Of a DNA stretch of 45,227 bases, positions 1 through 45,227 are shown in pieces; positions within the stretch are counted from its first letter, which is position 1, and each line of letters begins with the position of its first letter. A program made the translations under genes and the position numbers. The notes under the pieces were generated by a model. That model did no database searches. It was not told the origin of the DNA and saw only the letters and a list, made by a program, of their open reading frames with translations. The stretch covers positions 1-45,227 of the forward strand of contig JAIYAZ010000134.1 in assembly GCA_027488755.1 (NCBI GenBank), read 5' to 3'. The DNA is from Verrucomicrobiaceae bacterium. Lineage in GTDB: Bacteria > Verrucomicrobiota > Verrucomicrobiia > Chthoniobacterales > JAATET01.

Positions 1-1
1 C

Positions 2-277
2 CCGACCTATAAAAGTTACATTGATATTGTGGAGATTCCTCGCACAAACTCACTAGGGAATTTGATTTTATCAATTTTGGACAGAGATGATCCTCTCTAT
101 CGATTTGAACTTCATGCCCCAGATGGATATTTGTGGTCGGCGGCAACATACAATCCAAGCAGCTACAAACCTCAAAAAAGCAGAGTGATTTGGGAGTCTC
201 CTGGACGAGCTAAAACATTTTTAGATGATTCCCCGCGATTTGAGTTGGTTGGACATTTGTGGCGTGAGTTTGAATAA
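2..277 (+). CDS. Hypothetical cassette protein, 5' end outside the window
   Basis: The reading frame is open to the left edge of the window, so the start is probably outside it; an internal GTG at 29 exists, but codons 2-28 read sensibly (PTYKSYIDI). The visible C-terminal 91 residues are soluble, with no membrane segment and no motif that I recognise; aromatic and acidic residues are common (RFELHAPDGYLW, RVIWESPGR). The TAA stop at 275-277 touches the R'' box of the first attC, the usual gene-to-attC arrangement in a cassette. Codon use is AT-rich compared with the housekeeping genes further right, as expected for a captured gene. Function unknown. Confidence 0.75.
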   Translation, partial: PTYKSYIDIVEIPRTNSLGNLILSILDRDDPLYRFELHAPDGYLWSAATYNPSSYKPQKSRVIWESPGRAKTFLDDSPRFELVGHLWREFE

Positions 278-406
278 GCCGAACAAGGCGCTGCAGCTAA
301 CCCCTAGAAGCGACCGCGCCGGTTTTGTTCCGACCGACCGGCTTTTCCCTCACCCCACTCTTTAAGCTTGGTCGCCCGTTCGGGGTAGCTGAGCTTGACG
401 TTAGGC
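278..406 (+). other. attC site 1
   Basis: R'' GCCGAAC at 278-284 and R' GTTAGGC at 400-406, with exchange expected between G400 and T401. The inner arms (AAGGCGCTGCAGCTA near 285-299 and TAGCTGAGCTTGAC near 386-399) pair with one or two unpaired bases, like the extrahelical bases of folded attC sites. The centre is a GC-rich inverted repeat around CCGACCGACCGG. Confidence 0.92.
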
Positions 407-525
407 CATTTCAATCAAGACAGGGCAAGCTTGCCACTACATCAGCCCATCTTGGCCCTCCTGTCGGAGGCCAAGAGCGGCTTCTCCCCTGATGCATTCT
501 ACGGTTTATTCCTGCATCCCCGCAG

Positions 526-563
526 ATCAGAGAGCGTGTGCAGAGCCACACCCTCTCTGATCT
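526..563 (+). promoter_or_regulatory. Strong hairpin in cassette 2 leader
   Basis: AGATCAGAGAG (526-536) is the exact reverse complement of CTCTCTGATCT (553-563). After one C-C mismatch the stem continues with GTG (538-540) and CAC (549-551), leaving an 8-base loop. It lies 52 bases upstream of the cassette gene start at 616, in the otherwise empty 407-615 leader. No T-run follows, so it is not a standard terminator. It could be an operator or an RNA leader structure; its role is not known. Confidence 0.5.
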
Positions 564-615
564 ACTTTCCGCCGCCCTAACTTGTGTCCGCGGCTATTCC
601 CCCACTCTTTCCCAA

Positions 616-873
616 ATGAAGTCTAAACAAAGTTTTCCCTGGTTCCAACTTTTGTGGCGAGCCACTGTGTGGACTCCTATTGGAATTATCATTTCAGTGC
701 TTTTGATTTCTTCGGCCGGTGCCACCATTATTCTACCCATCACTGGAGCGATTTACCTTTTTTCAGGTGATTATTTCACCGGCTTCATCTTCCTTGTCTC
801 AGCTATACCCGCATTCTTCCTCGCTCGTTTCATGAAGAAGCATTTCTGGGAGGAGCCCCCATCCTTACTTTGA
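616..873 (+). CDS. Small two-helix membrane protein (cassette 2)
   Basis: An 85-residue protein starting MKSKQSFPWFQLLWRA. There are two hydrophobic segments, about residues 17-46 (TPIGIIISVLLISSAGATII onward) and 52-72 (FTGFIFLVSAIPAFFLARF), followed by a short basic tail (MKKHFWEEPP). It should be a small inner-membrane protein. The ATG at 616 is preferred over an upstream GTG at 538, which would add a 26-residue polar extension running through the hairpin at 526-563. It is the only gene of cassette 2 that I can support. Small membrane proteins of unknown function are common in integron cassettes. No homologous family is recognised. Confidence 0.7.
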   Translation: MKSKQSFPWFQLLWRATVWTPIGIIISVLLISSAGATIILPITGAIYLFSGDYFTGFIFLVSAIPAFFLARFMKKHFWEEPPSLL

Positions 874-882
874 CGCAGATTG

Positions 883-1011
883 GCCTAACAAGGCGCTGCA
901 GCTAACCCCTAGACGCGCACCGGCCGGTTTTGTTCCGACCGACCGGCTTTTCCCTCACCCCTCACTTTACGCTTGGTCGCCCGTTCGGGGTAGCTGAGCT
1001 TGACGTTAGCC
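883..1011 (+). other. attC site 2
   Basis: R'' GCCTAAC at 883-889 and R' GTTAGCC at 1005-1011; exchange between G1005 and T1006. Length is 129 bp and the sequence is nearly identical to site 1 outside the R boxes and a few central positions. R'' complements the start of its own cassette (TTAGGC at 401), not the R' that follows it. Confidence 0.93.
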
Positions 1012-1017
1012 CATTTT

Positions 1018-1593
1018 ATGAATTCCCCACAACGCTCTCTTGAGCTTGCGATCGCTCATGGCGATACAGCCGAGACCAAGATACTTATAGATAGTCATCC
1101 GGATCTATTAAATGTCCACTTCACAGAAAATATTGGATTGACCCCACTGATGTGGGCGTGCCGCAACAGGCATGTTACGATTGTGGAGCTACTTCTGGAG
1201 CGCGGCGCCTCAATCAATGAAATTAATTTTAAAGATATTAGTGGCGATGGCGGAAACTCTGCTTTGTGGTTTACTGCTCAAGGTATTTTCCCTGGAACGG
1301 TTTCTATTGCGCGGCTTCTCACTCAGGCGGGCGCAACGATTGATCAAACTGGTGAGCATGGAACCACTGCCTTTTACATGGCAGTAACTTGGGTCCACAT
1401 TGAACTTGTTCAGTATCTACTTTCCTGTGGCGCGAATCCGTCCATAAGGAACGACCGCGGATTGACGGCGTTAGACTCAGTTCAAAAAGACTTTTTATGG
1501 TGTGAGTCCCAAGAGAAGCATACCGATACCACGAAGAGATTGATGCTGCGCGCTCCGAGAATGATCGCATATCTTAAGTCCATACAGGGCTAA
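1018..1593 (+). CDS. Ankyrin-repeat protein (cassette 3)
   Basis: A 191-residue protein with about four ankyrin repeats. Typical repeat cores are IGLTPLMWACRNRHVTIVEL with LLERGASIN, and TTAFYMAVTWVHIELVQYL with LSCGANPSIRNDRGLTALD. Ankyrin repeats form protein-binding stacks; no catalytic domain, signal peptide or membrane segment is seen, so a cytosolic adaptor, inhibitor or immunity-type role is possible but unproven. The ATG at 1018 is only 12 bases after the recombination point; an upstream TTG at 1000 lies inside the preceding attC and is less likely. The TAA stop (1591-1593) lies inside R'' of the next attC, so gene and attC overlap by six bases. Confidence 0.88.
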   Translation: MNSPQRSLELAIAHGDTAETKILIDSHPDLLNVHFTENIGLTPLMWACRNRHVTIVELLLERGASINEINFKDISGDGGNSALWFTAQGIFPGTVSIARLLTQAGATIDQTGEHGTTAFYMAVTWVHIELVQYLLSCGANPSIRNDRGLTALDSVQKDFLWCESQEKHTDTTKRLMLRAPRMIAYLKSIQG

Positions 1594-1716
1594 CAAGGCG
1601 CTGCAGCTAACCCCTAGACGCGCACCGGCCGGTTTTGCTCCGACCGACCGGCCTTTCCCTCACACCTCTCTTTACGCTTGGTCGCCCGTTCAGGGTAGCT
1701 GAGCTTGACGTTCGGC
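1588..1716 (+). other. attC site 3
   Basis: R'' GGCTAAC at 1588-1594 and R' GTTCGGC at 1710-1716; exchange between G1710 and T1711. The site is 129 bp and differs from site 2 at only a few positions. Its R'' complements the start of its own cassette (TTAGCC at 1006). Confidence 0.93.
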
Positions 1717-1728
1717 TATATTGAAATC

Positions 1729-2232
1729 ATGAAACTCTTATCCACACTCTTTCTTCTTGGCACAACGCCCCTTCTTTTTGCAGTGGAGCCCATTCCGAAT
1801 CGCCTCATCGATTACCCAGGCTTCCAAAACATCGTGCTGACTTCGGCTGCTGAGCGTGAATCTCATCGATTAACCGAGCAACAGTTCATTGATGCACTTT
1901 CAGAGGATGGCATTGTTCTTCTTGACGCAAGAAGCCCAGGTAAATTTGCCTTGAGACACATTAAAGGTGCACTGAATCTCCCTTTCACTGATTTCACCGC
2001 CGAGACCCTATCTAGAGTCATTCCGTCAAAATCCACTAAGGTTTTGATTTACTGTAACAATAATTTCGAAGGCAGCCCAATCGCATTTGCATCCAAGTCA
2101 CCAGCCGCATCACTCAATCTTGCTACATACACCTCTTTAAAAGCTTACGGATATACGAACATCTTTGAGCTTGGCCCACTACTTGATGTTAGCAAGACAC
2201 AGATTCCGTTCGCTGGTAGCGAGGTGCAGTAA
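1729..2232 (+). CDS. Secreted rhodanese-domain protein (cassette 4)
   Basis: A 167-residue protein with an N-terminal signal peptide (MKLLSTLFLLGTTPLLFA, cleavage near residue 18). A single rhodanese-like domain follows at about residues 48-155: IVLLDARSPGKFALRHIKGA is the classic strand-aspartate-helix segment, and LIYCNNNFEG carries the candidate catalytic Cys109 at the start of the active-site loop. Rhodaneses carry sulfane sulfur or act in thiol chemistry; the exact substrate cannot be told. The export signal points to the periplasm. The ATG at 1729 is chosen because it starts the signal peptide; a TTG at 1705 lies inside attC site 3. The stop is one base before R'' of the next attC. Confidence 0.87.
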   Translation: MKLLSTLFLLGTTPLLFAVEPIPNRLIDYPGFQNIVLTSAAERESHRLTEQQFIDALSEDGIVLLDARSPGKFALRHIKGALNLPFTDFTAETLSRVIPSKSTKVLIYCNNNFEGSPIAFASKSPAASLNLATYTSLKAYGYTNIFELGPLLDVSKTQIPFAGSEVQ

Positions 2233-2233
2233 A

Positions 2234-2363
2234 GCCGAACAAGGCGCTGCAGCTAACCCCTAGACGCGCACGGGCCGGTTTTGCTTCGACCGACCGGCTT
2301 TTTCCTTTCGGCCTGAACTTACGCTTGATCGCCGGTTTGGGGAGGCAGAGATTGACGTTCGCT
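2234..2363 (+). other. attC site 4, terminal and partly decayed
   Basis: R'' GCCGAAC at 2234-2240 complements the start of its own cassette (TTCGGC at 1711), and R' GTTCGCT is at 2357-2363. The 5' half is almost identical to the other three sites. The 3' half has diverged: the L' arm reads GGAGGCAGAGATTGAC instead of GGTAGCTGAGCTTGAC, and the preceding stretch is also altered, so the two arms pair less well. It is the last site in the array. Poor folding would make it a weak recombination site. Confidence 0.88.
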
Positions 2364-2364
2364 A

Positions 2365-2874
2365 ATGGTGACTAAGTTGCAGGATCCCGATGATTTCCGT
2401 ATCTGGCTGAAGGAGTTTTTTGTGCCGGCCGCAGGGAAAGCGGGCTGCCCTTGCCGGTTTCCGAGATTTCGATTTCTGGCTGGTTTCTTCCATCGTGACT
2501 TCGACGCGGGGCCAGTTGGCTGTATCGAAACCGAGCTTATCGTCGATACCTTATTTCGAAGGGAGTTCACGCCTTATACTTCCCGCACGAGCGATGAACG
2601 GGGCCGGATCACATCCCTGTGCTCGATCTGCCATACGGAATGGATCGAGGATTACGAGGATTACAGCATTTCGTTTTATCGATCATTTGTGAGGCCACGA
2701 TCCACTGAGTTTGAGGACGTTGGAGCCGTGGTCGTATTTCCATTTCCGTTGGTATTTGGCTTTTATGCTTTTCAGCAGGAAGACAAAGACAGGTTGTCGG
2801 ATCGATTTCCGATTACGGATTTCGCGACGTTTGAACGCTATCTTTTGGAACCACGCGCGACGGGCAGCGCCTAG
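2365..2874 (+). CDS. Hypothetical protein directly behind the last attC
   Basis: A 169-residue soluble protein starting MVTKLQDPDDFRIWLKEFF. The ATG lies two bases after the R' box of attC site 4, the spacing seen for a cassette gene, but no attC follows its stop at 2874 and no sequence complementary to its first bases (TTCGCT) is found downstream. It is therefore either an old last cassette that has lost its attC or the first resident gene beyond the array. Four cysteines sit in two pairs (CPC near residue 28, CSIC near 94), which could bind a metal, but no family is recognised. Composition is intermediate between the array and the high-GC genes. Confidence 0.72.
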   Translation: MVTKLQDPDDFRIWLKEFFVPAAGKAGCPCRFPRFRFLAGFFHRDFDAGPVGCIETELIVDTLFRREFTPYTSRTSDERGRITSLCSICHTEWIEDYEDYSISFYRSFVRPRSTEFEDVGAVVVFPFPLVFGFYAFQQEDKDRLSDRFPITDFATFERYLLEPRATGSA

Positions 2875-2964
2875 GTTTTGGGGCTGGGTTTGGCGGGCGG
2901 ATTTTTGACGGTTTGCAATTTTTTTGGCTCGCTGGTTTGGGGTTGGTGAGTTTGAGGTGGGCGG

Positions 2965-3510
2965 ATGAGGGTGATCGCTGGGCTGGTTGCGGGGGTTTTT
3001 CTTTTGGGGTGCCGCCCGCAGGGCCAGGATTTCAAGGCCTGGAGTTCGCCGCGCGCGGAGTCTTTGCGGGAGGCGATGGCGGAGGATCCGCGGGATGCAA
3101 AGGCGTTTTACTGGCGGGGGTATGCGGCGTCGCACATCAACGATGTGGCGACGGTGCGTGAGAGTTATCGGCGGGCGATTCAGCTCGATCCGAAGAATGA
3201 GTGGTATCAGATCAGTTACGGGTGGGCGTTGTTTAACGCAGGGGCGTTCGCGGAGGCACGGGATCAGTGGTTGCGAGCGGAGGCGTTTTGCCGGGGGGAG
3301 CACCCGCAGAATGAGATTACCGTGGCGCTGGGGTTTTATGGCGTTGGGGATTTTGCGAAGGCGGCGGAGCGGTATGATCGGCAGGTGAAGCGGGATCGGG
3401 CGTTTGCGACGTTTGCGGGCCTGGAGGAGGCGACGGCCCATTGGACGTGGCGGGAGAAGGTGGCGGTTTATGATTTGTTCGATATCTGGCGCTACAGCTA
3501 CCGGAGGTGA
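2965..3510 (+). CDS. TPR-containing lipoprotein
   Basis: A 181-residue protein with a lipoprotein signal peptide ending in the lipobox LLGC (Cys16), so it should be lipid-anchored to the envelope. The mature part carries tetratricopeptide-type helix pairs: AKAFYWRGYAASHINDVATV, then RESYRRAIQLDPKNEWYQIS and a third pair around EITVALGFYGVGDFAKAAER. TPR repeats act as protein-protein scaffolds. It is the first clearly high-GC chromosomal gene right of the integron, ends before a bidirectional terminator at 3586-3617, and appears monocistronic. No specific partner can be named; the neighbouring genes are all envelope genes. Confidence 0.82.
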   Translation: MRVIAGLVAGVFLLGCRPQGQDFKAWSSPRAESLREAMAEDPRDAKAFYWRGYAASHINDVATVRESYRRAIQLDPKNEWYQISYGWALFNAGAFAEARDQWLRAEAFCRGEHPQNEITVALGFYGVGDFAKAAERYDRQVKRDRAFATFAGLEEATAHWTWREKVAVYDLFDIWRYSYRR

Positions 3511-3585
3511 GGTGGCGGTGCCCGGCCTGGTTGGCGGAGGGAGGTGAGTTTGGCCGGATTGGCGCGGAGGCGGCGGTGGAAAATG

Positions 3586-3617
3586 AAAAAGCCCGGGAGG
3601 TTTCCCGGGCTTTTTTT
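3586..3617. terminator. Bidirectional intrinsic terminator
   Basis: AAAAAGCCCGGGA (3586-3598) pairs with TCCCGGGCTTTTT (3603-3615), giving a 13-bp stem with a 4-base loop and flanked by an A-run on the left and a T-run on the right. It can stop transcription from both sides of the convergent pair 2965-3510 (+) and 3649-4467 (-). Confidence 0.92.
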
Positions 3618-3648
3618 GTGGGCGGATGGCGGGGGCGGGGCGGGCCGG

Positions 3649-4467
3649 CTAGGGGGCGGGGGCCGTTAGGGGGTTGGAGAGGTTGACGGAGTTCATGACG
3701 ACGAAGAGGAGTTGTTCGAGGACTTCGGGGGTGGTGCGGTAGATGTCCTGCGTGCCGGCGGGGGGGAGCCAGGTGGCGGGGGGGAGGCTGGGGGCGAAGG
3801 TGAGTTCTTCGATGCCGACGGTGGCGGTGAAGTCGCGGCGGGTGACTTTGATTTGGCGGGGGAGGTAGCCGGCGGCGACCCACATGGTGGCGCGGAAGTC
3901 TTCGGCTTTGGTGGCGGTGGCGAGTTCGGGCATGAGGCTGCCGCTGATGACGCGGGTGGGTTCGCCGTTGATGTCTTCGTAGGTTTTGCCTTCGTCGAGG
4001 ACGAAGAGGGCGGGGAGGAAGATGGCCTGCTGGGCGGTGATGGGGAGGAAGAGGGGGGTGTTGGTGGATTTGCGGGGTTTGGGGAGCTTGCCGGCGAATT
4101 GTTTGAGGAGGTATTCGACCTTTTCGCCGGGGGTGGCCCAGACTTCGTTGCCGTTGCGGCAGACGGTGATTTGTTCGCCGAGGACGGGGGCCTGGAGTTT
4201 GAGTTTGTCGGGGAACTGGACGGCGGCTTCGAGGGTGGCGCCGCGGAATTGCGCGGGGAGGCGGCCGGTGACGTCGCGCATGATGAGGCGGAGGGAGGCG
4301 GCGCGGTCGCCTTGTTTGCCGCCGACGAGGAGGACGCTGAAGAAGGGTTTGAAGACTTTGAAGATGATGTCGAAGCGGTTGTCGGCGGGGGCTTCGGCGG
4401 CGCGTAGGGGGGTGCCCGCGAGGGGGACGATGAAGAGGAGGGCGGTGGCCAGGAGCGGGCGGGTCAT
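3649..4467 (-). CDS. Putative periplasmic LolA-like protein
   Basis: A 272-residue protein with a signal peptide (MTRPLLATALLFIVPLAGTPLRAA). The middle part resembles the half-barrel of LolA/LolB-type lipid or lipoprotein carriers: FRGATLEAAVQFPDKLKLQA, then EQITVCRNGNEVWATPGEK, then SGSLMPELATATKAEDFRAT and AGYLPRQIKVTRRDF. The match is by pattern of short beta-strands and typical turns, not by a catalytic motif, so the assignment is tentative. The ATG at 4467 is chosen over a TTG 12 bases upstream. It is transcribed divergently from the ExbB-like operon starting at 4567 and would act in the periplasm. It is longer than E. coli LolA by about 70 residues. Confidence 0.65.
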   Translation of the reverse strand: MTRPLLATALLFIVPLAGTPLRAAEAPADNRFDIIFKVFKPFFSVLLVGGKQGDRAASLRLIMRDVTGRLPAQFRGATLEAAVQFPDKLKLQAPVLGEQITVCRNGNEVWATPGEKVEYLLKQFAGKLPKPRKSTNTPLFLPITAQQAIFLPALFVLDEGKTYEDINGEPTRVISGSLMPELATATKAEDFRATMWVAAGYLPRQIKVTRRDFTATVGIEELTFAPSLPPATWLPPAGTQDIYRTTPEVLEQLLFVVMNSVNLSNPLTAPAP

Positions 4468-4566
4468 GGGGGAGAGCAATACGCGGGGGCGGGCGGTAAT
4501 GCAAAATCGAACGCGGGGGATGTTTTGCGGTTGCGCGGGGGACGGGGTTGCCCGTTTGATGCGGGC

Positions 4567-5331
4567 ATGTTGCCTTGGTTACCGCTGTTTGCGCAGGATG
4601 GCACGGGCCTCTACTACGCGTTTGTCAATTCGACGGCGGAGGGGAAGGCGACGCTGCTGGCGTTGTTTGTGGCGTCGATTTTCAGCTGGTCGGTGATGGT
4701 GACGAAGTTCCGGGTGCTGCGGTTTGCGCGGCGGCAGTCGGACCGGTTTTCGGCGTTGTTCCGGCGGGACCGGGAGCCGTTGCGGTTGTTTGAGACGGGG
4801 GTGCGGTTTGAGGGGTCGCCGTTGTTCCGGATTTACGATGCGGGGATTACGGAGCTGTGTTTCCAGATGCTGGGTTCGACGGAGCTGGATGAGACGTTTT
4901 CGGCGCGACTGGAGGCGTCGCCGAAGATCACGCCGGCGCAGATGCGTTCGGTGACGGCGGCGATGGAGCGGGCGGTGGGGGAGAGTGCGCTGGGGATGGA
5001 GAGCCAGATGAATGTGTTGACGATGGCGGTGAGCGGGGCGCCGTTCATTGGTTTGCTGGGGACGGTGTGGGGGGTGATGGATGCGTTTGGCGGGATTGCG
5101 GCGTCGGGGAGCGCGAATCTGGCGGCGATGGCGCCGGGGGTGTCGGGGGCGTTGATCACGACGGTGGTGGGTCTGCTGGTGGCGATCCCGGCGATGTTTG
5201 GCTACAATTTTTTGGTGACGAGCATTCGGTCGATGATCGTGGAGTGCGACAATTTTGCGGCGGAGCTGGCGAGCGAGATTGAGCATCGCTACGTGGAGCA
5301 TCACCCGGAGAGCGTTTCGCGGAGGAGGTAA
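4567..5331 (+). CDS. MotA/TolQ/ExbB-family proton channel subunit
   Basis: A 254-residue inner-membrane protein. The first hydrophobic segment is ATLLALFVASIFSWSVMVTKF (about residues 25-45), followed by a long cytoplasmic region and two C-terminal membrane helices, NVLTMAVSGAPFIGLLGTVW and GVSGALITTVVGLLVAIPAM. The segments GAPFIGLLGTVWGVMDAF and ALITTVVGLLVAIPAMFGYNF are the conserved core of TolQ/ExbB, which forms the proton-conducting pentamer with TolR/ExbD and energises TolA or TonB. The ATG at 4567 is used because upstream codons give an Arg/Gly-rich non-conserved tail. It is the first gene of a three-gene operon (six bases before the next start). TolQ and ExbB cannot be separated by eye. 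Confidence 0.93.
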   Translation: MLPWLPLFAQDGTGLYYAFVNSTAEGKATLLALFVASIFSWSVMVTKFRVLRFARRQSDRFSALFRRDREPLRLFETGVRFEGSPLFRIYDAGITELCFQMLGSTELDETFSARLEASPKITPAQMRSVTAAMERAVGESALGMESQMNVLTMAVSGAPFIGLLGTVWGVMDAFGGIAASGSANLAAMAPGVSGALITTVVGLLVAIPAMFGYNFLVTSIRSMIVECDNFAAELASEIEHRYVEHHPESVSRRR

Positions 5332-5337
5332 CTGACG

Positions 5338-5769
5338 ATGCGCCGTTATTCCGATCGCACGAGTTTGCACGCGCTGGCGGAGCTGAACGTGACGCCGCTG
5401 CTGGATCTGGCGTTTGTGCTGTTGATTATTTTCATGATCACGACGCCCTTGATCGAGAACAGCATGGACCTGGTGGTGCCGACGAGCTCGACGGCGAAGA
5501 ATGAGGTGAAGCCGGGGGAGGTGCAGATTGTGTCGATCGACCGGAATGGGGCGCTGGAGTTGAACGAGGTGGCGACGACGGCGGAGGCGCTGGAGGGGCA
5601 GCTGGCGGAGTTGAAGCGGACGAAGCCGGAGGTGGCGGTGGCGGTGCGGCCGCACAATGAGCTGCCGGTGCAGCGGCTGATTGCGGTGATGGATATTTTG
5701 AAACGGGTGGGCATCGCGAAGGTGGGGATTATGACGCGCCCGCCGGAGGATGCCCGGGCGGTGCGCTGA
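5338..5769 (+). CDS. ExbD/TolR-family biopolymer transport protein
   Basis: A 143-residue protein with one N-terminal membrane anchor, [20 protein letters not shown]. The aspartate in [11 protein letters not shown] is the conserved proton-translocating residue of the family. The C-terminal half ([20 protein letters not shown] onward, [20 protein letters not shown]) is the usual periplasmic dimer domain. It partners the channel subunit encoded just upstream. Its stop overlaps the next start by one base (TGATG at 5767-5771), so the third gene is translationally coupled. Confidence 0.94.
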
Positions 5770-6836
5770 TGGTCGCCAATCGCCACGCGCGGCGGGATCC
5801 GGAGGAGGCGATCCAGCGCCGGCAGTTTCGCGGGACGCTGGTGTGGGTCGCGGCGCTGCATGCGGTGGCGGTGGGGGCGTTGATTTTTTTCGCGGCGCGG
5901 GCGCCGAAGGCGGTGCCGATGGGCGACGTGGTGTGGATGGAGGCGGGGGCGTTTACCGACGCGCTGCGGGCGGCCCCGACGCCGGAGGACGAGACGGAGG
6001 AGCCAGAGAGCACGCCGGAGCCGACGCCGGTGGAGACGCCGGAGCCGACGCCTCCTCCCACGCCGGAGCCGACGCCGGAGAGCACGCCGGAACCGACGCC
6101 GCCCCCCACCCCGGAGGCGACGCCGGAGAAGGATGCGCTGAACGAGGCGACGCCGACGCCGACGCCGAAACCGACGCCCTCCCCCACCCCGAAGCCGACG
6201 CCCAAACCGACGCCGAAACCCACTCCCAAGCCGACGCCGAAACCGACGCCGAAGCCAACCCCCAAACCCACGCCGAAGGCGACCCCGAAGCCGACGCCGA
6301 AAGCGTCGCCCAAGCCGAAGCCGAAGGCGTCCCCGACGGCTTCACCGAAACCGAAGCCGAAGGCGTCGGCCACGCCCAAGCCGAAACCGAAGGCGACGCC
6401 GAAGGACTCGGGGGAGGACGAGGAGTCGGCCAAGGAGGAGGAGGGCCCGAAGAACACGAGCCCGAAGAAGGGCGCGCAGACGAAGGATGGCGCGGGCAAG
6501 GCGGGCGCGGGCACGGGCGCGAAATCGGGCGGCGGGGGCGACAGCGATTTCGGCTGGTATCACGAGATGATCCACGACGCGCTTTACAGTCAGTGGGATC
6601 AACCGACTTCGCTTTACAGCGAGGGGCGGACGTTTGTGTGCGTGCTGCAGATTCGGATCGCGGCGGACGGCACGGTGTCGGACGCGGAGATCAAAAAATC
6701 GAGCGGGAATCCGGTGATGGACGAGAGCGTGCTGGCGGCGGCGAAGCGGACGACGCGGATCGCGCCGTTGCCCGATGGACTGGCGAAGGGCGAGGGTTAC
6801 ACGATCAATATCGCGTTTGAGCTGGATCAGCGCTGA
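5769..6836 (+). CDS. TonB/TolA-like energy transducer with long Pro-Thr linker
   Basis: A 355-residue protein: an N-terminal membrane anchor ([20 protein letters not shown], about residues 24-43), a low-complexity linker of about 140 residues built from PEPTP and then KPTP units (6003-6400), a charged and Gly-rich stretch, and a C-terminal TonB/TolA domain from about residue 260 ([20 protein letters not shown], then [20 protein letters not shown]). The W-QP and [11 protein letters not shown] signatures are typical of the TonB/TolA C-domain. It should span the periplasm and pass force from the ExbB/ExbD-like motor to an outer-membrane partner. The linker is Pro-Thr rather than helical, closer to TonB than to E. 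coli TolA. Overlap with the upstream gene shows coupling. Confidence 0.9.
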
Positions 6837-6841
6837 GGCGC

Positions 6842-6874
6842 GGGGAGGCCTCCCCTGCTTCGGAGGACCCCTCC
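6842..6874 (+). terminator. Possible terminator: two adjacent GC hairpins
   Basis: A perfect 14-base palindrome GGGGAGGCCTCCCC (6842-6855) begins five bases after the tonB-like stop and is followed by GGAGG (6862-6866) with CCTCC (6870-6874). No T-run follows, so termination is uncertain. The two elements could also pair with each other. Confidence 0.4.
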
Positions 6875-6892
6875 CCCCGGTTCGATATGCCG

Positions 6893-7120
6893 TTGGCGCG
6901 CTCGGAGGGGGCGTTGGCGGGTTCGGATAGCGCGTTGGCGGGTTCGGAGGGCGGGTTGCCGCGTTTGGATGGGGCGTTGCCGGGTTCGGAGGACGGGCTG
7001 CCGCCTTCGGAGGGGGCGCTGCCGGGTTCGGATGAGCCGCTGCCGCCATCGGATGGGGCGTTGCCGCCTTCGGATGGGGGGCTGCCGGGTTTGGAGGGAC
7101 GCCTGCCGCGGCGGGATTAG
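6893..7120. repeat. 21-bp tandem repeat, ten full copies plus a partial one
   Basis: Units start at 6893, 6914, 6935, 6956, 6977, 6998, 7019, 7040, 7061 and 7082, with a partial copy from 7103. The consensus is roughly YTGCCGSGTTCGGATGGGGCG with variation at several positions. Unit length is a multiple of three, and an ATG at 6887 opens a plus-strand frame of 77 codons encoding heptads like LPGSDGA up to a TAG at 7118, overlapping the tamA stop. Substitutions keep L, P, S/L, D/E and G largely constant. Whether it is translated is unknown: no ribosome site is evident. The region separates the converging tonB-like and tamA genes. Confidence 0.9.
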
Positions 7121-9153
7121 AAGGTGAAGCCGAAGCCGACTTGCCAGGCGCCGATGGGGTCGCCGGTTTGGCGGTTGAGGTTGTAGCCGTAGTCGACGCG
7201 GATGGCGCCGAGGGGGGTGTAGATGCGGAGGCCGGGGCCGACGCCGACCTGGAGGTCGAGGGGTTGGATGAGGCTGGCTTCGGACCAGAGGTTGCCGGCG
7301 TCGGCGAAGGCGGCGAGGTAGATGTTGTTGAAGACGGGCCATTGGATTTCGGCGTTCCAGAGGAGGAAGCCGAGGCCGCCGAGGGGGTCGGCGTCGGGGT
7401 CGCGGGGTCCGAGGCCGTCGAGCTGGTAGCTGCGGACGGTGTTGGGGCCGCCGAGGAAGAAGCGTTCCTGGACGGGGAGGTTGTCGGTGTTGCCGTAGGG
7501 GAGGAGGAGGCCGGCGCGGTGGTTGAAGATGAGGAAGGGGACGAAGGGGCGCTCGGGGGTGATGGGGCGGAGGGGGAGGTAGTAGGTGGCCTGGCTGGTG
7601 AGGCGGAGGAAGGAGAGGGTGCCGAGGAGGGCGGGGTTGGCGAGCTGGACGTTGTAGTTGAGGTAGAGGCCCTGCATGGGGCTGAGGAGGTTGTTGCGGG
7701 TGTCCCAGGTCTGGCCGAAGGCGATGCTTCCGACGGTGTAGTTGGGGTCGGGGATGTCCTGGTCGTCGCCGAAGATGACGGCGTCGGTGACGAGGGAGTA
7801 GCCGTATTGGACCTGGTAGCCGGTGAGGGTGTCGGCGTTGTAGCGGCGGGTGAGGCTGAGGGTGGCGGCGGCCTGGACGGCGCGGTAGGCGGGGAGTTCG
7901 CGGCGGGCGAGGGAGAGTGCGGCGGTGCCTTCGAGGTCGGTGCCGAGGAGCCAGGGGTCGGTGAGGGCGGTGGCGATGCCGTAGCTTTTTTGGGAGATGC
8001 CGGCGTCGATGGTGAAGCGGTTGAGGGTGCCGAGGAGGTTGCGGTCGACGTAGTGGATTTCGCCGTAGACCTGCTCCCACTGGCTGTAGCCGAGGCCGAA
8101 TTGGAGGCGTTTGGCGGGGGCTTCGGTTACTTTGACGAGGAGGTCGACGGTGCCGTCGGGCTGGGGTTCGCGCTGGATTTCGGCTTCGGCGAAGGCGCCG
8201 CTGAACCAGAGGCGGCGGGCGGCTTCGTCGACGCGGGAGGCGTCGTAGGTGGTGCCGGGGGTGAGGGCGACGCGTTTGCGGACGGCGCGGTCGCGGGTGT
8301 GGCCGAGGCCTTCGACGCGGATGCGGCCGAGGGTGTAGATGCGGCCGGGCTGGATGTCGAAGGTGCCGAGGACGCGGCCGGTGGCGGGGTCGAGGGTGAA
8401 GGCGGAGCGGACGTCGGCCTGGAGGTGGCCGTGGTTGCGGAGCCAGTCGAGGAGGCGGTTGCGCATGAGGGTCTCCTGGCTGCGCTGGAAGGGGTGGTCG
8501 AGGTAAGCGGCGAGGACGGTGCGGAGGGCGGCGGGGTCGGGCGGGGCGCCGGTGAAGGTGACGTCGCGGACGAAGTATTGGAGGCCCTGGTCGAGGGTGA
8601 GGGTGAGGTTGACGAGGTGGTCGCGGGGGCCGGGGGCGGTGGTGAGGGTGGCGGTGGCGTCGAGGCAGCCTTTTTGGACGAGGGCGTTGACGACGGCGGC
8701 GCGGCCGGCTTCGACGGCGGTTTCGACGTAGCGCATGCGGCCGAAGGGGAGGAGGGTGGCCTGGCGGACGGCGGCGTTGAAGATTTCGTGGAGCTGGTCG
8801 GGGGGGAGGACGGAGTCGCCGAGGAAGGTGACGGTGCCGATGTGGACGCGGTCGCCTTCGGTGATGAGGAAGAGGGCGCCGGGGGGCGGGCCGGGGGTGT
8901 AGGTGGCGTGGACGTCGGCGTCGCGGTAGCCGCGGGTGAAGTAGAAGGTGCGGAGGTAGAAGGCGGCGTCGTCGATGTCGGTGGGGCCGAAGTCGGGGCC
9001 GAGGGTGAGGTAGTAGCGGTTGCGGAGGATGGCGAGGAGCTGGGGGGCGGGGTAGGAGGTGTTGCCCTCGAAGCGGACGTCGCCGGGGGGGGTGGGCGCG
9101 GGTTTGGACCAGAACCCGAAGAGGGTCAGGATGGCGAGGAGCGCGCCCCGCAT
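7117..9153 (-). CDS. tamA: TamA/BamA-family outer-membrane barrel (Omp85)
   Basis: A 678-residue protein starting MRGALLAILTLFGFW (signal peptide). Three or more POTRA-type modules follow at about residues 25-360 (VRFEGNTSYPAPQLLAILRN, then VRDVTFTGAPPDPAALRTVL, then LGRIRVEGLGHTRDRAVRKR). A 16-strand type barrel occupies about residues 380-678, with the Omp85 signature RFFLGGPNTVRSYQLDGLGP and a C-terminal phenylalanine (GFGFTF). This is the TamA/BamA fold that inserts or assists outer-membrane components. Lying two bases downstream of a TamB gene in the same direction, it is best called TamA. An open frame extends far upstream to 11067, but that extension is out of frame with tamB and is Arg/Pro-rich shadow sequence, so the ATG at 9153 is used. 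Confidence 0.9.
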   Translation of the reverse strand: MRGALLAILTLFGFWSKPAPTPPGDVRFEGNTSYPAPQLLAILRNRYYLTLGPDFGPTDIDDAAFYLRTFYFTRGYRDADVHATYTPGPPPGALFLITEGDRVHIGTVTFLGDSVLPPDQLHEIFNAAVRQATLLPFGRMRYVETAVEAGRAAVVNALVQKGCLDATATLTTAPGPRDHLVNLTLTLDQGLQYFVRDVTFTGAPPDPAALRTVLAAYLDHPFQRSQETLMRNRLLDWLRNHGHLQADVRSAFTLDPATGRVLGTFDIQPGRIYTLGRIRVEGLGHTRDRAVRKRVALTPGTTYDASRVDEAARRLWFSGAFAEAEIQREPQPDGTVDLLVKVTEAPAKRLQFGLGYSQWEQVYGEIHYVDRNLLGTLNRFTIDAGISQKSYGIATALTDPWLLGTDLEGTAALSLARRELPAYRAVQAAATLSLTRRYNADTLTGYQVQYGYSLVTDAVIFGDDQDIPDPNYTVGSIAFGQTWDTRNNLLSPMQGLYLNYNVQLANPALLGTLSFLRLTSQATYYLPLRPITPERPFVPFLIFNHRAGLLLPYGNTDNLPVQERFFLGGPNTVRSYQLDGLGPRDPDADPLGGLGFLLWNAEIQWPVFNNIYLAAFADAGNLWSEASLIQPLDLQVGVGPGLRIYTPLGAIRVDYGYNLNRQTGDPIGAWQVGFGFTF

Positions 9154-9155
9154 GG

Positions 9156-12100
9156 CTACCGGAAGCGGAGGGTGTATTGGACCCCGGCGTTGTAGAAGCC
9201 GAAGCCGTCGCGGCCGGTGGTGAGGGCAAAGCGGTCGGTGAGGCGGAGCTCGCTGCGGAGGGAGGCGGCCTGGGAGGGGTCGGTGGCGGGGATGACGCGG
9301 ACGCTGAGGCGGTTGACCAAGCCATTCAGGTCTAGGCCCATGGGCTCGAGCTGGCGGGCGAGGGAGCGGAGGAGGAGGATGCCACCCTGCCCGGCGGCGG
9401 CTTCGCCGAGGTCGGCGCCGCTCATGCCGGCGGGGGTGAGGCCGGTGGTGAGGAGGAAGATGAGGTTTTCCTGGGAGAGGGGGGGATCGGAGCGGAGGGC
9501 GATGCGGGATTCGCTGAGGGGGCCGTAGGCATACATTTGCACGGTGTAGCCGGAGACGTCGGCGCGGGCGCGGACGTCCATGATGGGCATGAGGGGATTT
9601 TCGGCGGTGAGGTAGATGCGGCCTTCGGGGATGAGGAGGGTGCTGGCGGGGAGGTAGGCCTGGAGGTTGCGGAGGGAGATGGTGCCGGTGAGGAGGGGGG
9701 CGCCGAGGGTGCCGCCGAGGGTGAGGTCGGGGGAGATTTCGCCGGTGGCGAGGTTGCCGACGAGGAGGAAGGGGGCGCCGTCGCGGATGGTGACGCCGAG
9801 TTTCCAGGCGGCCCAGGGGGGCGGGACGAGGCCGGTGAGGTCGGGGGGGACGAAGGCGGGCCCGCCGCTGACGGGGTTCGGCACGAGGAGGGGGGTGACT
9901 TCGAGGCGGCGGAAGATGCGACCGTCGACGAGGGAGATGGTGCCGGTGAGGCTGCCGGCGTCGGCGCGGCCGGTGGCGCGGAGGTCGACGTCGGCGCGGA
10001 GGCGCATGCCGGCGTCGCGGGCGAGGAGGATTTTGGTGCCTTTGAGCTGGAGGTCGAGCTTGGGGGCGGCGGGGTCGGTGAGGTCGGCGGCGCCGCTGGC
10101 GGAGAAGGGGCCGGCACCGATTTCGCCGCGGAGGGTTTCGAGGGTGATGCGGGTGGTCTCGAGGTGGAGGCGGGCGGCGAGCTGGGTGACGCGGGGGATG
10201 GTGTCGTTGACTTCGATGTCGCCGTTTTCGAGGGAGGCCTCGCCGGTGATGCGGGGGGCGGCTGGGGTGCCCTGGACGTCGAGGCGGCCGGCGAGGGTGC
10301 CCTGGAGCCGGCGCATGGGGGGGAGGAAGGGGCGGAGGATTTCGAGGCTGGTGCCGGGGAAGTCGAGGCGGGCGGTGAGCGGGGCGTCGGGGCGGAAGAA
10401 GCGGACGAGGCCGTCGGGGAGTTCCTCGTAGCCGACGGGGAGGCTGCCGGTGACGGTGAGGGGCTGGAAGCCGCGGATGCGGAGGGCGCCGTCGAGGGCG
10501 AGCTTGCCTTCGCGGGTGGCGAGCTGGAGGTCGGCGGTGGCGGGGGGAAGGGCGAAGTCCTCGACTTTGGCGGTGAGGTCGCGGCCGGTGAGCTGGCCGG
10601 CGAGGAGGGGTTGGGCGAGGGTGCCGGAGGCGCCGAGGTTGAGGCGGAGACGGCCGCCGACGGAGGCGTGCTGGCCGACCATTTGGACGAGGTCGGCGAC
10701 GGGGAGGTCGCCGGAGGTGAAGTTCGCGTAGAGGGGGGCGTTTTCGGCGAGGGCGTCGGCGAGGGAGCGGCCGGCGGCGAGGGCGAAGGCGTTGAGGGGG
10801 ACGAAGGCTTCGCCGTTGAGGAGGCCGAGTTTGCCGCGCTGGAGGGTGAGGGCGCGGATGTTGACGCCGCTGGCGGAGAGGGTGACCTGGGAGTCGAGCT
10901 GGAGGGGGCCGTGGTTGAGGCGGACGGTGGAGAGGTGGACGTTTTGCGGGGAGTAGGTGCCGGCGAATTCCCCGGTGAGGCCAGTGGGCGTGGCACTGGT
11001 GATGACGTCGACGAGGCGGGCGCGGAGGGAGCCGGAGTGGGCGTTGAGGGTGCCGTCGCCCTGCCATTCCACGGTGGCCGCGCCGGAGAAGACGTTCTGC
11101 GCGACGGCTTCGCCGCCGAAGGGGGTGTAGAGGCCGAGGTCGGCGATTTTCGCGGTGAACTCGCCGGCGTAGGCGTGGGGGGAGCGGATGCCGAGGGAGC
11201 CGCGGGCTTCGATGCGGTCGGGGCCGGCCCAGAGGTCGGCGTAGCGGATTTGGAATTCCTCGTTTTGGGCGATGATGGAGAGGTTCGCGGAGGCGATGGG
11301 AAGGTTTTCGTAGCGGAGGCCGCTGGCCTGAGCGGTGAGGTAGCCGGTGAGCTGGCCGGCGTCGCCCTTGAAGGAGCCGTGGGCGTAGACCTGGCCAACG
11401 AGCTGGTCGAAGGGCGGGCCGGCCAGCGCGGCGAGGGAGGCGAGGTCGCGGACGTCGGCGGCGACGTTGACGAGGTAGGTGGCCTTCGGGAGGGCGGTGA
11501 GGGAGTCGGGGACGGCGAGTTCGCCGTTCGCGGAGATGCGGTTGTCGGCCTGGGTGAGGTCGAAGCCGGAGAGGTAGAGGCGGCGGCCGATGTAGTTCGC
11601 GCCGATGACGAGGGACTGCCAGCCGCGTTCATTCCAGCGGAAGTTGTCGGCGGAGACGCGGAGGGAGATTTCGTTGTCGAGGCGGTGGTCGGGGTTGCCG
11701 CGGAAGGTGAGGCGGGCGTCGCGGATGATCCCCTCGGTCTTCGCGGGCAGGGCGAGCAGCCCGGGGAGGGCGGCGACGGGCATGTTCACAATGGCGGTGG
11801 TGGCCTGGAGCAGGAGCTCGTCGTTCTCCGAGCCGAAGACGATGCTGCCGCGGATGGTGCCGCCGTAGGCGCCGAGGTCCCAGTCGAGCGAGATGCCGCC
11901 GATGTTGACGAAGTTCGCCACGAAATTCCGGATGACGATGTCGTCGCGGACCTTGAGATCGGAGAGGTAGAGGGCGCCCTCCTTCCAGGCGGTGGTGGCC
12001 TGGCCGGCGCTGAGCTCCTGGTGAATGGAGCCGGCGCGGATGTCCACGCGCTGCACGGTGAGACGGCCGCGATCCGTTTCGCTGAAGGTGCCGTCAACGC

Positions 12101-12689
12101 CCTGCACGGTGTAGGATTGGTTGTCGGCGAGAAACGTGGCGCCGCAGTTTTTCAGAACGAGGGCCTTGGGCAGAAAGCGGAGAATCCAGCCGCAGAGCTG
12201 CTCCTGCTGCGGGCGGCTGAGCGTGGGGATGGGCTGGGGAATGAGGGCCTCGCGGCGGAAGTCAAACGTGCCGGAAAGCCCGCTGACCTCGAGCCGGCGA
12301 AAGATGCGGCCGTCGCCAAAGAGCCATTCCCACACGGACTCCGCCCGCAGGCTGAACCGGTCGAGACGGGCGTCGGTGCGGGACGCCGGGGGATTTGTCA
12401 CGCGAAAGCGGACGTCGCTGAACTCGATCGGGCGGAATAGATGGATCTGCATTCGGCCGACGTCGAGCTTCAAGCCGAGCCGGGGCAGGAAGGTGTCCAC
12501 CGCCTTGCGAACCGACCACACGAGCACCGGCTCGTGGAGGAACCAAACGGCCAGCGCGAGAATCAGACAGATGGCCAGCGCCCGGAAACGGCGGCGGCGG
12601 GCGGGTGAAGGGGCGGCAGCAGCGGACACGGTGAAAGACGACGTCCCTCCATTCACAGCCTGATCACGGGGGCGATGGCAAGCGCACAC
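9156..12689 (-). CDS. tamB: TamB-like translocation/assembly module protein
   Basis: A protein of up to 1177 residues with an N-terminal membrane anchor (FRALAICLILALAVWFLHEP, about residues 35-54) and a very long stretch of short beta-strands of the AsmA/TamB type. The C-terminal TamB (DUF490) domain includes GTISLRNLQAYLPASTLLIP, then the segment with EGRIYLTAENPLMPIMDVRA and QENLIFLLTTGLTPAGMSG. TamB bridges inner and outer membranes and is thought to move phospholipid and aid protein insertion with TamA. The stop is two bases from the tamA start, so the two are one operon. The start is uncertain: GTG at 12689 or GTG at 12656 are both possible and neither has a good ribosome site. Confidence 0.9.
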   Translation of the reverse strand: MCACHRPRDQAVNGGTSSFTVSAAAAPSPARRRRFRALAICLILALAVWFLHEPVLVWSVRKAVDTFLPRLGLKLDVGRMQIHLFRPIEFSDVRFRVTNPPASRTDARLDRFSLRAESVWEWLFGDGRIFRRLEVSGLSGTFDFRREALIPQPIPTLSRPQQEQLCGWILRFLPKALVLKNCGATFLADNQSYTVQGVDGTFSETDRGRLTVQRVDIRAGSIHQELSAGQATTAWKEGALYLSDLKVRDDIVIRNFVANFVNIGGISLDWDLGAYGGTIRGSIVFGSENDELLLQATTAIVNMPVAALPGLLALPAKTEGIIRDARLTFRGNPDHRLDNEISLRVSADNFRWNERGWQSLVIGANYIGRRLYLSGFDLTQADNRISANGELAVPDSLTALPKATYLVNVAADVRDLASLAALAGPPFDQLVGQVYAHGSFKGDAGQLTGYLTAQASGLRYENLPIASANLSIIAQNEEFQIRYADLWAGPDRIEARGSLGIRSPHAYAGEFTAKIADLGLYTPFGGEAVAQNVFSGAATVEWQGDGTLNAHSGSLRARLVDVITSATPTGLTGEFAGTYSPQNVHLSTVRLNHGPLQLDSQVTLSASGVNIRALTLQRGKLGLLNGEAFVPLNAFALAAGRSLADALAENAPLYANFTSGDLPVADLVQMVGQHASVGGRLRLNLGASGTLAQPLLAGQLTGRDLTAKVEDFALPPATADLQLATREGKLALDGALRIRGFQPLTVTGSLPVGYEELPDGLVRFFRPDAPLTARLDFPGTSLEILRPFLPPMRRLQGTLAGRLDVQGTPAAPRITGEASLENGDIEVNDTIPRVTQLAARLHLETTRITLETLRGEIGAGPFSASGAADLTDPAAPKLDLQLKGTKILLARDAGMRLRADVDLRATGRADAGSLTGTISLVDGRIFRRLEVTPLLVPNPVSGGPAFVPPDLTGLVPPPWAAWKLGVTIRDGAPFLLVGNLATGEISPDLTLGGTLGAPLLTGTISLRNLQAYLPASTLLIPEGRIYLTAENPLMPIMDVRARADVSGYTVQMYAYGPLSESRIALRSDPPLSQENLIFLLTTGLTPAGMSGADLGEAAAGQGGILLLRSLARQLEPMGLDLNGLVNRLSVRVIPATDPSQAASLRSELRLTDRFALTTGRDGFGFYNAGVQYTLRFR

Positions 12690-12707
12690 ACGCCCGCCGG
12701 AAAAGAT

Positions 12708-12742
12708 ACAGCCCGCCGCAACCGATGGCTACGACGGGCTGT
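12708..12742 (-). terminator. Possible terminator after the doxX-nudix operon
   Basis: ACAGCCCG (12708-12715) and CGGGCTGT (12735-12742) form a perfect 8-bp stem with a 19-base loop. On the minus strand it is followed by a T-rich stretch (ATCTTTTCC). It lies 113 bases beyond the nudix stop and just upstream of tamB. The long loop makes this a weak call. Confidence 0.4.
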
Positions 12743-12854
12743 TGTTCCCCCCAGAACAATCTTTCGATGCGCACAAGGTAACAAAACGATTCCGCCGCGC
12801 AAGGGAAATTTCAGATTTTTTTGATAAAACTTCAAAGCGTTGGCCGTCAGGGTT

Positions 12855-13379
12855 TTAAACAACGCCCACCGGAGGCGCATTTTCCTCCGACCACTCCACG
12901 CGGCGGGAGAGCATGCGCTCGCCGTCGAAGACGAAGTAGCCCCGAAACGTGCGTCCGGCGAGCACGCCGGGCAGCCAGTGGATGTCATCGGCCCACATTT
13001 CCTCGTAGGGAATCGCGTCCAGCGGCGTCCAGAGCGGGATGGCCTCGTCGGTTTCGACCGCCTCCCCCTCGCAGTCGGGGGCGAAGAACACCGCGCAGTG
13101 CAGGGCGTAGCCGTCGCAGAATTGGAAAAAAAGTTCTCCGCGGCACACCGGGTCGAGCGGTGTGACGCCGAGTTCCTCCTGAGTTTCGCGCACGGCGCAT
13201 TGCTGCGGCGACTCCCCGGGCTCGAGCCGACCGCCGGGGCCGTTCACCTTCCCGGCGCCGAGGCCGCGCTTTTTCCGAATGAGCAGGATCTCCCCTCCCC
13301 GCACGACGAAGCAGAGCGTCGCCCGCTCCGTCGGCTGCCATTGGGACCAATCGTCTTCCGCCCGGAGGATCCGGCTCAT
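12855..13379 (-). CDS. MTH1-like Nudix hydrolase
   Basis: A 174-residue protein with a complete Nudix box at residues 50-72 (GRLEPGESPQQCAVRETQEE then LGV), fitting GX5EX7REUXEEXGU. The preceding KVNGPGG and the later IPYEEMWADDIHWLPGVLAG and FRGYFVFDGE match the layout of MTH1/NUDT1, which hydrolyses 8-oxo-dGTP and other oxidised purine nucleotides to keep them out of DNA. The substrate is an inference from that resemblance. The ATG at 13379 overlaps the doxX stop by one base, so the two genes are coupled; a GTG one codon earlier is possible. A redox-related membrane protein upstream fits a role in oxidative damage control. Confidence 0.88.
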   Translation of the reverse strand: MSRILRAEDDWSQWQPTERATLCFVVRGGEILLIRKKRGLGAGKVNGPGGRLEPGESPQQCAVRETQEELGVTPLDPVCRGELFFQFCDGYALHCAVFFAPDCEGEAVETDEAIPLWTPLDAIPYEEMWADDIHWLPGVLAGRTFRGYFVFDGERMLSRRVEWSEENAPPVGVV

Positions 13380-13828
13380 CACCCGATCGAGGGGAGCAAT
13401 TGCCCGCTGATGCCGCGGTCCATGGACAAGCGACCACCGCCGGTAAACAGCAGCGCGAGGCAGATCACCAGCAACGCCAGCGGATACTCACACGCGGCGA
13501 AGCCTCCCGGCGTGTGAACGAGCAGGATCGCGCCCGCCATCACAGCGGCCAGACCGAGGGCGGCCAGCCGGGTCAAAAGCCCGAGGAACATGCCCGCCGC
13601 GCCGGCCAGCTCCGCGAAGATCACGAGAGCGGTCATCCCCATGGGCAGATTCATCCCGCCGGGTTGCGCCCAGGCGTTGGCCGTGACCGCCCAGCCCTCG
13701 CCGCCGAACCACCCGAAGGCCTTCTGCGAGCCGTGCACGAAAAACACCACCGCGAGCAGCATGCGGAGGAGAAAGGGCCCGAAGCTCTTGGGGGTCGCAA
13801 AGAATGCGTAGACGGGATTGCTCGACAC
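13379..13828 (-). CDS. DoxX-family membrane protein
   Basis: A 149-residue protein with four hydrophobic segments: FLLRMLLAVVFFVHGSQKAF, MGMTALVIFAELAGAAGMFL, RLAALGLAAVMAGAILLVHT and YPLALLVICLALLFTGGGRL. The first segment carries the family-typical RxxxAxxFxxHGxxK pattern with GWFGG after it. DoxX/DoxD-family proteins are small quinone- or redox-linked membrane proteins; the exact reaction of this one cannot be told. The start is a GTG at 13828; no ATG fits the first helix. Its stop overlaps the nudix start, so it heads a two-gene operon on the minus strand, divergent from the tRNA and zwf. Confidence 0.9.
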   Translation of the reverse strand: MSSNPVYAFFATPKSFGPFLLRMLLAVVFFVHGSQKAFGWFGGEGWAVTANAWAQPGGMNLPMGMTALVIFAELAGAAGMFLGLLTRLAALGLAAVMAGAILLVHTPGGFAACEYPLALLVICLALLFTGGGRLSMDRGISGQLLPSIG

Positions 13829-13922
13829 GCGCCAGCGTATAGCAGCCCCGTTTTTCGCGGGGAAGCAAAGAAACCGCCGCCGGCCGCGCGGAAAAAAATT
13901 ACCCCCCGCCGCCGTGATCTTC

Positions 13923-13952
13923 TTGCCAGTCCGCGCGCGGCGCGGGTAGATT
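13923..13952 (+). promoter_or_regulatory. Probable sigma-70 promoter of the tRNA-Val gene
   Basis: TTGCCA (13923-13928) and TAGATT (13947-13952) are separated by 18 bases and lie 34 bases before the first tRNA base at 13987. The spacer is almost entirely G and C, resembling the discriminator-rich style of stable RNA promoters. This is a match by eye only. Confidence 0.55.
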
Positions 13953-13986
13953 TTCCGGCTCGGTGGAAATTTTCCCCGCCCTCTCT

Positions 13987-14060
13987 CCGCGCGCTTAGCT
14001 CAGTGGTAGAGCGCTTGCTTCACACGCAAGAAGTCGCAGGTTCGAACCCTGCAGCGCGCA
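13987..14060 (+). tRNA. tRNA-Val (anticodon CAC)
   Basis: A full cloverleaf can be drawn. The seven-base acceptor stem is GCGCGCT (13987-13993) with AGCGCGC (14053-14059) and discriminator A14060. The D arm is GCTC..GAGC, and the anticodon stem CTTGC/GCAAG encloses the loop TTCACAC with anticodon CAC. The T arm is GCAGG-TTCGAAC-CCTGC. The 3' CCA is not encoded, so it must be added after transcription. It reads the GUG codon. Confidence 0.97.
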
Positions 14061-14146
14061 TTCCTCCCCTCTCCCCGTCGACCCGCCGGCATGGCCCCTT
14101 GCCATCCCCGCACCTCGCCGCTATCACGGAGCCCTCCATTCAAAAC

Positions 14147-15682
14147 ATGTCCACCGCCAAAGCCACGAATCCGCTCCGTGAAGGACTCCTCAGCCGCTCC
14201 GCGCCGGAGCCGTGCTCCCTGGTCATCTTTGGGGCCACCGGTGACCTCACCCACCGCAAACTCGTCCCCGCCCTTTACAACCTCGCCGCCGACGGCGCCC
14301 TGCCGCCCTCAATTTCCGTCGTCGGCTTTGCCCGGCGCGAAAAGACCGACGAGCAATTCCGCACTGAGCTCGAGGAAGCCGCGCGCAAGTTCTCCCGGCA
14401 GAAGATCAACGACGACCTCTGGGCGAACTTCTCCGGCGGCATCTACTACCACCGCAGCGAATTCACGAACCTCGAAGGCTACGAATCCCTCGCCCGCCGC
14501 CTCGACGAACTCGACGCCCAGCGCGGCACCCGCGGCAACCGGCTCTTCTACCTCTCGGCCGGCCCCGATCAATTCCCCGTCATCCTCGAGAACCTGCGCA
14601 AAAGCGGCCTCAACCAGGCCCGCGAAGGCAGCTGGTCCCGCGTGATCGTTGAGAAGCCGTTCGGCATCGACCTGCCCAGCGCCATCGCGCTCAACGACAT
14701 GGTCGAGGGCTCCTTCGCCGAACGCGACACCTTCCGCATCGACCACTATCTCGGCAAGGAGACCGCGCAAAACATCATGGTCCTGCGCTTCGCCAACGCG
14801 ATTTTTGAGCAGGTCTGGAACGCCCGCTACCTCCACCATGTCCAGATCACGGCGAGCGAACCGCTCGGCGTCGAGGGCCGCGCCGGCTACTACGACAAAT
14901 CCGGTGCCATGCGCGACATGGTGCAAAACCACCTGCTCCAGCTCCTCTGCCTCACGGCCATGGAGCCGCCCACCGACCTCACCGCCGACGCGATCCGCGA
15001 CGAAAAAGTGAAGGTCCTCCGCTCCCTGCGCCCGCTCACCGGCCCGGACGTCGCCCGCCACGTCGTGCGCGCCCGCTACGCCGCCGGCTCCGTCAACGGC
15101 AAGGACGTCGTCGGTTACCTCGACGAGGCCAACATCCCCGCCGACTCGCAGACCGAGACCTACGTCGCCCTCGAAGCCCACATCGATAACTGGCGCTGGG
15201 CGGGCGTGCCGTTCTTCATCCGCGTCGGCAAGCGCCTGCCGAAGGCTGCGACCGAGATCGCGCTCCACTTCAAGAGCGTGCCGCCCGTGCTCTTCGCGCA
15301 GACCGGCGACGCCATCGACGACAACGTCCTCGTCATCCGCATCCAGCCCGACGAGGGCGTCTCGCTGCGCATGTCGGCGAAGCTCCCCGGCTCCGCGCTG
15401 CGCATCGAGCCGGTGAAGATGGACTTCCACTATGGCACCTCCTTCGGCAAGGCCACACCCGAGGCCTACGAGCGCCTGCTGCTCGACGCCATGGCCGGCG
15501 ACGCGACCCTCTTCGCCCGCCGCGACGAGGTCGAACAGGCCTGGAAATTTGTCGACGCCATCCGCGCCGCGTGGGACAGCGGCGAGGGCGGCCCCGTCGT
15601 GAGCTACGCCGCGGGCACCTGGGGTCCCGACGAAGCCGACGCCCTCGTGCAGGCGTCCGGCGCCACCTGGAGACGGCTATGA
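14147..15682 (+). CDS. zwf: Glucose-6-phosphate 1-dehydrogenase
   Basis: A 511-residue enzyme that oxidises glucose 6-phosphate to 6-phosphogluconolactone with reduction of NADP, the entry step of the oxidative pentose phosphate pathway. The nucleotide-binding loop is FGATGDLTHRKLVPAL (residues 28-43), and the active-site signature RIDHYLGKE is at 197-205 with the conserved histidine and lysine. Length and domain order match the family. The frame is open far upstream through the tRNA, but ATG 14147 starts the protein because upstream codons overlap tRNA-Val. The stop overlaps the opcA start (ATGA at 15679-15682), a coupling expected for this enzyme and its assembly factor. Confidence 0.97.
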   Translation: MSTAKATNPLREGLLSRSAPEPCSLVIFGATGDLTHRKLVPALYNLAADGALPPSISVVGFARREKTDEQFRTELEEAARKFSRQKINDDLWANFSGGIYYHRSEFTNLEGYESLARRLDELDAQRGTRGNRLFYLSAGPDQFPVILENLRKSGLNQAREGSWSRVIVEKPFGIDLPSAIALNDMVEGSFAERDTFRIDHYLGKETAQNIMVLRFANAIFEQVWNARYLHHVQITASEPLGVEGRAGYYDKSGAMRDMVQNHLLQLLCLTAMEPPTDLTADAIRDEKVKVLRSLRPLTGPDVARHVVRARYAAGSVNGKDVVGYLDEANIPADSQTETYVALEAHIDNWRWAGVPFFIRVGKRLPKAATEIALHFKSVPPVLFAQTGDAIDDNVLVIRIQPDEGVSLRMSAKLPGSALRIEPVKMDFHYGTSFGKATPEAYERLLLDAMAGDATLFARRDEVEQAWKFVDAIRAAWDSGEGGPVVSYAAGTWGPDEADALVQASGATWRRL

Positions 15683-16722
15683 CGGACGACCCCGCCGCCA
15701 ACCTCGGCTTCCCCGTGGAAGTCGGCCGCATCGAAAAGGAACTCGGCAAGCTCTGGGAATCCATCGGGGACAAAACCCGCGCCTCCCTCATCAACCTCGC
15801 GATCTACACGGAATCCGCCGCCGGCGTCGCCCGCAACACCGACCTCATTTCGCAGATCGCCAGCGAGCACGCCTGCCGCGCCATCCTCATCTACGCCCGG
15901 CCCGAAGCGCCCGAGCGCGGCGTGCGCGCCTGGATCAACGCCCACTGCCACGCCGCGAACAAAAAGGAATTCTGCTCCGAGCAGATCACCTTCCAGATCG
16001 ACGGCGACTCGCCCTCCGCGCTCACGAACGTCGTGTTTGCCCACCTCGACAGCGACCTGCCGCTCTGCTTCTGGTGGCAGGGCCCGTTCCGCGAACCGCT
16101 CGACCCGCGTTTCTGGACGTGGATCGACCGCCTCATTTTTGACAGCAACGCCTGGGACGATCCCGCCACGCAGTTCGGCCTCGTCCAAAAAATCGCCCAC
16201 CTCGGCGACGCCCGCACCGTGCTGTGCGACCTGAACTGGACCCGCCTGCTCAGCCTGCGCCAGGGCCTCGCCCACTTCTTCGACAACGCCTGCGCGCTGC
16301 CCTCGCTGCGCCGCATCGACCGCGTCGAAATCACCCACGCGCCCGGCGCCCGCACCTCCGCGATCCTGCTCCTCGGCTGGCTCGCGCACCAACTCGGCTG
16401 GACCCTCGATTCCGTGCTCGGCCGCCACGCGTTTCGCGACCGCAACCACGCCGAGATCACCTTCTCGCTCGAGGAGGCCCGCGGTGCCTGCATTTCCAAG
16501 TGTCGCCTCACCGCGGGCGAGTCCGAGTTCACCCTCGACCGCTCTGCGCAGGGCGAATTTTACCACGCCTCGATGCACGGCCCGGAGTGCGGGGAATCCT
16601 CGCAGCTTCTGCCCGCCGGGCGCGACCGCATCCACGAGACGCTGCTCATGGAACTGAGCCGCGCCGGCAAGCACCCGCTCTATCTCAAGGCGCTCTCGAC
16701 CGTCACGCCGCTGCTCGCCTGA
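15679..16722 (+). CDS. opcA: OpcA, glucose-6-phosphate dehydrogenase assembly protein
   Basis: A 347-residue protein matching OpcA, best known in cyanobacteria and actinobacteria, where it promotes the active oligomer of Zwf. Recognisable parts are the N-terminal RIEKELGKLWESIGD and NLAIYTESAAG segments, the CRAILIYARPEA strand, and the central ALTNVVFAHLDSDLPLCFWW with RFWTWIDRLIFDSNAW. It overlaps zwf by four bases (ATGA), so both are made together. Its 3' end overlaps the convergent protease-like gene by 20 bases (16703-16722), leaving no room for a terminator between them. Confidence 0.95.
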   Translation: MTDDPAANLGFPVEVGRIEKELGKLWESIGDKTRASLINLAIYTESAAGVARNTDLISQIASEHACRAILIYARPEAPERGVRAWINAHCHAANKKEFCSEQITFQIDGDSPSALTNVVFAHLDSDLPLCFWWQGPFREPLDPRFWTWIDRLIFDSNAWDDPATQFGLVQKIAHLGDARTVLCDLNWTRLLSLRQGLAHFFDNACALPSLRRIDRVEITHAPGARTSAILLLGWLAHQLGWTLDSVLGRHAFRDRNHAEITFSLEEARGACISKCRLTAGESEFTLDRSAQGEFYHASMHGPECGESSQLLPAGRDRIHETLLMELSRAGKHPLYLKALSTVTPLLA

Positions 16723-18172
16723 GCCGGCGGCGGCGGGCCAGAATCCCCAGCCCGAGCAGGACCCCAAAACCCGCGGACCACGCCCCGGGCTCCGGCACCA
16801 CGGCGAAACCCGTCCCCGTGCTCTGCCAGGCCACTGCGTAGTCCACGCTGGAGAGATTGCCGGCGGAATTTGCGCCGTAGTTGACCGCAAAACGGTAGGT
16901 GCCGCCCGTGAGACCGGTGGCCCACACGTGCTCGACGTTTCCGCTCGACCGGCTCTGCTGCACCAGCGAAAGGACTCCGCCCGTGCCGACCGAATAAAGG
17001 GACAGGTCCAGGTTCGCCAGCCCGAGCGTGAGGGCATTGAAGTTTGAACCGGAGTAGATCGCGTTCCACGTGAGCACGATGCTCACATCGGCCGGGGCCG
17101 CGAGATCGAAGGTGTAGGTCGCCGTCGCGTTGCGCGAAATCGTGGAAAAATCCCAGCCGCTCGCCGCCACGGCACCATCGGTGGTCTGCTCCCCTGCGGT
17201 GAGAATCTGGTAGCTGTTCTGAATATTCAACTCGCCCGCGCCGTAAACGCGGTCGAGCGGGGCCGTTTCGTTGCGGCTCCAGCCGGGGAACTCCGACTTC
17301 GTCGCTCCGGCCAAAAGAACGGCCTTGGTCGTTTCCGAACGCGCCCCGTTCGTGGCGGTCCCGACGGACGCGCGCGCTGACTCGATGAGCACCGCGGCCG
17401 CCGAAGCCACCACAGGGGTCGCGTAACTGGTGACGCCCAGCGGCGCGACCAGATGCGGGAAGGTGACCGCGCCATTCACGCTCGTGCTGTTGCCCGAGGC
17501 ATGCCCGCCGCTCGTCAGTCCGACGCTGATCACGTTGTAGGCGCTCGCCATCAAATTCTGCGGCACCACGCCGTTGTTCGCGCCCACGACCGCGACAAAA
17601 TCATCCCGCTGGACCGCGTAATCCAGCCGGCTCAACACCCGCTGATCGTAGGTCACATTACCGGTCGTGCCGACCCAGCTGGAATTCGTCACCTCGGCGT
17701 TTTCGACATTCGGCGCCGTCAACGAAAGGCCCGCCGTGGTCGTGTTCAGCGAACCCGCCCCGATCCAGTCATCCGCCAGATACGCGGTGACATTCGTGAC
17801 CCCTCGGGCCATCGCCCCATCTCCGAATAAATACCCCGCGACCGTCCCGGCATGGCCGGACGAGACCGAAGGGTAGCGGATCTCGCTCGCGTTGGTCAGC
17901 GTCACCCCGGAAAATCCCGAGGTCACGTTCGCCACATACGCGTAGCTCGTGACGTTGCCCGACACCACCGAGCGCTCGCTCGCCTCGATCTGTGCGACCG
18001 TCACGTTCGCCCCATTGGGCAGCGGCGTTCCCGCGAGTTGCAGCTGGCTGGCGAGGGCGGTGTAACCGGTATCGGTCAGATAATCGGCCCGCGCCAACCC
18101 GACCGCCAAAAGCCCCGCGAGGCCGGGCGAAAGCCAGCGCAGCCGGGAGAAAGTTCGAAAAATCCGTGTCAT
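16703..18172 (-). CDS. Secreted subtilase-like (S8) protein with PEP-CTERM anchor
   Basis: A 489-residue protein with a signal peptide (MTRIFRTFSRLRWLSPGLAG onward, to about residue 29), a subtilisin-like region and a C-terminal sorting signal: VPEP, a hydrophobic helix (FGVLLGLGILA) and an arginine tail. In the catalytic region SSGHAGTVAGYLFG aligns with the His box (H107) and VTSYATPVVASAAAVLIESA with the Ser box (S249); N163 fits the oxyanion residue. At the Asp position the sequence reads VTVAQIEAS, with Glu63 where subtilases have Asp, so activity is uncertain. A beta-rich domain fills residues 350-450. PEP-CTERM proteins are handled by an exosortase; none is in the window. The ATG at 18172 is chosen as it begins the signal peptide. 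Confidence 0.83.
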   Translation of the reverse strand: MTRIFRTFSRLRWLSPGLAGLLAVGLARADYLTDTGYTALASQLQLAGTPLPNGANVTVAQIEASERSVVSGNVTSYAYVANVTSGFSGVTLTNASEIRYPSVSSGHAGTVAGYLFGDGAMARGVTNVTAYLADDWIGAGSLNTTTAGLSLTAPNVENAEVTNSSWVGTTGNVTYDQRVLSRLDYAVQRDDFVAVVGANNGVVPQNLMASAYNVISVGLTSGGHASGNSTSVNGAVTFPHLVAPLGVTSYATPVVASAAAVLIESARASVGTATNGARSETTKAVLLAGATKSEFPGWSRNETAPLDRVYGAGELNIQNSYQILTAGEQTTDGAVAASGWDFSTISRNATATYTFDLAAPADVSIVLTWNAIYSGSNFNALTLGLANLDLSLYSVGTGGVLSLVQQSRSSGNVEHVWATGLTGGTYRFAVNYGANSAGNLSSVDYAVAWQSTGTGFAVVPEPGAWSAGFGVLLGLGILARRRRLRRAAA

Positions 18173-18308
18173 GGTCCGGTCGGCAAGCGAACCATTCCAC
18201 GAACCCCCGCGGGCTTCAAGCCGCCAGCGCGCGCCGAGAGCGGCGTTGCCAGCGCGCGCCCGATCCCGCAAGATGCCCGACTCGTTTTTCTTCCACCGGC
18301 CCACTTCC

Positions 18309-19601
18309 ATGCACTCGTTCCGCTACGTCAACGACCAGCTAACCTGCGAAAACGTCCCCCTCGCCGCCCTTGCCGACGCCGTGGGCACCCCGGCCTACGT
18401 CTATTCCGCCGAGACGATCCGCACGAATTTCCGCCGCCTCGACCGCGCCCTCGCCCCGCTCGACCACCGCATCTGCTTCGCGGTGAAGGCCAACTCCAAC
18501 CTCGCCGTCCTCAACCTCCTCGCCGGCGAGGGCGCCGGCTTTGACATCGTCTCGGGCGGCGAACTCTTCCGCGTCCAGCGAGCCGGCGGCGACGCCGGGC
18601 ATTGCACCTTCGCCGGCGTGGGCAAAACCCGCGCCGAAATCGAGCAGGCCCTCCGCGCCGGCGTCCATTGCTTCAACGTCGAGAGCGAAGCCGAACTCGC
18701 CTTCATCGACGAAGTCGCCGGCCAACTCGGTCTCGTCGCCCCGGTCGCCGTGCGCGTGAACCCCGACGTCGACGCCGGCACGCACAAATACATCTCCACC
18801 GGGAAGAGCAAAAACAAGTTCGGCATCGGCCTCGACCGCGCCGAGCAGGTCTACCGCGAAGCCGCCGCCCGCAAAAACCTCCGCATCGTCGGCGTACAGA
18901 CCCACATCGGCTCCCAAATCCTCGACCCGAAGCCCTTCGCCGAGGCCGTCGCCAAGCTCATCCCGCTCGTCGAAACCCTCAAGGCCGCCTACAACTTGGA
19001 ATTCTTCAGCATCGGCGGCGGCATCGGCATCGTCTACGACCCCGCCCTCGCCAGCGGCGACCCCGCCTGGTGGAACGCCGCCGACCACCCGCGCCGCATC
19101 ACGCCCGAGGCCTACGCCGAGGCCGTCGTCCCGCTCCTCCTCCCGCTGGGCCTCAAGATTCTCCTCGAGCCCGGCCGCTTCCTCGTCGGCAACGCCGGCG
19201 CCCTCCTCGCGGAGGTCCTCTACGTGAAGGAAACGCCCACGAAGCGCTTCAGCATCGTCGACGCCGCGATGAACGACCTCATCCGCCCCGCGCTCTACGA
19301 GGGCTACCACGAGATCCATCCCCTCACCCAGTCCACCGCCGCCCCCGTCGTGCAGGACGTCGTCGGCCCCGTCTGCGAAAGCGGCGACTTCTTCGCGCAG
19401 GACCGCCCCCTCGCCCCGCTCGCCGCCGGCGACCTCATCGCCCTCCTCAGCGCCGGCGCCTACGGCTTCGTCATGTCCTCGACCTACAACAGCCGCCCGC
19501 TCCTGCCCGAAGTGCTCGTCGAGGGCGACACCTGGCGCATCATCCGCGAGCGCCAGACCTACGAGGACCTTGTTCGGGGCGAGATTATCCCCGAGCAATA
19601 A
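18309..19601 (+). CDS. lysA: Diaminopimelate decarboxylase
   Basis: A 430-residue PLP enzyme that makes L-lysine from meso-diaminopimelate, the last step of lysine synthesis. The alanine-racemase-fold barrel has the PLP lysine in CFAVKANSN (Lys60), the phosphate-binding glycine loop SIGGGIGI and the decarboxylase signature CESGDFF. The C-terminal beta domain with AGAYGFVMSSTYNSRPLLPE is standard. The start at ATG 18309 puts the first conserved block (GTPAYVYS) at residues 26-33, the usual place; an ATG at 18273 would add 12 residues. It is read divergently from the PEP-CTERM gene. No lysine riboswitch is visible in 18173-18308. Confidence 0.97.
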   Translation: MHSFRYVNDQLTCENVPLAALADAVGTPAYVYSAETIRTNFRRLDRALAPLDHRICFAVKANSNLAVLNLLAGEGAGFDIVSGGELFRVQRAGGDAGHCTFAGVGKTRAEIEQALRAGVHCFNVESEAELAFIDEVAGQLGLVAPVAVRVNPDVDAGTHKYISTGKSKNKFGIGLDRAEQVYREAAARKNLRIVGVQTHIGSQILDPKPFAEAVAKLIPLVETLKAAYNLEFFSIGGGIGIVYDPALASGDPAWWNAADHPRRITPEAYAEAVVPLLLPLGLKILLEPGRFLVGNAGALLAEVLYVKETPTKRFSIVDAAMNDLIRPALYEGYHEIHPLTQSTAAPVVQDVVGPVCESGDFFAQDRPLAPLAAGDLIALLSAGAYGFVMSSTYNSRPLLPEVLVEGDTWRIIRERQTYEDLVRGEIIPEQ

Positions 19602-19646
19602 GATTCAGATTGACTCCCCGGTGGCGCGCCGACTTTTCTTCGCGCC

Positions 19647-20804
19647 ATGAGCAACGACTCCGTCAGCGTCACCTCCTCCAAGTCCTGGTTTGGCCGCTTG
19701 GGCAACGCCATTGCTGGAGTGCTCTTCGGCATCGTCCTCTTCTTGGGCTCGTTCGCCCTGCTCTTTTGGAACGAAGGCCGCGCCATCCAGCGGGAAAAGA
19801 CCCTCGACATCGGCAGCAAGTCCGTGGTGACCGTGCCCGCCTCGCCCGTCTCCAAGGAAAACGAAGGCAAACTCGTCCACGTCACCGGCGACGCGAAACC
19901 GAACGGCGAAGCGATCGACCCCGTCTTCGAACTCGCCCTCCCCGTCGTGAAGCTCCGCCGCAACGTCGAGATGTATCAGTGGAGCGAAAGCTCGAAGTCC
20001 GAGACGAAGCAGAAACTCGGCGGCGGCGAAGAGACCGTCACCACCTACACCTACGAGAAAAAATGGTCCTCGCAGGTCATCGACTCCTCCTCCTTCCAAA
20101 AACCCGACGGCCACCAGAACCCCGGCGAAATGCCCCTCTCGACGACGATCTTCACGCCCGATGACGTCACCCTCGGCGACTTCGTCCTCCCCGACAGCCT
20201 CCTCTCCCAGCTCAGCGACTTCTCCGCCTACCCGATCACGAAGCAGACCCCGATCAACATCTCCTTCGACAACGAGCAGGTCTCCCTCGCCAACCAGGGC
20301 GTCTACGTCGGCGCCGATCCCGCCACGCCCGCCATCGGTGACCTCCGCGTGAGCTTCGAAGTCATCGAAGCCGGCCCCGTCACCGTCGTCGCCCGCCAGG
20401 TGCAGGACACCTTCGAATCCTTCTCCGTGAAGGGCCTCGGCACCATCGAGGTCCTCCGCGCCGGCACCCTCAGCGCCGAAAACGTCTTCACCCTCGAAGC
20501 CCAGTCGAACACCTTCCTCACCTGGCTCGTGCGCCTCGGCGGCTTCGTCATGATGCTCATCGGCCTCAGCCTCATCGTGAATCCCATCGCCGTCTTCGCC
20601 TCCGTCATCCCGCTCGTGGGCGACGTCGTCAGCATGGGCTTCGGCGCCCTCGCCTTCGTCGTCGCGCTGCCGCTCACCATCGGCACCATCGCCGTCGCCT
20701 GGCTCGCCTACCGCCCGCTCATCGGCATCCCGCTCCTCCTCGTCGCCGGCGGCTGCATCTACTTCGCCGCGCGCCTGCTGCCGAAAAAGCCCAAGGCCGC
20801 CTGA
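19647..20804 (+). CDS. TMEM43-family membrane protein
   Basis: A 385-residue protein with an N-terminal membrane helix (AGVLFGIVLFLGSFALLFWN, about residues 23-42), a long extramembrane domain, and three or more C-terminal hydrophobic segments from about residue 290 (LGGFVMMLIGLSLIVNPIAV, then SMGFGALAFVVALPLTIGTI and IGIPLLLVAGGCIYFAARLL). The FWNEGRAIQREKTLD motif after the first helix and the overall plan match TMEM43/LUMA, a family found in bacteria and in animal inner nuclear membranes. Its bacterial function is not known. It lies 45 bases after lysA in the same direction. Confidence 0.88.
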   Translation: MSNDSVSVTSSKSWFGRLGNAIAGVLFGIVLFLGSFALLFWNEGRAIQREKTLDIGSKSVVTVPASPVSKENEGKLVHVTGDAKPNGEAIDPVFELALPVVKLRRNVEMYQWSESSKSETKQKLGGGEETVTTYTYEKKWSSQVIDSSSFQKPDGHQNPGEMPLSTTIFTPDDVTLGDFVLPDSLLSQLSDFSAYPITKQTPINISFDNEQVSLANQGVYVGADPATPAIGDLRVSFEVIEAGPVTVVARQVQDTFESFSVKGLGTIEVLRAGTLSAENVFTLEAQSNTFLTWLVRLGGFVMMLIGLSLIVNPIAVFASVIPLVGDVVSMGFGALAFVVALPLTIGTIAVAWLAYRPLIGIPLLLVAGGCIYFAARLLPKKPKAA

Positions 20805-20856
20805 GCCCGCCGGGGCGCGTTGCCTTAGCGCGCCATTCCCGCTAGCAAGAAGGGTG

Positions 20857-22698
20857 ATGTCCGCCCTTCTTGAGTCCATTCAGGCCGCCGCGGCCGGCGG
20901 CCGCCTCCGCGAAACCTCCGCGCAAAACATCGCCCGCCTCCTCGCGGACGCCACCTCCCCCGTCGTCCCCGACGCCATCGCGGAACTCGCCACCGCCGGC
21001 AACTGGAAGGAACTCGACGACCGCTTCTTCCGCTCGCTCGCCTTCGGCACGGGCGGGCTGCGCGGCAAATCCATCGGCGCCACCATCACCCGCGCCGAGC
21101 AGGGCGCGGGCGGCCCGAACGACCGCCCCGAGCATCCGTGCGTCGGCACGAACGCGATGAATTTCTGGAACCTAAGCCGCGCCACCCAGGGCCTCGTCGC
21201 CTATGCACGCGAGTGGCACGCCGCCCAGGGCCGCCCCGGCCGCCCGGCCATCGTCATCGCGCATGACACCCGGCACTTCTCGCGGGAATTCGCCGAGTTC
21301 GTCGCCGGCGTCATCACCGCCCTCGGCGTCGATGCCCACCTCTTCGCCGCCGCCCGCTCCACGCCCGAGCTCTCCTTCGCCGTGCGCCTCACCGGCGCCA
21401 CCGCCGGCATCAACCTCACCGCCAGCCACAACCCGCCCGCCTACAACGGCTACAAGGTCTACTTCACCGACGGCGGCCAGATCGTCGAGCCCCACGCCAG
21501 CGACATCATCGCCCGCGTGAACGCCGTCACCAGCGAACGCTTCACCCCCAGCGCCGAGCCCGGTCAGCTCCTCCCGCTCAGCGACGAAATCGACGCCGCC
21601 TACCTCGCCAAACTCGAGACTCTCCTGCTCGATCCCGCCACCACCCGTGCCGCCCATCTCCGCGTCGTTTTCAGCGCCCTGCACGGCGTCGGCGGCGTCA
21701 TCTCGGTGCCCGCCCTGCGCGCGATCGGCTGCGAGGTCACCACCGTCGCCGCGCAGGACGTCCCCGACGGCCGCTTCCCCACCGTCGCCTCCCCCAACCC
21801 CGAAAACGCCGAGGCCCTCACCCTCGCCATGCGCCAGGCCGATGCCGAAGGCGCCGACCTCGTCCTCGCCACCGACCCCGACGCCGACCGCCTCGGCGTC
21901 GCCGCCCGCGGCCCCGACGGCGCGCTCCACCTCCTCACCGGCAACCAGCTCGGCTCCCTCATGGCCTGGTATCGCGCCAAACGCTTCGTCGAAGCCGGCG
22001 GCCGCAACGGCGTCATCATCAAAACCTTCGTCACCACCGAACTCCAGAAAGCCATCGCCGCCAAGTTCGGCCTCCGCTGCGTCGAGACCCTCACCGGCTT
22101 CAAATACATCGGCGCCAAGCTCGCCAAATACGAACGCACCGGCGAGGTCACCTTCGTCTTCGGCGGCGAGGAAAGCTACGGCTACAGCGGCGCGGATTTC
22201 GTGCGCGACAAGGACGCCAACGCCGCCGCCGTCATGCTCGCCGAGGTTGCCGCCTACGCGAAATCCACCGCCCGCACCCTCCCCGAACTCCTCGACGAAC
22301 TCTTCGTCGAGTTCGGCGTCCACCTCGAGCACAGCGAATCCCTCACCATGGAAGGCGCCGACGGCGCCGCGCAGATTCAAACCCTCGCCACCTCCTACCG
22401 CGAACACCCGCCCACCGCCCTCGCCGGCCTCCCCGTCACCGCCGTCCGCGACTTCTCCGCCGGCGGCCTGCGCGACATCGAGGGCGACGAACTCCCGCCG
22501 GAAGCCATGACCATCTTCGAGACCGACGGCCTCCGCGTGGCCGTGCGCCCCTCCGGCACCGAGCCGAAGATCAAATTCTACCTCTTCGCCGTCGAGCCGC
22601 CGACCCCCGACCTCCCCGCCGCCAAAGCCCGCGCCGCCGCGCGCCTCGACGCCGCCTGGCAATGGCTCGCCGCCGACGCCGCCCGACGCCTCGCCTGA
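20857..22698 (+). CDS. Phosphohexose mutase (phosphoglucomutase/phosphomannomutase)
   Basis: A 613-residue alpha-D-phosphohexomutase. All four domain signatures are present: the phosphoserine loop TASHNP (Ser190), the metal loop TDPDADRLG (Asp340, 342, 344), the sugar-binding loop GGEESYGYS (from residue 436) and the phosphate-binding loop RPSGTEPKIKF (from Arg564). It interconverts hexose 1- and 6-phosphates; the length and the N-terminal FGTGGLRGK fit the larger phosphoglucomutase-type enzymes, but sugar preference cannot be decided by eye. It could feed glucose 6-phosphate to zwf and glycogen or MalQ metabolism. Start ATG 20857 with AGAAGGG a few bases upstream. Confidence 0.95.
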   Translation: MSALLESIQAAAAGGRLRETSAQNIARLLADATSPVVPDAIAELATAGNWKELDDRFFRSLAFGTGGLRGKSIGATITRAEQGAGGPNDRPEHPCVGTNAMNFWNLSRATQGLVAYAREWHAAQGRPGRPAIVIAHDTRHFSREFAEFVAGVITALGVDAHLFAAARSTPELSFAVRLTGATAGINLTASHNPPAYNGYKVYFTDGGQIVEPHASDIIARVNAVTSERFTPSAEPGQLLPLSDEIDAAYLAKLETLLLDPATTRAAHLRVVFSALHGVGGVISVPALRAIGCEVTTVAAQDVPDGRFPTVASPNPENAEALTLAMRQADAEGADLVLATDPDADRLGVAARGPDGALHLLTGNQLGSLMAWYRAKRFVEAGGRNGVIIKTFVTTELQKAIAAKFGLRCVETLTGFKYIGAKLAKYERTGEVTFVFGGEESYGYSGADFVRDKDANAAAVMLAEVAAYAKSTARTLPELLDELFVEFGVHLEHSESLTMEGADGAAQIQTLATSYREHPPTALAGLPVTAVRDFSAGGLRDIEGDELPPEAMTIFETDGLRVAVRPSGTEPKIKFYLFAVEPPTPDLPAAKARAAARLDAAWQWLAADAARRLA

Positions 22699-22725
22699 AA
22701 TCAAATCACACGCCCACGCCACGCC

Positions 22726-23079
22726 ATGAAAACCACCCTTCCGCTCCTCGCCGCCACGACCATTTCCTGCCTCCTGCTCGCCGCCTGCGAGCCGCGCACG
22801 CCGCCGGCCCCAACGGCCACCCCGAGCCCCACCCCGGCGGTGGAAAGCGCCCTTGAGCGGGCCAAACGCGAGGCTCGCGAAATGGCCGATGTGGCCAAGG
22901 CGGCCGCCACCGAGGCAGCGCGCCGGGCGGCGGAAGCCGCGAAGGACGCCGCCCTCGAAGCCGCGCCCGCGCTGCACGAAGCCGGCACCGCGTTCAAGCA
23001 AGCCGCCGACGAAGCCCGGGCAAAAATCCACGAAGCCACCGCCCCGACCGCCAGCCCTAGCCCAAGCCCGGCCCCGTAG
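22726..23079 (+). CDS. Small Ala-rich helical lipoprotein
   Basis: A 117-residue protein. The signal peptide ends in the lipobox LAAC with Cys21, so it should be a membrane-anchored lipoprotein. A short Pro-Thr linker (TPPAPTATPSPTPA) is followed by an alanine-rich charged helix at about residues 45-105 (AAKDAALEAAPALHEAGTAF) and a Pro-Ser tail. This resembles Lpp-like or spacer lipoproteins in general design only. It follows the mutase by 27 bases on the same strand and converges on gatB. Function unknown. Confidence 0.78.
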   Translation: MKTTLPLLAATTISCLLLAACEPRTPPAPTATPSPTPAVESALERAKREAREMADVAKAAATEAARRAAEAAKDAALEAAPALHEAGTAFKQAADEARAKIHEATAPTASPSPSPAP

Positions 23080-23110
23080 GCAAGGGCGCGGCGGGAACGG
23101 AACGCCGCCC

Positions 23111-24571
23111 CTACCCCGCGAGCTTCCGCTCGAGAATCTCGCTCACGAGCTGAATGTTCGCCTGGCCCTTGGAGAGCTTCATCACCTGGCCCTTGATCGC
23201 GTTGATCGCGGCGATCTTGCCCGCCTTGTATTCCGCCACGGCGCGCTCGCTGTTCGCGATCGCCTGATCGCAGAACGCCTCGATCGCGCCCGTGTCGCTC
23301 ACCTGCTCCAGCCCGCGCTCCTTCACGATCACCGCGGCGGGTTTCCGCGTGGTAAACATCTCCGCAAAGACGTCCTTGCCCTGCTTGCCGTTGATGGCAC
23401 CGGAGTCGATGAGGTTCACCAGCTCGTCCAGCGCCTCGGGTGGGATCGGGCAGTCGCTGATGGCGAGGCTCTCCGCCGAGAGCGCGCTCTGGAGGTCGTT
23501 GAGAATCCAGTTCGCGACGTTCTTCGGCTTTTTCGCGCCTTTCGCCGCGGTCTCGAAATACCGGGCCAGCGCGAGGTCATTCGCGAGCACGCCGGCATCG
23601 TAGGAACTCACGCCGTAGTCAGCCGTGAAGCGCGCGCGCTTCTCCCACGGCAACTCCGGCAGGCGCGTGCGGGCCGAGGCGACGAGTTCGCTCGTCTCCA
23701 CGGGCAGAAGGTCGGGGTCGGGGAAGTAGCGGTAATCGTGCGCGGATTCCTTGATGCGCATCAGCACGGTCTCGCCGCGCGCGTCGTCCCAGCGGCGGGT
23801 CTCCTGATCGAGCGTGCCGCCGGCTTCAAGCACGGCGATCTGGCGCGGAATCTCGAAAATGAGCGCGCGGCGCACGCCCGAGATCGTGTTCAGGTTTTTC
23901 AGCTCGATCTTCGTGCCCCATTTCTCGGTGCCCACAGGGCGCACGGAAACGTTCACGTCGCAACGGAGCTGGCCCTTCTCCATGTCGGCGTCACTCACGC
24001 CGCCGTAGATCATCACCTGCTGGAGCACCGTGAGGTAGGCGAAGGCCTCCTCGGCCGAGGCGATGTCCGGCTCGGAGACGATCTCCATGAGCGGCGTGCC
24101 GGCGCGGTTGAAATCAATGCCCGTGCCGTGCTCGCTGTGGAAACTTTTGGCGACGTCCTCCTCGAGGTGAATGCGCGTGAGGCGGATCTTTTTGTCCGGC
24201 GTGGCGATGGTTTTCTGGGCGTCCTTCGGGTAGGCGAGATCGTGCAGCGGCACCGCGCCGTTGAGGCAGATCGGCAGGTCGTATTGCGAGATCTGGTAGT
24301 TCTTCGGCATGTCCGGGTAGAAGTAATTCTTCCGGTCAAACTTGCAGCGCGGGGCGATCTCGCAGCCGAGCATAAGGCCGGCGAGGGCCGTGAGGCGCAG
24401 CGCTTCCTCGTTCATCACCGGGAGCGCGCCGGGCATGCCGAGGCAGACGGGGCAGACGTTCGTGTTCGGCTCCGCGCCATACTCGACCCGGCAACCACAG
24501 AACATTTTGCTGCGGGTCTTGAGCTGGACGTGAACTTCGAGACCGATGGTGGCGATGTAATCTTGGGGCAT
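23111..24571 (-). CDS. gatB: Asp-tRNA(Asn)/Glu-tRNA(Gln) amidotransferase subunit B
   Basis: A 486-residue GatB. It begins with the conserved YIATIGLEVHVQLKTRSKMF and NVCPVCLGMPGALPV, the latter carrying the zinc cysteines together with FCGC. The middle has GIDFNRAGTPLMEIVSEPDI and RCDVNVSVRP of the kinase/cradle domain, and the C-terminal helical plus YqeY-like region ends in the tail. GatB activates the misacylated tRNA so that GatA-derived ammonia can amidate it. gatA and gatC are not in the window, so the complex is encoded in separate places. The start is two bases after the cvpA stop. Confidence 0.97.
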   Translation of the reverse strand: MPQDYIATIGLEVHVQLKTRSKMFCGCRVEYGAEPNTNVCPVCLGMPGALPVMNEEALRLTALAGLMLGCEIAPRCKFDRKNYFYPDMPKNYQISQYDLPICLNGAVPLHDLAYPKDAQKTIATPDKKIRLTRIHLEEDVAKSFHSEHGTGIDFNRAGTPLMEIVSEPDIASAEEAFAYLTVLQQVMIYGGVSDADMEKGQLRCDVNVSVRPVGTEKWGTKIELKNLNTISGVRRALIFEIPRQIAVLEAGGTLDQETRRWDDARGETVLMRIKESAHDYRYFPDPDLLPVETSELVASARTRLPELPWEKRARFTADYGVSSYDAGVLANDLALARYFETAAKGAKKPKNVANWILNDLQSALSAESLAISDCPIPPEALDELVNLIDSGAINGKQGKDVFAEMFTTRKPAAVIVKERGLEQVSDTGAIEAFCDQAIANSERAVAEYKAGKIAAINAIKGQVMKLSKGQANIQLVSEILERKLAG

Positions 24572-24573
24572 GG

Positions 24574-25437
24574 TTACGGGGAAGGTTTCGCGGCGGGCGG
24601 GGCCGGGGCGGCGAGCGCGTAATCGAGCGCGGCCTCGATATCTATCTTCTGCACCCGGGCGATCAAGGCGGGATCGCTCAACGCCGAGACCATCCCGCGG
24701 TTGCCAAGCAGTCCGGCCAGGCTCTGGCTGCGCACCGCCTCGTAGGCGTTGGGATCACTCGTGATCGCGGCGAGTTTGGGATCGGCCAGCAACTGCTGGA
24801 TCGGCGGATAGGAAAGCAGCCGCGGCAACGCCGCCGGGTCCGCGCTCACGCGGCCCAGCTTTTCGCCGATGCGGTAATATTCCGCGGGCACAATATCGAG
24901 GGCCACGACCTGCGCAGCCGGCCCGCCCGCCTCGATCGAGCGCTTCATTTTCACCAGCGCCACGCCCGCGCTCCCCGGCACCACCATCGCGTCCTTCCCA
25001 GCCTCCAGCATCCCCTCGTAAAAACCACCCATTCCGCGCACGAACGACAACGCCGCCCACACGATCGTCAACCCGATGAACGCCCCGATCAACCCGCCGC
25101 CCCCGCCGAAAAATAGCCGCAACAGCGCCGAAGGCTGCTGCGCCGTGCGCTTGAACAAGAGCGCGCTGATGATCCACGCCAGCGCGTAAATCGCCAACGC
25201 GATCACCAGCCCCACCGCCAGGGCCACAAACGGCGCCGGCACCGGCAAAAACACCGCCACCAGCGGAGCCACCACGCCGCCCACCGCCAAGCCGACAAAG
25301 CCCCCACCCAGCAGCGCCACCAGCCGAAACCCCGCCCGCACCACGCCCTCGCGCCACCCGCTCCACACCCCCCAGCCAATGGCCACAAAAACCCCCACAA
25401 GGAAGGCATTCTGCCAAAAGGGAGAAGCGTCAGGCAT
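24574..25437 (-). CDS. CvpA-family membrane protein
   Basis: A 287-residue protein. The N-terminal half has four to five hydrophobic segments with the CvpA layout: FLVGVFVAIGWGVWSGWREG then VRAGFRLVALLGGGFVGLAV, FVALAVGLVIALAIYALAWI, and GGGGGLIGAFIGLTIVWAAL. The soluble C-terminal half (about 150-287) is specific to this protein and contains helices such as YPPIQQLLADPKLAAI. CvpA proteins are linked to colicin V export and envelope integrity; the exact role here is unknown. It lies between aroC and gatB on the minus strand, two bases before gatB, so the two are coupled. Confidence 0.85.
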   Translation of the reverse strand: MPDASPFWQNAFLVGVFVAIGWGVWSGWREGVVRAGFRLVALLGGGFVGLAVGGVVAPLVAVFLPVPAPFVALAVGLVIALAIYALAWIISALLFKRTAQQPSALLRLFFGGGGGLIGAFIGLTIVWAALSFVRGMGGFYEGMLEAGKDAMVVPGSAGVALVKMKRSIEAGGPAAQVVALDIVPAEYYRIGEKLGRVSADPAALPRLLSYPPIQQLLADPKLAAITSDPNAYEAVRSQSLAGLLGNRGMVSALSDPALIARVQKIDIEAALDYALAAPAPPAAKPSP

Positions 25438-25470
25438 GCGCAGGAAAGAATCGTTGAAGATGCATCAAAA

Positions 25471-25519
25471 AACCAATGACCAATGACCAATAACGAATGA
25501 CCAAATGACTATTGACCAA
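25471..25519. repeat. Heptanucleotide tandem array, unit GACCAAT
   Basis: Seven successive 7-base units run from 25471 to 25519 with the consensus GACCAAT (TTGGTCA-type on the other strand). The first three are nearly exact and the later ones degenerate. The array fills the aroC-cvpA gap and runs across the aroC stop codon at 25509-25511. The same heptamer class is known from cyanobacterial STRR elements. Confidence 0.85.
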
Positions 25520-26600
25520 CCGCCCCCTGCGCCCGCTGGCGCAGGGCATGATCACACAGCACCAGCGCCGTCATCGCCTCCACCATCGGCACCGCGCGCG
25601 GCAGTACGCAGGCATCGTGGCGGCCGCGCGCCTTCAGCTCCGCCGCCTCGCCGCCGCTCGTCACCGTCTGCTGCGCGCGGGCAATCGTCGCCGTCGGCTT
25701 GAACGCCACGCGGAACACAATCGGCTCCCCGTTGCTGATCCCGCCCTGCACCCCGCCCGAGCGATTCGTCGCCGTGGCCACCCGCCCGTCCCGCATCTCA
25801 AACGCGTCATTGTGCTCCGAGCCCCGCAAGCGCGTGCCCGCAAACCCCGAGCCGATCTCAAACCCCTTCGTCGCCGGCAGGCTCAGCATCGCCTTCGCCA
25901 GATCCGCGTCCAGCTTGTCAAAAACCGGATCGCCCAGCCCCGCCGGACCGCCCCGCACCACGCAGCCGATCACCCCGCCGATGGAGTCGCCCTCGCTCCG
26001 CACCGCCTTGATGCGCGCGATCATCGCCTCCGCCACCGCCGGCACCGGACACCGCGTCGGGCTCGCCTCCACCTCCGCCGCCGTCACCGTGAGCGGATCC
26101 ACCTCCGCCTCCAGGTCCTGAATCGCGGAAACAAACGCCACGATCTCCAGCGACGGATACAACGCCGCGAGAATCTTCGCCGCTACCGCGCCCGCCGCCA
26201 CGCGCCCGATCGTCTCCCGCGCCGAAGCCCGCCCGCCGCCCGCCACCGCGCGAATCCCATACTTCGCCTCGTAGGTGTAGTCCGCGTGCGACGGCCGATA
26301 CATCGTCTCCATCTCGGAGTAAGCCTCCGAGCGCTGATCCTCGTTCGGCACCAGGATCGAAATCGGCGTGCCCGTGGTGAGCCCGTTCGTCACCCCGCTC
26401 AGGATCCGGCAGGTATCGCTCTCCTTGCGCGGCGTCACGATGTCGCTCTGCCCCGGCCGGCGCCGATCAAGCGCGGGCTGGATGTCCGCCTCCGTGAGCG
26501 GCAACCGCGGCGGACACCCCTCGATGACGACGCCCACGCCACCGCCATGGGATTCCCCCCAAGTCGCGATCCGAAAAACCTGACCAAAAATACTACCCAT
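25509..26600 (-). CDS. aroC: Chorismate synthase
   Basis: A 363-residue enzyme that converts 5-enolpyruvylshikimate 3-phosphate to chorismate using reduced FMN, the last common step of aromatic amino acid synthesis. Family signatures are [20 protein letters not shown] at the N terminus, [39 protein letters not shown] and [13 protein letters not shown]. Length is normal. The last codons and the TAG stop are formed by the heptanucleotide array described separately, so the C terminus ([13 protein letters not shown]) may have been altered by it. It is the first of three minus-strand genes (aroC, cvpA, gatB); the 71-base gap leaves open whether they share a transcript. Confidence 0.97.
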
Positions 26601-26930
26601 AATCCGCCAATCCTAGCGCGCTCCCCCGGCGTTGCCAACGCCGGTCATACCGCCGCCCCAATGGAGGGCGCGCGGCCCCGCGCGCCGACTTATCCCCACC
26701 GCGCCCCGCCTTCGTCCCCCCCCGCGCACCAATTCATCAGCTACCCCCGCCCTCGCCCTGAAAAAATCGCCCCGGAACCTCGGCGCGAAACTCGCCAGCT
26801 GGCCCAGGCACACCATCGCGGTGCGCTAAACGCCCCGGCCGGGCGCAAAAGCCCCGTCTCGCCCCGACCTTTGGTTCACCTGGGGACGCGCGACGCCCGT
26901 TGCCAGTATGCAACCCTTAGTCGCTTTCTC
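26601..26930. other. 330-base intergenic region with two GC palindromes
   Basis: No gene is supported here. CCGGCGTTGCCAACGCCGG (26626-26644) is a perfect palindrome with a one-base centre, and GGCGCGCGG (26667-26675) pairs with CCGCGCGCC (26678-26686) across a 2-base centre. Both could be operators or transcript hairpins between the tautomerase gene and aroC, which are both on the minus strand. No T-run follows on either side. The rest is C-rich with no recognised motif. Confidence 0.6.
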
Positions 26931-27134
26931 TCACTTGCCTTCGTCCCGCCGGAAATCATCCGTGAGCATCCCGGCGAATCCCCAGTTCTCCTCCTCGATC
27001 TCCTCGATCACGATGTGGATGTGCTCCGGCTTCTTTCCGAGGTGGGTCACCAGCGAAGCCGTGAAGTCCTCTACGACGCGCTTTTTCTGCTCGCGGGTCG
27101 CCCCCTTGGTGATTTGCAGGTTGATGAAGGGCAT
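26931..27134 (-). CDS. 4-oxalocrotonate tautomerase-family protein
   Basis: A 67-residue protein of the small tautomerase type. Proline follows the initiator methionine (MPFINLQITKGATREQKKRV), as needed for the catalytic amino-terminal Pro1 after Met removal. The spacing to PEHIHIVIEEIEEENWGFAG, the second beta-strand and the W/F-G turn, also fits. The arginine of 4-oxalocrotonate tautomerase at position 11 is not at the same place (Ala, with Arg two residues on), so the substrate is uncertain. Such small enzymes work as hexamers or related oligomers. It lies 12 bases after the upstream unknown gene and is probably co-transcribed with it. Confidence 0.88.
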   Translation of the reverse strand: MPFINLQITKGATREQKKRVVEDFTASLVTHLGKKPEHIHIVIEEIEEENWGFAGMLTDDFRRDEGK

Positions 27135-27146
27135 GTGGGGAAGAGG

Positions 27147-27548
27147 TCAGGCGAAGGTCTGAATGGTCAGGGACTCGATCTGCAGGGAGAAGCGCACCGC
27201 GTGGTAGAAAACCGGGGACGCAAAACCCCGCAGATACAGACTCAGCGGCCGGGAGACGGTGATGTGCGCCGAGGGTTTCATCAGGGCGAATCTCCCCGAA
27301 ACCTTCGACGCCCCGAACTTCAACACCTCCCCGAGAGCGTCTCCGTATGGGAATTCCACCGTGGGCTCGGAGAAAAGGTCAACCCGGTCCAACTCATCCT
27401 TGTTCGAGGGATGTTCGCCAATGGCTTTGATGACCTTCGCGTCATCGCGAGTGACATAGACGAAAGGCTCAAGCGGAAACTCGTTGTCGCCCTTCCGAAA
27501 GACGATCTGGTGAATGTCCGCTTGGATGATGAGTTTGGATGCGAGCAT
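27147..27548 (-). CDS. Hypothetical protein upstream of the tautomerase gene
   Basis: A 133-residue soluble protein starting MLASKLIIQADIHQIVFRKG; an in-frame start seven codons upstream is possible. It is rich in beta-type segments (FPLEPFVYVTRDDAKVIKAI, GRFALMKPSAHITVSRPLSL, AVRFSLQIESLTIQTF). No signal peptide, membrane helix or catalytic motif is recognised. It ends 12 bases before the tautomerase start, which suggests one operon and perhaps a related metabolic role, but nothing in the sequence shows which. Confidence 0.65.
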   Translation of the reverse strand: MLASKLIIQADIHQIVFRKGDNEFPLEPFVYVTRDDAKVIKAIGEHPSNKDELDRVDLFSEPTVEFPYGDALGEVLKFGASKVSGRFALMKPSAHITVSRPLSLYLRGFASPVFYHAVRFSLQIESLTIQTFA

Positions 27549-27766
27549 GGCCTGCCGATGGCGTTGCACTGGGCTATTCGAAATGGATCAGCAAGCTCAA
27601 GCGGTGATCTGAGGAAAATGCTGCCTCATCGGATCAAACCTGACCAATGCGCATCTACGGGTGAGAGCCGGCGGCTTAGCAGAGCCCGATGGCAGCCGAG
27701 CGGAGGACGTCGGAATGTGATCGCGCTCCGCCCCCGCACCCCAGCGAAGCCCGTCGGCCCCGCTTC

Positions 27767-27801
27767 CCCATTTCTGCTTTCCGCTTTCCCATTTCCGCTT
27801 T
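27767..27801. repeat. Heptanucleotide tandem array, unit CCGCTTT/CCCATTT
   Basis: Five 7-base units in exact register: CCCATTT, CTGCTTT, CCGCTTT, CCCATTT and CCGCTTT (35 bp). A degenerate sixth copy, CCGCTTC, precedes it at 27760-27766. The last unit shares bases with the left arm of the hairpin at 27797-27823. Confidence 0.85.
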
Positions 27802-27823
27802 CGCGCGCCCCACGCGCGAAAGC
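27797..27823 (+). promoter_or_regulatory. Perfect 11-bp hairpin upstream of the membrane-protein operon
   Basis: GCTTTCGCGCG (27797-27807) is the exact reverse complement of CGCGCGAAAGC (27813-27823), with the 5-base loop CCCCA. It ends 36 bases before the start at 27860. No T-run follows on the plus strand. It could be an operator, a leader hairpin or a repeat-associated palindrome; the role is unknown. Confidence 0.55.
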
Positions 27824-27859
27824 TGGCCACCCGCCCTGCCGGCCGCTAAATCCCCGGGG

Positions 27860-29386
27860 ATGCTAGACCGCTTTCGTCTCTGGCCCTGGCCGGAAATCCT
27901 CATCCTGCTCATCGCCGCCGCGCTGCGCTTTGCCGCGCTCGACGTGAAGCCGCCGCATTTCGATGAGGGGGTGAACGGCTGGTTCGCCGACCGCATCACC
28001 GAGACCGGCTTCTACGACTACGACCCCACGAACTACCACGGCCCGCTGCACATGTATGCCGTGTTCGCCGCGCAGAAACTCCTCGGCCGCGACATCTCCG
28101 CCCTGCGCCTGCCGTCCGTCCTCGCCAGCCTCATCTGCGTCTGGCTCATGCTCCGCTTCGGCCGGTTTATCGGTCCGACCGCCGCCCGCTGGGCCGCCGC
28201 GGCGATGGCCGTCTCGCCGGCCTGCGTGTTCTACGGCCGCTACTCGATCCACGAATCCGAACTGCTCGCCTTCCTGCTCATCACCACCTGGGGCGTGCTT
28301 GAGCTCTGGCACCACGGCAGCCGCCGCGGGCTCTTTGCCGTCGTCGCCGGCCTCACCGGCATGATCCTCACGAAGGAAACCTACTTCATCCACGCCGGCT
28401 GCCTCGCCCTCGCGATCCCCACCCTCTGGCTCTGGCAAAAACTCGTCCCCTCCCGCCCCGCGTTGCCCGTCGCCCCGCGGCTCTGGAAGGCCCGCGACCT
28501 CCTCGGCGCGGTCGCCGTCGGCGCGGTGCTCATCGTCGCCTTCTACTCCGGGTTTTTCCTGAACTGGCACGGCGTCACCGGCCTCTGGGAAACCTACGCC
28601 GCGTGGTTCAAGACCGGCGTCGAGGCCAACGGCCACGCGAAGACCGACTGCCAGCTCGGCCCGGTGAACTACTACTGGCTCAAGCTCATGGCCCTCTACG
28701 AATGGCCCGCGCTCCTTGGCGTGCTCGCCTGCTTCCGCCTGCTCGGGCCCACGCCTGGCGCGATTCGTTACCTCGCCATCGCCGGGGCCGGCGCCCTCGT
28801 GGCCTACAGCATCATCCCCTACAAGACGCCCTGGCTCATCCTCGTGCTGCTCTGGCCGTTCTTCTTCACCTTCGGCGCGCTCATGCAGGAGTTCGCCCGC
28901 TACGTCTGGGTGCCCATGCTCGGGGCCGCGGCGGTCACCGGATCGATGATGAAATCGATCCAGCTCAACTTCCGCAACTTCGACAACCCTCGGGAGCCCT
29001 ACGTCTACGTGCAGACCTTCGCCGAGATCCGCCGCCTCACCGATCCCCTGCTCGAGCGCGCCCGCCGCGACCCGAACACCTACAACCTCCGCGGCGCCTT
29101 CATCCTCGGCAGCTACTACCCGCTGCCCTGGATGCTCGGGGACTTCCACAACATCGGCTACCACAAGGACACCGCCTGGCCTCCCGATCTCAACCTCGAC
29201 TTCATCGCCGCCGAGGTGGACAAGGCCGACCGCGTCGAAGCCGCCCTGCGCGAACCCTACTACCGCGTGCCCTTCCGCCTCCGCGACGCGCAGGCTGACT
29301 GCGTGGCGTGGTTCCGCGTCTCGGTCTTCCGCGACCAATTCCCCGGCCCAACCGTCGTCGGCCCCGCCGCCACGCCCGCGCCATGA
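27860..29386 (+). CDS. Agl23/TIGR03663-type membrane glycosyltransferase-like protein
   Basis: A 508-residue multispanning membrane protein with about ten hydrophobic segments. The first loop carries HFDEGVNGWFADRITETGFY and DYDPTNYHGPLHMYAVF; the paired acidic residue after the first helix (FDEG) and the D-P-YHGP motif are hallmarks of the TIGR03663 group (annotated as flippase activity-associated Agl23), related to GT-C/PMT enzymes that use lipid-linked sugars. A C-terminal soluble part starts near residue 385 (IRRLTDPLLERARRDPNTYN). Role in cell-surface glycan or protein glycosylation is inferred. The ATG at 27860 begins MLDRFRLWPWPEIL. The stop overlaps the next gene (ATGA at 29383-29386). 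Confidence 0.86.
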   Translation: MLDRFRLWPWPEILILLIAAALRFAALDVKPPHFDEGVNGWFADRITETGFYDYDPTNYHGPLHMYAVFAAQKLLGRDISALRLPSVLASLICVWLMLRFGRFIGPTAARWAAAAMAVSPACVFYGRYSIHESELLAFLLITTWGVLELWHHGSRRGLFAVVAGLTGMILTKETYFIHAGCLALAIPTLWLWQKLVPSRPALPVAPRLWKARDLLGAVAVGAVLIVAFYSGFFLNWHGVTGLWETYAAWFKTGVEANGHAKTDCQLGPVNYYWLKLMALYEWPALLGVLACFRLLGPTPGAIRYLAIAGAGALVAYSIIPYKTPWLILVLLWPFFFTFGALMQEFARYVWVPMLGAAAVTGSMMKSIQLNFRNFDNPREPYVYVQTFAEIRRLTDPLLERARRDPNTYNLRGAFILGSYYPLPWMLGDFHNIGYHKDTAWPPDLNLDFIAAEVDKADRVEAALREPYYRVPFRLRDAQADCVAWFRVSVFRDQFPGPTVVGPAATPAP

Positions 29387-31101
29387 GGATCGCCGTCGGC
29401 CTGCTGACCGCGGCCTTTGCCGCCGTGGCCCTCGGGGTGGCCCTCGCGTTTGCTTTCGGCGGCGTCACCCCCGCCGTCGCCTGGCTCGCGCTGCTCGGCG
29501 GCCTGCTCACCGGCGTCGCCGCCGGCCGGGACTGCCCCGCCTCGGCCGCCGCCTCGCCGCCGCGCCACCCGGTCGAATGGCTCGTGATCGCGACCTTCGC
29601 ACTCGTCTGCTTCCGCGCCTTTTTCTGGCTGCTGTATCCGAAGGGCCCCGACTGGTTCATCCTCTCGCCGAACAACCTCGGCGACCTCTCGCTCCACCTC
29701 GCCTTCATCCAAAACCTCGCCGCCGGCGTCCCGTTCTGGCCCGCCAGCCCCATCCTCACCGGCGAACCGCTCAAATACCCGCTCGCCGCCGACCTCCTCA
29801 ACGCCCTGCTCCTCCGCGTCGGTCTCCCGCTGGAAGCCGGCCTCGTCTGGGTCGCCCTCGGCGGCTCGATCCTCACCGTCATCGCGCTCTGGCGCTGGGG
29901 CGGCGCGTTTGCGCTTGCGGCCTTCCTCTTCGGCGGCGGCCTCGCCGGCTTCGGCTGGCTGCGAGAGGCAGTCGCCACGGGGCACTTCGCCTTTGCCGAT
30001 CTCCAGGGCGAGGCCACGTGGAAGAATCTCTTCCTCGCCCTCTTCGTGACCCAGCGCGGCCTGTTGCTCGCACTGCCCGCCGGGCTCCTCCTGCTCGCGC
30101 ACGCCCGCTCCCGCTGGCTCCGCGGCGAGCCCGGCGTGCTCCCCGGCTGGGCCGCCCTGCTGCTCTACGCCACGATGCCGCTGCACAACGTTCACGCGTT
30201 CCTCTACCTCAGCGTCGCCCTCGCGTTCACCTTCATCTTCGCCCCCGCCCCGGCCCGCTGGCGCTGCCTCGGCTTCGTCGCCGCGGCGGTCGTGCCCGCA
30301 ACCCTCTGCGCGGGACTCGTCACTGGCGGCTTCGCCGTGAGCAAAGGCATTCACTTCCTCCCCGGCTGGATGCAAAACGACGAAAAGGGCGTGCCCGCCT
30401 GGTGGTTCTGGCTGCGGAACTTCGGGCTCTACCTGCCGCTCGGTGCCGCCCTGCTCGGACTCGCCATCCACCGCCGCTCCCGCGAACAGCTCGCCATCGC
30501 CCTGCCCGCGGCGGTCGTTTTCGCCGCCTGCGTGTTTGTTTCGTTCGCCGTCTGGCCCTGGGACAACACGAAACTCCTGCTCTGGTGCTGGCTCGCCGTC
30601 GCCCCCGGCATCTGGACCGAACTCCTCGCCCCGCTGCGCCTCCCCCTCCGCGCCGCCGTCTGCTTCGTGCTCTTTTTCACGGGCGCCGTCTCCCTCGTGG
30701 GCGGACTCGACAACCGCCACGGCTACCGCCTCGCCAGCCTCACCGAAGTCGAGGCCGTCGGCTCCGCCGTGCGCCCGATCCCCGTCACCGCCCGCTTCGC
30801 CGGCGCGCCCGAATTCGCCCATCCGCTGCTCCTCGCCGGCCGCAACCTCGTCGTCGGCTACGACGGCCACCTCTGGAGCCACGGGCTCGACTACGGCGGC
30901 AAAATGGCCGACCTCGAAAACCTCATGCGCGGCGCCCCCGACTGGCGCGAACGGGCCCAGCGCCTCGGCGCGAACTACCTCTACTGGGGCGAAATGGAGG
31001 ACCGCCGCTTCCCGCTTTCGTCGAAGCCGTGGGTCGCCGAATGCCCCGTCGTCGCGCGCGACGCGACCTTCACGATCTACCGCCTCGACCCGCCCCGCTG
31101 A
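29383..31101 (+). CDS. Multispanning membrane protein, possible GT-C-fold partner
   Basis: A 572-residue protein with about eleven hydrophobic segments starting at once (AVGLLTAAFAAVALGVALAF). The loop DWFILSPNNLGDLSLHLAFI followed by TGEPLKYPLAADLLNALLLR has the acidic residue and spacing seen in GT-C-type sugar-lipid-dependent transferases. The soluble end (about 470-572) contains AEFAHPLLL-type and GYDGHLWSHGLDYGGKM segments and finishes LSSKPWVAECPVVARDATFT. No named family is certain. The four-base overlap with the upstream Agl23-like gene means translational coupling, so the two probably work in the same glycan step. Confidence 0.72.
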   Translation: MRIAVGLLTAAFAAVALGVALAFAFGGVTPAVAWLALLGGLLTGVAAGRDCPASAAASPPRHPVEWLVIATFALVCFRAFFWLLYPKGPDWFILSPNNLGDLSLHLAFIQNLAAGVPFWPASPILTGEPLKYPLAADLLNALLLRVGLPLEAGLVWVALGGSILTVIALWRWGGAFALAAFLFGGGLAGFGWLREAVATGHFAFADLQGEATWKNLFLALFVTQRGLLLALPAGLLLLAHARSRWLRGEPGVLPGWAALLLYATMPLHNVHAFLYLSVALAFTFIFAPAPARWRCLGFVAAAVVPATLCAGLVTGGFAVSKGIHFLPGWMQNDEKGVPAWWFWLRNFGLYLPLGAALLGLAIHRRSREQLAIALPAAVVFAACVFVSFAVWPWDNTKLLLWCWLAVAPGIWTELLAPLRLPLRAAVCFVLFFTGAVSLVGGLDNRHGYRLASLTEVEAVGSAVRPIPVTARFAGAPEFAHPLLLAGRNLVVGYDGHLWSHGLDYGGKMADLENLMRGAPDWRERAQRLGANYLYWGEMEDRRFPLSSKPWVAECPVVARDATFTIYRLDPPR

Positions 31102-31114
31102 GCCGGCCCGCCGC

Positions 31115-31642
31115 TCACACCCAGCCCAGCCAGCCGATCAGCCCGGCCACGGCCACGACGACGAGCGGATTCGTTTTCGTGCAGGTGAAAATCACCGTTG
31201 CCACGGCGGTCAACGCCCAGGCCCGGTAGCCGTGATCGGCCGACTTCGCGACGATCACGCCGCTCGCCAGCACGAGCCCGACGGTGAGCGGCGCAAAGCC
31301 CTTCTCCACCGCCTGCCGCCACGGCGCCTCCTTCGACGCATTCCAAAACCGCGCGAGGAAATACACCAACGCCCCCGCCGGCACGAGCATCGCCACCGTG
31401 GCGACCAGCGCCCCCACCCAGCCCGCCGCCGCGTAACCGACCAGCGTCACGATCAAAATACTCGGCCCCGGCGCCGCCTGCGAAATCGCAAACACATCCG
31501 CGAACTGCCGCGAATTCAGCCAGTGGTAGGTCTGCACCGCGTCAAGATGCATCTGCGGCAGCACGGTGTTTCCGCCCCCGATCGACAGCAGCGACAGCGA
31601 GCCGAAGACCGCGAGCAACTGGACCAGCGTGCGTGGACTCAC
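31115..31642 (-). CDS. chrA: Chromate transporter, second half-protein
   Basis: A 175-residue membrane protein with one CHR domain. LLAVFGSLSLLSIGGGNTVL near the N terminus and ISQAAPGPSILIVTLVGYAA are the CHR signatures (FxxxGGGN and APGP). Chromate-ion transporters export chromate or take up sulfate-like anions. It starts with a GTG at 31642 that overlaps the TGA of the partner gene by four bases, so the pair is translated together and should form a heteromeric transporter equivalent to a full-length ChrA. The start is fixed by this overlap and by the position of the first helix. Confidence 0.92.
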   Translation of the reverse strand: MSPRTLVQLLAVFGSLSLLSIGGGNTVLPQMHLDAVQTYHWLNSRQFADVFAISQAAPGPSILIVTLVGYAAAGWVGALVATVAMLVPAGALVYFLARFWNASKEAPWRQAVEKGFAPLTVGLVLASGVIVAKSADHGYRAWALTAVATVIFTCTKTNPLVVVAVAGLIGWLGWV

Positions 31643-32202
31643 GGCGCCACCACCTTCCTCCGCGGCCACGCCCACCACAACGCGAGCGGCCCGCAGATGC
31701 CCAGCGCGACAAACAACGGGAGCCGCACCAGCGCGCTCAGCACAAAAATCGCCACGAAGAGCAGAATCGCGACCGGCCCGCGCAGGCATTTGCGGCCGGT
31801 CTTGATGGCCATCGCGAGCGTCATCGCCACCGCCGCGGCCGTCATCCCCTTCAGCACGCTCTGCATCGCCGGAACCTCGCGGTAGGTGAAATAAAACCAC
31901 CCCAGCGCGAGCACCACGAGCACGGGCACCGTCGTCAGGCCAACCGTCGCGGCGATCGCGCCGGCCACGCCGTGAAACTTCGTGCCCACAAACACCGCCA
32001 GATTCACCTGATTCGCCCCGGGCAGAATCCGGCAAATCGTCAGCGCGCTGAGAAACTCCTCCTCGCTCATCCACCGCCGCTCCACGACCACGACCTCGCG
32101 CGACCACGCCGAAAGCCCGCCGCCAAAACTGGCCAGCGCGATCTTGTTGAACGTCAGGGCCAACTCGATCAGTGAAGGGTTGGCGGCCCCACCCTCACTC
32201 AT
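31639..32202 (-). CDS. chrA: Chromate transporter, first half-protein
   Basis: A 187-residue membrane protein with one CHR domain: LALTFNKIALASFGGGLSAW, then CRILPGANQVNLAVFVGTKF (the PGAN variant of the PGP motif). The remaining helices end in the basic tail WAWPRRKVVAP. It resembles the short-chain, gene-pair form of ChrA, in which two homologous half-proteins of opposite topology assemble. It overlaps the second half-gene by four bases downstream and the phospholipase D-like gene by eight bases upstream, so all three are one tight minus-strand operon. Confidence 0.92.
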   Translation of the reverse strand: MSEGGAANPSLIELALTFNKIALASFGGGLSAWSREVVVVERRWMSEEEFLSALTICRILPGANQVNLAVFVGTKFHGVAGAIAATVGLTTVPVLVVLALGWFYFTYREVPAMQSVLKGMTAAAVAMTLAMAIKTGRKCLRGPVAILLFVAIFVLSALVRLPLFVALGICGPLALWWAWPRRKVVAP

Positions 32203-33181
32203 GGTGCAAATCCGGATCGTGCGGAAAATCGTCCTCGTGGTGGTGGATGGCGCTCATCGGCTCCGGCGGATCGTATTTGTGCGAGTGCTCCCAGTCGTCC
32301 TCAAACACGATCCCAAGCTGCTCGACCACGGTGGGGTCCGTGATCGTCGCGCCCAGCTCGCGCCGCAGATCAAACGCGCTGCGGTCGATGTTCATCGAGC
32401 CCACCAGCGCGTGGCGCGCGTCGGCCAGCAGCAGCTTCGCGTGCAGCCGGAGATTCTTCTGCTTGTGCACCCGCACGCCGAGATAATGCAGCAACCGCAG
32501 CGACGAAAAGGTGTCCAGGATGTCCCATTCGCTGATCCCGTGCTTGCCGCCGCACAGCACGCGCACCCGCACGCCGCGCCGCGCCGCCGCCGCGATGCGC
32601 TCGGTCACCGTGGCATCCACAAACTTCGGGTGCTGCACGTCGAGCGACTCCTCGGCCCGGTCGATGAACTCAACCATAAGCTCCCGCGCGTTGTGGTTGC
32701 TCCAGAGCAGGCCCGAGTCATCCGCCGGATGCCAGTGCCGCTGCTCCCAGTCCGCGTCAAACCCGCGCACAACCTCGGCCACCTGCCCCGCATCCTCGAT
32801 GATCACGCCGTAGTCGCGCGTCTGCGTGAAATACTTCTCGCAGAGATTGAAGGTCGCGATGAGCGCGGTCGCCCCATCCACGACGATCGACTTCTCGTGC
32901 GTGACCGCAAAATGCGGGCTGGCCCAGCGCACCGCCACGCCCGCCGCCTCAAGGTCGGCGAAGGTCGCATCGTTCGCCCGGCTGCCCGACGAACGCTTCG
33001 GATTGAGCATCACTCGCACCGCGACCCCGGCCCGATGCCGCTCGATCACGGCCGCCAGAATGCGCGGCTCCGTGAAGGTGAACTGCTTGATGAGGAGGGA
33101 ATGGCGGGCGCGGGAGATCAGATCGACCACGGGGCCCACGCCATCGTCCGGCTGGACGATCAAGTGACGGCTTCGCGACAT
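32195..33181 (-). CDS. Phospholipase D-family protein (cardiolipin synthase-like)
   Basis: A 328-residue protein with two HKD motifs: H95-E-K97 with D102 (HEKSIVVD) and H247-A-K249 with D254 (HAKLLLAD). Each is followed by a hydrophobic GSMN-type turn (IATFNL and VGSMNID). The two catalytic histidines form one active site that transfers phosphatidyl or phosphodiester groups. Length and the missing membrane helices differ from E. coli ClsA, so it may be a soluble cardiolipin synthase-like enzyme or another phosphodiesterase. The C terminus is His/Asp-rich. It starts at ATG 33181; that ATG lies on the same CATG as an unused plus-strand ATG at 33180. It heads the chromate operon. Confidence 0.88.
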   Translation of the reverse strand: MSRSRHLIVQPDDGVGPVVDLISRARHSLLIKQFTFTEPRILAAVIERHRAGVAVRVMLNPKRSSGSRANDATFADLEAAGVAVRWASPHFAVTHEKSIVVDGATALIATFNLCEKYFTQTRDYGVIIEDAGQVAEVVRGFDADWEQRHWHPADDSGLLWSNHNARELMVEFIDRAEESLDVQHPKFVDATVTERIAAAARRGVRVRVLCGGKHGISEWDILDTFSSLRLLHYLGVRVHKQKNLRLHAKLLLADARHALVGSMNIDRSAFDLRRELGATITDPTVVEQLGIVFEDDWEHSHKYDPPEPMSAIHHHEDDFPHDPDLHHE

Positions 33182-33290
33182 GCTGCGGGATTGCCACTTC
33201 GGCCGGGATTCGGCAACGAAAACTTCCCTCCCGCCAAACCGGCGACCTCCGCCCTTGCCGCTGCCGGATTGGCCGGGTAAACGCTTTTCC

Positions 33291-35012
33291 GTGCCCGAAC
33301 TCGACCCCGATCAGCGCCTCGCCGGCGTGCTTGCCCCCGTCTTTGCCCTCCGCGGATCCGAGGATCTCGGGGTCGGAGACACCCTCGCCCTGAGGGAGTT
33401 CGTCGACTGGGCCGCCGCCGAGGGCCTCCGCATCGTGCAGATCCTCCCGGTCAACGAACCCGGCTCCGACCACAGCCCCTACAACATCCTGAGTTCGATG
33501 GCGCTCGATCCGCTCACGATCGCCACCCTGCCCGACGAACTCCCCGAGCTTTCCCGCCCCGACTTCAAACGCCTCACGAAGTCCGCCGACCTCGCCGCCC
33601 TGCGCGCCGGCCCGGTCGCCTACGGCGCGGTCACCACCCTCAAGCGGCAGCTCCTCGCCGCGGCCCACGAGGCCTTCCGCGCGGAACCGGACCCTGACCG
33701 CCTCGCCGCCTACGAGGATTTCTGCGCCGAACACGCCGTCTGGCTCGAGCCCTACGCCCTCTACCGCGCCCTCGTCACGCGCCACGGCGAAAACGAAGTC
33801 TTCGACCACTGGGCCGAACCGCAGCGCTCCCTCCCCGCCGCCCGGGCCTGGCTCGAAGGCCTGCCCGAGAACAACCCCGAACGCCTCGCCCTCGAACACC
33901 TCGCCGACCTCCACCGCTACACGCAGTGGATCGCCTTCTCGCAGTGGCAGGCCGTCCGCGAACACGCCGCCACCCTCGGCGTCTCCCTCATGGGCGACGT
34001 CCCCGTCGGCGTCAGCATCTACAGCTGCGACGTCTGGAGTGAGCCCCACCAGTTCGACCTTACCCGCTCCAGCGGCGCCCCGCCCGAGAAGGTCTTCAAA
34101 AGCGATCCCTTCACCGAAAAATGGGGCCAGAACTGGGGCTTCCCGCTCTACGACTGGTTCGCCATGTCGAAGGACAACTTCGCCTGGTGGCGCCGCCGGC
34201 TCCAGGCCATGACGTCCCTCTACGACCTCATCCGCGTGGACCACGCCCTCGGCTTCTTCCGCATCTACGGCTTCCCCTGGCGGCCGAACCGCAACGCCGA
34301 ATTCCTCCCGCTCACCGAAGACGAAGCCCGCGAACGCACCGGCGGCCGCCTCCCCGGCTTCATCCCGCGCGACGACTCCACCCCCGAAAACGAAGCCGCC
34401 AACCAGCGCCACGGCGAAGTCCTCTTCGGCATCATGCTCGAGGAAATCCCCGCCCCGCGCCTCATCGCCGAGGACCTCGGCCTTGTGCCCGACTACGTGC
34501 GCCCCGTGCTCGACCGCCTGCACATCCCCGGCTTCAAAATCCCACCCTGGGAGCGCGAACCCGACGGCCGCTACCAGCCCGGCGCAGGCTATCCGCGCCT
34601 CGCGCTGGCCACCTACGCCACCCACGACCATCCCCCCGTGCGGACCTTCTGGAACGAATGGTTCACGCAGACCCAGGGCCCCGATGCCGCCGCCGCCGCC
34701 CACGCCCTCGCCGAAATGAACGCGCTCCTCGCCTTCTGCGGCGCGCCGCCTCTCGCCCAGCCCCGCCCCTTCGACGAGGATATCCACGCCGTTACCATGC
34801 GCGGCCTCATGGCCACCAACGCCTGGCTCGCCATCCCCATGATCACCGACATCCTCGGCACCGACGACCGCTTCAACTTCCCCGGCGCCATCGGCGACCA
34901 GAACTGGACCGCCCGCCTCGCCGCGCCCATTGAGGAGCTGGCGCGCACCCACCGGAACAGTCTCCGCACCCTGCGTAAAATTCTCGTCGAAACCGGCCGC
35001 GCCGCGAATTGA
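33291..35012 (+). CDS. malQ: 4-alpha-glucanotransferase (amylomaltase)
   Basis: A 573-residue GH77 enzyme that transfers alpha-1,4-glucan segments between maltodextrins in glycogen and maltose metabolism. It begins RLAGVLAPVFALRGSEDLGV and the QILPVNEPGSDHSPYNILSS block that opens the barrel. Catalytic residues by family position are Asp317 in RVDHALGFFRIYGFPW, Glu394 in LIAEDLGLVP and Asp446 in TYATHDHPP. The Asp-Glu spacing is longer than in Thermus amylomaltase because of an extra segment (RERTGGRLPGFIPRDDST onward). The GTG at 33291 is preferred to an ATG at 33180, which would add a Pro/Arg-rich tail and overlap the divergent PLD-like gene. Confidence 0.95.
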   Translation: MPELDPDQRLAGVLAPVFALRGSEDLGVGDTLALREFVDWAAAEGLRIVQILPVNEPGSDHSPYNILSSMALDPLTIATLPDELPELSRPDFKRLTKSADLAALRAGPVAYGAVTTLKRQLLAAAHEAFRAEPDPDRLAAYEDFCAEHAVWLEPYALYRALVTRHGENEVFDHWAEPQRSLPAARAWLEGLPENNPERLALEHLADLHRYTQWIAFSQWQAVREHAATLGVSLMGDVPVGVSIYSCDVWSEPHQFDLTRSSGAPPEKVFKSDPFTEKWGQNWGFPLYDWFAMSKDNFAWWRRRLQAMTSLYDLIRVDHALGFFRIYGFPWRPNRNAEFLPLTEDEARERTGGRLPGFIPRDDSTPENEAANQRHGEVLFGIMLEEIPAPRLIAEDLGLVPDYVRPVLDRLHIPGFKIPPWEREPDGRYQPGAGYPRLALATYATHDHPPVRTFWNEWFTQTQGPDAAAAAHALAEMNALLAFCGAPPLAQPRPFDEDIHAVTMRGLMATNAWLAIPMITDILGTDDRFNFPGAIGDQNWTARLAAPIEELARTHRNSLRTLRKILVETGRAAN

Positions 35013-35065
35013 GCGCGCCACTGGGTCCGATTTCTGCTTCCGTCTCCACCAATCTAAACGACGCT

Positions 35066-35392
35066 ATGGGTAACTTGACGAAACGGGATTTGGTCGTCCG
35101 CATCAGCAACGAAACGGGGCTCCCCCAGCAGGAGGTCTTCGACGTCATTCAAAAGACGCTCGATTACGTCACCGACGCCCTCGCCGACGGCCAGAACATC
35201 GAGCTTCGCAACTTCGGCGTCTTCGAGGTGCGCCTCACCAAATCCCGCGTCGGCCGCAACCCGAACAAACCCGAAACCGACGTCGTCATCCCCGCCCGCG
35301 CCACCGTAAAATTCAAGGCCGGCAAGGTCATGCGCCAGCGGGTCCTGCTCCGCACCGACACCATCAAGTCGGAAAGCGCTTCGCCGGCTTGA
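35066..35392 (+). CDS. HU/IHF-family DNA-bending protein
   Basis: A 108-residue histone-like protein: the helical dimer part (LTKRDLVVRISNETGLPQQE then VFDVIQKTLDYVTDALADGQ), the ELRNFGVFEVR saddle strand, and the DNA-binding arms with GRNPNKPETDVVIPA. The arm tip RNPNKPE is the usual HU/IHF arm with the intercalating proline, and KFKAGKVMR closes the domain. The C-terminal tail is slightly extended. It bends DNA in recombination, repair and nucleoid folding. It lies 20 bases before uvrA in the same direction, so the two may be co-transcribed. HU and IHF subunits cannot be separated by eye. Confidence 0.95.
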   Translation: MGNLTKRDLVVRISNETGLPQQEVFDVIQKTLDYVTDALADGQNIELRNFGVFEVRLTKSRVGRNPNKPETDVVIPARATVKFKAGKVMRQRVLLRTDTIKSESASPA

Positions 35393-35412
35393 TCCGTGTC
35401 GTAGTGTAAGTT

Positions 35413-40890
<5,478 letters not shown>

Positions 40891-40909
40891 GCGCGGAGAC
40901 CACCACCCG

Positions 40910-42466
40910 CTACTTGCGGTCGATGGTCAGCGTCACCGGCCGCGAAACCAGACCGGCGGCATCCACCGCGGTGATGGTGAATTTGTTCGTGCCTGGCTTG
41001 AGCGCGAGCCGGCAGCTCCAGCTCGTCGTGCCCGCGGCGGCCCTGGCCGCGCCGGTGGTGCCTTTCACGAGGACGCGGGAGACGCGCGCGTCGTCCTTCG
41101 CGGTGCCCTTGATCGTCACCGCGGCAGTTTTGACCGTGAGCTTTTTCGGGCCGGTGAGCGTGACGACGGGGGCTTGATTCGGCGGGTCGAGCGCGACGGT
41201 GTAGCGGGTGAGCGCGAAATTCACCTGCCCGGTCTCCCCGGCGGCGCTGCCGGCGGCAAGAATCCGGCCGTCGGGCTGGAGCGCGAGTCTTTGGAGATCA
41301 TCCGTGGTGGTGCCGGGCCCGGTCGTGACCTTGCCCCCGGTGCCGAAGGTGGAATCCAGCACGCCCGCGGCGGTGTAGCGGAAGATCACGAGGTTGCCCG
41401 CGGTCTGGTAACCGTCGTTGGTATATCCGCTCACAAGGATGCGGCCCGTGGAGTCGACGACCACGCCGGTGACGTAGGCGAGGGACTTGCCGGATTCCGT
41501 CAGAACCACGCCATCGGTGCCAAACGTGGAGTCGAGCGCCCCGGCGGCGGTGTAACGCACGAGGCCGAATTGCGAACCAAAGCAGGTCCCCGCGAGGAGA
41601 ATCTTGTCGTCGGATTGGATGGCCACCGCGCTCCCGTTATCCCCTCGACCGGTCACGTCCGTGCGGACCACCCCAGCCGTGCCAAAGGTCGGGTCGAGCG
41701 TGCCATTCGAGGTGAGCCTCGCGAGGGCGAAGTCGTTGTTGTGCATCGAGCCGCCGAGCACCAGCCGGCCATCACTCTGCCGCCCAACCGCCGCGCAATT
41801 GTCGTTGCTTCCGCCCGAGGGAAAGCCATTCCCTAGATTCAGTTGCACGCGGCCGTTGGTGCCGAAGTCGGGGTCCAGCGTCCCGTTGGTGGAAAAACGC
41901 ACGGCGACAAAATCCGAATCGCTGGGCGAGAGGTAGAGGGAGCCCACCACGACCACCTTCCCGTCGGGCTGCACGAGGCCATCCGAGCCGGTGTTGGAAC
42001 TGCCGCCGACGCTGGTGAAAGCCAGACCGTCGCCGTCGAAGGTGGGGTCAAGCGTGCCGTTGCCGGAAAACCGCGCGGCAAACATCGACTGGCTGCTGGA
42101 AAAGTCCGGCAGGATTTGCCCCACCACCACGAAGGTCCCATTCCCCGGCATGACGATGCGCGCGGGGATGGACGACGTCCCCAGGGGCGACTTCACCTTG
42201 CCGCCCGCGCCAAAGTCGGCGTCCAGCGTTCCGTTGGAACTGAACCGCATCAGCGTGAGGTTGCTGTCGGCCAGCTCCACGGCGCCCACGAGAATCTTCC
42301 CATCGGGCTGCACGACCAGACCACCGACGGTGAGACCCGTGCCATTGAAGGACGTCGTCGCGAAGCCCTTCCCGGCGCCGAAGGTCAGGTCAAGGTCCCC
42401 CGGGGCGGCCAGAGCCGGAGCGATCAGGGCGGGGAGAAGGAGAAGGGAGGCGAGATAGCGTTTCAC
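40910..42466 (-). CDS. Secreted delta-60 repeat protein with C-terminal Ig-like domain
   Basis: A 518-residue protein from GTG 42466, chosen because VKRYLASLLLLPALIAPALA is a good signal peptide; an in-frame ATG at 42538 would add 24 residues. The mature protein is made of about seven delta-60 type repeats of the form LDxTFGxxGxV, each followed by a QPDGKILVxG strand: GDLDLTFGAGKG, GTLDADFGAGGK, GTLDPTFDGDGL, GTLDPDFGTNGR, GTLDPTFGTAGV, GALDSTFGTDGV and GVLDSTFGTGGK. The C terminus (residues 425-518) is a beta-sandwich-like domain (VVTLTGPKKLTVKTAAVTIK). Such proteins are probably extracellular beta-propellers of unknown ligand. It converges on uvrA with a gap of 19 bases. Confidence 0.87.
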   Translation of the reverse strand: MKRYLASLLLLPALIAPALAAPGDLDLTFGAGKGFATTSFNGTGLTVGGLVVQPDGKILVGAVELADSNLTLMRFSSNGTLDADFGAGGKVKSPLGTSSIPARIVMPGNGTFVVVGQILPDFSSSQSMFAARFSGNGTLDPTFDGDGLAFTSVGGSSNTGSDGLVQPDGKVVVVGSLYLSPSDSDFVAVRFSTNGTLDPDFGTNGRVQLNLGNGFPSGGSNDNCAAVGRQSDGRLVLGGSMHNNDFALARLTSNGTLDPTFGTAGVVRTDVTGRGDNGSAVAIQSDDKILLAGTCFGSQFGLVRYTAAGALDSTFGTDGVVLTESGKSLAYVTGVVVDSTGRILVSGYTNDGYQTAGNLVIFRYTAAGVLDSTFGTGGKVTTGPGTTTDDLQRLALQPDGRILAAGSAAGETGQVNFALTRYTVALDPPNQAPVVTLTGPKKLTVKTAAVTIKGTAKDDARVSRVLVKGTTGAARAAAGTTSWSCRLALKPGTNKFTITAVDAAGLVSRPVTLTIDRK

Positions 42467-42637
42467 GGGATGAAGGTAGGGATGGGGAATCAATCGGGGG
42501 ACGAGCACGGTGGGCCGATTCATTTCGTGGCCAATCATTCACTAACGACGCGAGGTGCCGGAGGGGCAAGCGTTCTTTCCGGGGCAGGGTCGAAGCCGGG
42601 ACGAAAAATGGCATTGGGCCGCGGCCTCGCGTGCGGT

Positions 42638-43921
42638 ATGCAGAGCCGCGTGCGTTGCGCCCTCCTTTTGTCCGCTCTCGTGATTCTGTTGAGCGGCTGC
42701 GAGCCGAACCGGGCGTATTGGATGGCGGGACGCGGGGCCGAGGCCGCGGCCGTGCTGCCGCGCGAGCGGGATGCCGCGGCGTTTTATCCGCAGCTCGCGG
42801 TCGTCGAGATCGACGAGCAGGGCGACCTGTGGTGCGAGGACCAGGTCAACCGCGCGGCCCGCATGATGAAAAGCACGCCCAAGCCGCCGCTGCTCTTTGT
42901 CTACGTGCACGGCTGGCAGAACAACGCGCGGCCGACGAACAAGGACCTCCACACCTTCAGCGACTACCTGACCGAGCTGGCCAAAAATCCGCGCATCGCC
43001 CGCGAGTTCACCGTCACCGGCGTCTTCATCGGCTGGCGCGGGGCCACGCTCGCGGACTGGCTCGACGACACGGTCATCGGCCGTCTGCCGCGGCTGGCCA
43101 CGTTCTGGTCGCGGCTCGGCGCGACCAACCGCGTGGCCGGCGTGCCGCTCACCCGCGCCATTGGCGAAATCGTCGCGGCCTCGCGGGAGCACTCCGGGGG
43201 GCCGGGCGTCTCCGTGCTGCTCGGTTACTCGTTCGGCGGTCGCATCGTCGAACGCACGCTCGGGCAGGCGCTGGTGATGCAGCACGCGCTCGCCGCGGAT
43301 CGCGACGGCGCGATCTTTCCCGCCGACCTCACGATCCTGATCAACTCGGCCTCCGAAGCGCTCTACGCCCGCGAGATCAAACTCGCGCTGCGCACGTGGA
43401 GCGATCCGCGGCCGGCGATCATTTCCGTGACGGCGGACTCCGACATGGTCACGTCGGTCGCATGGCCGTTCGGGCAATTCGTCCAGCACATCTTCGGCGG
43501 ATTCCGCTCCTACGCGCGCACCAGCCCGCCGGAGTCGCAGCGGAAGTATGTGTTTTCGACGGCGGGGCATCGCCCGGAGACGTTCACGCACGAGGTCAAC
43601 CAGATCCCCGCCCGCGCGCTTCCCCCGGAGCAGAGCGCCTTCGAGTTCAACACCGACTCCGCCAGCCCCGGCCGCTTTTACGTGACCGACGACCGGGACC
43701 GCCTGCACGCCTTCGCGATGACCCCGCTGCCGCCGGACCGCCCGCGCGCCCTGCCCGTCGGCGGCTACTGGGTGGTGGACGTGCCGCCGGTGATCCTCCA
43801 GGGGCACGGCGGCATCGTGGAGGACGGCGGCATTTTCTCGCGCCAGATCACCGAGCTGATCGCCGCCTTCTTCCGCGTGACGCAGGCCGAGGCGTCAAAG
43901 GACGCCCCGCCCGCGGACTGA
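42638..43921 (+). CDS. Alpha/beta-hydrolase lipoprotein
   Basis: A 427-residue protein. MQSRVRCALLLSALVILLSG ends in the lipobox LSGC (Cys21), so it is a lipoprotein. LLFVYVHGWQNNARPTNKDL is the oxyanion HG loop and LLGYSFGGRIVERTLGQAL carries the GxSxG nucleophile elbow (Ser198). An alpha/beta-hydrolase fold with esterase or lipase activity is likely; the substrate is unknown. An alternative ATG ten codons upstream at 42608 is possible, but the signal peptide fits 42638. It is read divergently from the delta-60 gene and its stop is 11 bases before the convergent small gene at 43933. Confidence 0.87.
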   Translation: MQSRVRCALLLSALVILLSGCEPNRAYWMAGRGAEAAAVLPRERDAAAFYPQLAVVEIDEQGDLWCEDQVNRAARMMKSTPKPPLLFVYVHGWQNNARPTNKDLHTFSDYLTELAKNPRIAREFTVTGVFIGWRGATLADWLDDTVIGRLPRLATFWSRLGATNRVAGVPLTRAIGEIVAASREHSGGPGVSVLLGYSFGGRIVERTLGQALVMQHALAADRDGAIFPADLTILINSASEALYAREIKLALRTWSDPRPAIISVTADSDMVTSVAWPFGQFVQHIFGGFRSYARTSPPESQRKYVFSTAGHRPETFTHEVNQIPARALPPEQSAFEFNTDSASPGRFYVTDDRDRLHAFAMTPLPPDRPRALPVGGYWVVDVPPVILQGHGGIVEDGGIFSRQITELIAAFFRVTQAEASKDAPPAD

Positions 43922-43932
43922 CGCGGTCGGCC

Positions 43933-44172
43933 TCAGTTGAGCCCGCTGGCCGGCTCGCTGAGGAGACCGGCAAAAATTTCGTCGCGCCGGCGGCGGGCCT
44001 CCGCCGAGCGGCGGGTGCTCAGCGAACGGCGCACGCGCCGTTTCGTGTAGTCGGGCAGGTGCAGCGTGTAGTGAATCCACCAGGTGCCGTTGTTGTTCCA
44101 GAGGTGGTGGTCGGGATTCTCATCCGCGATGCGGATGGCGGGAACGGCGTCAGCGAGGTTGAACGTGGACAT
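43933..44172 (-). CDS. Stand-alone arm-type DNA-binding domain protein
   Basis: A 79-residue protein whose body (NNNGTWWIHYTLHLPDYTKR, then RRVRRSLSTRRSAEARRRRD) looks like the N-terminal arm-binding domain of phage-type tyrosine recombinases: a three-strand sheet with a WWIHY strand, an R-rich SLxTR turn and a helix AEARRRRDEI. No catalytic recombinase domain follows; the protein ends GLLSEPASGLN. It may be a recombinase remnant or a small DNA-binding regulator. Start at ATG 44172; an open frame upstream gives no conserved sequence. Confidence 0.62.
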   Translation of the reverse strand: MSTFNLADAVPAIRIADENPDHHLWNNNGTWWIHYTLHLPDYTKRRVRRSLSTRRSAEARRRRDEIFAGLLSEPASGLN

Positions 44173-44402
44173 GGGATGCGTTTTTCGGATTTTTGGTTCG
44201 ATTGACGCATCGAAGAGAGGGCCCGCTCGCGCGAAGCCGCTGGAGACAAACAGTTCGGCCCGTTGGTCGGGACCGCACATCGGTTCGGAAGAACCAGGCA
44301 CCTCGACGTCTCCTCGTCAGGTTGCCGGACCCGCGTTTCCTTGGGCCGCTCTTGATGCTGGCAATATAGTTACGCGCGGAGCGGCCGGGGGGAAAGTCGA
44401 AA

Positions 44403-45227
44403 TTATGTCATAACGCGCCGCTGCCGCCAGAGCCGCCACGCGGTGCGCAGATGCTCCCAGCGCGAGACGGGCCGGAGATGCACGCCGTAACGGGTGAGCG
44501 CGAAGTAGCGGGCCTGGGCGCAGGCGGCGGGATCCAGCGGCGGGGGTTGGAAGGTGTGCTTCCACTCCGCGAAGTGGAGGTAGGCGCGTTCGCGGCCGCG
44601 CGCGTCGAAGACTCCGCCATCGCGCCAGTGCCAGCCGTGCGGGCGGCGATTGAGCTCGGGGCGGTCCACGACGAGCTCCTGCTCCCACGCGACGCGCACG
44701 GGGGCGCGGCCCTCGGCCAGCAAGGCGCGGAGGTGGCGGGAGATTTTCGACTCGTCGAAGGCGTGCAGGCCGGGGTCGGCAAACATGGCCTCCCAGCCGG
44801 GCACGAGGCGGTAGAGGCCGGTGGCGGCGGGCGCGTTACGGAAGAGCGTGAAATGCCCGGACGTCGCGCGGAGGCGGGAGGATATCACGTCGTGCGCGGC
44901 GAGCGTTTCGTCGGGAAAAAAGCAGCGCAGCCGGCCCCAGAGCACGTCGATGTCGGCGTGGCCCCAGAAGTCGTAGCCGGCGAGCTCGGGGGCGAAGATG
45001 TCGCCGTAGGCGGGCTTGAGGTCCACCTGGGTGTAGGCGGTCTTTTGCACCGGGGTGCCGCAGCGCTCGGTGGCGCGGCGGTTGAGGGCGTCGAGCGTGA
45101 ACGGGAGAAAGCGGACGTTGGGCGGGGCGAACGGGGGCGGGGCGAGGTCGGTAAAAAAGAGCCAGTCGATGTCGGCGTTCGTCGCGCAGGTGCGGAGGAA
45201 GGCCGGCATCCAGAGCGGCCAGCGGCC
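44403..45227 (-). CDS. DUF6625-type glycosyltransferase-like protein, 5' end outside the window
   Basis: The visible 274 residues run off the right edge; an ATG at 45207-45209 is internal because upstream codons (GRWPLW) continue the family pattern. Characteristic blocks are PLWMPAFLRTCATNADIDWL, then TDLAPPPFAPPNVRFLPF, then KTAYTQVDLKPAYGDIFAPE with YDFWGHADIDVLWGRL. The DxD-like HADID motif and the LKPAYGDIF block match DUF6625 proteins, glycosyltransferase-like enzymes often found in surface-polysaccharide loci. Catalytic activity and sugar are not known. The C terminus is basic (RTAWRLWRQRRVMT). Confidence 0.83.
   Translation of the reverse strand, partial: GRWPLWMPAFLRTCATNADIDWLFFTDLAPPPFAPPNVRFLPFTLDALNRRATERCGTPVQKTAYTQVDLKPAYGDIFAPELAGYDFWGHADIDVLWGRLRCFFPDETLAAHDVISSRLRATSGHFTLFRNAPAATGLYRLVPGWEAMFADPGLHAFDESKISRHLRALLAEGRAPVRVAWEQELVVDRPELNRRPHGWHWRDGGVFDARGRERAYLHFAEWKHTFQPPPLDPAACAQARYFALTRYGVHLRPVSRWEHLRTAWRLWRQRRVMT

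Follow-up and report, generated by a model that had tools for sequence, protein, structure and literature searches.

The sedentary superintegron of Vibrio cholerae combines a TIGR02249 integrase (VchIntIA, PDB code 2a3v) with an attI site and an array of cassettes of mostly unknown function, whose attC sites carry R''/L''/L'/R' boxes and fold on the bottom strand. The system described here shares these features, however, its array is small (12 attC sites found) and belongs to another phylum, its attC sites are about 130 bp long and have a sequence of their own, and its integrase has an N-terminus extended by about 250 residues. An IntI group longer by about 120 aa, Deltaproteobacteria clade 15, was reported in 2008 and seen as a gene fusion (Nemergut et al., PMC2426708). 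The locus also resembles a CALIN (cluster of attC sites lacking an integron integrase) in that the contig, as it stands, carries attC sites but lacks intI; the same genome contains a full intI and an attI, however, and breaks between contigs may explain the separation. Models of attC exist for Planctomycetes (PMC8352920), and a review already lists integrons in Verrucomicrobiota (PMC8618304); because the latter are in the literature, the present array is a further example of a known gene-capture system, and the initial annotation, which had fairly called integrase and array worth recovering, made the case appear more unusual than it is.

The host belongs to Chthoniobacterales, Verrucomicrobiota, in agreement with the PVC-type genome proposed earlier from the letters alone; the order follows from several loci of its members that match records named Udaeobacter, Chthoniobacter and Chthoniobacterales with full identity. 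The host assembly (G000) comprises 3.48 Mb in 169 contigs and is 99.8% complete. The window, i.e., the whole stretch of 45,227 nucleotides analyzed, opens inside the array, which occupies the very left edge of contig C73. On reading of the sequence, positions 1-2363 hold four attC sites of ~130 bp interspersed with small genes, all on the forward strand (Table 1). This is almost certainly an integron cassette array of known kind, an assessment that leaves aside the join between C73 and the integrase-bearing contig, C52. With it, an integron that looks functional is on record for an order that has been little studied.

Table 1 Features of the array and its right border at the left end of contig C73 (window coordinates)
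Feature	Positions	Strand	Content and evidence
3' part of cassette 1	1-400	+	Truncated at the contig boundary; incomplete ORF 2-277 (91 aa) without Pfam match
attC site 1	278-406	+	R'' GCCGAAC 278-284, R' GTTAGGC 400-406; nhmmer 2.1e-40; covariance model 132.6 bits
Complete cassette 2	401-1005	+	ORF 616-873 (85 aa); complementarity to own R'' GTTAGGCCA, 9 bases
attC site 2	883-1011	+	R'' GCCTAAC 883-889, R' GTTAGCC 1005-1011; nhmmer 8.3e-43; covariance model 136.8 bits
Complete cassette 3	1006-1710	+	Ankyrin-repeat protein 1018-1593 (Pfam PF00023, 4.7e-19); own-partner complementarity
attC site 3	1588-1716	+	R'' GGCTAAC 1588-1594, R' GTTCGGC 1710-1716; nhmmer 1.3e-41; covariance model 128 bits
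Complete cassette 4	1711-2357	+	Rhodanese-like protein 1729-2232 (Pfam PF00581, 5.8e-10); own-partner complementarity
attC site 4, last and most diverged	2234-2363	+	R'' GCCGAAC 2234-2240, R' GTTCGCT 2357-2363; nhmmer 5.3e-38; covariance model 100.1 bits
Probable terminal cassette without own attC	2358-2874	+	ORF 2365-2874; proposed from sequence features
Boundary zone	2965-3682	+	G+C climbs to 0.62-0.67

The description of the attC sites as nearly identical holds for sites 1-3, which are mutually 91-95% identical (91-93% in the direct-repeat comparison), but not for the more diverged site 4 (64% ungapped); by BLAST, identities are 84-100%. The end of the last repeat at 2363 is a small correction to the initial annotation. 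Gene types vary between cassettes. The ankyrin and rhodanese genes announced there are borne out by Pfam, and the N-terminus of the rhodanese-like protein is hydrophobic and signal-like; the small membrane protein of cassette 2 is hydrophobic on reading only and has no Pfam match. Among the plasmids of the collection, the ankyrin cassette protein has no near match (all <60% identity). The cassette genes represent a source of unknown, non-resistance functions. The G+C content of the cassettes, about 0.42-0.53 as against 0.68 in the host part of the window, fits genes that originated outside the host. The stretch following site 4 is probably a final cassette whose attC was lost, because its ORF begins 7 bases past the last crossover, has a cassette-like G+C of 0.52 and has no homologue in the 57 related genomes searched. 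Rfam gave zero matches inside the array; elsewhere in the window, a SAM-I/IV riboswitch match at 44240-44363 on the reverse strand (42.1 bits) lies barely over the gathering score of 41.1. A degenerate attC-like stretch at 27570-27676 on the reverse strand (nhmmer 1.3e-6) is missed by the covariance model and was not counted. It is followed by an ORF starting near 27547, and is perhaps a relic, perhaps a product of chance.

As first noted from the letters, the bases that follow each junction are complementary to the R'' box of the same cassette, and all three pairings (401 with 883, 1006 with 1588 and 1711 with 2234) proved exact, with uninterrupted complementary runs of 9, 8 and 8 bases that include GTT. 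Among 21 cassettes drawn from the window genome and three congeners, own partners match at 76 of 84 instances of the four variable R positions, whereas shuffled partners give a mean of 54.9 ± 3.3 and a maximum of 71 in 20,000 shuffles. The sites have the R'' (RYYYAAC) and R' (GTTRRRY) boxes of attC, complementary inside one cassette; boxes such as GCCGAAC/GTTCGGC deviate from the strict consensus yet remain complementary. Such a match of own R'' and R' is to be expected of cassettes that were formerly circular.

In the proposed mechanism, a cassette would be captured in circular form: its attC would fold into a hairpin on the bottom strand, whereupon IntI would bind the R and L boxes and join the cassette attC to attI (...CCAATATACTG^TT) or to another attC; excision would follow the same route. 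An inserted cassette would then carry the R' half of its own attC (TTRRRY) at its 5' end, with the R'' half left at its 3' end, a split that would give rise to the own-partner complementarity observed. The attC sites are presumably recombined by IntI, and recombination may well be occurring today. The long IntI encoded on C52 would act in cis if C52 adjoins C73, and otherwise in trans.

The folding of the sites agrees with this role. The bottom strands of sites 1-3 form an attC-like structure that pairs at R (AAC/GTT) and along a 13-pair L stem. One arm of this stem, but not the other, carries two surplus bases, which makes the L''/L' pairing imperfect; the minimum-energy fold of site 4 alone lacks the hairpin of sites 1-3. 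Across 28 sites from four genomes, 92.8% of the stem cells are paired, a share that falls to 26-46% once the partner strand is shifted out of register, and at L-stem column 23/113 the U-A pair becomes G-C in three sites and C-G in two. In stem shuffles, the covariation score (0/500) and the cells changed on both sides (1/500) lie clearly beyond the control, and the other measures only moderately so, since the sites are closely related. A covariance-model search, which the initial annotation had suggested, recovers all four window sites with 100.1-136.8 bits. Furthermore, this model, derived from the present sites, recovers full-length sites adjoining IntI in other taxa, namely Candidatus Contendobacter (2.4e-10), Nitrospinae (4.9e-7), Desulfurivibrio, Nitrospira and several families of Chthoniobacterales.

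Within the genome, the 12 attC sites fall into three clusters of four, on C73, C97 and C98, each at a contig end. Single scattered copies of the 129-bp element, which had been named as part of what would speak against an integron, do not occur. A profile search detected no IntI on any of these three contigs. The array on C97 opens at an attI-like remnant, TCCAATTTACTGTT (L019:7657-7670, 1 mismatch), without a neighboring intI; a NERD-domain cassette follows the remnant, and this domain is the only Pfam match among nine cassette proteins scanned from C97 and C98. The last attC of C97 is cut by an insertion sequence, IS3-like on reading (L019:10967 onward), and the end of C98 (L020:1-120) shows the same type of inverted repeat, TGGCCTGCCCCCG. 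A common array of C97 and C98, interrupted by just one IS insertion, was considered and rejected; the flanking attC halves do not complete each other and the join is therefore not simple. Adjoining the C98 array, L020:2393-3157 on the reverse strand putatively encodes, on reading, a tRNA-His guanylyltransferase-like protein.

The initial annotation had proposed an integron without having seen an integrase. One full IntI is indeed present in the genome, but on a separate contig (C52:40-1734, L018), where it scores 432.1 bits against a curated cut-off of 265, which no match in the control genomes exceeds. A strong IntI match was found in 74 of the 213 Chthoniobacterales genomes searched, with 69 over the curated cut-off. 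Contig C52 breaks exactly at the attI crossover, in the motif ...CCAATATACTGTT, which has the G^TT crossover of attI. In addition to the C52 end, CCAATATACTGTT directly precedes the array in the congener G002 and, with one change, in G001. Both congeners have intI, attI and array in one uninterrupted stretch (G001 C105, G002 C67) and share the genes downstream that flank intI; in the window genome, the contigs break at attI, between intI and array. A break at this very base is what assembly would produce where several different cassettes follow attI or where the repeats mislead it, and is no more than suggestive.

The array on C73 likely represents the far stretch of a sedentary chromosomal integron whose intI lies on C52; since we infer this link, the contig counts formally as a CALIN. 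No contig in the assembly joins C73 to intI, and the left end of C73 overlaps no other contig. Synteny was considered as a link between the two contigs and rejected: from 3682 rightward the sequence is collinear with that of three congeners, in which this locus lacks attC sites and lies away from intI, and the stretch upstream of this flank is poorly conserved even among congeners. The window array could therefore be a separate cluster. It is quite possible that the array is a true CALIN, set apart from the integron after an off-target insertion, a rearrangement or the loss of an intI, as the contig itself carries no intI and the right-flanking locus is array-free in three congeners. Another array of the genome, that on C97, likewise opens at an attI-like remnant with no intI beside it, and the congener G003 (L169-L173) has attC sites on several contigs together with attI, without an IntI match in its 98% complete genome, where the integrase was likely lost; arrays without intI thus occur in the genus. 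However, the open attI end of C52 needs an array, and only C73 and C98 open on the correct side. The IS-like end common to C97 and C98 suggests that these two belong together, so that C73 is left for C52. Moreover, draft assemblies have been reported to break up integrons in this way (PMC9024848).

Such a CALIN would either be inert or depend on the C52 integrase acting in trans, and it is a sub-case of the integron reading in which the attC cassettes are retained. The idea that the repeats are some other dispersed palindromic element (REP-like or IS-derived) that came to lie between genes by chance can draw on their length (~130 bp) and mutual likeness, but it is most improbable and for practical purposes refuted, in that they occur in clusters only and never as single copies, the own-partner complementarity is specific to junctions, the same model matches sites adjoining intI in other phyla, and the genome has a cognate IntI and attI. 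We therefore retain the reading as an integron cassette array, with an adjacency of C52 and C73 that is likely but unproven. The contig break at attI and the duplicated core-binding domain of the integrase are the most useful leads.

The least ordinary part of the system is this long integrase. The ORF on C52 encodes 564 aa with the Pfam domains SAM_4 and Phage_integrase, and its nearest solved structure is VchIntIA (E 1.5e-82), with which it is colinear over 312 residues that span the IntI-specific insert and the H-R-H-Y catalytic region. Within the N-terminal ~245 residues lies a second SAM-like core-binding domain, albeit a weak one; in Pfam it reaches 22.5 bits with SAM_4, below the cut-off, and profile-profile comparison aligns it with the regular core-binding domain (97.9%, E 5.8e-13). 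L113, a related long IntI, was modeled with AlphaFold (mean pLDDT 81), and four N-terminal helices of the model mirror the regular domain. When the extension is modeled alone (pLDDT 89), its best Foldseek match is again IntI 2a3v, with an E of 0.02 that is not significant by itself, and VIA-align gives a Z of 11.5 over 98 residues, a score that is not decisive alone for helical bundles.

In a quick tree of 120 IntI cores, 35 of the 38 long forms fall into one 40-row clade (99% SH-aLRT) that spans Gammaproteobacteria, Thermodesulfobacteriota, Nitrospirota, Nitrospinota and Chthoniobacterales. We found no description of a second core-binding domain in IntI in the papers searched. The long IntI presumably belongs to the same group as the longer proteins of Nemergut et al. 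(PMC2426708), which likewise carry an additional segment, shared by descent, on an otherwise normal IntI; compared with that work, the segment is here recognized as a second core-binding (SAM-like) domain, and the long form, there noted in Deltaproteobacteria, is traced to Gammaproteobacteria, Thermodesulfobacteriota, Nitrospirota, Nitrospinota and Verrucomicrobiota. The array thus draws attention to an IntI subfamily in which the DNA-binding domain is duplicated, and the role of the duplicate is testable. A more speculative and rather unlikely proposal is that, in this multi-phylum clade with tandem core-binding domains, the second domain confers a mode of recombination or site choice unlike that of ordinary IntI, for example by gripping longer attC hairpins or by setting attI preference. 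Besides its regular integrase, G002 carries two additional, divergent IntI-like genes, on C3 (L168) and C157 (L177).
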